37,165 bases of DNA from Bryobacteraceae bacterium (GTDB taxonomy: Bacteria > Acidobacteriota > Terriglobia > Bryobacterales > Bryobacteraceae): assembly GCA_017883415.1 (NCBI GenBank), contig JADGNR010000005.1:1-37165 (forward strand), given 5' to 3'. A program made the translations under genes and the position numbers. The stretch's first letter is position 1. Each line of letters starts with the position of its first letter. Below the pieces are notes generated by a model. That model saw only the letters and a program-made list of their open reading frames with translations. It did no database searches and was not told the DNA's origin. Shown here in pieces: positions 1 through 37,165 of this stretch.

Positions 1-253
1 GCAGCTTGAATACCGCTTCCGTCGGCGTCAGGAATAAGGCGTACCCGTCGCCGCGGGAAAGGAACTTCACCGCGCTCGCGGTCTGCCCCTGGTTCGCCTC
101 GAAGCTGAGCGGAGTTTGGGCCACTTGCAGTCTGGCCTTGGCCGCACCCGGTTGCGCCGCCTGCGAGGGGGCCGCCTTCGAAGCCGCTGTTGCCGCCAGG
201 GCCATTACGGCCAAACTGCTGACACATAAAGAGATCCGAATAGCCTGATTCAT
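1..253 (-). CDS. N-terminus of SBBP/DUF7948-type secreted surface protein (truncated by window edge)
   Basis: Reading the minus strand from ATG at 253 gives 84 residues with no stop before the window edge, so the gene continues to the left. Residues 1-25 form a signal peptide ([20 protein letters not shown] then alanines). After a short linker comes [10 protein letters not shown], then [20 protein letters not shown]. This is the typical opening of the DUF7948 domain found at the start of large SBBP-repeat, beta-propeller-like surface proteins of Acidobacteria; that family knowledge is the basis of the call. The repeats themselves would lie outside the window. No strong ribosome binding site is visible. 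A copy of the ~38-bp upstream motif ends 17 bp before the start codon. Confidence 0.72.
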
Positions 254-270
254 AAAGAACTTTCATACAG

Positions 271-306
271 GTAAGCGACACCGGGAAGGAAAATGACTCA
301 CGCCGG
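271..306 (-). promoter_or_regulatory. Upstream motif, copy 1 (direct-repeat operator or promoter candidate)
   Basis: On the minus strand this reads CCGGCGT, 15 bp beginning GAGTCATTTT, CCGGTGT, then CGCTTAC. The two CCGGYGT units start 22 bp apart, about two helical turns. It points at the truncated surface-protein gene and ends 17 bp before its ATG. The same arrangement recurs at 420-457 and 3043-3080. Its function (operator, alternative-sigma promoter or RNA leader) cannot be settled from sequence alone. Confidence 0.6.
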
Positions 307-419
307 TTGCAGGCCGCAGGCGTTTTTCGCCATTGTGCCGCGGCGCCAAGTTGCTCGCAGGCGCGCGCGCCCGCTCCGCGAGCGGCCCGGGAGGGGGGGC
401 GCAGAGTCGCGTTGCTCCG

Positions 420-457
420 CCGGCATGAGTCATTTTTCCTCCCGGCGTCGCTTTATC
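420..457 (+). promoter_or_regulatory. Upstream motif, copy 2
   Basis: The sequence is CCGGCAT, 15 bp beginning GAGTCATTTTTCC, CCGGCGT, then CGCTTTATC. The half-sites start 22 bp apart, as in the other two copies. It points at the GH10 gene and ends about 103 bp before its ATG, which leaves room for a 5' untranslated leader if this is a promoter or operator. Confidence 0.62.
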
Positions 458-560
458 AAATAAGGGTCATTATGCGGCGGGTCTGGCCTCTACTGCGCCG
501 TGGGTGTCGTTCGTTGCAGCGGACACCAATTGTCGATTCGCGATTTGGAGGACGGCTGGT

Positions 561-3029
561 ATGCGAAGGCCTAACAGTTCATTGATGGTGATCCTGATGT
601 TTGTGACTGCGCTATGCGGGCAGACGCCGCAGCCGCACGCCGGCTGGAAGCTGGTACCGGGCGGGGAGGATCTCATCACCAATGGCTACTGGGATCAATG
701 GCCATTCGTGAGCGCGCCGGCCACTGTTCAAGTGAGCAACGGCGTGTTCACTGCTACCGCCTCAAGCGCATATCTTGGGTCCACCAACCTCCTGGCGCCC
801 TATCTCGAAACCAAGGGCGATTTCGGTGTGGTGGCGACCATCCAGACCGGTCCGGGACTGAACGGGAACATTACCCTGTCCGGTTCGCTGCAGACCGGCA
901 CGCAATACTGGCAGGGGCAGACGGTAGTCCAGTTCGGCGCCGACAACAACGGGAACTATCAATTCATGTACTGGGATGGCACCCAGTCCAGCCCGGCGCA
1001 ATACAAGCTTCTCAAAGGGTTCGGGACACCCCCAACCGGGACGTTGACGATGGAACTGCTCCACCAGCAGGGGCAGTTCTTCGTCTATTTCAACGGTGTG
1101 CCGTACGGGCCGCTTAACGATCCTGGCTTGTTCACCCTCGGGGCCGTAATCCCCGGTTTCAGCCTCGCTCCCAATCAGCAAATGAAGCTGACCCAACTGG
1201 CGTTTGAGGTCCCATCGGGCGACACGAGCGCGCAATTGATCGCGCCCGCCGGTGTGATTCCCTACGTCCACCGCGGTGACTCACTGGGCTCACTGGCGGC
1301 GGTGACGGGTCGCACCTTCGGCACCACGGTGTCGACTCAGCAACTCTCGACCGGCCGTTACACGTGGGGGAGCCTGGGCCTCATTGGCGGGGCGCCCGAT
1401 CCTACATTCGCACCGAAGGTAATGGGGGAATTCAATTCGCTCGTCGCAGCGGAGATGTACTATTTCATGACCGAGAAGGCCCAGGGGTATTTTACGTTCG
1501 GCACCGGCGACGCGCTACTCGCCGGCGCCAGAGCCAATGGGAAGACCGTCCACTGCCACAATCTGGTCGGCCCGAACATCTACCTGCCGGACTGGGTAGT
1601 GAACGGGAAGTTCACCTCCGACCAGCTCACGCAAATCATGAAAACTCACATACAGACCGTGATGGCGCGCTACAAAGGCCAGTGCGAGTCCTGGGACGTG
1701 GTGAATGAAGCTCTGAATCTGGACGGCACGGTGAGCACCACCGCCAACATCTGGGCGCAAACCATCGGGCCCAGCTACATCGACATTGCCTTTCAGACGG
1801 CGCACCAGGCGGATCCCGGTACGAAGCTGTACTACAACGACTACTATGTCGAGAATCAGACAGCTAAGACCACGGGTCTCTACAATCTGGTGGCCGGCAT
1901 GCAGCAACGCGGCATACCCATCGACGGAGTGGGTTTGCAATGCCACTGGAATGCCAGCGGCACCGGTCCGGGCTCGGTCCCCAGTCACGACAGCATGGTT
2001 GCCAACATGGCGCAGTTGGCCAAGATGGGGCTGAGCGTTCGGCTTTCAGAACTGGACGCCAAAATCCTACTGCCGGCCTCTGCCGCCGACGCGGCGAATC
2101 AGGCGGCCGCTTTCAGCACCACCGTACAGGCGTGCCTGGACAGCCCGAACTGCGTTTCGATCGCGGTCTGGGGAGCGGACGATGCCGTGTCGTGGATTCC
2201 CAGTACCTTTCCCGGTTACGGCGCCGCCACATTATTCGATGAACATTTCCAACCCAAGCCCGCCTACACCAGCGTGATGAATACCCTGCGTACGGCGGCC
2301 CTCGCCGTTCCCACCGCGCCGAAACTCACCGTTCCGGTAATTGGGAACGCGGCCAGTTATGCGAACCAGGGAGTGGCCCCGGGCGAAATCGTCACTATCT
2401 TTCCCAGCAATGTCGGCCCGGACACATTCACCGGCACCGGACTGGACGCTTCCGGAAAGGTCTGGACCCTGATTGGGGGAACCCGCGTGTGGTTCGACGG
2501 CATCGCAGCGCCCATGGTCTACGCGGTCAAGAATCAGTTGTCGGCGGTGGTCCCTTATGAGATCGCCGGGCAGACCTCGACCCAGGTTCAAGTGGAGTAT
2601 AACGGCATCCGCTCGGTGGCCGTGGCCGTTCCGGTGCTGCCGGCCGTGCCCGGAATCATTACCACCAATTCCCAGGGAACGGGACAGGCGGTTGCCGCCA
2701 ACCAGGACGGCAGCCTGAATTCGGCGTCGAATCCGGCGGAGCGCGGGAGTGTCGTCATGCTGTACGCCACCGGGGAAGGTCAACGAGATCCCGCGGGGGT
2801 GACGGGTGTGCTGGCCCCGGCGTTTGACGGGCCGGTCCTGACGCCGGTCCTCAAGGTAGGGGGCGAAGTGGCGCACCTCGGCTACGCAGCATCGGCTCCC
2901 GGGTATGCAGGGCTGATGCAAATCAACCTGACGATTCCGCAGGGGGCTCCCACGGGCGGCGCCGTGCCGGTGAGCCTGACGATTGGAACGGCCGAAAGCC
3001 GCGCGGGCGTCACGATTGCGGTGAAGTAG
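561..3029 (+). CDS. Secreted GH10 endo-1,4-beta-xylanase-like protein with TIGR03437-type C-terminal domain
   Basis: This 822-residue exported glycosidase probably cleaves xylan or a related beta-1,4 glycan outside the cytoplasm. The start at 561 is chosen because GGAGG (547-551) lies 9 bp upstream and a signal peptide follows (MRRPNSSLMVILMFVTALCG); a frame open from 504 lacks these. Residues ~25-210 look like a beta-sandwich carbohydrate-binding or LamG-like region. Residues ~225-575 are the GH10 barrel: acid/base E383 in WDVVNEA, nucleophile E497 in LSELDA, plus GVGLQCHW and VWGADDAVSW. The rest resembles the TIGR03437 domain (GNAASYANQGVAPGEIV onward), characteristic of Solibacter exported proteins. 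The usual GH10 LVWHxQ segment reads LVGPNIYLPDW, so the -1 subsite may be altered. A copy of the ~38-bp motif lies upstream. Confidence 0.85.
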   Translation: MRRPNSSLMVILMFVTALCGQTPQPHAGWKLVPGGEDLITNGYWDQWPFVSAPATVQVSNGVFTATASSAYLGSTNLLAPYLETKGDFGVVATIQTGPGLNGNITLSGSLQTGTQYWQGQTVVQFGADNNGNYQFMYWDGTQSSPAQYKLLKGFGTPPTGTLTMELLHQQGQFFVYFNGVPYGPLNDPGLFTLGAVIPGFSLAPNQQMKLTQLAFEVPSGDTSAQLIAPAGVIPYVHRGDSLGSLAAVTGRTFGTTVSTQQLSTGRYTWGSLGLIGGAPDPTFAPKVMGEFNSLVAAEMYYFMTEKAQGYFTFGTGDALLAGARANGKTVHCHNLVGPNIYLPDWVVNGKFTSDQLTQIMKTHIQTVMARYKGQCESWDVVNEALNLDGTVSTTANIWAQTIGPSYIDIAFQTAHQADPGTKLYYNDYYVENQTAKTTGLYNLVAGMQQRGIPIDGVGLQCHWNASGTGPGSVPSHDSMVANMAQLAKMGLSVRLSELDAKILLPASAADAANQAAAFSTTVQACLDSPNCVSIAVWGADDAVSWIPSTFPGYGAATLFDEHFQPKPAYTSVMNTLRTAALAVPTAPKLTVPVIGNAASYANQGVAPGEIVTIFPSNVGPDTFTGTGLDASGKVWTLIGGTRVWFDGIAAPMVYAVKNQLSAVVPYEIAGQTSTQVQVEYNGIRSVAVAVPVLPAVPGIITTNSQGTGQAVAANQDGSLNSASNPAERGSVVMLYATGEGQRDPAGVTGVLAPAFDGPVLTPVLKVGGEVAHLGYAASAPGYAGLMQINLTIPQGAPTGGAVPVSLTIGTAESRAGVTIAVK

Positions 3030-3042
3030 GCGGCGGCAATAA

Positions 3043-3080
3043 CCGGCGTGAGTCATTTTTCCGTCCGGCGTCGCTTTATC
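3043..3080 (+). promoter_or_regulatory. Upstream motif, copy 3
   Basis: The sequence is CCGGCGT, 15 bp beginning GAGTCATTTTTCC, CCGGCGT, then CGCTTTATC. The two identical heptamers start 22 bp apart. It differs from copy 2 at only a few positions although the flanking DNA is unrelated, so the motif itself appears to be conserved. It starts 13 bp after the GH10 stop codon and ends 42 bp before the PEP-CTERM start codon, giving that gene its own candidate control site. Confidence 0.65.
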
Positions 3081-3122
3081 GATTGAAGTTGAGAATTCGA
3101 AAAACTCTTGGAGGATTTCACA

Positions 3123-3806
3123 ATGACGAGAATCGGGCTAATTGCGGCCGGCGTGTTTCTGCTCCTATTCGCCGGCACGCCTTCCCGGGCCAGCACCGTG
3201 CTCTACGACAACGGCGTGGGCAGCGGCACCTTAGGTAGTTCGAGTATTTCGTTCGGCAACATACAGACTGATACTTTTACCCTGACAGGGGCATCTATCC
3301 TAACCGGGGTGGACCTCGGACTCTGGGTTCACACCACCATCCCTGCCGATTCCCCGGCCTCTCTCAAATGGCGCATTACCCCTTCACTGCCAGACGACTT
3401 CAACCTTGGCCCGCTTGGTACTACAGCCGTCCTGACGGGCTTCCAGTTTTGCAGCGGATGCGCCACGGACGGTACGAACGCTTTTGACATCTACGCGTCC
3501 AGTTTCTCGCTCCCCAATCTCGCGTTAGACGCCGGAACTTACTTCCTGACGCTCGATTTCGGGGAGACGGCTGGCTTTGACTCACTGTTTTGGGACGTCA
3601 ACAACGGTCCGTCCATAGCCTATCGGAACGGCGCGAACCTGGCGGGCAGCATCACGTTGACTCCCGGCAGCAATTCCGACACGTTCGATATTCGCGGGGA
3701 CCTGGTGGCTCCTCCTACGACGACTCCCGAGCCCGCCAGCACCGCCATATTCCTATCCGGCCTGGCGCTGGTGGCCGGCCTCGCCCGCCGCAAGATGCGC
3801 GCCTAA
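3123..3806 (+). CDS. PEP-CTERM sorting-domain protein
   Basis: This is a 227-residue exported protein of unknown binding role. GGAGG at 3110-3114 with an 8-bp spacer fixes the ATG at 3123. Residues 1-22 are a signal peptide (MTRIGLIAAGVFLLLFAGTP). The mature part is rich in Ser, Thr, Gly and Asp, fitting an extracellular beta-rich domain. The C-terminus shows the complete PEP-CTERM signal: PEPAS, a hydrophobic helix (IFLSGLALVAGLA) and a basic tail (RRKMRA). In this family the signal is recognised by an exosortase for cell-envelope sorting; no exosortase gene is in this window. The gene follows the GH10 enzyme but has its own upstream motif copy. Confidence 0.88.
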   Translation: MTRIGLIAAGVFLLLFAGTPSRASTVLYDNGVGSGTLGSSSISFGNIQTDTFTLTGASILTGVDLGLWVHTTIPADSPASLKWRITPSLPDDFNLGPLGTTAVLTGFQFCSGCATDGTNAFDIYASSFSLPNLALDAGTYFLTLDFGETAGFDSLFWDVNNGPSIAYRNGANLAGSITLTPGSNSDTFDIRGDLVAPPTTTPEPASTAIFLSGLALVAGLARRKMRA

Positions 3807-3834
3807 CCAGGCTGACCCGGGCTCGTGGCCGCGC

Positions 3835-3854
3835 GCCGGCCCGTCCTGGCCGGC
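3835..3854 (+). terminator. GC-rich hairpin after PEP-CTERM gene
   Basis: A perfect 7-bp stem (GCCGGCC/GGCCGGC) with a 6-base loop lies about 30 bp past the stop codon. No T run follows, so factor-independent termination is uncertain. It may instead protect the 3' end or be a chance result of high GC. Confidence 0.35.
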
Positions 3855-3965
3855 TTCGCCATCCGAATGATTCCGGCATCCGGCCGCGCTTGCGCAACGT
3901 CGACCGGCAAACGCGGTACGACATTGTAACGGATAAACAGGCCCTGAAACCTGATATCATGCTGT

Positions 3966-4616
3966 GTGTGTAACAGCACTCCAGTGGATCAGGGTGGCCC
4001 ATCCGGCCCTGCCGCCGACAGCGGCATTACCCAGTTGTTGCACCAGTGGAGCGACGGGCGTGACGATGCTTTTCGCGAACTGTTGCCCCTAGCCTATGAC
4101 CGCCTTCGGCGCATGGCCTCCGCGCGCATGCGCCTGGAGCGGCCGGATCATACCCTCCAGCCGACCGCGCTGGTCGGGGAACTGTATCTGCGGCTTGTCG
4201 CGGCGAAGCTGACCGACTGGAAGGACCGGGAACATTTTTATAGATTCTGCGCACGAGCAATGCGCTCGATCCTCACCGATCACGCCAGAGCGCGCCTGCG
4301 CGCGAAGCGGCGGGTCGAACTGGCGCTTCCGCCCACGGAAGACATCCGCTGGCTGGGGTCGCGGGAAGAAGATGCCTTCGATTTGGACCGCGCCTTGTCG
4401 CGGCTCGAAGAGTTCGATCCCCGCAAGGCAAAGATTATCGAATTGCGCGTCTACCTGAGTTGCACGGCCGAAGAGACCGCGGGCATCCTGCACCTGTCCA
4501 AAGCGACGGTCGACCGCGATATGAGGTTGGCGTGCGCCTGGCTCTGCCGCGAGCTTCGGCCCGAAGTAGCGCTTCCGGGCCGGGCGGCGAAGTCTCACCC
4601 GGTGGAAGGCACCTAA
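3966..4616 (+). CDS. ECF-family RNA polymerase sigma factor (Sigma70_ECF / Sig-70_X6 type)
   Basis: This is a 216-residue cytoplasmic sigma factor. Region 2 is visible in ITQLLHQWSDGRDDAFRELL and YDRLRRMASARM, followed by TLQPTALVGELYLRL and HFYRFCARAMRSILTDHARA, which are hallmarks of the ECF subfamily common in Acidobacteria and Planctomycetes. Region 4 has LSCTAEETAGILHLSKATVDRDMRLA, a helix-turn-helix for -35 recognition. The GTG start at 3966 is not backed by a clear ribosome binding site; GTG at 3984 is an alternative. Its stop codon abuts the ATG of the kinase gene, so the two are almost certainly co-transcribed. No anti-sigma gene is present, and the kinase is the likely regulatory partner (inference). 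Confidence 0.88.
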   Translation: MCNSTPVDQGGPSGPAADSGITQLLHQWSDGRDDAFRELLPLAYDRLRRMASARMRLERPDHTLQPTALVGELYLRLVAAKLTDWKDREHFYRFCARAMRSILTDHARARLRAKRRVELALPPTEDIRWLGSREEDAFDLDRALSRLEEFDPRKAKIIELRVYLSCTAEETAGILHLSKATVDRDMRLACAWLCRELRPEVALPGRAAKSHPVEGT

Positions 4617-7067
4617 ATGGACCAGCACTGGCGGCGCGTGGAGGAGTTGTTTCATTCCGCGCTCGAACAATCCGACGCCGAGCGCGAAACCTGGCTCGCT
4701 TCGCAAGCCGGATTCGATCCGGCGGTGCGCGAGGAGGTGCAGTCCCTCCTGGCCGCGGACCGGAGGCATGGCGAACTCAGCGCGCGGACTGCTGTCGACC
4801 GGCAGGATGAGGCCGCCGACGAGACCTCCAGCGATTCGGCGCCCGGCGCCGGGCAATGCTTTGGTCCGTACCGGACGGAGCGTTTGCTCGGCTCGGGCGG
4901 CATGGGCGCGGTCTATCTGGCGCGGCGCGCCGACGGGCAGTTCGACCAGACCGTCGCGCTTAAGGTGATGGCCCCGCACCTGGCCAGAGAAGAATTCGCA
5001 CGCAGCTTTCGCAATGAGCGGCAGTTGTTGGCTTCGCTCGCTCATCCCCATATCGCCCGCCTGCTGGATGGCGGCGTGGCGCCCGGCGGCGATCCGTACC
5101 TGGTGATGGAGTACATCGAGGGCCAGCTTTGGAATCGGTACTGTGCCGATCGTAAGCTGCCGGTGGATGCCCGCATCCGGCTTTTTCTTCAGGTGTGCGA
5201 GGCCGTGGAGTTTGCGCACCGGAACCTGATCGTCCATGGCGATCTGAAACCCGCCAACATACTCGTGACCGCGGACGGCACGGTCAAGCTGCTCGATTTC
5301 GGCACTGCAAAACTGGTGCATGATCCGGAGGGAAGAGTCACTCAGTTCGCATCGCTGACTCCGCGTTATGCAAGTCCGGAGCAGCTTCGCGGCGAGCGGG
5401 TCAACACGCTGAGCGACGTGTTTTCGCTCGGCGTGATCCTCTACGAATCCCTGACCGGCGCCTGGCCGTTTGGCGACCCGGAATCGACGGCCGGCACCGT
5501 GGATCGCGCCCTGCACGGACGGGAAGCCGGCGCGCCCGCGCAGGCGCTGTCGGAAGGCGCGGCGGCGGAGCGGTCCGCCAGCCGGGACCGTCTGCGGCGC
5601 CAACTCCAGGGAGATTTGTCCACCATTCTGCTGAAGATGCTCGAGAGCGAGCCGTCCCGGCGGTATGGCTCCGTGCGTGAGGTGAAAGAGGATCTGGAGC
5701 GGTTCTGCCAGGGCCGCCCGGTGCAGGCGCGGCCGCATACCGCCTGGTACACCGCCCGCAGGTTCGCGGCACGGAACTGGCCCGCGGTATTAGCCACGGG
5801 CCTGTCGGTGGTGGCGCTGACGAGCCTGACCATCGTCTCCGTTTATCAGTCCGCGCAGGCGCGGGCCCAGGCCGCGCGCGCCCAGCGGGTGAGCGAATTC
5901 GCGAAGAACACCTTCCTTTCCGCCACCTCATCCTGGGCAAGCCCTCTGCATGGGAAGCACGACGCGATTCAGTTCCGCGACATTCTGGACAATGCCTCCA
6001 CCCGGCTGGGACAGGAACTGGGCACCGATCCCGCGGCCGAGGCCGATCTGCGCTCGACCCTGGGTGTGACCTATGCGGTGCTCGGGGAACCGGCCCAAGG
6101 GGAGGCGCAACTGCTGCTCGGGCTGCAACTGGTGCCGCGGATTCCTCGCGGCGGCCCCAGAATTGCAGCCGATCTCTATGCGAATCTGTGCGATGCCCGC
6201 GCCTTTCAGGGCCACTACGCGGACGCGCTGGCCGCATGCCGCCAGGCGGTGGCGCTCTATCGCGTGATCGACCACGGCGTCCTAGGCTCCGTACTGCACG
6301 ACAGCGCCTACATGGCGGTGAACGCCGGGGAACCCTTGGCGGACGCCGAAAGCATGTACCGGGAAGCGCGGCGATTCCCCCGTACGAACCAACCGGCATT
6401 CGCGGCCGTCAACGATAGCCGGCTGGGAATGCTGCGCCTTCGCCAAGGCGATCTGGCGGGCGGCGAGCGCATTCTGCTGGATGCCGAGCGGGTGCTGCGC
6501 GGCAATGGCGAGCCGATGGTCGAGCTGGTTCCGGTTCTGTACGCCCGTGCGTTTGCCGAGGATGTGCGGGGCCGTTATGGGGAAGCCGTCCGGCTGATGT
6601 CGGAGGCGCTCGATCTGGTCACCCGCAAGCGGGCGGCGTTCATGGAGCCGGACGAAAGGGCCCTGCAGCTGGCCGCGTATGAGGCGCTCGCCGGAAATCG
6701 GAATGCGCTTTCCCGTCTGCGCGACGTCGAGCAGCGTCTATCGTACACAGCCGTTGCGCCGGTGGACCGGATCCGTCATCATCTGTTCGCCGGGATGGTG
6801 GAAGCCCGCTGCGGATCGCGAGTCGCCGCCGAACAGCACCTGCGCGCGGCTCTCGCCACCCAGGAAAAGGAAATGAACAGGCAGCCGGATCTCAGCGTCG
6901 AGATTTACGTTCGCCTGGTGGAGTTGTTGCGCGCCTCGGGCAGGGAGGAGGAGGCCGCCGCGCACGCCCGCCAGGGCCTGCTTGCCGCCGCGCGGGCATA
7001 CGGCAGCTACTTTGCGGGGCATCCCTTCGTGGTCGAGATGCAGAACAGTCTCAAGCCGCGCCGGTGA
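4617..7067 (+). CDS. Membrane-anchored Ser/Thr protein kinase with TPR-like C-terminal region
   Basis: The protein has 816 residues. Residues 1-80 are a helical N-terminal segment usual in kinases paired with ECF sigma factors. The kinase domain spans ~83-370: glycine loop GSGGMG (92-97), Lys116 in VALKVM, catalytic HGDLKPAN (207-214, Asp209), DFG (227-229) and TPRYASPEQ (248-256). The usual Arg before the catalytic Asp is Gly208, making it a non-RD kinase. One transmembrane helix lies near 390-415. The remaining ~400 residues are Ala- and Leu-rich helical pairs resembling tetratricopeptide repeats, probably on the outer side. It starts directly after the sigma-factor stop codon, suggesting that sensing feeds into that sigma factor. 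Its substrate is unknown. Confidence 0.88.
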   Translation: MDQHWRRVEELFHSALEQSDAERETWLASQAGFDPAVREEVQSLLAADRRHGELSARTAVDRQDEAADETSSDSAPGAGQCFGPYRTERLLGSGGMGAVYLARRADGQFDQTVALKVMAPHLAREEFARSFRNERQLLASLAHPHIARLLDGGVAPGGDPYLVMEYIEGQLWNRYCADRKLPVDARIRLFLQVCEAVEFAHRNLIVHGDLKPANILVTADGTVKLLDFGTAKLVHDPEGRVTQFASLTPRYASPEQLRGERVNTLSDVFSLGVILYESLTGAWPFGDPESTAGTVDRALHGREAGAPAQALSEGAAAERSASRDRLRRQLQGDLSTILLKMLESEPSRRYGSVREVKEDLERFCQGRPVQARPHTAWYTARRFAARNWPAVLATGLSVVALTSLTIVSVYQSAQARAQAARAQRVSEFAKNTFLSATSSWASPLHGKHDAIQFRDILDNASTRLGQELGTDPAAEADLRSTLGVTYAVLGEPAQGEAQLLLGLQLVPRIPRGGPRIAADLYANLCDARAFQGHYADALAACRQAVALYRVIDHGVLGSVLHDSAYMAVNAGEPLADAESMYREARRFPRTNQPAFAAVNDSRLGMLRLRQGDLAGGERILLDAERVLRGNGEPMVELVPVLYARAFAEDVRGRYGEAVRLMSEALDLVTRKRAAFMEPDERALQLAAYEALAGNRNALSRLRDVEQRLSYTAVAPVDRIRHHLFAGMVEARCGSRVAAEQHLRAALATQEKEMNRQPDLSVEIYVRLVELLRASGREEEAAAHARQGLLAAARAYGSYFAGHPFVVEMQNSLKPRR

Positions 7068-7078
7068 CCGTACCCGGC

Positions 7079-8257
7079 CTATCGCGCCGCGGCCGCGCCG
7101 GCTGTGAACTGCCTTTCCATGCGACCTAAGATGGCCGCCGCGATGCGGGCGTTCGCCCGATGATTGACGTGACAGAAATCGAGATAGAACTCCTCGCCCG
7201 CCGGACGATCGTCCAACACGCCGGAGAGGTCGAAGCCCCCGGCCGCCAGCGTCTCTTCCCGCAGCATCGGATACCCCGCGGTGAACGCCGTTTCCAGGCC
7301 GTTGGGGTTGAGGTAGAAGTTATTCGCCAGGGCCGCTTCGTAAGCGGTCCGCCGCGCCGCCCCATAAATCTCCGGTTGCAGAAAATGGACGAAGGCCGCG
7401 CCTCGCTCGCCCGCTAAGCGGCTCGCCTCGGCGATGTTTTCGCGAAAGACCGCGGCGGTCTCGCGGGCCAACCCGGCCACCCTTCCCGGATCGTGGAGAT
7501 GGGGGCTCGCCACCAGGTTCCTGCGGTTCATGATGTTGCCCAGGATGGTGCCCACCAGCGCGGAGTAGCCCTGGAGCCGGGATGCCAGATACTTGGCGTT
7601 GATCCGCACCAGCAGCGCCTTGAGCGGTCCCGCGCCCTGCAATTGTCTCCGGTTTTCTCCCGCCACCCACCCGCGCGGATCGCCGTTGTAAATGCCCTGG
7701 ACGATGTCGTTCACTCCATCGAAAAAAATGACCGCGTCCCCCGGCCGCACCGCCAAAGTCCGGAGAAGCTCCAGTTGCTGGGCCGTAGTGACGGTGATGG
7801 AGCCGTCGTTCTCCACCTGCCAGTAGCCGGGCCGCCGCTCGTTCAGCAACCGCTGCAAATGGCTGGCGATGGTCTCCCCGTCCGGAACTTCCCCGCTGTA
7901 GATGGCCGAGCCGCCCAGCAGCCACACGCGATGTTCCGGCGCCGCCGGGGAATCGGTGGTGCGGCGCCGGCCCTTCTCGACGTTGAAATACCTGCCGTGA
8001 AAATCGCCGGGGAATATGAGCCGCGTATGCGGCCGGATGAACCAGCCGTTCGGCTCCCGGAACATCTCGTCGACGAACTGCGGGCCGTAGTACCAGGCGC
8101 CGCGGTAGGGTGCGGGTTCCCCCGCCCGGAATGCATACTGGTTGTTGGGCGGCTGCGGATACAGATGCCGGTATAGGCGGGCGCCCCCTTCGAGCACCAG
8201 GAGACTTGCCAGCGCGCTGAGGCAGACCAGTCCCGCATTGAGGAGCCGCTCACGCAT
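7079..8257 (-). CDS. Membrane-anchored SGNH/GDSL-type hydrolase or O-acyl esterase
   Basis: This 392-residue protein has one N-terminal transmembrane helix (residues ~7-24, LNAGLVCLSALASLLVLEG), which would anchor an extracytoplasmic domain. SGNH hydrolase blocks are visible: GGSAIYSGE with candidate nucleophile Ser117, FFDGVNDI (Asn183), and DFCH (Asp360, His363) near the end, matching the DxxH block. Such enzymes remove or transfer acyl groups on glycans or lipids. ATG at 8257 is chosen because it leads directly into the anchor; a TTG at 8299 is an alternative and neither has a good ribosome binding site. It lies 59 bp behind the oxygenase gene on the same strand and ends 11 bp from the convergent kinase gene. 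Confidence 0.75.
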   Translation of the reverse strand: MRERLLNAGLVCLSALASLLVLEGGARLYRHLYPQPPNNQYAFRAGEPAPYRGAWYYGPQFVDEMFREPNGWFIRPHTRLIFPGDFHGRYFNVEKGRRRTTDSPAAPEHRVWLLGGSAIYSGEVPDGETIASHLQRLLNERRPGYWQVENDGSITVTTAQQLELLRTLAVRPGDAVIFFDGVNDIVQGIYNGDPRGWVAGENRRQLQGAGPLKALLVRINAKYLASRLQGYSALVGTILGNIMNRRNLVASPHLHDPGRVAGLARETAAVFRENIAEASRLAGERGAAFVHFLQPEIYGAARRTAYEAALANNFYLNPNGLETAFTAGYPMLREETLAAGGFDLSGVLDDRPAGEEFYLDFCHVNHRANARIAAAILGRMERQFTAGAAAAR

Positions 8258-8316
8258 GGGAGCCGCGAGCGGAGCGAGCCGCCTTCCCCCGCACCCCAAC
8301 CCCCAGTCCCCAGCCC

Positions 8317-9159
8317 CTACTTCTTGTACACATGCGGATTCTTGAACAACCAGCCGCCCCCGATCTTCCGTATGGCCAGCCGCGCGGCGTTGTCCGCCCG
8401 CATCAGCAGGTCCGCGGCCTTTTGCCGTGGCCAGCCGCGAAACGAAGTGACGTGGTAGGAATCATCCTCCCCCGCCGGCCGCGGCGAAAAATAGTAATTG
8501 GAAACACAGCACCGCCGTCCCGCGTGCACCACCTTACTCACCGAGTGCCAGCTCCGCTCGTCGGTTTGCATCGCCACCAGGCGGTTCGCGCGGCTGTGCA
8601 GGGTGCGCGCCGCCTTTCCCGGCCCCTCGTCCCATAACTCCAGGTGGCCTCCATATTCCTCGCGCCAGTCCGGCGTCACGTAGTAGAGCAGGTTCAGCAC
8701 GCGGTAATTGTTCCGCTCCATATCGTGCGAATTATCGAGATGAGGATTCAGGTAGTGCCCCTCGGCCATCAGGCTGATGCCCCCGGCGTAGAGCCGCTCG
8801 TCGGGAAGAAGGTCCCGAAGTCCGGTGATGGCGGAGACCTCATGCACCACGCGCGGGTCCTGGAAAGCGTAAACGATCTCCTCCAGCAAGGGGTCGTACT
8901 GGCTCATCTGGTAGCCTACGAACTTGAGCTGCCCGAGCGTTCTCTTTAAGACCAGCGCTTCGGTGGAGGGGAAGGCTTGATAGATCGCCCGCGCCATCCC
9001 TTCCGGAAGCAGGTCGTCCAGGATGAAACTTCGAATCCGCCCGGGCTCGTGGAACTCGCGCACGAGCGCTTCCCGCCGGCCCGCCAGACGTTCCGCGATC
9101 AGGCCGGCGATCTCGCCGCGCGCCGGGCTTGGAGGTGGAGAGAACTCTTGCGATGCCAT
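8317..9159 (-). CDS. 2-oxoglutarate/Fe(II)-dependent oxygenase, prolyl-hydroxylase-like
   Basis: This 280-residue protein has the double-stranded beta-helix iron site: His140 and Asp142 in PHLDNSHD, distal His205 in SWHSVSK, and a 2-oxoglutarate-binding Arg in GRRCCVSNYYF (215-216). GGHLELWD lies between them, as in prolyl 4-hydroxylase-like members (2OG-FeII_Oxy_3). The reaction would couple oxidative decarboxylation of 2-oxoglutarate to hydroxylation of an unknown substrate. ATG at 9159 is preferred over an upstream codon at 9201 because AAGGA lies about 5 bases before it. The neighbours (SGNH hydrolase, glycosyltransferase, radical SAM protein) hint at envelope glycan or secondary-metabolite modification, but no substrate can be named. 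Confidence 0.8.
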   Translation of the reverse strand: MASQEFSPPPSPARGEIAGLIAERLAGRREALVREFHEPGRIRSFILDDLLPEGMARAIYQAFPSTEALVLKRTLGQLKFVGYQMSQYDPLLEEIVYAFQDPRVVHEVSAITGLRDLLPDERLYAGGISLMAEGHYLNPHLDNSHDMERNNYRVLNLLYYVTPDWREEYGGHLELWDEGPGKAARTLHSRANRLVAMQTDERSWHSVSKVVHAGRRCCVSNYYFSPRPAGEDDSYHVTSFRGWPRQKAADLLMRADNAARLAIRKIGGGWLFKNPHVYKK

Positions 9160-9199
9160 GGGGTCCTTACCGACCGATCGTATCATGCGCGAAGATGTC

Positions 9200-9255
9200 A
9201 CCGCCGAGGCGCCGAGACGCCGAGCGAAACCCTAAATTCTCGGCGCCTCGGCGGT
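9200..9255. repeat. Inverted-repeat element, family A copy 1
   Basis: Perfect 17-bp arms, ACCGCCGAGGCGCCGAG at 9200-9216 and its reverse complement at 9239-9255, enclose a 22-base loop. The element sits between the divergently transcribed oxygenase and glycosyltransferase genes. The same arms recur at 17936-17996 and, in diverged form, at 34260-34321. It is a REP-like or MITE-like dispersed hairpin; a terminator role is unlikely here because both flanking genes point away. Confidence 0.85.
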
Positions 9256-9331
9256 GGAAAGCCCTTGCGCTAATTCGCGTTCCCACCAGACATCGTGATC
9301 TGTTACTCTGATACTAACCCTGGGATTTCCA

Positions 9332-10321
9332 ATGCAGCCTGAACCGCCATTTGTCTCCATCGTGATTCCCGTCAGGAACGAAGAGCGCATCCTGGGGCGC
9401 TGTCTGGAATCCATCGCCCGGCTGGAATATCCCCGGCATCGGTTTGAAGTGATCGTCGCCGACAGCCTCTCCACCGACAACAGCCGGCTGATCGCGCAGG
9501 AGTTCGGCGCTCTGGTGGTGCCCAACCAGGGGCAAACCGTGGTCTCCGGCCGGAACTGCGGCTTCGCGGCCTCCCGCGGCGAATTCGTCGCCTTCACCGA
9601 CGCCGATTGCATCGTGCGCGGCGACTGGCTCAAGACCGGAGTGAACGCGCTTGGACCGGAAGAGATCGCCGGGGTGGGCGGAGTGACGCTGTTTCCCGAG
9701 GACGCCACCGCGTTTCAGAAAGCCGTCAACGTCCTGTTCCTGATGGCCGGTTTCGCCGGCGCCACCTGCCACCGGCAGAGCATTGGCGCCGCGCACACGG
9801 TGACCGACATTCCGGGATGCAATGCCATCTACCGGCGCTCCGCCCTGGAAATGGTGATGCCCCTCGATGAGCACCTGCTCACCGCCGAGGACGTCTGGCT
9901 GAACTGGTCGCTGCGCAGCCGCGGCTTCCAACACGTGGTCTCCGAAAACATGGTCCTGTGGCATCACCGCCGCAGCCGGCCGCGCAGTTTCTTTCGCCAG
10001 ATGTACCGTTTCGCCATCGGACGGCTGCAAGTGGGCAAGCGCAACCGGCGCCTGCTGCGGCCCCTCCATGTGCTCGCCGGCGCCGCGCTGCCGCTGTTCG
10101 CGGCCGCTCTCGGGGCGGCGTTCCTGTGGGGCGGTGTGACCATCCTGGCGGCGCTGGCGCTGGCGGCGGGCGCTGCCGCGGCGATCGCCGGCGTGGCCAA
10201 AACCGGGTCCGTCGGCGCGGGGCTGTGGGTCCCCTTCGTCCTGGCGGTCTTTTTGCTTGCGTGGTCCCTTGGCTTCCTCCGCGAATGGCTCTTTCCCTTG
10301 CGGGAAGTGAATGGCAAATGA
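9332..10321 (+). CDS. Family 2 glycosyltransferase with C-terminal membrane helices
   Basis: This 329-residue protein opens with the GT-A nucleotide-sugar fold (FVSIVIPVRNEERILGRCLES), then VIVADSLSTDNS, and has a metal-binding Asp-Ala-Asp at 90-92 (FTDADC). LTAEDVWLNWSLRSRG at about residue 185 supplies the catalytic acidic ED pair. Residues ~245-315 contain two or three hydrophobic helices, so the enzyme is probably bound to the inner membrane and adds a sugar to a lipid or polysaccharide precursor. Its TGA overlaps the start of the following radical SAM gene (ATGA), indicating translational coupling. Donor and acceptor cannot be deduced. Confidence 0.87.
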   Translation: MQPEPPFVSIVIPVRNEERILGRCLESIARLEYPRHRFEVIVADSLSTDNSRLIAQEFGALVVPNQGQTVVSGRNCGFAASRGEFVAFTDADCIVRGDWLKTGVNALGPEEIAGVGGVTLFPEDATAFQKAVNVLFLMAGFAGATCHRQSIGAAHTVTDIPGCNAIYRRSALEMVMPLDEHLLTAEDVWLNWSLRSRGFQHVVSENMVLWHHRRSRPRSFFRQMYRFAIGRLQVGKRNRRLLRPLHVLAGAALPLFAAALGAAFLWGGVTILAALALAAGAAAAIAGVAKTGSVGAGLWVPFVLAVFLLAWSLGFLREWLFPLREVNGK

Positions 10322-11763
10322 TGAAGGTCACCTTCCTGATACCGCCCGTTTTGGACCACACCCGGGATGTGGACCGCTGCTTCGGCTGTAACTACAGCAT
10401 CTACTTCCTTCCCCTCCTGGCGATGCTGTACCCCGCCACCGCCTGCAAGCTGCAAGGGCACCGGGTGGCGATCCACGATTTCGCCGCCCTGCGCAAAACC
10501 GAGAAGGCGTTCCGCGAGTTCGCCGCCGCCGACGATTCGGATGTTTACTGCTTCTACACCGTCTTTCTCTCGCAGGGAACGGACCGCCTGGCCCGCGACA
10601 TTCTTCGCGCCGCGCGTCCCTCCGCCCGCTTCATCTTCTTCGGCCCGCAGCCTACCTGGGATGCAGGCGTCTTTCTCGACCAGGAGAATTCCTACGTGGT
10701 GCGCGGTGAAGCGGAACTCGTCCTCCCGCGCCTGGTCGCCGCGCTCGAAGGCGCCGAACCCCTCGCTGCCGTCGAGGGCGTGTCCTATCGCGCCTCCTCC
10801 GGCCCGGTCGACAATCCTTCCGCCCCTTATATAAAGGACCTGGACGCGCTGCCGGTCCCCGACCGCACCCTGCTCGACCACCGGCCGTACTCCAATCCCA
10901 AACTGCACAGCAGGCCGCACGCCGCCATCCTCACCTCGCGCGGCTGCTACGCGCAGTGCTGGTATTGCGTCCCCAATTCCCTCTCCTACGCGCGCGAGCT
11001 GGAGCATAAGCGCCAGCACGGCGTGAAACCGCCGGTGCGCCTGCATTCGGCGGCGCGCGTGGTCGAGGAGATGAAGCAACTGGCGGCGCTCGGCTTCCGC
11101 TCGGTGTCGGCGATCGACGACCAGTTTCTGTGGGACGAGCCGCGCACCGCCGCGATCTGCGCTGGAATCGAGGATCTCAAGCTGGAGTGGTCCTGCCTGG
11201 CCCGCTCGGATCGCGTCACCGACCGCGCCGCCGAGGCCATGGCCCGCGCCGGATGCGCCTACGTCGACCTGGGAACGGAATCGTTCGATCAGAAGGTCCT
11301 GGACGCCGTCGGCAAGAACATCCGCGCGGAAGATACCGAGAAGGCAGTCCGCATCCTGAAGAAGCATGGCATCGCCGTGGAGTTGAACATCCTGTTCGGG
11401 GCCACGCCGGTGGAAACCGAGGAAACCATCCAACTGACGCTTCGCGAGCTCAAACGCCTGGACGTGGATTACGTGCTCTTCAGCATCGCCAACCCGTTTC
11501 CCGGAACCGCATTCTACGATGCCGCCAAAGCCAACGGCTGGATGGCCTACGGCGACTACGTCCCCGTCGACCCAGCCCGGAACTCAATCATCTCCTACCC
11601 CCACCTGTCCGCCGAAAGACTCGAGGACCTGGTGGCGCGCGCCTACCGCAACCACTACCTGCATCCCCGCACCCTGTGGCGCGAGCTGCGCAAGACCAAA
11701 GACCTGGCCGACCTGCGCGACAAGTTCGTCACCGGCCTGCGTTTCCTCCAGCGCAACTTCTAA
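10321..11763 (+). CDS. B12-binding-type radical SAM protein
   Basis: This 480-residue protein has an N-terminal B12-binding-like domain (residues ~1-150) and a radical SAM core with Cys209, Cys213 and Cys216 in CYAQCWYC (CX3CX2C) for the 4Fe-4S cluster. LEWSCLARSDRVTD, DLGTESFDQKVLDAVGK and ELNILFGATPVETEE follow, as in class B radical SAM methyltransferases and BchE/HpnP-like enzymes. The classical B12 DxHxxG motif is not evident, so cobalamin binding is unproven. ATG codons at 10318 and 10321 both overlap the glycosyltransferase stop; the second is used. Substrate unknown; the overlap argues that it acts in the same pathway as the glycosyltransferase. Confidence 0.82.
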   Translation: MKVTFLIPPVLDHTRDVDRCFGCNYSIYFLPLLAMLYPATACKLQGHRVAIHDFAALRKTEKAFREFAAADDSDVYCFYTVFLSQGTDRLARDILRAARPSARFIFFGPQPTWDAGVFLDQENSYVVRGEAELVLPRLVAALEGAEPLAAVEGVSYRASSGPVDNPSAPYIKDLDALPVPDRTLLDHRPYSNPKLHSRPHAAILTSRGCYAQCWYCVPNSLSYARELEHKRQHGVKPPVRLHSAARVVEEMKQLAALGFRSVSAIDDQFLWDEPRTAAICAGIEDLKLEWSCLARSDRVTDRAAEAMARAGCAYVDLGTESFDQKVLDAVGKNIRAEDTEKAVRILKKHGIAVELNILFGATPVETEETIQLTLRELKRLDVDYVLFSIANPFPGTAFYDAAKANGWMAYGDYVPVDPARNSIISYPHLSAERLEDLVARAYRNHYLHPRTLWRELRKTKDLADLRDKFVTGLRFLQRNF

Positions 11764-11785
11764 AAGGGGACAGACGCATTTATTT
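11763..11785 (+). repeat. Half-element of the GGGGACAGA repeat type
   Basis: AAAAGGGGACAGACGCATTT begins at the last base of the radical SAM stop codon. It shares AAAAGGGGACAGAC with the arms of the perfect inverted repeat at 28574-28665, but no second arm is seen nearby, so it looks like a solo or decayed copy. Confidence 0.5.
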
Positions 11786-11809
11786 GCGCGCGGACCGGCG
11801 CCGCCCCCG

Positions 11810-13627
11810 CTACTTCTTCGGTAACGTCATCTCACCCGACGGGCTCTTCTGCTTCAGGCCCGTCACTTTGCCATCCTGAACCACAAATTCCAGGGTCACG
11901 TCGGAGAAGCGGGGATGCCCATAGGTCAGCCCCTTCAAGTGCTTCAGCGCAATCGGGGGCGCCCCCGGCAGTACCAGCGACAGGCCGCCATCCGGCGCCG
12001 CCGCCACCTGAATCTTCACGCCGGACGGCGTTTCGTAAGCGCCGGTTATCTGCGACAGCATCTTCGGGTCGATGGTGTCGGGCTTGCGCGTGAAGACCGT
12101 TTCCCCTTCATCGAGCGACATCACCGCCTTGTCGATATCGCCTTGCGGGTTCGTCCGGAAGTTCACCGACCACTTACCATTCTCCTCGTCGTCGGGCGTG
12201 TCGAAGCGGTCGTAGTGGAACGGGGTCATGGGCAGCTTGATCTTATGAAAGTCGAATTGCAGCTCGTTGTCCTTCAGCCCCACGGTCATCAGGCCGTACG
12301 CGGGGTGCTCGTAGGCGCCGGCGTAATCCGCCAGTTTGTGGGAGGGCTTGGTATCCGGCACCCGGCCCTCGCCGGCCTTGGTGCGCGCCTCGGTTCCCGC
12401 CTTCTTGTTCTTCAGCCGCATCGCGAGCTGGCGGTCGCTCCACGGCGTCTGGTCCATACCCAGCAACCGCTCGTAGACGTTGTAGCTGACGATGTTGTAC
12501 AGCGGCTGGCTGTGGTTCCCGATCTCGAAAACGAGGACGCCGATGTGGTCCTGCGGCATGAAGGAAACCTGCGTATGGAAGCCCGGCAAATCGCCGCCGT
12601 GAAAGGTCATCAGGTGACCCCGGTAGGCGGCGGTCTGCCGCCCCATTCCATAAGCGGAATTCAGCATTTCGGACCAGCCGAAGGCCTCGAGACCCGTGTT
12701 GGGCAGGGCGATGGCCGGCTCCAGAGTGGCCTTCAACACCTCCGGGGGAAGCACCTGCTTGCCTTCGTACTTGCCCTGGTTCATCAGCGCGATCAGCCAG
12801 TGCGACATGTCTTCGATGTTGGAGACGATGGCTCCGCAAGGGGCCACGCCCGAGATGTCCTCGTAGTAGGGGATTTTGTAGATCTCGAAGGAGTCGCGCC
12901 GCTCGGTAAATCCGACGCCGAATTCCGGACGCTGCAACATGTCGGTCACGCTGTAACTGGTGGAGCTCATCTGCAGCGGATCGAGGATCCGCTCCTTGAC
13001 GAACTGCTCCCACGTCTTCCCGGATTGCAGTTCGATCAGGTACCCGACCGCCGCATACATCAGGTTGTTGTACAGGAAGGTCTCGCGCATCGGTTCCTGC
13101 GGCTCCAGGTAGACCAGTTTCTGAAAAAGCTCCTTGCGGCTGAAGTCGGATTTGTACCAGATGGTGTCGTGCCGCGTGATGCCGGTGCGGTGCGACAGCA
13201 TATCGCGCAAGGTCACGGTGTTGTTGAGCTGGTCGTTGTAAAAGCGGATGGCCGGCACGGAGTCGCGCACGGGCTTGTCCCACGTCAGCTTCCCTTCCGC
13301 CACCAGCATGCCCGCGGCAATGGCGGTGAACAGCTTCGTATTGGAGGCGATGGGGCTCATGGTGCCGGGTGTATACGGGAGTTTCTTCTCATAGTCGCGG
13401 AAGCCGTAGCCCTTGGCGAAAACCAGCTTGTCGTTGACCACGATACCGACGCCCACACCCGGGGCATTCCAGTCCTTGAGGGTCTTGGCCATATAGGCAT
13501 CGAACCCTTCGAGCCGTTGCGTAACGTTAATACCCTCGGCGGCAGCGGCGCCCCAAGCGAGGGCGAAAAAGAGCAGACCGGTAGCGGCAAACCGCCGGCA
13601 TAGTACGGTTATTGAGATGGGTGTCAT
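11810..13627 (-). CDS. Secreted serine hydrolase, beta-lactamase class C / peptidase S12 family
   Basis: This 605-residue exported protein has a signal peptide ending near residue 30 (FFALAWGAAAAEG). The catalytic set of the class C penicillin-binding fold is complete: Ser95 and Lys98 in SNTK, Tyr186 in YNN, and His343-Gly-Gly in FHGG. The last ~170 residues form a separate beta-rich domain like the DUF3471-type tail of many acidobacterial members. ATG at 13627 is chosen because AAGGA lies 7 bases upstream and the signal peptide follows. Family members act as D-aminopeptidases, esterases or beta-lactamases, so a resistance role should not be assumed. It is a single-gene unit, convergent with the radical SAM gene. 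Confidence 0.87.
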   Translation of the reverse strand: MTPISITVLCRRFAATGLLFFALAWGAAAAEGINVTQRLEGFDAYMAKTLKDWNAPGVGVGIVVNDKLVFAKGYGFRDYEKKLPYTPGTMSPIASNTKLFTAIAAGMLVAEGKLTWDKPVRDSVPAIRFYNDQLNNTVTLRDMLSHRTGITRHDTIWYKSDFSRKELFQKLVYLEPQEPMRETFLYNNLMYAAVGYLIELQSGKTWEQFVKERILDPLQMSSTSYSVTDMLQRPEFGVGFTERRDSFEIYKIPYYEDISGVAPCGAIVSNIEDMSHWLIALMNQGKYEGKQVLPPEVLKATLEPAIALPNTGLEAFGWSEMLNSAYGMGRQTAAYRGHLMTFHGGDLPGFHTQVSFMPQDHIGVLVFEIGNHSQPLYNIVSYNVYERLLGMDQTPWSDRQLAMRLKNKKAGTEARTKAGEGRVPDTKPSHKLADYAGAYEHPAYGLMTVGLKDNELQFDFHKIKLPMTPFHYDRFDTPDDEENGKWSVNFRTNPQGDIDKAVMSLDEGETVFTRKPDTIDPKMLSQITGAYETPSGVKIQVAAAPDGGLSLVLPGAPPIALKHLKGLTYGHPRFSDVTLEFVVQDGKVTGLKQKSPSGEMTLPKK

Positions 13628-13697
13628 GGGATCATCCTTTCGGTACAGGAATGATATCAACTTCTCCCGAGAGAATCAGAGCCGCTGAGATCGGCGG

Positions 13698-13737
13698 GTT
13701 GACAGACGAAAGCGTCTGTCCCACTCTGCCTGTCAAC
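13698..13737. repeat. Compact inverted-repeat element, family D
   Basis: GTTGACAG at 13698-13705 and CTGTCAAC at 13730-13737 form outer arms. Inside is a tight hairpin, GACAGACG / CGTCTGTC (13701-13708 and 13713-13720), with a four-base loop. The hairpin and outer arms compete for the same bases, giving two alternative foldings. It lies upstream of the decayed toxin fragment. It has the appearance of a REP-type element. Confidence 0.65.
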
Positions 13738-13763
13738 GCGGCCCGGCCCTCAAATGTATATGA

Positions 13764-13931
13764 TGGTCGCCAGGTAACTCCCGAGGAAGCGCCCTGGGGC
13801 AGACGGCCGCAGGTCGGCGGCTGTTCGTGGTCTTCACGGTCCGCCGGAAACTGATACGAGTGATTTCCGCCAGGGATATGAACCGGAACGAAACGGAGAC
13901 CTACGCTCGATATGAAGAAGAGAATTCCTGA
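13764..13931 (+). pseudogene. C-terminal remnant of a BrnT-family toxin gene
   Basis: In this frame 55 codons run from just after an in-frame TGA (13761-13763) to TGA at 13929-13931. They include ALGQTAAGRRLFVVFTVR and LIRVISARDMNRNE, ending in a tyrosine- and glutamate-rich tail. This closely resembles the C-terminal half of BrnT-type ribonuclease toxins, where GRRLFVVFT and RVISAR are conserved. The N-terminal half is missing: no start codon with a ribosome binding site exists in this frame and upstream DNA carries an unrelated inverted repeat. The fragment overlaps the antitoxin start by 20 bases, the normal toxin-antitoxin layout. A sequencing frameshift could mimic this, but no intact N-terminal half was seen in the other two frames. 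Confidence 0.68.
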
Positions 13932-14193
13932 GTTCAAAAGCGAAGACGACGAGAGGAAATTTTGGGCCACCGCGGATTCGACGGAATACCTGGATTGGCC
14001 CTCGGGTAAGCGCAGGAAACTCGTTCGCCTCAAACCGTCGCTGCGGACCATATCCCTGCGGCTCCCGGTTTCCATGATCGAGGATCTCAAAGTGCTGGCG
14101 AATCGCCGCGACGTTCCCTATCAGTCCCTGCTCAAGGTCTTCCTGGCGGAGCGCCTGACGAAGGAGCGCAAGGCCGCCCGCATCCTTCCATAA
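13912..14193 (+). CDS. CopG/ribbon-helix-helix antitoxin (BrnA-like)
   Basis: This 93-residue basic protein begins MKKRIPEFKSEDDERKFWATADSTEYLDW and continues with TISLRLPVSMIEDLKVLANRRDVPYQSLLKVFLAERL. This matches the CopG_antitoxin family: an N-terminal toxin-contact segment, then a ribbon-helix-helix DNA-binding domain. Such antitoxins neutralise BrnT-type toxins and repress their own operon. The upstream partner is only a C-terminal fragment, so the antitoxin is apparently orphaned. It ends 69 bp before the ilv leader peptide, and its product could in principle bind DNA there, but that is speculation. Confidence 0.82.
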   Translation: MKKRIPEFKSEDDERKFWATADSTEYLDWPSGKRRKLVRLKPSLRTISLRLPVSMIEDLKVLANRRDVPYQSLLKVFLAERLTKERKAARILP

Positions 14194-14245
14194 ATGCAAT
14201 TTATATCGCTATTCACTTGCATTTGGAAGACTCGTCGGCTAGACT
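14194..14245 (+). promoter_or_regulatory. Candidate promoter and palindrome of the ilv operon
   Basis: TTGCAT (14217-14222) and TAGACT (14240-14245), separated by 17 bp, form a modest sigma-70-type promoter just upstream of the leader peptide. The -35-like TTGCAT is also one arm of an inverted pair with ATGCAA (about 14194-14199), a possible operator. The match to consensus is partial, so the position is provisional. Confidence 0.4.
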
Positions 14246-14262
14246 TGTACCTAAGTTCCGCG

Positions 14263-14340
14263 ATGCATCCGCGCCGCCCCATCCCGATTCCCGCAGTCAT
14301 TATTACCCTTATTCTGGTCATCGTATCCGGCCCCGCTTGA
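14263..14340 (+). CDS. ilv operon leader peptide (attenuator peptide)
   Basis: A 25-codon reading frame, ATG at 14263 to TGA at 14338, encodes MHPRRPIPIPAVIITLILVI followed by VSGPA. Residues 7-21 contain six Ile, three Val and two Leu, an extreme run expected only of a leader that reports charging of branched-chain tRNAs. It sits immediately before a terminator hairpin and the acetolactate synthase gene. Known ilv leaders work by ribosome stalling at these codons; here that is inferred from the layout. No strong ribosome binding site is visible. Confidence 0.87.
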   Translation: MHPRRPIPIPAVIITLILVIVSGPA

Positions 14341-14409
14341 CGGCCGGCAGGAACTAAGTTCCAAAGGCCATCAGCGGGGCAAAACAGCCCGGTTGATGGC
14401 CTTTTTTTT
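14327..14409 (+). terminator. Transcription attenuator of ilvBNC-cimA
   Basis: The terminator is GGCCATCA (14366-14373) paired with TGATGGCC (14394-14401), with an inner GGGC/GCCC pairing, followed by eight T (14402-14409). The competing antiterminator is GCCCCGCT (14330-14337), at the end of the leader frame, pairing perfectly with AGCGGGGC (14373-14380) in the terminator's upstream arm. A further hairpin CCGGCC/GGCCGG (14327-14347) can hide the first strand. Stalling at the Ile codons would leave 14330-14337 free and allow read-through; completing the leader would cover it and let the terminator form. Confidence 0.85.
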
Positions 14410-14437
14410 ATGCAGCGAGTTTTTGAGGTTTGAAGAT

Positions 14438-16171
14438 ATGTCAACGCTGATGAGCGGCGCCAGGATGCTGGTGGAATGCCTGTCCCGGGAGGGTGTGGAT
14501 TGCATGTTCGGGTATCCCGGCGGCGTCACCCTTCCCTTTTACGACGTGCTGTACGACCACCACATTCGCCATGTGCTGGTGCGCCACGAGGAGAATGCCG
14601 CCTTCGCGGCCGAAGGCTACGCGCGCGCCACCGGCAAAGTGGGGGTTTGCTGCGCCACCTCCGGCCCGGGCGCGACCAACCTGACCACCGGCCTGGTGGA
14701 CGCCATGATGGATTCCATCCCCATCGTAGCCATTACCGGGCAGGTGCCCACCAAGCTGATCGGCAGCGACGCCTTCCAGGAGGCCGATACCTTCGGCATC
14801 ACGCGCTCCTGCACCAAGCACAATTACCTGGTGAAGCGCCTGGAAGACCTGGCGCAAATTGTGCACGAAGCGTTCTATATCGCGGCCAGCGGGCGGCCGG
14901 GCCCGGTGCTGGTGGATGTCACCAAGGACGTGTTGCAGGGCCAGGGGCACTATCAGCCGGTGACCGCGATTCACCTGCCGGGATACAAAGTCTTCACCGA
15001 GGGACACACCGGGCAGATCCGCCGCGCGCTGCAACTGATCGGGGAAGCGGAGCGGCCGCTGGTGTATTCCGGCGGCGGCATTGTGGCGGCGGGCGCGGCC
15101 GCGGAGTTGCGCGAGTTGGTGGAGCTGACCGATGCGCCCGTGGTCACCACCCTGATGGGGCTGGGCGCCCTTGGTTCCAGCCACCCCAATTTCATCAGCA
15201 TGCCGGGCATGCACGGCAGCTATGCGGCCAACATGGCCATGACCAACGCCGACCTGCTGATCGCGCTCGGCGTGCGCTTCGACGACCGCGTCACCGGGCG
15301 CCTGGCCGCGTTCGCGCCGCACGCCAAAGTCATCCACGTGGATATCGACCCGGCGGAAATCGGCAAGAACCGCGCGCCCGAGGTCCCCATTGTCGGCGAT
15401 GTGAAGCGCGTGCTGACGAAGCTCAACAAGCTGCTGGCGGAGGCCAGGAGCGCCAATGGCGAACAGCCTCACGCCGCGCGGCGCGCCTGGTGGCACCAGA
15501 TCCGGCAGTGGAAAGAGGAGCATCCCCTGCGGGCGGCCACCTCCCCGGACGAAATCAAGCCGCAGCACCTGATGGCCGAGATCGACCGGCTCTGCGCGGG
15601 CCAGGCGATTGTCGCCTCCGACGTGGGTCAGCACCAGATGTGGGCGGCGCAGTTGATCCGCTTCCACGAGCCGCGCCTCTTTCTCAATTCGGGAGGCCTC
15701 GGTTCGATGGGCTTCGGGCTGCCCGCCGCCATCGGCGCGCAGTTCGCCTGTCCGGGCAAACTGGTCTTCGCCATCGTGGGCGACGGCGGGTTCCAGATGT
15801 CCATTCCCGAGCTGGCCACCATAGCCAGCTACCAACTGCCCATCAAGATCGTGGTGATGAACAACGGCTTTCTGGGCATGGTGCGGCAATGGCAGGAGCT
15901 GTTCTACAACAACCGCCTGAGCGCGGTGACGCTGGATTCGTTCCCGGATGCGGAAAAGCTGGCGGGCGCGTACGGCTTCAAGGGCCGCACCATCGAACAG
16001 CCGCGGGAACTGGCGGCGGCGCTGGAGACGGCGGTGAACGAGCCGGGACCGTACCTGCTGAACGTAAAGGTATCGCCCGCCGAATGCGTGTACCCCATGG
16101 TGCCCTCCGGCGCGGCCATTAATGAGATGGTGCTGGGGCCGCCCAACCCGGTGGCCGTGCCCGCCAAATGA
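14438..16171 (+). CDS. ilvB: Acetolactate synthase large (catalytic) subunit
   Basis: This 577-residue ThDP enzyme condenses pyruvate with pyruvate or 2-oxobutyrate, the first common step to valine, leucine and isoleucine. The start at 14438 follows GAGG (14425-14428) by 9 bases. Visible are FGYPGGVTLPFYD, the ThDP-activating Glu51 in RHEENAAFAAEGYARATG, SGPGATNL, ITGQVP, the FAD-binding middle domain, and the C-terminal ThDP/Mg motif GDGGFQM followed by MNNGFLGMV. The length is normal for the family. It is the first structural gene after the attenuator and is followed 13 bp later by its regulatory subunit, so both are made together. Confidence 0.96.
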   Translation: MSTLMSGARMLVECLSREGVDCMFGYPGGVTLPFYDVLYDHHIRHVLVRHEENAAFAAEGYARATGKVGVCCATSGPGATNLTTGLVDAMMDSIPIVAITGQVPTKLIGSDAFQEADTFGITRSCTKHNYLVKRLEDLAQIVHEAFYIAASGRPGPVLVDVTKDVLQGQGHYQPVTAIHLPGYKVFTEGHTGQIRRALQLIGEAERPLVYSGGGIVAAGAAAELRELVELTDAPVVTTLMGLGALGSSHPNFISMPGMHGSYAANMAMTNADLLIALGVRFDDRVTGRLAAFAPHAKVIHVDIDPAEIGKNRAPEVPIVGDVKRVLTKLNKLLAEARSANGEQPHAARRAWWHQIRQWKEEHPLRAATSPDEIKPQHLMAEIDRLCAGQAIVASDVGQHQMWAAQLIRFHEPRLFLNSGGLGSMGFGLPAAIGAQFACPGKLVFAIVGDGGFQMSIPELATIASYQLPIKIVVMNNGFLGMVRQWQELFYNNRLSAVTLDSFPDAEKLAGAYGFKGRTIEQPRELAAALETAVNEPGPYLLNVKVSPAECVYPMVPSGAAINEMVLGPPNPVAVPAK

Positions 16172-16184
16172 CGAGGCTCAACTT

Positions 16185-16736
16185 ATGCTGCAAGTGATTT
16201 CCGTACACCTGGAAAACAAGCCCGGCGCCCTGATGCGGGTCACCGGGCTGCTCAGCCAGCGCGGCTACAACATCGAGAGCCTGACGGTGGCGCGCACGCT
16301 CGACCCCGCGCTTTCGCGCATGACCATCGTGGTGGATGTGGACCCGGTGCTGCGCCAGCAGGTGATCAAGCAGATGAACCGGCTGGTCAACGTGCTGCAG
16401 GCCGTGGACCTGACCGAGTGTCCGGCGGTGATGCGCGAGCTGGTGCTGGTGCGCATCCGCACGCCGCAGGAGTCGCGCACCGCGGTATTGAAGGAGGCCG
16501 AGATTTTCGGCGGGCGCGTGGTGGATTCCTCCGTGGAAGGCTATGCCATCGAAGTGACCGGCGCCCCCGAGAAGCTGGACGAGTTTGTGGACGTGATGGG
16601 CAGCTATGGCGAGATCGACGTGACACGGTCCGGCACGCTGGCCATCGCGCTCGACGCCAAGAAACTGCGGCTTCAGCCGCCCGTTCTCACCAGAACCGGC
16701 GCCCAGGAAGAAATGGTTATCGAGCCGCCGGTGTAA
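16185..16736 (+). CDS. ilvN: Acetolactate synthase small (regulatory) subunit
   Basis: This 183-residue protein begins with an ACT domain ([20 protein letters not shown], then [15 protein letters not shown]), which binds valine for feedback inhibition in this family. The second domain contains [10 protein letters not shown] and [17 protein letters not shown], as in IlvN/IlvH. The start at 16185 is supported by GAGG at 16173-16176; an overlapping in-frame extension upstream is only the end of ilvB in another frame. It partners with the preceding IlvB. A repeat element lies between this gene and ilvC. Confidence 0.95.
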
Positions 16737-16756
16737 GAAGGAGTGCTGCAGAATTC

Positions 16757-16853
16757 GTGGGGCAGCCAATCCTGGCTGCCGCCGGCTTTCAGCCGGCGCG
16801 CCGCCTGAAAGAGCCGCCTGAAAAGCGGCTGCGGGCAGGATTGCCCGCCCCAC
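16757..16853. repeat. Inverted-repeat element, family B, inside the ilv operon
   Basis: GTGGGGCAGCCAATCCTGGC opens the element and its imperfect complement closes it (ending GCCCGCCCCAC); about 19 of 23 terminal positions match. Nested hairpins (GCCGGC/GCCGGC near 16780-16797 and CCGCCTGAAA repeated) fill the middle. It lies between the ilvN stop and the ilvC ribosome binding site, so it is transcribed within the operon and could act on mRNA folding or processing. It is otherwise REP/MITE-like. Confidence 0.75.
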
Positions 16854-16888
16854 GACGATGGCGCCGCCTGCCGGGCGATGGAGGAGAC

Positions 16889-17932
16889 ATGCCGAAACGT
16901 TACTACGAAAAAGACGGAAACCTGGACTACTTGCACGGGCGCACGGTCGCCATTATCGGATACGGCAGCCAGGGCCACGCGCATGCGCTGAACCTGCGCG
17001 ATTCGGGCGTGGAGGTGGTGGTGGGGCTCTACCCCGGCAGCAAGTCGTGGGCGAAGGCGGAAGCGGCCGGATTGAAAGTCCTGAGCGCGGCCGACGCGGC
17101 GCAGGCCGCCAACGTGGTCATGATCCTGGTTTCCGATCATCTCCAGGCCGCCCTGTACCGCGACCACCTGGCGCCGCACATGACCGCGGGCAAGACGCTC
17201 ATGTTCGCCCACGGCTTCGGCATCCACTTCAAGCAGATCGCGCCGCCCGCGGACGTGGACGTATCCATGGTGGCACCCAAGGCGCCGGGTCATCGCGTGC
17301 GCGAGTTGTTCCTTGAAGGCGTGGGCGTGCCCGCGCTGGTGGCGGTCCACCAAAACCCGAGCGGGCAGGCGCTCGAGCGCGCACTCGCCTATGCGCTGGC
17401 GCTGGGGTCGCTCAAGGCGGGCGTGATCGAGACCACCTTCCGCGAAGAGACGGAAAGCGACCTGTTCGGCGAACAGGCGGTGCTGTGCGGCGGCGTCAGC
17501 GAGTTGATCCGCGCCGGGTTTGAAACCCTGGTGGCGGCCGGGTACGCGCCCGAGATCGCTTACTTCGAGTGCCTGCACGAGATGAAGCTGATCGTGGACC
17601 TGATCCAGGAAGGCGGGCTGGGGTACATGCGCTACTCGATTTCCGATACGGCGGAGTATGGCGACTACACGCGCGGCCCGCGCATCGTCACCCAGGAGAC
17701 GCGCGCCGAGATGCAGAAGATTCTCTCCGAGATCCAGTCCGGCGAATTTGCGCGGCAGTGGATCGAGGAGAACCAGACGGGGCGCAAGAACTTCCTGGCC
17801 ATGCGGGAAGCGGCGCGCAACCAGCCCATCGAACAGGTGGGGCGCGAACTGCGCCAGATGATGACGTTCTTGAAGAAGAGGAAAGAGGCGGGCGTGCCGC
17901 AGGATTCCGACGCGTCGGCCGCCAGGAAGTAA
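16889..17932 (+). CDS. ilvC: Ketol-acid reductoisomerase (NADP+), class I
   Basis: This 347-residue enzyme converts acetolactate or acetohydroxybutyrate to the dihydroxy acid using NADPH and Mg2+. The Rossmann motif [17 protein letters not shown] starts at residue 24. The C-terminal knotted domain shows [35 protein letters not shown] and [13 protein letters not shown], which carry the metal ligands. Size places it in the short class I group. GGAGGAG (16880-16886) fixes the ATG at 16889. It is the third gene of the operon, with the family B element upstream and family A element downstream. Confidence 0.96.
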
Positions 17933-17935
17933 TTT

Positions 17936-17996
17936 ACCGCCGAGGCGCCGAGAAGCGAGAGAAGTTCATTTCCGGTTCTCTCGGCGCCTCGGCGGT
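17936..17996. repeat. Inverted-repeat element, family A copy 2
   Basis: Arms identical to copy 1: ACCGCCGAGGCGCCGAG at 17936-17952 and its exact reverse complement at 17980-17996, with a 27-base spacer. It starts 4 bases after the ilvC stop and ends about 30 bases before cimA, so it would form a hairpin in the operon transcript. There is no T run, so full termination is not expected. Confidence 0.85.
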
Positions 17997-18026
17997 GAGA
18001 CATGGGTTTGAGGACCCAGGGGAACC

Positions 18027-19643
18027 ATGAAGATCTTTACGTTCGATACCACGCTGCGGGATGGAACGCAGGGCGAATCCATCTCTTTCTCGGTGGATGA
18101 CAAGCTGCTCATCGCGCAGAAACTGGACGATCTCGGGATCGACTACATCGAGGGCGGATGGCCCGGCTCCAATCCCAAGGACAAGGAGTTCTTCCGGCGC
18201 GCGGGCGAGCTGCGCCTCAAGCACGCGCGGCTCACGGCCTTCGGCGCGACGCGCTTTTCCCGGAACCCGGTGGAGGAAGACCGCAACGTGCGCGCGCTGG
18301 TAGAGGCCGCGACGCCCGCCATTTCGATTTTCGGCAAGACGTGGGACCTGCACGTGAAGCGCGCGCTCGGGATCACCGAAGAAGAGAATTTGCAGCTCAT
18401 CTCCGAGACGGTGCAGTACCTGAAGGACCAGGGCAAGGAAGTGGTCTACGACGCCGAGCATTTCTTCGACGGCTACGCCGCCAATCCCGATTACGCGTTG
18501 CGCACCCTCGAAGCGGCGCACCGCGCGGGCGCCGACGTGCTGTGCCTGTGCGACACCAATGGCGGCACGCTCACCGGCCGGCTGGTGGAGGCGGTGGCCG
18601 AAGTGCGCCGGCGATTCGACGGCGTGATGGGCATCCATACGCACAACGATTCCGATGTGGCCGTGGCCAACAGCGTGGCCGCGGTGGAGGCGGGCGCCAC
18701 GCACGTACAAGGCTGCATGAACGGCTACGGGGAGCGCTGCGGCAATGCCAACCTGGCCTCCATCATCGCCAACCTGGAGCTGAAGCTGGGCCACACCACG
18801 GTGGGGCCGGAGCGGCTGGCGGGCCTGGCCTCGGTGTGCCGGTTCATCGCCGAGCTGGCCAACCTGCCGCTGCGCGGCGATCAGCCGTTTGTGGGCAAGA
18901 GCGCCTTTGCCCACAAGGGCGGCGTGCATGTCAGCGCCGTGCTGAAGGACTCGGCCACCTACGAGCACATCGCTCCGGAAGCGGTGGGCAATCGCCAGCG
19001 CGTGCTGGTGAGCGATCTTTCCGGCCGCGGCAACATCATGTACAAACTGAAGCAGCACGGCCTGGCGGGCCGGCTGGGCGAAGAGGCGCGCCGCGAGCTG
19101 CTGGAGCGCATCAAGCAGATGGAATATGAGGGGTATGAACTGGAGGCGGCCGAAGGCACCTTCGAGCTGCTGGTGCGCGAAGCCCTGAACCCGGGGACGC
19201 ACTTTTTCGACGTGGACAGCTACGAAGTGGCGACGCGCGCCGGCGGGCCGGCCGAGGGGCCCTCGCACACCACCGCGACGGTGACGCTACGCGCGCAGGA
19301 TGGCGCCCACTCGGCCACCGCCACGGGGCACGGACCGTTCAACGCTCTGCACCTGTGCCTGCGGAAGTGCCTGGCCAAGCTCTATCCGCAGATCGCCGAA
19401 GTGCGGCTGACGGATTACAAAGTGCGGGTGCTCGATTCGAACAAGGGCACGGCGGCCAAGGTGCGCGTGTTGATCGAGTGGAGCGACCATCGCCGGAGCT
19501 GGTCCACCGTGGGGGTGTCGGACAACGTCATCGAAGCGAGCTGGAAGGCGCTGGTGGACGCCATCCGGCTGGAACTGATGCGCCTGACCGAGACGGACAG
19601 CTCCATCGAACGGGCGGTGGAAGATTACTGCTGGGGGGTGTAG
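18027..19643 (+). CDS. cimA: Citramalate synthase (2-isopropylmalate synthase family)
   Basis: This 538-residue protein is of the LeuA/HMG-lyase-like family. DTTLRDGTQGESISF near residue 7 holds the metal-binding Asp, GIHTHNDSDVAVAN supplies the HxH ligands, and GCMNGYGERCGNANL follows. FDTTLRDGTQGESI, DAEHFFDGYAANPDYA and GKSAFAHKGGVHVSAV match the TIGR00977 citramalate synthase branch rather than LeuA or NifV. It condenses pyruvate and acetyl-CoA to citramalate, opening the threonine-independent route to 2-oxobutyrate and isoleucine. The C-terminal ~150 residues form the LeuA-type allosteric domain. Placement after ilvC supports an isoleucine role. The start is preceded by AGGGGA. Confidence 0.9.
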   Translation: MKIFTFDTTLRDGTQGESISFSVDDKLLIAQKLDDLGIDYIEGGWPGSNPKDKEFFRRAGELRLKHARLTAFGATRFSRNPVEEDRNVRALVEAATPAISIFGKTWDLHVKRALGITEEENLQLISETVQYLKDQGKEVVYDAEHFFDGYAANPDYALRTLEAAHRAGADVLCLCDTNGGTLTGRLVEAVAEVRRRFDGVMGIHTHNDSDVAVANSVAAVEAGATHVQGCMNGYGERCGNANLASIIANLELKLGHTTVGPERLAGLASVCRFIAELANLPLRGDQPFVGKSAFAHKGGVHVSAVLKDSATYEHIAPEAVGNRQRVLVSDLSGRGNIMYKLKQHGLAGRLGEEARRELLERIKQMEYEGYELEAAEGTFELLVREALNPGTHFFDVDSYEVATRAGGPAEGPSHTTATVTLRAQDGAHSATATGHGPFNALHLCLRKCLAKLYPQIAEVRLTDYKVRVLDSNKGTAAKVRVLIEWSDHRRSWSTVGVSDNVIEASWKALVDAIRLELMRLTETDSSIERAVEDYCWGV

Positions 19644-19698
19644 CGCTCCTGCGGCGTGATATGATCGTTCACCTGGATGACAAAGAAAAGAGGGAGAA

Positions 19699-20169
19699 AT
19701 GCATAGGATTCTAAACTTAACCGTCCTCGCGCTGGCACTGGCCGTCGCTGCCTTCGGCGCGGATAATTCCGTGGGCACGTGGAAGCTCAACGTCGACCAA
19801 TCGACGTATACTCCCGCGCCATTTCCGGTAAAGAGCCTGACCACCGTTCGGGAAGCGTCCGACGGCGGGGTGAAGGTGACGACCACCGGGGAAACGGCCG
19901 GCGGAGCGCCGATCAACGCCAGCTATACGGCGAAGTACGGCGGCCCGCCGGCCACGATCACAGGCACCGGCTCGCCTTATGACACCATCTCGCTCCAACG
20001 GGTAAACGCCAATAGGTTTACCGATGAGCGAAAGAAGACCGGCGGGCCATACAAAGCCACGGGCCACACCGAGATCTCGAACGGCGGCAAGACCATGACC
20101 ACCACGACCAAAGGCATCAATGGCGATGGCAAGGCGTTCACCTCGAAGTTCGTTTTCGAAAAGCAGTAG
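19699..20169 (+). CDS. Small exported protein, lipocalin-like, function unknown
   Basis: This 156-residue protein has a signal peptide (MHRILNLTVLALALAVAAFGA) cleaved near residue 21, so it is probably periplasmic. The mature part begins DNSVGTWKLNVDQSTY and is almost all short beta strands rich in Thr and Gly, resembling small acidobacterial exported proteins with a GTWKLN start. AGGGAG lies about 8 bases before the ATG. It follows cimA by 55 bp and could be read through from the operon, but there is no obvious metabolic link. Confidence 0.6.
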   Translation: MHRILNLTVLALALAVAAFGADNSVGTWKLNVDQSTYTPAPFPVKSLTTVREASDGGVKVTTTGETAGGAPINASYTAKYGGPPATITGTGSPYDTISLQRVNANRFTDERKKTGGPYKATGHTEISNGGKTMTTTTKGINGDGKAFTSKFVFEKQ

Positions 20170-20178
20170 GCGCGGGCC

Positions 20179-20592
20179 ATGCCGATCGATGTAGCCCTCG
20201 TGAAGAACGGCGAGGGGCTGCTGTTCATCTGTTTCGGAGCGCTGACGGGGAGAGACTTCCTCGAAGCCAAGCGCCGTCTTTTGCAATTTCCGAAGCGGTT
20301 GGAAAAGTGCGCGTACGGCATCATCGATCAATTTGCGGCCACCTCGATCGAGATCGCTCCGACTGAGCTTCAGGAGATCGTCGAGCTGGATGTGCGGATC
20401 GCGTCCATAATGCGGCTGGGGGCAATCATCGCGCTCGTGGCCCCGCAAGACGAGAACTACGGAATCAGCCGCATGTGGCAGGACGCGGTTGAGGCCACGG
20501 CGTGGGAGACGATGCTCTTCCGCTCGCGCGAGGAAGGGGAAGCCTGGTTGCGGCTCCGGGTAAAGGAGAAGTTCGGACTGGACTGGGCCTGA
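20179..20592 (+). CDS. Conserved-looking small cytoplasmic protein, function unknown
   Basis: This 137-residue protein has no signal peptide or membrane helix. The pattern of alternating helices and strands (LLFICFGALTGRDFLEAKRR, CAYGIIDQFAATSIEI, ASIMRLGAIIALVAP, EEGEAWLRLRVKEK) recalls STAS/SpoIIAA-like folds, where a final helix follows a strand, but no diagnostic motif is present. It lies 9 bp after the preceding small exported protein and is probably co-transcribed with it. It converges with the TerC-family gene, the stop codons being only a few bases apart. Confidence 0.5.
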   Translation: MPIDVALVKNGEGLLFICFGALTGRDFLEAKRRLLQFPKRLEKCAYGIIDQFAATSIEIAPTELQEIVELDVRIASIMRLGAIIALVAPQDENYGISRMWQDAVEATAWETMLFRSREEGEAWLRLRVKEKFGLDWA

Positions 20593-20597
20593 GGCGG

Positions 20598-21263
20598 TCA
20601 GCAGGCCGGCTTGCGGCACATCAGCTTGCCGGCGATCACCAGCGCCACCACCACCGCGGCTTCGGCGATGTAGCGGACGGTGTCGGAGGCATGCAGCAGG
20701 CGCACCGTGACGGGGTCGGTGAGGATCATCTCCGTGCCCACCCGGCCGAGGATGGCGGCGCCCAGGTAGATGGTGGCGGGGAAGCGATCCATCAATTTCG
20801 CCAGCAGGTTGGCCGACAGGACCACAAACGGAATGCTGGCGGCGAGTCCGAAGACGATCAGCCCGAGGTTTCCCTTCGAGGCCCCGGCGATGGCCAGGAT
20901 GTTGTCGGTAGACATGGTGAGGTCGGCCACCACGATATACCAGATGGCCTGCCAGAAGCGCTTGGCGGCGCGCGCGGCCTCGGGGGGATTGCTGGCGTCG
21001 ATGAGCACCTTCAAAGCGATCCAGATGATGAGCAGGCCGCCGGCGAGTTGCACATAGGGGACGGCGAGGAGGCGCGAGGCCACGAAGGTGAGCACGACGC
21101 GCAGCACCACGGCGACGGCCGCGCCGCAGACGGTGCCGATGCGGCGCTCGCGCGCGGACAGCGAACGCACGGCCATGGCGATGACCAGCGCGTTGTCGCC
21201 GGCCAGCAGGAGATCGATCAGGAAGATCGAGAAGGCGTTGAGAAGGAATTGGCCGGCGCTCAT
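20598..21263 (-). CDS. TerC-family integral membrane protein (YjbE-like)
   Basis: This 221-residue protein has about six or seven transmembrane helices. Two internally related acidic membrane motifs, FLIDLLLAGDNALVIAMAV near the start and VADLTMSTDNILAIAGAS in the middle, are the signature of TerC/YjbE proteins. Members are implicated in metal (often manganese) export and in supporting metal-dependent exoenzymes. It is the last gene of the long minus-strand run, 7 bp behind ribF. The substrate is inferred only from the family. Confidence 0.87.
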   Translation of the reverse strand: MSAGQFLLNAFSIFLIDLLLAGDNALVIAMAVRSLSARERRIGTVCGAAVAVVLRVVLTFVASRLLAVPYVQLAGGLLIIWIALKVLIDASNPPEAARAAKRFWQAIWYIVVADLTMSTDNILAIAGASKGNLGLIVFGLAASIPFVVLSANLLAKLMDRFPATIYLGAAILGRVGTEMILTDPVTVRLLHASDTVRYIAEAAVVVALVIAGKLMCRKPAC

Positions 21264-21270
21264 ACGACCC

Positions 21271-22251
21271 CTACGCCGGAGGACCCACGGGGCATCGCGG
21301 GCGGCCGATCCAGGCCTGGGCGCGGCGGAAGTAGCTTTGCGCGGTGCGCACGTCCTTCAGGATTTGCGCCTTCAACGCCGCCGGCGTTTCGAATTTCCGC
21401 TCATCGCGAAGGCGGCGGAGAAACTCCACGCGGATGCGGCGCGGTGCATCGCCGGGCGCCGGGTCGAGCAGGAAGGTCTCGATGGACAGCTCCCCCGACG
21501 ATCCGAAGGTGGGGCGGTAGCCGACGTTGGTGATGGAGTTCCATTCCCGCGCGTTTTCCCGATCGCGCGTGCGCGTGACATACACGCCGGGGGGCGGGAT
21601 CAATTCGGCGCGGGTGGCGAGGTTCAGGGTGGGAACGGTCTGCTGGGAACCCACACCGCGGCCGCCCACCACTTCGCCTTCGAGCGCGTAGGGCCGCTCC
21701 AGGAAGCGCGCCGCCAGCGAGACGCGGCCGGCCAGGATCAGCTCGCGAATGCCGCTCGAGCTGACGACGCGCCCCCGGCGCGCCACCGCGGCCACAATTT
21801 CGGTGGCAAAGCCCAGCCGCCGGCCCAGTTCTCCGAGCATCCGGGTGTTGCCCGCGTGGCGATGGCCGAAGCGGAAATTATCGCCCACCACCACGGCGCG
21901 CGCGCCCAGCCGATCGACCAGCAGGCGCGCCACAAACTCCTCCGGGGAGAGCGCCGCCAGTGCGCCGGTGAAGGGCAGGATGAGCACCTGCTCGATGCCC
22001 TCCTCGCTCATCAATTCGGCGCGGCGATCGGGCGAGGTCATCAGGCGGGGGGTGCGCTCGGGCGCCACCACGCGGGTGGGATGGGGATCGAAGGTCAGGG
22101 CCGAGGGCTTCCAGCCGCGCTCCCGCGCGAGCGAGGTGAGACGCCGCAGAATCCGCCGGTGCCCGAAATGCACGCCATCGAAATTGCCGATGGTGAGCGC
22201 GCTCGGACCAAAATCCGCGGGCGCCTGGTCGAGGCTGCGGTAGATCTTCAT
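21271..22251 (-). CDS. ribF: Bifunctional riboflavin kinase / FAD synthetase
   Basis: This 326-residue enzyme makes FMN from riboflavin and then FAD. The N-terminal FAD synthetase domain shows LTIGNFDGVHFGHRRIL and VVVGDNFRFGHRHAGN, nucleotidyltransferase motifs, plus SSSGIRELILAGRV. The C-terminal flavokinase domain has VPTLNLA, the PTxN magnesium/ATP site, and YVTRT with NVGYRPTFG downstream. The loop before PTxN reads GRGVGSQQT rather than the commoner GRxLGFPT form. Its ATG overlaps the stop of the upstream metallohydrolase gene by 4 bases (ATGA), suggesting coupled translation. Confidence 0.93.
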   Translation of the reverse strand: MKIYRSLDQAPADFGPSALTIGNFDGVHFGHRRILRRLTSLARERGWKPSALTFDPHPTRVVAPERTPRLMTSPDRRAELMSEEGIEQVLILPFTGALAALSPEEFVARLLVDRLGARAVVVGDNFRFGHRHAGNTRMLGELGRRLGFATEIVAAVARRGRVVSSSGIRELILAGRVSLAARFLERPYALEGEVVGGRGVGSQQTVPTLNLATRAELIPPPGVYVTRTRDRENAREWNSITNVGYRPTFGSSGELSIETFLLDPAPGDAPRRIRVEFLRRLRDERKFETPAALKAQILKDVRTAQSYFRRAQAWIGRPRCPVGPPA

Positions 22252-23033
22252 GGCAGGGGCACCGGGATCTCGAGGCCGTCGTAGGCCAGACGAATGTGCG
22301 GCGGCAGAAGGCTGTTGGTGCGTTCGTGCGGCAGGTCGTGGCAGATGTGGGTGAAGAACGCGCGGCGCGGGGCGAGTTGCTCCACGGTCTTCACGGAGCG
22401 GCCCACGGTGGAGTGGGTGGGATGCGGCTTATGGCGCAAGGCATCGAGGAACAGCACGTCGAGCCCGCGCAACTGCTCCATGGAGGGTCCGGGAATTTCG
22501 CTGTGGTCGGTCAGATAGGCGGCGGCGCCGAAGCGGAAGCCGTAGATCGTCTGGCTGCCGTGGAGGACCGGGACGGGGAGGAACTCCACGCCGAACAGGT
22601 CGAACGCGGAGCCGTCCAGGAGGTGCGTGGCGAGCTTCGGCACGTTCGATTCCTTCTTCTCGCAATCGAAAATGTAGGAGAAGACGCGGCGGATGGAATC
22701 CATGGTGGCGGCGGAAGCGTAAATGGGGATCTGCCCTTTCTGGCGGAAGTTGAAGGGGCGGACGTCGTCGAGCCCCATGATGTGGTCCGCGTGCGCGTGG
22801 GTGAAGACGACGGCATCGAGGTGGTCGATTCCGGCGCGCAGGGCTTGGGCCCGGAAATCGGGCGTGGTGTCGATCAAAACGTTGCGTCCTTCGTAGCTCA
22901 CCAGGATGGAGGGCCGCAGGCGGTTATCGCGCGGATCCTCCGACCGGCAGACATCGCAATGACAGCCGATAGTGGGCACCCCCACGCTGGTTCCCGAACC
23001 GAGCACGGTGATCTTCAAGGGAGGAGCCGGCAT
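22248..23033 (-). CDS. MBL-fold metallohydrolase, PhnP-like
   Basis: This 261-residue cytoplasmic hydrolase carries the metallo-beta-lactamase signature THAHADH (78-84). It also has Cys24, Cys26 and Cys29 (IGCHCDVC), an additional metal site known from PhnP-type cyclic phosphate phosphodiesterases, and later YLTDHSEIP and HSTVGRSV. It probably cleaves a phosphodiester, but the substrate is open. It starts directly after the DUF1844 stop (TGAATG) and overlaps ribF, in the middle of the run. Confidence 0.85.
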   Translation of the reverse strand: MPAPPLKITVLGSGTSVGVPTIGCHCDVCRSEDPRDNRLRPSILVSYEGRNVLIDTTPDFRAQALRAGIDHLDAVVFTHAHADHIMGLDDVRPFNFRQKGQIPIYASAATMDSIRRVFSYIFDCEKKESNVPKLATHLLDGSAFDLFGVEFLPVPVLHGSQTIYGFRFGAAAYLTDHSEIPGPSMEQLRGLDVLFLDALRHKPHPTHSTVGRSVKTVEQLAPRRAFFTHICHDLPHERTNSLLPPHIRLAYDGLEIPVPLP

Positions 23034-23360
23034 TCAGGCTTTCTGAGGGGACGCCTTGGCCATCTCGCCGGACACCTGGACGAAACGGAACCGCAATTCG
23101 GTGAGGGAGTTTTCGAGCATCCGCTGCTCGGGGAGCGTGAGATTGCCCTTGGTCTTTTCCAGGAGGACGCCCATGAGGTCGATGGTGTGGCGCGCCAGTT
23201 GGAGGTTCGGTTCCGGCTTTTCCTCTTCGCCCAGGTGCATCAGGCCGAGCTGCATTTCCACCTGCGCGCTCATGGAAATCACCAGAAAGCTGAAGGAGGC
23301 GGGCGGCAGCGGAATCTGAAAGTCTTCGTTGGCTGGTTCGTTGGGGTCGGCGTCGCTCAT
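23034..23360 (-). CDS. DUF1844-family small protein
   Basis: This 108-residue protein is predicted to be mostly helical: an acidic, disordered N-terminus, then SFSFLVISMSAQVEMQLGLMH and HTIDLMGVLLEKTKGNLT followed by EQRMLENSLTELRFRFV. This matches DUF1844, a family of unknown function frequent in Acidobacteria and deltaproteobacteria. ATG at 23360 is chosen; a longer frame upstream has no family-like sequence. No clear ribosome binding site is seen. It lies between asnS and the PhnP-like gene in the same transcriptional direction. Confidence 0.78.
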   Translation of the reverse strand: MSDADPNEPANEDFQIPLPPASFSFLVISMSAQVEMQLGLMHLGEEEKPEPNLQLARHTIDLMGVLLEKTKGNLTLPEQRMLENSLTELRFRFVQVSGEMAKASPQKA

Positions 23361-23435
23361 CAATTGACATTTTACAACGGGGGGGCGCCACGACGCGGAC
23401 GTAATCAAGGAGTGCGCGCTGGCGCCGGGCGCATC

Positions 23436-24743
23436 CTACGGCGACAGGCGGTGGAGCATGCGCGGGAAGGCGATGGTCTCGCGAATGTGCTCCAGGCCGC
23501 AGATCCAGGCTACGCAGCGCTCGATTCCCATGCCGAAACCGCCGTGCGGCACGGTGCCGTATTTGCGCAGATCGATGTACCAGTTGAAGGCTTCCTTGGG
23601 CAGGTGGTGCTCTTCGATGCGCCGCAGCAGCAGCTCGGGATCGTGAATGCGCTGGCCGCCGCCGACGATTTCGCCGTAGCCTTCCGGGGCAAGCACGTCC
23701 ACGCCCAGCACCACGTCGGGGCGCTCGGGGTCCGGCTCGAAGTAGAACGCTTTGATCGAGGTGGGAAAGCGGTCCACCATGAGCGGCCGGTCGCGATCCG
23801 CGGTGAGCAGGGTTTCATCGGTGCCGCCAAAATCGCCGCCCCACTGAATCTCGCTTCCCTTGGATTGCAGAATCTTCACCGCGTCGTCGTAGCTCATGCG
23901 CGTGAACGGCGCCTGGATGGCTTCGAGCTTGGCCACGTCGCGCTCCAGGCGCTTCAGCTCCTCGCGCCGGTTTTCGAGCACGCGGCCGACGATGAAGACG
24001 ATCATCTCCTCGGCCACGCGCTTCACGTCTTCGAGCCCGGCATAGGCCATCTCCGGCTCCACCATCCAGAACTCGGTGAGGTGGCGCCGCGTTTTGGATT
24101 TCTCGGCGCGGAACGTAGGCCCGAAGCAGTACACTTTCCCGAAGGCCATGGCGGTGGCTTCGTTATAGAGCTGGCCGGACTGCGTGAGGAAGGCCTTGGC
24201 GTCGTCGAAGTAATTCACCTCGAACAGCGACGTGGTGCCCTCGCAGGCGGCGGGCGTGAAGATGGGAGTATCCACCAGGGTGAAGCCGTGCGAATCGAAA
24301 TAGTCGCGCACCGCCTTGATCACCTCGTGGCGCACGCGGATGATGGCGTGCTGGTGCTGGCTGCGCAGCCATAGATGGCGGTGGTCCATCAGGAAATCGA
24401 TGCCGTGCTCCTTGGGCGTGATGGGGTACGGGTCCGATTCCGGCACGCGCTGGAGGACTTCCACGTTCTCGACGTCCAGTTCGAAGCCGCCCGGCGCGCG
24501 CTGTTCGGCGCGGACCTTGCCGGTGACCATGATGGAGGATTCCTGCGTGAGGTTCTTGATGGTCTCAAACAGCTCCTCGGGCAGGGAACTCTTGACGGCC
24601 ACGCATTGCATCAGGCCGGAGCCGTCGCGAAGAATGGGGAAGGCGATCTTCCCCGAGCGGCGCAGGTTGTAGAGCCAGCCGGCTAACTGTACGGTCTCGC
24701 CGGCATGCCGGCCGGCCTCGGCGATGGTGATTCGCGGAATCAT
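23436..24743 (-). CDS. asnS: Asparaginyl-tRNA synthetase
   Basis: This 435-residue class IIb synthetase has an N-terminal OB-fold anticodon-binding domain ([24 protein letters not shown] in the first 45 residues) and a catalytic core. Motif 2 reads [19 protein letters not shown] and motif 3 [20 protein letters not shown], ending [10 protein letters not shown]. The final residues are those of AsnRS rather than AspRS, which usually ends LFPRD. It charges tRNA-Asn directly. It follows the sugar isomerase-like gene by 24 bp and precedes the DUF1844 gene by 75 bp. Confidence 0.93.
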
Positions 24744-24767
24744 AAGGGGGTGTTCTTTGCCGGCGCC

Positions 24768-25628
24768 TTACGGGGCGCCCTCCGGACCCGGTTCGGCGCC
24801 CAGTTCTTCCAGGCGGTCGAAGACATCCTTGACGGTTGCGAGCGGATTGGAAAATTCGGGCCGCTCCTTCAGTTCGAGCAGCAGGGGGTACTGGCCGTCG
24901 CCCGGGCGCAGCAACTGCATGGTCTTCCGCCAGTCGATGGTGCCGCCGGCGCCCAGCAAGGGAAACAGGTGGCTGTCCTCGGTTCCGTTATTGTCGTGGA
25001 TGTGCGTGGAACGGATGCGCCCCTTCATCAATTGGAACGCCGCCTCCACGCCCTCTCCGATATTCGCGTGGCCGGTGTCGAAGACGTAATTCAGACCGAT
25101 GTGCGTCAACTCCTCGAAGAGCACCAGCTTCTCGGCGCTGGAAAGCCCGTTGGGAATGTTCTCCAGCAGGATATTGACGCCCCGCTGCCGGGCAAACAGG
25201 TTCAATTCTTCCAGGGCGGAGAACGCGGCGTCGAATTTGCGCAGATCGAACTCCTCGCCGCCCACGCCGATGTGCTGGATCAGGTAGCGGAAGGGAATGG
25301 TTTCGGCGATTTCGAGCGTGCGCTTGATCTCATCCACCATCTGCAGGCGCAGTCCCTTTACCGGCTCGGTGATGGTGATCACCGCGTGCGGGCCGCTGCG
25401 GCCCCAGATCTCATCGGTGTACATGGGCGAGTGCAGCGAGTGCAGCTTCAACTCGGAATCGCGAAACCAGTGGCCGAGTTCGGCGATCTGCGCTTTGTCG
25501 CGATAGTCCAGGTGCTGGCGCGCGCAGAAAATCTCCACGGCGGGGATCCCGGCCTGCTCGATCCGGCTCAACAGCGCGGAGGTCAGGCGATGGGCGACGA
25601 ACAGATGCGTCGAGAGTACGTGGTTCAT
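24768..25628 (-). CDS. Sugar phosphate isomerase/epimerase-like TIM-barrel protein
   Basis: This 286-residue protein is of the AP-endonuclease-2/xylose-isomerase-like barrel family. Putative metal ligands lie in LLENIPNG (Glu), VFDTGHANIG (Asp and His), THIHDNNG (His and Asp) and LLELKE (Glu), the family's usual strand-end positions. Such proteins isomerise or epimerise sugars or inositol derivatives; the substrate cannot be assigned. It starts 7 bp after the ggt stop and is followed 24 bp later by asnS, so it is part of the operon-like run. Confidence 0.8.
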   Translation of the reverse strand: MNHVLSTHLFVAHRLTSALLSRIEQAGIPAVEIFCARQHLDYRDKAQIAELGHWFRDSELKLHSLHSPMYTDEIWGRSGPHAVITITEPVKGLRLQMVDEIKRTLEIAETIPFRYLIQHIGVGGEEFDLRKFDAAFSALEELNLFARQRGVNILLENIPNGLSSAEKLVLFEELTHIGLNYVFDTGHANIGEGVEAAFQLMKGRIRSTHIHDNNGTEDSHLFPLLGAGGTIDWRKTMQLLRPGDGQYPLLLELKERPEFSNPLATVKDVFDRLEELGAEPGPEGAP

Positions 25629-25635
25629 CGGGTGG

Positions 25636-27297
25636 TTAATGTCCTTCCGCCGTGCCTTCGGTACGGGGATCGGGCGCGCCTTCGAGCCACCCGTCGTGGA
25701 ACCGGATGGCGGCGACCTCGCCCTGCGCGCCCACGCGCTTCACCGTGTAGCCGCGTTTTTCGAGCAGCGCGACGGTATCGGGCGAATAGCCCGCCTCCAT
25801 GTTCAACACGTCCGGCAACCACTGGTGATGGAAGCGCGGCCAGTTCACGGCATCCTGCACGTTCATGCCGAAGTCGATCGCGTTGACCATCACTTCCAGC
25901 ACCGAGTTGATGATGGTGGGGCCGCCCGGCGAGCCCAGCACCAGCCAGGGCTTGCCCTCGCGCAGCACGATGGTGGGCGTCATCGAGGAAAGCGGCCGCT
26001 TGTTGGGCTGGATGGCGTTGAATTCGCCCTGGATGAGCCCGTACATGTTGGCCTCGCCCGGCTTGGGCGCGAAATCGTCCATTTCGTTGTTTAACAGGAA
26101 GCCCAGCCCGGCAGCGGTCGCGCGGCTGCCGTAGCCGCCGTTCAGCGTGTAGGTGACGGCGGCGATGTTGCCTTGGCCATCGGCGATGGTGTAGTGCGTG
26201 GTCTCGGCCGATTCGTGCGCGGCGAAGACGCCCGCGTGCACCTGGCTGCTGGCGGTGGCGCGCTCGGGGTCGATGGACCCGCGCAGCCTCAGAATATAGG
26301 CGGGATCGAGCAGGGAGGGGAGCGGGACCTTCACGAAATCGGCATCGCCCAGGTGTTCGGCGCGGTCGGCGAAGTAGCGCCGCATGGCCTCGGCCATGTA
26401 ATGGACGGCGGTGGCCGAGCCGGCCCCGGCCTTTTCAAATCCGGTGCCTTCCAGCACGCCCAGCATCTGGAGAATGCCCACCCCGCCCGAGCTCGGCGGA
26501 GGCGCGGTGACGATGGTGTAGCCGCGATAGGCGCCAGTAAGCGGCTGGCGCTCCACCACGGCGTAATTCCGCAAGTCCGCCAGGGTGATGAGGCCGCCGT
26601 GTTCTTTCATGTCCTGCGCCAGCAGGCGCGCCGTTTCGCCTTCGTAGAAATCCTTGGCGCCCAGCCGGGCGATGCGCTCGAGCGTACGCGCCAGATCCGG
26701 CTGCGCGAAGGTTTCGCCGGGTTCGTAATACTTGCCGTCGCGCAGGAAAATGCGGTTCGATTCGGGGAAGCGGCTCAAGCCCCGCGCGCTGCCGCGGAGC
26801 GAGCCGGCAGTCCCATAGGAGAGCGGAAACCCTTTGGCGGCGAGCTCGACGGCGGGCCGCACCAACTCCGCCCATGGCTTGCTGCCGTACTTTTTCGCGG
26901 CGTACTCGAAACCGCGCACCGTGCCGGGCACGCCCGCGGCGCGGTAGCCGATGGTGCTGTCTTCGGTGGCTTTGCCCGCGGCGTCGAGGTACATGTTGCG
27001 CGACGCCGCCCCCGGCGCGCGCTCGCGGAAATCGAGAAACGTAGTGCGTCCGTCGGCCATGCGGACCAGCATGAAGCCGCCGCCCCCGATATTCCCGGCG
27101 GTGGGGTGGGTCACGGCGAGGGCGAATCCCACGGCGACGGCGGCATCGACGGCGTTGCCGCCCGATTGGAGAACGGCCAGCCCGATGGCCGTGGCGTGGC
27201 GTTCCCGGGTGACCACCATGCCGTGGCGCGCGCGTACCGGCTGCGCGGCGAAAGCGGCAATGGCGGCCGCCAACAGCAGAAGCAGTATGCGGCGCAT
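25636..27297 (-). CDS. ggt: Gamma-glutamyltransferase (exported)
   Basis: This 553-residue precursor has a signal peptide (MRRILLLLLAAAIAAFAA). The mature enzyme would self-cleave before Thr366 in ETTHYTIAD, the N-terminal nucleophile of the small subunit. Other family marks are AGNIGGGGFMLVR, LDFRERAPG, TAPPPSSGGVG, LNNEMDDF and LSSMTPTIV followed by LGSPGGPTII. It transfers or hydrolyses gamma-glutamyl groups, e.g. from glutathione, in the periplasm. ATG at 27297 is chosen over a longer frame because the signal peptide begins there. It follows rlmB by 11 bp. Confidence 0.93.
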   Translation of the reverse strand: MRRILLLLLAAAIAAFAAQPVRARHGMVVTRERHATAIGLAVLQSGGNAVDAAVAVGFALAVTHPTAGNIGGGGFMLVRMADGRTTFLDFRERAPGAASRNMYLDAAGKATEDSTIGYRAAGVPGTVRGFEYAAKKYGSKPWAELVRPAVELAAKGFPLSYGTAGSLRGSARGLSRFPESNRIFLRDGKYYEPGETFAQPDLARTLERIARLGAKDFYEGETARLLAQDMKEHGGLITLADLRNYAVVERQPLTGAYRGYTIVTAPPPSSGGVGILQMLGVLEGTGFEKAGAGSATAVHYMAEAMRRYFADRAEHLGDADFVKVPLPSLLDPAYILRLRGSIDPERATASSQVHAGVFAAHESAETTHYTIADGQGNIAAVTYTLNGGYGSRATAAGLGFLLNNEMDDFAPKPGEANMYGLIQGEFNAIQPNKRPLSSMTPTIVLREGKPWLVLGSPGGPTIINSVLEVMVNAIDFGMNVQDAVNWPRFHHQWLPDVLNMEAGYSPDTVALLEKRGYTVKRVGAQGEVAAIRFHDGWLEGAPDPRTEGTAEGH

Positions 27298-27308
27298 AGA
27301 TCTCGATT

Positions 27309-28031
27309 TTACCCTGATGGAGCCATGGCGCGGCGTCTCTTCCATTCGAACAACACGACGCCCGCCGCTACGGAGACGTTGAGCGAGGAAATCCGGCCCG
27401 CCATGGGGATGCGCACCAGCCGGTCGCAATGCTTGCGCACCTGCTCGTGGAGGCCCTTGCCCTCGCCTCCCAGCACCAGCGCCGTCGGCCGGGCGTACTC
27501 GACGCGGTCGTAATCCTCGGCGCCGCGCTCGTCCAGGCCGTAGATCCAGAAGCCGCGCTTCTTCAGGTCTTCGAGGGCGCGATTGATATTGGTCACGCGC
27601 ACCACGGGCAGGTATTCCAGCGCGCCGGCCGCGGCTTTGGCCACCACGTCGGTAATGCCCGCGGCGCGCCGCTCGGGCACGATGGCGCCGCCCGCGCCCG
27701 CGGCGTGCGCGGTGCGGATGATGGCGCCCAGGTTGTGCGGGTCCTCGATGCCGTCGAGCACCACCAGCATCTCGGCCGCGGCTACCGACTCCAGCTCGGC
27801 GTACTGCCGCGCGGCGCCCATCGCCACGACCCCCTGGTGCGCCGCGGTGCCGGCCAGGCGGTCGAGCGCGGTGCGAGGCTCAAAGCGAACGGGCACCGCG
27901 GCCCGGCGCGCCAGGTCGATAATCTCCTGCAGGCGCGGCCCGCCGGCGCCTTGCGCCACCAGCAGGCGGTCGAGCGGGTGCTTCGCCTTCAGCGCCTCGG
28001 CCACGGGGTGGATGCCAGCCAGAATGGGCAT
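27309..28031 (-). CDS. rlmB: 23S rRNA 2'-O-methyltransferase, SpoU/TrmH family (RlmB-like)
   Basis: This 240-residue enzyme has an N-terminal substrate-binding domain (AGIHPVAEALKA) and a knotted SPOUT methyltransferase domain. Its three motifs are DGIEDPHNLGAIIRTA, LGGEGKGL and IPMAGRISSLNVSVAAGVVLFE. This pattern fits RlmB, which methylates the 2'-O of G2251 in 23S rRNA; related TrmH-family targets cannot be excluded. It starts 13 bp after the AhpD-like gene in the same run. Confidence 0.87.
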   Translation of the reverse strand: MPILAGIHPVAEALKAKHPLDRLLVAQGAGGPRLQEIIDLARRAAVPVRFEPRTALDRLAGTAAHQGVVAMGAARQYAELESVAAAEMLVVLDGIEDPHNLGAIIRTAHAAGAGGAIVPERRAAGITDVVAKAAAGALEYLPVVRVTNINRALEDLKKRGFWIYGLDERGAEDYDRVEYARPTALVLGGEGKGLHEQVRKHCDRLVRIPMAGRISSLNVSVAAGVVLFEWKRRRAMAPSG

Positions 28032-28044
28032 GGGGAGCGCCCGG

Positions 28045-28551
28045 TCACTCTTCGGGGAGGATGTTGAGGCCGTTGTTGAACCGGTTGGTGAAGTTGGCCA
28101 GCGCGGCTACCAGCGTGATCTCGGCCACCTGCTCGTCGGTGAAGTGCTCGAACAGCGCCTCGCGGGATTCGTCGGCCGCGGCCGTCTGGGTCAACTCGCG
28201 CGCGTAGCGGATGGCCGCGCGCTCGGCCCCCGAGAACCCGTGGTCCTGCCCGGTCTGGATGGCCCGCACCTCTTCGTCGCCGATGCCCGCCTTCTTGCTG
28301 CTGGCCACGTGCGCCGCGGTGCAGAAGGCGCACTCGTTGGCGAAGGAGCAGGTCATATACACCAGCTCCTTTACGCGGCGGTCTACCGATCCCGGCCCCA
28401 CTACCGCGCCATAGAACGGCACAAAAGCCCGGAGCACCTCGGGGCGGTGCGCCATGGTGCGGAAAAACGGATTGGCCCGTTTGCCCTTGCCCTCGAGGCT
28501 GGCCAGGAACTCGTTGGCGCCGGGCTCTATCATCTTGATCGCTGTCGCCAT
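28045..28551 (-). CDS. Carboxymuconolactone decarboxylase / AhpD-like peroxidase-related protein
   Basis: This 168-residue all-helical protein carries the redox motif ECAFCTAAH (Cys74, Cys77, His81), the AhpD-type proton-relay and disulfide site, after VKELVYMTCSFAN. The C-terminal half (FSGAERAAIRYARELT and LVAALANFTNRFNNGL) matches peroxidase-related CMD family members. It probably acts as a small peroxidase or thiol oxidoreductase. It is the first gene of the nine-gene minus-strand run. No obvious ribosome binding site precedes ATG at 28551. Confidence 0.82.
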   Translation of the reverse strand: MATAIKMIEPGANEFLASLEGKGKRANPFFRTMAHRPEVLRAFVPFYGAVVGPGSVDRRVKELVYMTCSFANECAFCTAAHVASSKKAGIGDEEVRAIQTGQDHGFSGAERAAIRYARELTQTAAADESREALFEHFTDEQVAEITLVAALANFTNRFNNGLNILPEE

Positions 28552-28573
28552 GAGAACAGTATGGCAAACCGGG

Positions 28574-28665
28574 GCAAAAAAGGGGACAGACCCCTTTTCC
28601 GAAGAGGAGGCATCGAGGATTCAGCCGGATTCGCCAGCGGAAAAGGGGTCTGTCCCCTTTTTTGC
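28574..28665. repeat. Perfect 28-bp inverted repeat, family C
   Basis: The left arm at 28574-28601, centred on AGGGGACAGACCCC, is matched base for base by its reverse complement at 28638-28665, with a 36-base loop. The arms carry A6 and T6 ends, so in either direction it also resembles a strong terminator with a T run. It lies between divergent genes (AhpD-like and the HEISE protein). AAAAGGGGACAGAC-type arms are typical of widespread REP/MITE elements; a solo relative lies at 11763. Confidence 0.88.
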
Positions 28666-28829
28666 GTGTACGCCGGATATCGAGAGAATTTACAACCGAA
28701 GATCGACTTACCGCGCGAATTCATGCGATCATTATTCGCTTTCCAAAAAAAGCTGTTCTGGTGGGTAGAAATGGGTCTCGCCCTTTGAATTCCAAACGCC
28801 AGAAGTGTATTTGGCCAACGGAGATTAGT

Positions 28830-30200
28830 ATGAACCACCTTAGAGTTCGTTTGGTTCTTTCTACGCTTGCGGTTTCGATTTGCGGCTCGACCTTGGTTTT
28901 CGGTCAAGCCACCCCTGCAACTGACTTTACCGTGCCACCCGGATCGGCTGCCTATGTGAATGCCAGGCCGGTGAATGGCAGCCAGATCAATCCCGCTGAA
29001 GCCATTTCGGGAGTTACCCTCGCCATGCCGCCCAACGGCGCGAGCATCTTTGCGAACTCGACGTTCGGACGTTCGTCGTCGCCCGGCAGGTCGATGGCGC
29101 ACAATCCGCGGAACAGCACTGCCGGGACCATCGACGGGCTGACGACGGCATCGACCTTCGCCGGTGCGTTTGCGGCGCAGGCGGGCCCCTTCACGGGATT
29201 CGTATTCCCGTTCATCATGCTGGGAAATCATCCCGCCGCGGGAGGCACCACTACGTTCACCACGAACATCGCCGAGGTCTCCTTGACGCTGCTCAATGCG
29301 GATGGAACGGTGTTAACAACCGTGCCCTTCGCGCCATTCGAAGCCCTGACGTTGAATTCGCCTAACTTCCAGGACTCCAGGTACAGTTCCTCGCCATCTC
29401 CCACTCAGTTCGCGGACGCCGTGCAACGCGCGGAATTTTTCTCCCAGCTGCAGCCGGGCATGCCTTGGCACACGCGCCTGTCCCCCCTGGTGGTGAATCG
29501 GGTCAACATCACGGTTCCCAGGTTTGTGAACGTGCGTCTTGCCAACGGAACTATCATACAAGCCCGGTCCTACTTTACCGGGAAAGCCGCCGACGGCAGC
29601 ACCTTTGTCCTGATGCTGGATCTGCTGTTCAACTTCTTTTTCGTAAATGAGGCCGTAGACGAGATCAACCTGGGGAATTTTCAGACCGACGCGCTGAATG
29701 TCACCGCATTCCCAAACACCTTTCTGTTCTCGCTGAACGTCGCCAGTCCGAATACTCCCGGGGGCTGCTGTGTGCTCGGCTTCCACACGCTTTTCTTCGA
29801 TCCCTCGGTGGTTCCCCAGCCTAACTGGCTGACTCTATTTGCAAGCTGGATTTCGCCCGGAGTGTTCGGCGGCGGTTTCGGCGACGTGACGGCGCTCTCG
29901 CACGAGATCTCGGAGACGTTCGACAATCCGCTGCTGATCAACGCTGCACCCAATTGGCAGTTCCCCGGGCAGCCGGCCAATTCGACGGCTTGTCAGAATA
30001 ATCTCGAAACCGGGGACCCCATCGAGGTCTTGCCGAACGCCACTTTCCCGGTGACCATCGACAAGTTCACGTACCACCCGCAAAACGAGGCGCTCCGGCA
30101 GTGGTTCGAGATGGGTGCGACATCCAACGCGATTGGCGGCGCATTCAGCTATCCGAATACCGCTCTGCTGCCGCATTCCGCGGTGCCCTGTCCGCAGTAG
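28830..30200 (+). CDS. Secreted protein with HEISE putative metal-binding motif, function unknown
   Basis: This 456-residue protein has a signal peptide (MNHLRVRLVLSTLAVSICGS, then TLVFG). GGAGA at 28820-28824 supports ATG at 28830. Residues ~30-300 are beta-rich without a recognised domain. At about residue 358 is ALSHEISETFDNPL: His-Glu-x-x-x plus a further acidic residue and a downstream DNP resemble zinc-peptidase helices, though the standard HExxH is not met. Four cysteines late in the protein (GGCC, TACQN, VPCPQ) may form disulfides. Upstream lies ~170 bp with no gene beyond the family C repeat. The next gene is convergent. Confidence 0.62.
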   Translation: MNHLRVRLVLSTLAVSICGSTLVFGQATPATDFTVPPGSAAYVNARPVNGSQINPAEAISGVTLAMPPNGASIFANSTFGRSSSPGRSMAHNPRNSTAGTIDGLTTASTFAGAFAAQAGPFTGFVFPFIMLGNHPAAGGTTTFTTNIAEVSLTLLNADGTVLTTVPFAPFEALTLNSPNFQDSRYSSSPSPTQFADAVQRAEFFSQLQPGMPWHTRLSPLVVNRVNITVPRFVNVRLANGTIIQARSYFTGKAADGSTFVLMLDLLFNFFFVNEAVDEINLGNFQTDALNVTAFPNTFLFSLNVASPNTPGGCCVLGFHTLFFDPSVVPQPNWLTLFASWISPGVFGGGFGDVTALSHEISETFDNPLLINAAPNWQFPGQPANSTACQNNLETGDPIEVLPNATFPVTIDKFTYHPQNEALRQWFEMGATSNAIGGAFSYPNTALLPHSAVPCPQ

Positions 30201-30274
30201 AATCTCAGCTTGGCTCGGCGATTTGATCTGGCGCGTGCGCGGCGCCGGCGGAAGGTGCGCCGCGCACGAGCCAA

Positions 30275-30655
30275 TCAAGCCGACCACGCGCGGAGGAACG
30301 GGATATCGCCCTCCACGAAATCGAATCGGGCGAGATTCCGCCGGGGCTCCCAGCGCATCTCCTCGAAGATCAGGTTCCGGGGCTCGCCGTCGAAGGCCGT
30401 CACGCGAAAGAAGATCAACACGATGGGGTCCCGCCCCGGATAGGTATGGACATACCGCGTGATCTCCTCGCCGGCGGCGGAGCGGATGCCGAGCTCCTCT
30501 TCCAATTCGCGCGCGAGCGCCTGTTCCGGCGATTCGCCCGCCTCGACCTTGCCGCCCGGGAACTCCCATTGGAGGGGGTGCGACTGCTCCGGTTTCCGGC
30601 GGCCGATCAGGATCCCCGCCGGGCCTTCGATGATCGCCGCCACCACCTGAACCAT
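30275..30655 (-). CDS. Nudix hydrolase (MutT/NudG-like)
   Basis: This 126-residue protein has the complete Nudix box: Gly35, Glu41, Arg49-Glu50, Glu53-Glu54, Gly56 in GGKVEAGESPEQALARELEE followed by ELGI. The N-terminus MVQVVAAIIEGPAGILIGRR and the short length match the MutT/CTP-pyrophosphohydrolase group, which removes oxidised or non-canonical nucleoside triphosphates. The frame extends far upstream, but homology begins at ATG 30655. It is divergent from the NifU-like gene across 38 bp, so the two promoters must overlap. Confidence 0.88.
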   Translation of the reverse strand: MVQVVAAIIEGPAGILIGRRKPEQSHPLQWEFPGGKVEAGESPEQALARELEEELGIRSAAGEEITRYVHTYPGRDPIVLIFFRVTAFDGEPRNLIFEEMRWEPRRNLARFDFVEGDIPFLRAWSA

Positions 30656-30693
30656 GCCAATATTGGAGCATAGATTCGAAGGATCGCGGTGCG

Positions 30694-31050
30694 ATGTATC
30701 CCGAGCGTCTGATCGAGCATTTTCAGAATCCGCGCAACGTGGGCGAGCTTCCCCCGCCGGCGGTGACGGTGGAGGTGTCCAACCCGGCATGCGGCGACAT
30801 CCTGCGGCTCTCGGCGCGATTCGAGGCCGGGGTGGCGGTGGAGGTGCGGTATAAGGTGCGGGGGTGCACCGCGTCGATCGCGGCTGGCTCCGCGCTGACG
30901 GAATGGATCGCAGGGAAAGCGCGGACCCAGATCGCGTCGTTTCAGCCCTTGATCGTGGATGAGGCGGTGGGAGGTTTGCCCGCGGAATCCAAGCACGCGG
31001 CGGTGTTATGCGCCGACGGCGTGAAGCTGCTGCTGCAGCGTTCAGGGTAA
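30694..31050 (+). CDS. NifU/IscU/SufU-like Fe-S cluster scaffold protein
   Basis: This 118-residue protein opens MYPERLIEHFQNPRNVGEL, typical of the NifU N-terminal domain. The three cluster ligands are present: Cys33 in NPACGDIL (with Asp35), Cys58 in RGCTASIAAGSALTE and Cys106 in HAAVLCADG. It would assemble a transient Fe-S cluster for transfer to apo-proteins. No cysteine desulfurase or other isc/suf gene is adjacent, so it is a stand-alone copy here. Its last 9 bases overlap the 3' end of the convergent HPt gene. Confidence 0.86.
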   Translation: MYPERLIEHFQNPRNVGELPPPAVTVEVSNPACGDILRLSARFEAGVAVEVRYKVRGCTASIAAGSALTEWIAGKARTQIASFQPLIVDEAVGGLPAESKHAAVLCADGVKLLLQRSG

Positions 31051-31401
31051 CTGGCTGAAGGCGGTGGCCTCGAAGCGCAGACGTTCGATTTCCTGCGCCA
31101 GGGCGGCGAGCGAGACGCTGCACTCCACGAAATCGCCGGTGGCGGCCCGCCGCTCGATCTGTTTGAGCACCTCGGCGATGGCGGTGGCCCCGACATTGGC
31201 ACAGGCGCCCTTGGAGTAGTGCGCCAGGCGCATGCACCTCTGCGAATCCTGTTCCTGAATGGCCGTTTTCAAAAGCGGGACTTGCCGCGAAGTATCGTCG
31301 ATCAACGAGGAGAGAATCTCGCGCATGAGATCGTGGTCGTCCATGGTGACATCCCGGAGCTGCTCCCGGTCTAATACGAGTGCCCTATTGCTGCCCTGCA
31401 T
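31042..31401 (-). CDS. HPt (histidine phosphotransfer) domain protein
   Basis: This is a 119-residue four-helix protein. The phospho-acceptor is His61 in RLAHYSKGACANVGATAIAEV, which follows the HPt consensus (H-x-x-K-G, then N and G). Helices before it (LMREILSSLIDDTSRQVPLL) and after it fit the bundle. It would shuttle phosphate between a hybrid sensor kinase and a response regulator, but neither is nearby. It is a lone gene between NifU-like (overlapping, convergent) and YdjM-like genes. Confidence 0.82.
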   Translation of the reverse strand: MQGSNRALVLDREQLRDVTMDDHDLMREILSSLIDDTSRQVPLLKTAIQEQDSQRCMRLAHYSKGACANVGATAIAEVLKQIERRAATGDFVECSVSLAALAQEIERLRFEATAFSQLP

Positions 31402-31472
31402 ATCTCCAGTATCGCCGCGCAGGGCGGAGCTGAGAATCGGCGAAAGGCCTTAGGCGGATGGGCGAAGAAACC

Positions 31473-32471
31473 TTACCTGGGCCGCGGGGAGCGAAATTGA
31501 AACGTGGTGTTCAGCGGCTCGAGTTTCGCATTCAAGAGTGCGGTGACCATGAATCCGGGAGCCAGCGGCGTGCCGAAACGCAGATCCAGCAACTCGACCA
31601 GACGGCCGTTTTCCGGCTCCGGGACCGGCAGGATGCGCCACAGCGGAAACTGCGAGAAGCCGAGAAATTCTCGAAACGCGGCAGTGCGGCGGGCGGCATC
31701 GAGCGCCGGATCGGCTGCGGGCTTATGGAAAACGACGGCGTGCGTAGGATCGAAATCGCCGGTCAGATTCAGGTCCGCGACGGCATAGGAATCCGGCATT
31801 TCCACCAGGGCCCGCCAGAGCATGGGATTGACCGCGTTGGGCAGCGCGGCCACGCGGAGCGGCGCGGCTTCCTGGTAGACGCGCGACTCCAGGATCGCCA
31901 CGGCGTTGGCGTGCAGCAGGCCGCGGCCGCAATTATAGAGCAGCAGAAACGCCAGCGCGAAAATAGCAAAGCCGCGGCCATAATGCCGCTCGCGAGCCGT
32001 CCCGGAAGTGATTTCCGAGCCCACCAGGCGGCCGATGAACGGTCCCGCGATGCCCAGCAGGAGGGCGGCCCAGATCCAGAGATCGATCACGCCGGTCAGG
32101 TCCAGCCGTAGCCACTCGCTGGAAAAAGGCAAAAAAAGGCGGACGCCGTAAACGTTGGTGAGGTCGAGCGCGAGGTGCGAGGCCACGGCGAGGAACGCCG
32201 CCAGAAGAGCTCCCATCCAGCGGATCGGCTGGCGGCTTGCCGCGCGCACCACCAGCACCGGCAACAGGGCCATCAGCGGCATGGCGAGAAGCGAATGCGT
32301 CAGGTGGCGGTGGTAGTGTAGATAATTCAGCGATCCGCGCGAAAGGGCGACGATATCGATATCGGGGGCGATGGCCGCCAGGATCACAATCGGTGTGGCG
32401 CGCGGGGTGAGGCGCTTCAGTCCGGCCCTGCTCAAGAAGAGACCGGTTCCGATATGCGTAAGAAGATCCAT
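31473..32471 (-). CDS. YdjM-family membrane-bound metal-dependent hydrolase-like protein
   Basis: This 332-residue inner-membrane protein begins MDLLTHIGTGLFLSRAGLKR, followed by LAAIAPDIDIV and HYHRHLTHSLLA, then SHLALDLTNVYG; these His/Asp motifs define the YdjM/DUF457 family of predicted membrane hydrolases. About five transmembrane helices lie in the first 190 residues, followed by a ~140-residue soluble C-terminal part. The start at 32471 is chosen from family resemblance; ATG at 32492 would add 7 residues and neither has a normal ribosome binding site. Physiological role unknown. Confidence 0.78.
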   Translation of the reverse strand: MDLLTHIGTGLFLSRAGLKRLTPRATPIVILAAIAPDIDIVALSRGSLNYLHYHRHLTHSLLAMPLMALLPVLVVRAASRQPIRWMGALLAAFLAVASHLALDLTNVYGVRLFLPFSSEWLRLDLTGVIDLWIWAALLLGIAGPFIGRLVGSEITSGTARERHYGRGFAIFALAFLLLYNCGRGLLHANAVAILESRVYQEAAPLRVAALPNAVNPMLWRALVEMPDSYAVADLNLTGDFDPTHAVVFHKPAADPALDAARRTAAFREFLGFSQFPLWRILPVPEPENGRLVELLDLRFGTPLAPGFMVTALLNAKLEPLNTTFQFRSPRPR

Positions 32472-32547
32472 TCCTGGCGCCGGACTACCCATTGTAAGAG
32501 GAAAAGGGGAACGGCGGGCTGAAGTTCCCCTCGAGACGGGACAGCGG

Positions 32548-33123
32548 TTATGCCGATCGGGGTATGGGCAAGGGAAAGGACTCCTCTTCTTCCCGTGCCA
32601 AAAGCTCCAGTTCAGGGTAATGCCCGGCGTCGCGGTGGATCAGACCGGCGAAGTACTCGCTGAGCGGAAAGAGAGGGTATGGCTGCAGTTCGGCGAACGT
32701 GCGGCCGAGCTTCTGCTGAATCCGGTAGATGGAATGGAAGAAATTTCCCCGATCCATCTTCAACTGGCGGCAGCATAGTTTCCAGTCGGCTTCCAGAAGG
32801 AAGTGATAGCGGAAGAGTTGGTACTCGAAATCGTCGAGCACGCGCCGACTGACGAGGCAAAAGTCGGCCATGTATTCTTCCCGCTTGCGGCAGTAGGAGC
32901 GCCGCGAGTCCCGCCCGCGGCAAAACTCCAGGGACACCGAGCTGGGGTGCGATCCGAGGGCAACGCACTCCCGAAAACGGTTATAGCAGGCTCCAAAGAT
33001 GGCCCGGAATACGCAATGACACGGGACTTCCGTCCCTTTGCGGACAAAGCGTACGCCGAGACCGTGGCACCATGTGCATGATACCTTTGACAGCCCGATT
33101 GCATTAGTTCGATTCCAGTACAT
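32548..33123 (-). CDS. Cysteine-rich protein of unknown function
   Basis: This is a 191-residue basic protein. Near the N-terminus Cys16/Cys19 (SCTWCHGLG) and Cys35/Cys37 (VPCHC) form a CxxC...CxC set likely to bind zinc, as in zinc-ribbon or DnaJ-like modules. Further cysteines follow (GACYNRFRECV, EFCRGR, SYCRKREEYM). The C-terminal half is helical with many Arg, Tyr and Phe (DDFEYQLFRYHFLLEADWKLCC, MDRGNFFHSIYRIQQKLG) and could bind nucleic acid; no family is recognised. ATG at 33123 has AGGAGG about 13 bases upstream. It faces the HTH gene across an AT-rich region. Confidence 0.6.
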   Translation of the reverse strand: MYWNRTNAIGLSKVSCTWCHGLGVRFVRKGTEVPCHCVFRAIFGACYNRFRECVALGSHPSSVSLEFCRGRDSRRSYCRKREEYMADFCLVSRRVLDDFEYQLFRYHFLLEADWKLCCRQLKMDRGNFFHSIYRIQQKLGRTFAELQPYPLFPLSEYFAGLIHRDAGHYPELELLAREEEESFPLPIPRSA

Positions 33124-33410
33124 TGTCTGAGTATTTCCTCCTGGCGTCAGCCACCAGCCGACGAATGCCAATTTCAAGCTGGTCTAAATTTACCGCAGCG
33201 GCAAAAAGCGTCAACTATCTTGTCGGCGAATTTCGTAGAAATACTAAGTCTTCTAGTACCAAAACAGTACGGGTAGTCCTATTATCTATAGCTATTTAGG
33301 TGGACAACGGTGGCAAATAATTCCAATGTAATTTAGATCGATTCTTATTTGCGGGGTACGGGAATCTAGTACCCCCTATTCCTCCGGGAAATAGGTCGAT
33401 CTGGGCCAAC
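33124..33410. promoter_or_regulatory. AT-rich divergent control region with nested palindromes
   Basis: Base composition drops sharply from the surrounding GC-rich DNA. GGGGTAC (33353-33359) and GTACCCC (33369-33375) form a perfect inverted repeat. Around it, AGATCGA (33335-33341) and TCGATCT (33396-33402), extending imperfectly through TCTTATTT/AAATAGG, form a second nested pair just before the HTH gene's ATG (33411). Two CTAGTACC copies (near 33254 and 33366) and ATAGCTAT (near 33289) add further symmetry. This looks like an autoregulated operator region for the adjacent HTH protein. Confidence 0.6.
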
Positions 33411-33656
33411 ATGAACTTCCACGAGCTCCTGCGGCGTTTCACCGGGCACCTCAGGGAGCGGGTGCGAAGCGGTGAAGTGAGTGAGCGAAGACTGGCCCGG
33501 CTGACCGGTGTGTCCCAACCCCACCTGCACCATGTTCTAGGGGCCAAACGGCAACTTTCGATGGATAAGGCCGATGAAATGCTGCGCCGGCTGCACATGG
33601 ACATACTGGATCTGATTGAGCCCCGAGAGATGATCGAGTGGCGGCGCCGGCATTGA
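33411..33656 (+). CDS. Small helix-turn-helix DNA-binding protein (XRE-like)
   Basis: This 81-residue protein has a Cro/C1-type helix-turn-helix spanning about residues 25-65: VSERRLARLTGVSQPHLHHV and LGAKRQLSMDKADEMLRRLH, preceded by an amphipathic helix. It probably represses or activates nearby genes. Palindromes directly upstream suggest autoregulation. No standard ribosome binding site is visible before ATG 33411, so translation may be leaderless or weak. The gene faces the cysteine-rich unknown. Confidence 0.75.
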   Translation: MNFHELLRRFTGHLRERVRSGEVSERRLARLTGVSQPHLHHVLGAKRQLSMDKADEMLRRLHMDILDLIEPREMIEWRRRH

Positions 33657-33710
33657 TGGGGCCGCCGCCCGGCGGCTGTATGCTGGAATGGTAAACAGGA
33701 GGCTTAGGAG

Positions 33711-34244
33711 TTGGGCCGATCGGCAAATCGGGTGCAGGCTGGGGACGCGCGGTTGACGCGGCTGGCGGAGAGCATCGACGCGTTGGTGGAGAAGGACGAA
33801 TGCGTGCTGCTTCGCAACCGCGAGATGGCCGCCATCCGCAAAGCCGCGGCGGCGGAAGTGTACGGAGTCTGCTCGGATTTCGTGGATTCCCTGAACCGCC
33901 TGCTCAGGCGCGGCGAAGTGGCGCTCGATCCGGGGCGGGCGCCGTTCGACGAGAATTCCGCCAACCTGATCCAGATCAACGTGCGCGGGCGGATTCTTCA
34001 GGTGGCGTTCGAAGCCACTCCGGAACTCATATGCACCGAGGACTTTCGCATTCCCTACACGCTGCAGGGCACCGTCCGCGCGTTCAACCAGGATCTGCTG
34101 GACAAGGACCTCATCGAGGAGCAGCTCATCTTCTACACCGTGGAAAAGGAGAGAAGGGCCTGGCGGTTCTTCGATGCGCGCACCTATCGTTCCGGCCCTT
34201 TCGACCAGGAATATCTCGTCGCTCTCATGGAGCAACTGGTCTGA
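33711..34244 (+). CDS. Conserved-looking cytoplasmic protein, function unknown (TTG start)
   Basis: This 177-residue protein has no signal or membrane helix. The TTG at 33711 is supported by AGGAGG ending 8 bases upstream. Residues ~15-65 form a charged helix (LAESIDALVEKDECVLLRNREMA in part), possibly a coiled coil. The remainder is a mixed domain with IQINVRGRILQVAFEATPEL, EDFRIPYTLQGTVRAFNQDL and IFYTVEKERRAWRFFD. It resembles no family I can name. It lies 54 bp after the HTH gene on the same strand. The family A copy 3 repeat follows it. Confidence 0.55.
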   Translation: MGRSANRVQAGDARLTRLAESIDALVEKDECVLLRNREMAAIRKAAAAEVYGVCSDFVDSLNRLLRRGEVALDPGRAPFDENSANLIQINVRGRILQVAFEATPELICTEDFRIPYTLQGTVRAFNQDLLDKDLIEEQLIFYTVEKERRAWRFFDARTYRSGPFDQEYLVALMEQLV

Positions 34245-34259
34245 GTGAACAAACGATTC

Positions 34260-34321
34260 ACCGCCGAGGCGCGGAGGCGCCGAGAAAATGGCCACGATTT
34301 CTTGCTCGGCGTCTCGGCGGT
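34260..34321. repeat. Inverted-repeat element, family A copy 3 (expanded arm)
   Basis: The right arm CTCGGCGTCTCGGCGGT (34305-34321) differs from copies 1 and 2 by one base. The left arm (34260-34284) has an extra 8-base CGCCGAGG-type unit, reading CGCCGAGG, CGCGGAGG, CGCCGAG in tandem. The element separates two convergent genes and could fold in either transcript. Confidence 0.8.
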
Positions 34322-34326
34322 GAACG

Positions 34327-35172
34327 CTAGGACTTCTTGGATTTCTTCAGGGCATTTTGTATTTTCGCGGCCAGGGCCTTGGTCTCCTTGGAATCGGGCA
34401 CGCTCTTGAGGGCATCCTGGGCGCGCTGGCAGAAGATTTCCAGTTTCTGAGGTTCGTCCAGCTTGTCGCGGGTATAGAGCTGCGACTCGTTGTAGAGCGC
34501 CTCGGCCATGGCCATGAAGAAGGCCGCGCGGGGCACGGCGGCGTCGGGACTCTTGAGGATCTCCTGGGCTTTGGCGGTGTCGTCCGGAGCGCCGGCCGCG
34601 CGGCACGCCATCAGCAGGACGCCCCGCTCGACCGACTGCTTCTGCGCGGTCTCTATCTCGGCGGCGGAAATCAGGACGCCGCCGGCCGCCTTCAGCAGCG
34701 CCGGCACCTGGGTGGCACTGCCGCGCGGATATCCGAACGCCAGCGGGACGGGGCCTTCCTTCAACATGCCGATCTTGCCGAAGTCCTCCGCGAACTGGAG
34801 CGCCAGCCGGTTGGCGAAGCCGCGGGAATCGGAGGTCAACTTTCGATACGCCGAGGCGTTGGCTTTGTTCGCGCGGGCGCCCATGGCGTAATCGTCGCCC
34901 ATTTCCAGATAGCCCGCTGCCATTCCGGAAGAGAGGACGAGCGACCAGGGCAGGGCGCGCGCCGTGTAGTCGTTATTATTCGCCAGGATGTGATCCAAAT
35001 GCTCCACCGTCTTCATGTAATCGCCCTCCGCGGAGGTTTCCCTGGCGGCTTGCCAGTAAAACGCGGGAGTGCCTTTTTCCGGCCCGGCGGGCGCGGAAGA
35101 ACAGGATGACAGGACCAGGAACACCGAAACGGGCGCCAGGAGCGCCACCGAATGCGTCGCAGTGAGGAACAT
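34327..35172 (-). CDS. Predicted lipoprotein with helical repeats
   Basis: This 281-residue protein has a lipoprotein signal peptide ending in LVLSSCSS (lipobox LSSC, modified Cys at residue 24), so it is anchored in a membrane facing the periplasm. GGAGG lies 6 bases before ATG 35172. The mature protein is helix-rich with Ala-Leu patterns resembling tetratricopeptide-like repeats (YWQAARETSAEGDYMKTVEH and ALYNESQLYTRDKLDEPQKL) and a lysine-rich C-terminus. Function unknown; it may be a scaffold. Its start is 70 bp from the end of fabG, on the same strand. Confidence 0.68.
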   Translation of the reverse strand: MFLTATHSVALLAPVSVFLVLSSCSSAPAGPEKGTPAFYWQAARETSAEGDYMKTVEHLDHILANNNDYTARALPWSLVLSSGMAAGYLEMGDDYAMGARANKANASAYRKLTSDSRGFANRLALQFAEDFGKIGMLKEGPVPLAFGYPRGSATQVPALLKAAGGVLISAAEIETAQKQSVERGVLLMACRAAGAPDDTAKAQEILKSPDAAVPRAAFFMAMAEALYNESQLYTRDKLDEPQKLEIFCQRAQDALKSVPDSKETKALAAKIQNALKKSKKS

Positions 35173-35242
35173 CCATTGCCTCCGATTGGAGTGTTACCAC
35201 AGCGAAACGCCGGATGCAAGGGTGCCCGCCGGAATCCCCGGC

Positions 35243-35977
35243 CTACATGTACATGCCGCCGTTTACCGCCAGCACGAGCCCGGTAATGTACGACGCATCT
35301 TCGCTCGCCAGGAACTTCACCGCGGCGGCAATGTCTTCCGGCTTGCCCATGCGGGCGAGCGGAATCGAGGCCAGCATCTTCTGTTTGAGCTCCTCGGGGA
35401 GGTCCTTGGTCATATCGGTGGCGATGTAGCCCGGCGCTACCGCGTTCACGGTGATGCCGCGGCTGCCCAGTTCCTGCGCCAGCGCCTTGGTGAGCCCGAT
35501 CAGGCCCGCCTTGGAAGCCGCGTAGTTCGCCTGTCCCGCGCTGCCGGCCTGTCCCACCACCGAGGAGATATTGATGATGCGCCCCCAGCGGTTCCGCATC
35601 ATGCCGGGGAGCACCTGTTGGACGGCCCGGAAGGCGCCTGCGAGGTTGACGTCGAGCACCAGGTCCCAGTCGGCCTGCTTCATGCGCACCGCGAGGCCAT
35701 CGCGCGTGATGCCCGCGTTGTTCACCAGCACATCGATGCGGCCCTTATCCTTCAGCGCCCTGGCGAATCCCTCCTTGACCGAGTCGGCGGAGGTCAGGTC
35801 GAGATTCAAGGTCATCGCCTCTCCGCTGCAGGCGCGGATTTCGGTGGCCACTTCCTCGTTCTTCTCGATTTCAGGCGATGCCACCACGATGTCGAAGCCG
35901 GCGCGGCACAGGGCCAGCGCCGTCGCCCGTCCGATTCCGCGGCTCGAGCCGGTAATGAACGCAACTCGATTGAACAT
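35243..35977 (-). CDS. fabG: 3-oxoacyl-[acyl-carrier-protein] reductase
   Basis: This is a 244-residue short-chain dehydrogenase. TGSSRGIG (9-16) binds NADP(H), NNAG lies at 86-89, and the catalytic set is Asn111, Ser139 (INISSVVG), Tyr152 and Lys156 (YAASK). AINAVAPGYI-type TVNAVAPGYIATDM and the C-terminal ITGLVLAVNGGMYM are characteristic of FabG, the beta-ketoacyl-ACP reductase of fatty-acid elongation. GAGGAG lies just before ATG 35977. No other fab gene is adjacent, so a role in another reductive pathway cannot be excluded. It diverges from the ubiD-family gene across 43 bp. Confidence 0.88.
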   Translation of the reverse strand: MFNRVAFITGSSRGIGRATALALCRAGFDIVVASPEIEKNEEVATEIRACSGEAMTLNLDLTSADSVKEGFARALKDKGRIDVLVNNAGITRDGLAVRMKQADWDLVLDVNLAGAFRAVQQVLPGMMRNRWGRIINISSVVGQAGSAGQANYAASKAGLIGLTKALAQELGSRGITVNAVAPGYIATDMTKDLPEELKQKMLASIPLARMGKPEDIAAAVKFLASEDASYITGLVLAVNGGMYM

Positions 35978-36020
35978 TCTTTCTCCTCAGGATGGACTGG
36001 ATTAAACTCAATCATAGCGT

Positions 36021-37165
36021 ATGGCTTACCGCGATCTGCGCGACTTCATCGGCGCGCTGGAGGAAAATCGGGAACTGCGGCGCATCGCCGTGGAGGTGGA
36101 TCCCATACTGGAGATCGCCGAATTCGCCGACCGCGCCGTGAAGCAGGGCGGGCCCGCGCTGCTGTTTGAGAGGCCCAAGGGCTACGCCACGCCGGTGCTC
36201 ATCAATGCCTTCGGGTCCATGCGCAGGATGGAGATCGCGCTCGAAGTGGCGTCGGTGGAAGAGATTGCCGGGCGCATCGTGGAGTTTCTGGAAATGCGGA
36301 TGCCCGAAGGCCTCATCGGCAAGCTCAAAATGCTGCCCAAACTGGCGGAAGTGGGCGCGTTCTTCCCGCGCACGGTGGCCCGCGGCGCGTGCCAGGAAGT
36401 GGTCCGCACCAGCGGGTTTTCCCTGCTGGATTACCCCGTGCTGCAATGCTGGCCGGAAGACGGCGGGCGCTACATCACGCTGCCGTTGGTGTTTTCGCGC
36501 AACCCCGACTCGGGCAAGCGCAATTGCGGCATGTACCGCATGCAGGTATTCGACGAGCGCACCGCCGGCATGCACTGGCAGACCCACAAACAGGGCGCCG
36601 AGCACTACCGCCGCATGGAGCGCCACGGCCGCAAGCGCATGGATGTGGCCGTGGCCATCGGCGCCGACCCCGCCACCATGTATTCCGCCATTCTGCCGCT
36701 GCCGCCCGATCTCGACGAGATGATAATCGCCGGGTTCCTGCGCCAGAGCCCGGTGGAGATGGTGAAGTGCCAGACCTGCGACCTGGAAGTGCCCGGCAAC
36801 GCCGAAATCGTACTCGAAGGCTATGTCGAGCTGGGCGAACTGCGCACCGAGGGCCCCTTCGGCGACCACACCGGTTTCTATTCGCTGGCCGACGAGTATC
36901 CGGTATTCCACGTGGTGTGCGTCACCGGGCGCGCGGACCCGATTTACGCCACCACCATCGTCGGCCCGCCGCCCATGGAGGACTACTACATGGGCAAGGC
37001 CATCGAGCGCATCTTTCTCCCGCTGATGCGGCTGCAATTGCCCGAGGTGCGCGACATCGCCATGCCCGCCGAAGGCATCTTCCATAACCTGATTCTGGTT
37101 TCCATCCGCAAGTCGTATCCCGGCCACGCGCGCAAAGTGATGCACTCCATCTGGGGCACCGGCCA
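36021..37165 (+). CDS. UbiD-family prenylated-FMN-dependent decarboxylase (truncated by window edge)
   Basis: The frame from ATG 36021 (MAYRDLRDFIGALEENRELR) runs 381 codons to the window end without a stop; UbiD proteins are usually 480-500 residues, so about 100 residues are missing. Family marks are DYPVLQCWPEDGGRYITLPL, NCGMYRMQVFDERTAGMHWQ, and EGPFGDHTGFYS, which holds an acidic catalytic residue near prenyl-FMN. It would decarboxylate an aromatic or unsaturated acid such as 4-hydroxy-3-polyprenylbenzoate, for ubiquinone or menaquinone synthesis. No ubiX is visible here. It is divergent from fabG. Confidence 0.9.
   Translation, partial: MAYRDLRDFIGALEENRELRRIAVEVDPILEIAEFADRAVKQGGPALLFERPKGYATPVLINAFGSMRRMEIALEVASVEEIAGRIVEFLEMRMPEGLIGKLKMLPKLAEVGAFFPRTVARGACQEVVRTSGFSLLDYPVLQCWPEDGGRYITLPLVFSRNPDSGKRNCGMYRMQVFDERTAGMHWQTHKQGAEHYRRMERHGRKRMDVAVAIGADPATMYSAILPLPPDLDEMIIAGFLRQSPVEMVKCQTCDLEVPGNAEIVLEGYVELGELRTEGPFGDHTGFYSLADEYPVFHVVCVTGRADPIYATTIVGPPPMEDYYMGKAIERIFLPLMRLQLPEVRDIAMPAEGIFHNLILVSIRKSYPGHARKVMHSIWGTG

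Follow-up and report, generated by a model that had tools for sequence, protein, structure and literature searches.

A predicted leader-peptide transcription attenuator, leaderless or nearly so, ahead of the ilvB-ilvN-ilvC-cimA operon in Bryobacteraceae

On sequence and comparative grounds, the ilvB-ilvN-ilvC-cimA operon of a Bryobacteraceae bacterium is very probably controlled by a leader-peptide (ribosome-mediated) transcription attenuator. The element lies in a window of 37,165 nucleotides, the whole stretch of DNA that was analysed (contig JADGNR010000005.1, forward strand), and all coordinates are positions in that window. An open reading frame, a promoter, a terminator and an antiterminator are present, together with covariation, mutually exclusive folding, a recurrent start-site geometry and a match between the leader codons and the content of the operon. 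The features are as follows.

14189-14205, no strand assigned: palindrome CATAAATGCAATTTATA (motif CATAAATnnnATTTATG), a possible operator or UP-type element
14217-14222, forward: -35 hexamer TTGCAT, conserved as TTGCAT-N17-TANNCT in most of 64 relatives
14240-14245, forward: -10 hexamer TAGACT, conserved across relatives
14263-14340, forward: leader peptide open reading frame, MHPRRPIPIPAVIITLILVIVSGPA and a stop, 25 codons without a Shine-Dalgarno sequence, with frame-specific Ile/Leu/Val enrichment over 78 leaders
14327-14347, forward: protector-type hairpin CCGGCC/GGCCGG across the stop codon (14327-14332 with 14342-14347), from the minimum free energy fold, role putative
14330-14345, forward: antiterminator 5' strand, composed of GCCCCGCT (Gly-Pro-Ala codons), the stop TGA and GGCC; 8-bp core within a 14-bp helix
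14350-14362, forward: spacer hairpin GGAAC-TAA-GTTCC inside the antiterminator, from folding, its sequence variable among relatives
14363-14404, forward: intrinsic terminator stem-loop, -31.7 kcal/mol
14366-14380, forward: antiterminator 3' strand, identical with the terminator 5' arm (GGCCATCAGCGGGGC), from pairing, covariation and masked folding
14402-14409, forward: T8 tract of the terminator, read in the sequence
14438-16171, forward: ilvB, acetolactate synthase large subunit (TIGR00118, 789.5 bits against a cut-off of 538)
16185-16736, forward: ilvN, acetolactate synthase small subunit (TIGR00119/NF008864, over cut-off)
16886-17932, forward: ilvC, ketol-acid reductoisomerase (NF004017 and TIGR00465, over cut-off)
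18027-19643, forward: cimA, citramalate synthase (TIGR00977, 708 bits against a cut-off of 450)

The four genes follow one another in the order ilvB-ilvN-ilvC-cimA and all exceed the curated NCBIfam cut-offs, which bears out an earlier note, made from the letters of this DNA, that had placed cimA within the operon downstream of the leader. The nearest named relatives of IlvB belong to uncultured Bryobacterales/Acidobacteriia, and a BrnA-family antitoxin-like gene (13912-14193, forward strand), slightly below its curated cut-off, lies directly upstream of the element. By a by-eye count, cimA is found on the same strand and no more than about 3 kb after ilvB in 46 of the 50 family genomes having both genes, the other four comprising two cases at contig ends and two in which the genes are truly separate. 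A full-length threonine dehydratase of the biosynthetic type over the cut-off occurs in only 10 of 73 relatives, and in the window's genome the homologues are all shorter, the best reaching 293 bits against the cut-off of 379 for biosynthetic IlvA; the citramalate route is therefore likely, though not proven, to be the sole one to isoleucine.

The leader frame was described by the earlier note as 25 codons with 6 Ile, 3 Val and 2 Leu in residues 7-21, and this is exact at 14263-14340. It is the richest in Ile, Leu and Val among about 885 mini-ORFs (10-40 codons) of the window, with 11 such residues per 15 compared with 8 in the next unrelated mini-ORF. Over 78 leaders, in the 15 codons preceding the last three of each, Ile/Leu/Val take a share of 57.5% in frame and of 20.2% and 3.9% in the other two frames, and not a single in-frame stop codon was met. 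Among relatives the leaders differ freely in length, in N-terminus and in the order of residues, and the C-terminal Gly-Pro-Ala is kept in most family members. Furthermore, the leaders favour synonymous codons that ilvB seldom uses: GTA accounts for 48% of Val codons in leaders against 6% in ilvB, ATT for 56% of Ile codons against 21%, and CTT for 33% of Leu codons against 8%. Such a choice may make the response more sensitive or prevent structure in the RNA.

Transcription is predicted to start at about 14251-14253, from the usual spacing between -10 and +1, giving a 5' UTR of about 10-11 nt in the window's genome. For 26 of 63 leaders the distance from the -10 hexamer to the first start codon in frame (ATG or GTG) is exactly 6-7 nt, against 0 of 63 in each of the other frames, and in most of the remaining leaders the start codon lies 8-19 nt past the hexamer. 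To judge from this geometry, translation would begin at or close to the 5' end of the transcript (a leaderless or nearly leaderless frame), which would explain why no good ribosome binding site precedes it; the earlier note had seen this as a weak point, and the window indeed holds no Shine-Dalgarno sequence there. The strong coding signature and the start codon at +1 in many relatives are the signs, at the level of sequence, that the leader would be translated. In Acidobacteria, leaderless genes have been estimated at 13.3% on average (PMC3160421). A simple consensus scanner run on the window reported neither the promoter nor this terminator, because TTGCAT and TAGACT agree with its consensus at 8 of 12 positions and the terminator stem has an internal mismatch; comparative evidence was therefore used for both. 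Further upstream, the palindrome is found within 2 mismatches in 40 of 59 relatives, against 0 of 59 shuffled sequences, and exactly 28 nt ahead of the -35 hexamer in 55 of 59. Its motif matches only once in the whole genome, and it also precedes ilvB in two families that have no attenuator (G093, L086; G101, L084); it is possibly the operator of some ilv regulator, or else an UP-type element.

The terminator hairpin reported earlier, GGCCATCA (14366-14373) with TGATGGCC (14394-14401) followed by T8 at 14402-14409, was reproduced letter for letter, the stem being longer than noted (14363-14404). The perfect 8-bp pairing of GCCCCGCT (14330-14337) with AGCGGGGC (14373-14380) is likewise exact and forms part of a longer helix of 14 bp, which runs through the stop codon and GGCC and joins 14330-14345 to 14366-14380 in an RNA ending at 14385. 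In the folding check that the earlier note had proposed, a 166-nt region folded better than 198 of 200 shuffles (z -3.2). Its proposed search for covariation across ilvB leaders was also borne out, as both helices covary, with controls that do not remove relatedness among the genomes. In the terminator alignment 93.2% of cells are paired and 6 of 10 pairs are changed on both sides, with slid controls at 21-52%. In the antiterminator core 5 of 7 pairs are changed on both sides, and the measures lie above all or nearly all shuffles; this count is conservative, since MAFFT shifts AGGCGGG-type arms by one column. An alignment-free duplex test, which avoids the shift, gave -20.9 kcal/mol for cognate strands and -18.6 kcal/mol for mismatched ones, a difference of about 9 sd, and matched strand changes are seen directly in TTCGCC/GGCGAA (G012) and CCTGCT/AGCAGG (G006). 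Some local hairpin with dG < -5 kcal/mol is predicted at the stop region in 51 of 63 relatives, its sequence not common to all. A possible pairing of a conserved GGTCATC segment of the leader with the terminator 3' arm is just 0.66 kcal/mol better in cognate than in mismatched combinations (2.6 sd, p 0.006, relatedness uncontrolled), and a pairing of the 5' AGTTCC with a downstream GGAACT was judged by eye not to be general.

The full-length RNA prefers the terminator however the leader is read, so that antitermination has to depend on kinetics, which is the normal case in attenuators. The position of the ribosome was modelled with its 3' edge at +15 from the P-site codon, the established toeprint distance. 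With codons 7-19 in the A site all 8 core nucleotides are free, with codon 20 five, with codon 21 two, and with the stop codon none. In masked folding of the RNA to 14385, a stall at codon 14, 17 or 19 makes the antiterminator the best fold, at about -34 kcal/mol, and with the ribosome on the stop codon only the terminator is able to form. Codons 20 and 21 (Ile-Val) are strongly conserved, and a stall there would partly mask the antiterminator. GTC-ATC-GTA is nearly fixed family-wide just 5' of the antiterminator strand, nearer to it than a useful stall site should be.

A course of events can be proposed from these folds. The RNA would begin about 10 nt ahead of the leader ATG, and a ribosome would load at this leaderless or nearly leaderless end. 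With ample charged tRNA-Ile and tRNA-Val, the ribosome would quickly reach the stop codon and cover the last sense codons and the stop, that is, the antiterminator 5' strand, so that the terminator could fold downstream and RNA polymerase would halt near 14409. When Ile (or Val or Leu) is scarce, the ribosome would stall on the uncharged tRNA-Ile or tRNA-Val within codons 7-19 and leave the stop-codon region free; once 14366-14380 is made, this region would pair with it into the 14-bp antiterminator, which would use up the terminator 5' arm and allow readthrough, with transcription of the operon.

The element is widely kept in the family. An Ile/Leu/Val-rich frame ending 16-33 nt ahead of a terminator precedes ilvB in 63 of 65 family members, the two without an attenuator at this place being G050 and G069; homologues lacking the Ile/Val/Leu runs or the terminator pairing would have spoken against the earlier note, and the same 63 of 65 ilvB genes keep both. 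With a covariance model, R1, built from 66 sequences, 144 of the 160 genomes of the family give a match at E<=1e-5, and the window's genome has one full-length strong match. In the sister family f3 it is present in some genera, and in others the T-tract or stem is degraded. Five order-mates (L073, L075, L077, L078 and L082, in G077, G078, G088, G081 and G082) keep a leader end of the form ..IIPVAVA.PG and stop together with an antiterminator-like pairing, but their T-tract or terminator stem is gone, and regulation there may have decayed or switched mode.

Outside the family, Ile/Leu/Val-rich leaders with terminators of different sequence lie before ilvB in the Acidobacteriota families f20, f31, f42, f49 and f70, before ilvN in G312 and before cimA in G504. 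Antiterminator strands that span the stop codon covary with the terminator arm here as well, as GGATGA/TCATCC, GGATAG/CTATCC and GGATAA/TTATCC, and reach 17 bp in G504; the pairing in f49 and in one member of f42 does not stand out clearly from shuffled sequences. No Ile/Leu/Val-rich leader of this kind was seen in the sampled genomes of f11, f33 and f57. One design shared by unrelated sequences across families suggests repeated origin or fast drift. Weak matches of the phylum scan (for example L186, L187, L191, L201 and L203-L205) were taken, after inspection, for ordinary terminators or chance.

The codons of the leader can be followed where cimA has left the operon, as in the genera of G008, G050 and G068. 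Ahead of the separated cimA stands a further attenuator built in the same way (leaders MLTFLSIGIIIGAGITSPA, MNLLIIQGGILITVSIRGPA and MLLIIQGILLISVAITGPA, among others), and ilvB leaders of the split lineage are, for example, MNLSRIVVALFVVVVVGTA and MKRPTLPVAALVVVVMTAA, with none in G050. Leaders of cimA alone hold 3-5 Ile and 0-1 Val (7 genomes) and those of ilvB without cimA 0-1 Ile and 4-7 Val (5 genomes), compared with averages of 3.8 Ile and 4.2 Val in leaders of joint operons. The exact p is 0.0025 for each of the two differences, and these values are descriptive, because of the kinship among the genomes and of a split that may go back to one event; for the same reason, that related genomes are not independent, the covariation and codon-swap statistics overstate certainty. 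Furthermore, the leader of a leuA gene in G576 is rich in Leu and lacks Val (MPSCTSRGLSIASGILNLSLLALGLLTGPA), and that of an ilvN-like gene in G008 is rich in Ile. The regulatory codons thus fit the product: Ile and Val for ilvBNC-cimA, Val for ilvBNC alone, Ile for cimA alone, and Leu for leuA. The suggestion of the earlier note that a threonine-independent isoleucine route is under attenuation therefore stands in its link to cimA, which is directly supported because relocated cimA genes carry their own Ile-rich attenuators, and falls short in the word threonine-independent, which is not proven given the threonine-dehydratase-like genes below the cut-off.

The same comparisons bear on other explanations of the element. 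An arrest of the TnaC or Erm type, in which a hydrophobic nascent peptide and a small molecule rather than tRNA charging stall the ribosome, would suit a peptide that is hydrophobic and has a conserved C-terminal Gly-Pro-Ala, residues of a type that can slow ribosomes. It is nevertheless improbable, as the leader is poorly conserved beyond residue class, its Ile/Val/Leu content shifts with the downstream enzyme, and the Gly-Pro-Ala codons covary with the terminator arm, other families ending differently with matched arms, so that their conservation is explained by the RNA pairing. A small membrane protein with a function of its own and a separate terminator is also imaginable for a peptide so rich in Ile, Leu and Val, which could insert in a membrane; the variable length, N-terminus and residue order, the tracking of operon content by the codons and the enrichment of rare synonymous codons make it very improbable.

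Nor does the RNA alone fit another role well. Intrinsic terminators are common and the BrnA-like gene runs in the same direction, so the hairpin might be the ordinary terminator of that gene, followed by an ilvB promoter further down and accompanied by a chance Ile/Leu/Val-rich frame; we give this little credence in view of the conserved promoter between the BrnA-like gene and the leader, the frame-specific enrichment, the covariation of the antiterminator and the presence of the element throughout most of the family. A T-box, metabolite riboswitch or protein-controlled terminator, with the frame as a by-product, would in principle be served by the same terminator/antiterminator pair, which could answer to any ligand. 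The conserved parts outside the hairpins are, however, in-frame codons; no Rfam family reached its gathering score in the window, relaxed matches in the leader were unrelated and at chance level, and no T-box Stem I or T-box motif was recognised by Rfam in window or leader, which makes such control highly doubtful. Ribosome-mediated attenuation by the leader peptide is the reading preferred here.

This class of mechanism, classical ribosome-mediated attenuation, is already known, including for ilv operons. In enterobacteria, ilvL (ilvGMEDA) and ivbL (ilvBN) provide a leader rich in Ile/Val/Leu, a terminator and an antiterminator that exclude each other, and a position ahead of acetolactate synthase genes, and the present element shares all three traits. 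It differs from them in its phylum, in the lack of an Rfam match and of a Shine-Dalgarno sequence before the leader, in the use of the final sense codons together with the stop as antiterminator strand, and in the presence of cimA in the operon. Also comparable are the actinobacterial ilvB attenuators, in which a ribosome on the stop codon masks the antiterminator (PMC13236596), and the ilvL of Streptomyces lividans, which is reported as a leaderless leader (PMC8079986). Like Corynebacterium, Mycobacterium ilvB1NC and Streptomyces ilvBHC, the Bryobacteraceae element has a leader rich in branched-chain residues before ilvB and predicted stop-codon masking, and these relatives in design are sometimes leaderless too; they belong to another phylum, have another sequence, and their named operons are without cimA. 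Candidate terminators that overlap the open reading frame are a further shared trait (PMC1262725), and mutated ilvB leader codons had no effect in Streptomyces coelicolor (PMC1262725), whereas codon content here tracks operon content. Leaderless polycysteine leader frames of mycobacteria (Canestrari 2020, in the account given by PMC13236596) resemble the element as short leaderless frames with regulatory codons that control biosynthetic genes, and differ, as that account describes them, in their Cys codons and in working by translation attenuation, not through a terminator.

Within the phylum, the terminator screening of Naville and Gautheret (2010) listed attenuator candidates in Acidobacteria, almost none with an associated function and, in its main text, none for ilv (PMC2965389); they are like the present element in being premature terminators upstream of genes. 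In the literature searched, mostly excluding subscription papers, there was no assigned leader-peptide attenuator in Acidobacteriota and none of citramalate synthase, and the combination of phylum, leaderless design and cimA control was not found. On balance, Acidobacteriota seem to have a class of leaderless attenuators to themselves, which probably arose independently. In this class the ribosome that terminates would mask a strand of last sense codons and stop, the genes governed would be ilv, leuA and citramalate synthase genes, and the codons would re-specialise when the operon splits. Genomes with a split operon offer a natural experiment on a central tenet of attenuation theory, namely that the signal is set by the identity of the codons: Ile codons and Val codons are each found in the leader of that gene whose product requires them. 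The near-absent 5' UTR offers a clean system for how leaderless translation keeps up with RNA polymerase, and the covariance model supplied annotates a regulatory RNA of most genomes in a poorly studied lineage rich in uncultured members.

Some further elements were observed beside these. In G002 (C18) a second copy, L288, has an Ile/Leu/Val-rich leader ending in VVLLLNNIAIPVITIRGPA and a stop. In G069 (C178), the genome of which has an ilvB without attenuator, the terminator and antiterminator of the family stand before a threonine ammonia-lyase gene (L290), with a leader frame that is not clearly Ile-rich. In distant Acidobacteriota, candidate Cys-rich leaders with terminators (..CMCCC.. and ..CPICSCCC..; L194 in G504 C58 and L196 in G369 C7) precede a sulfite/nitrite-reductase-like gene and a siroheme-synthase-like gene.
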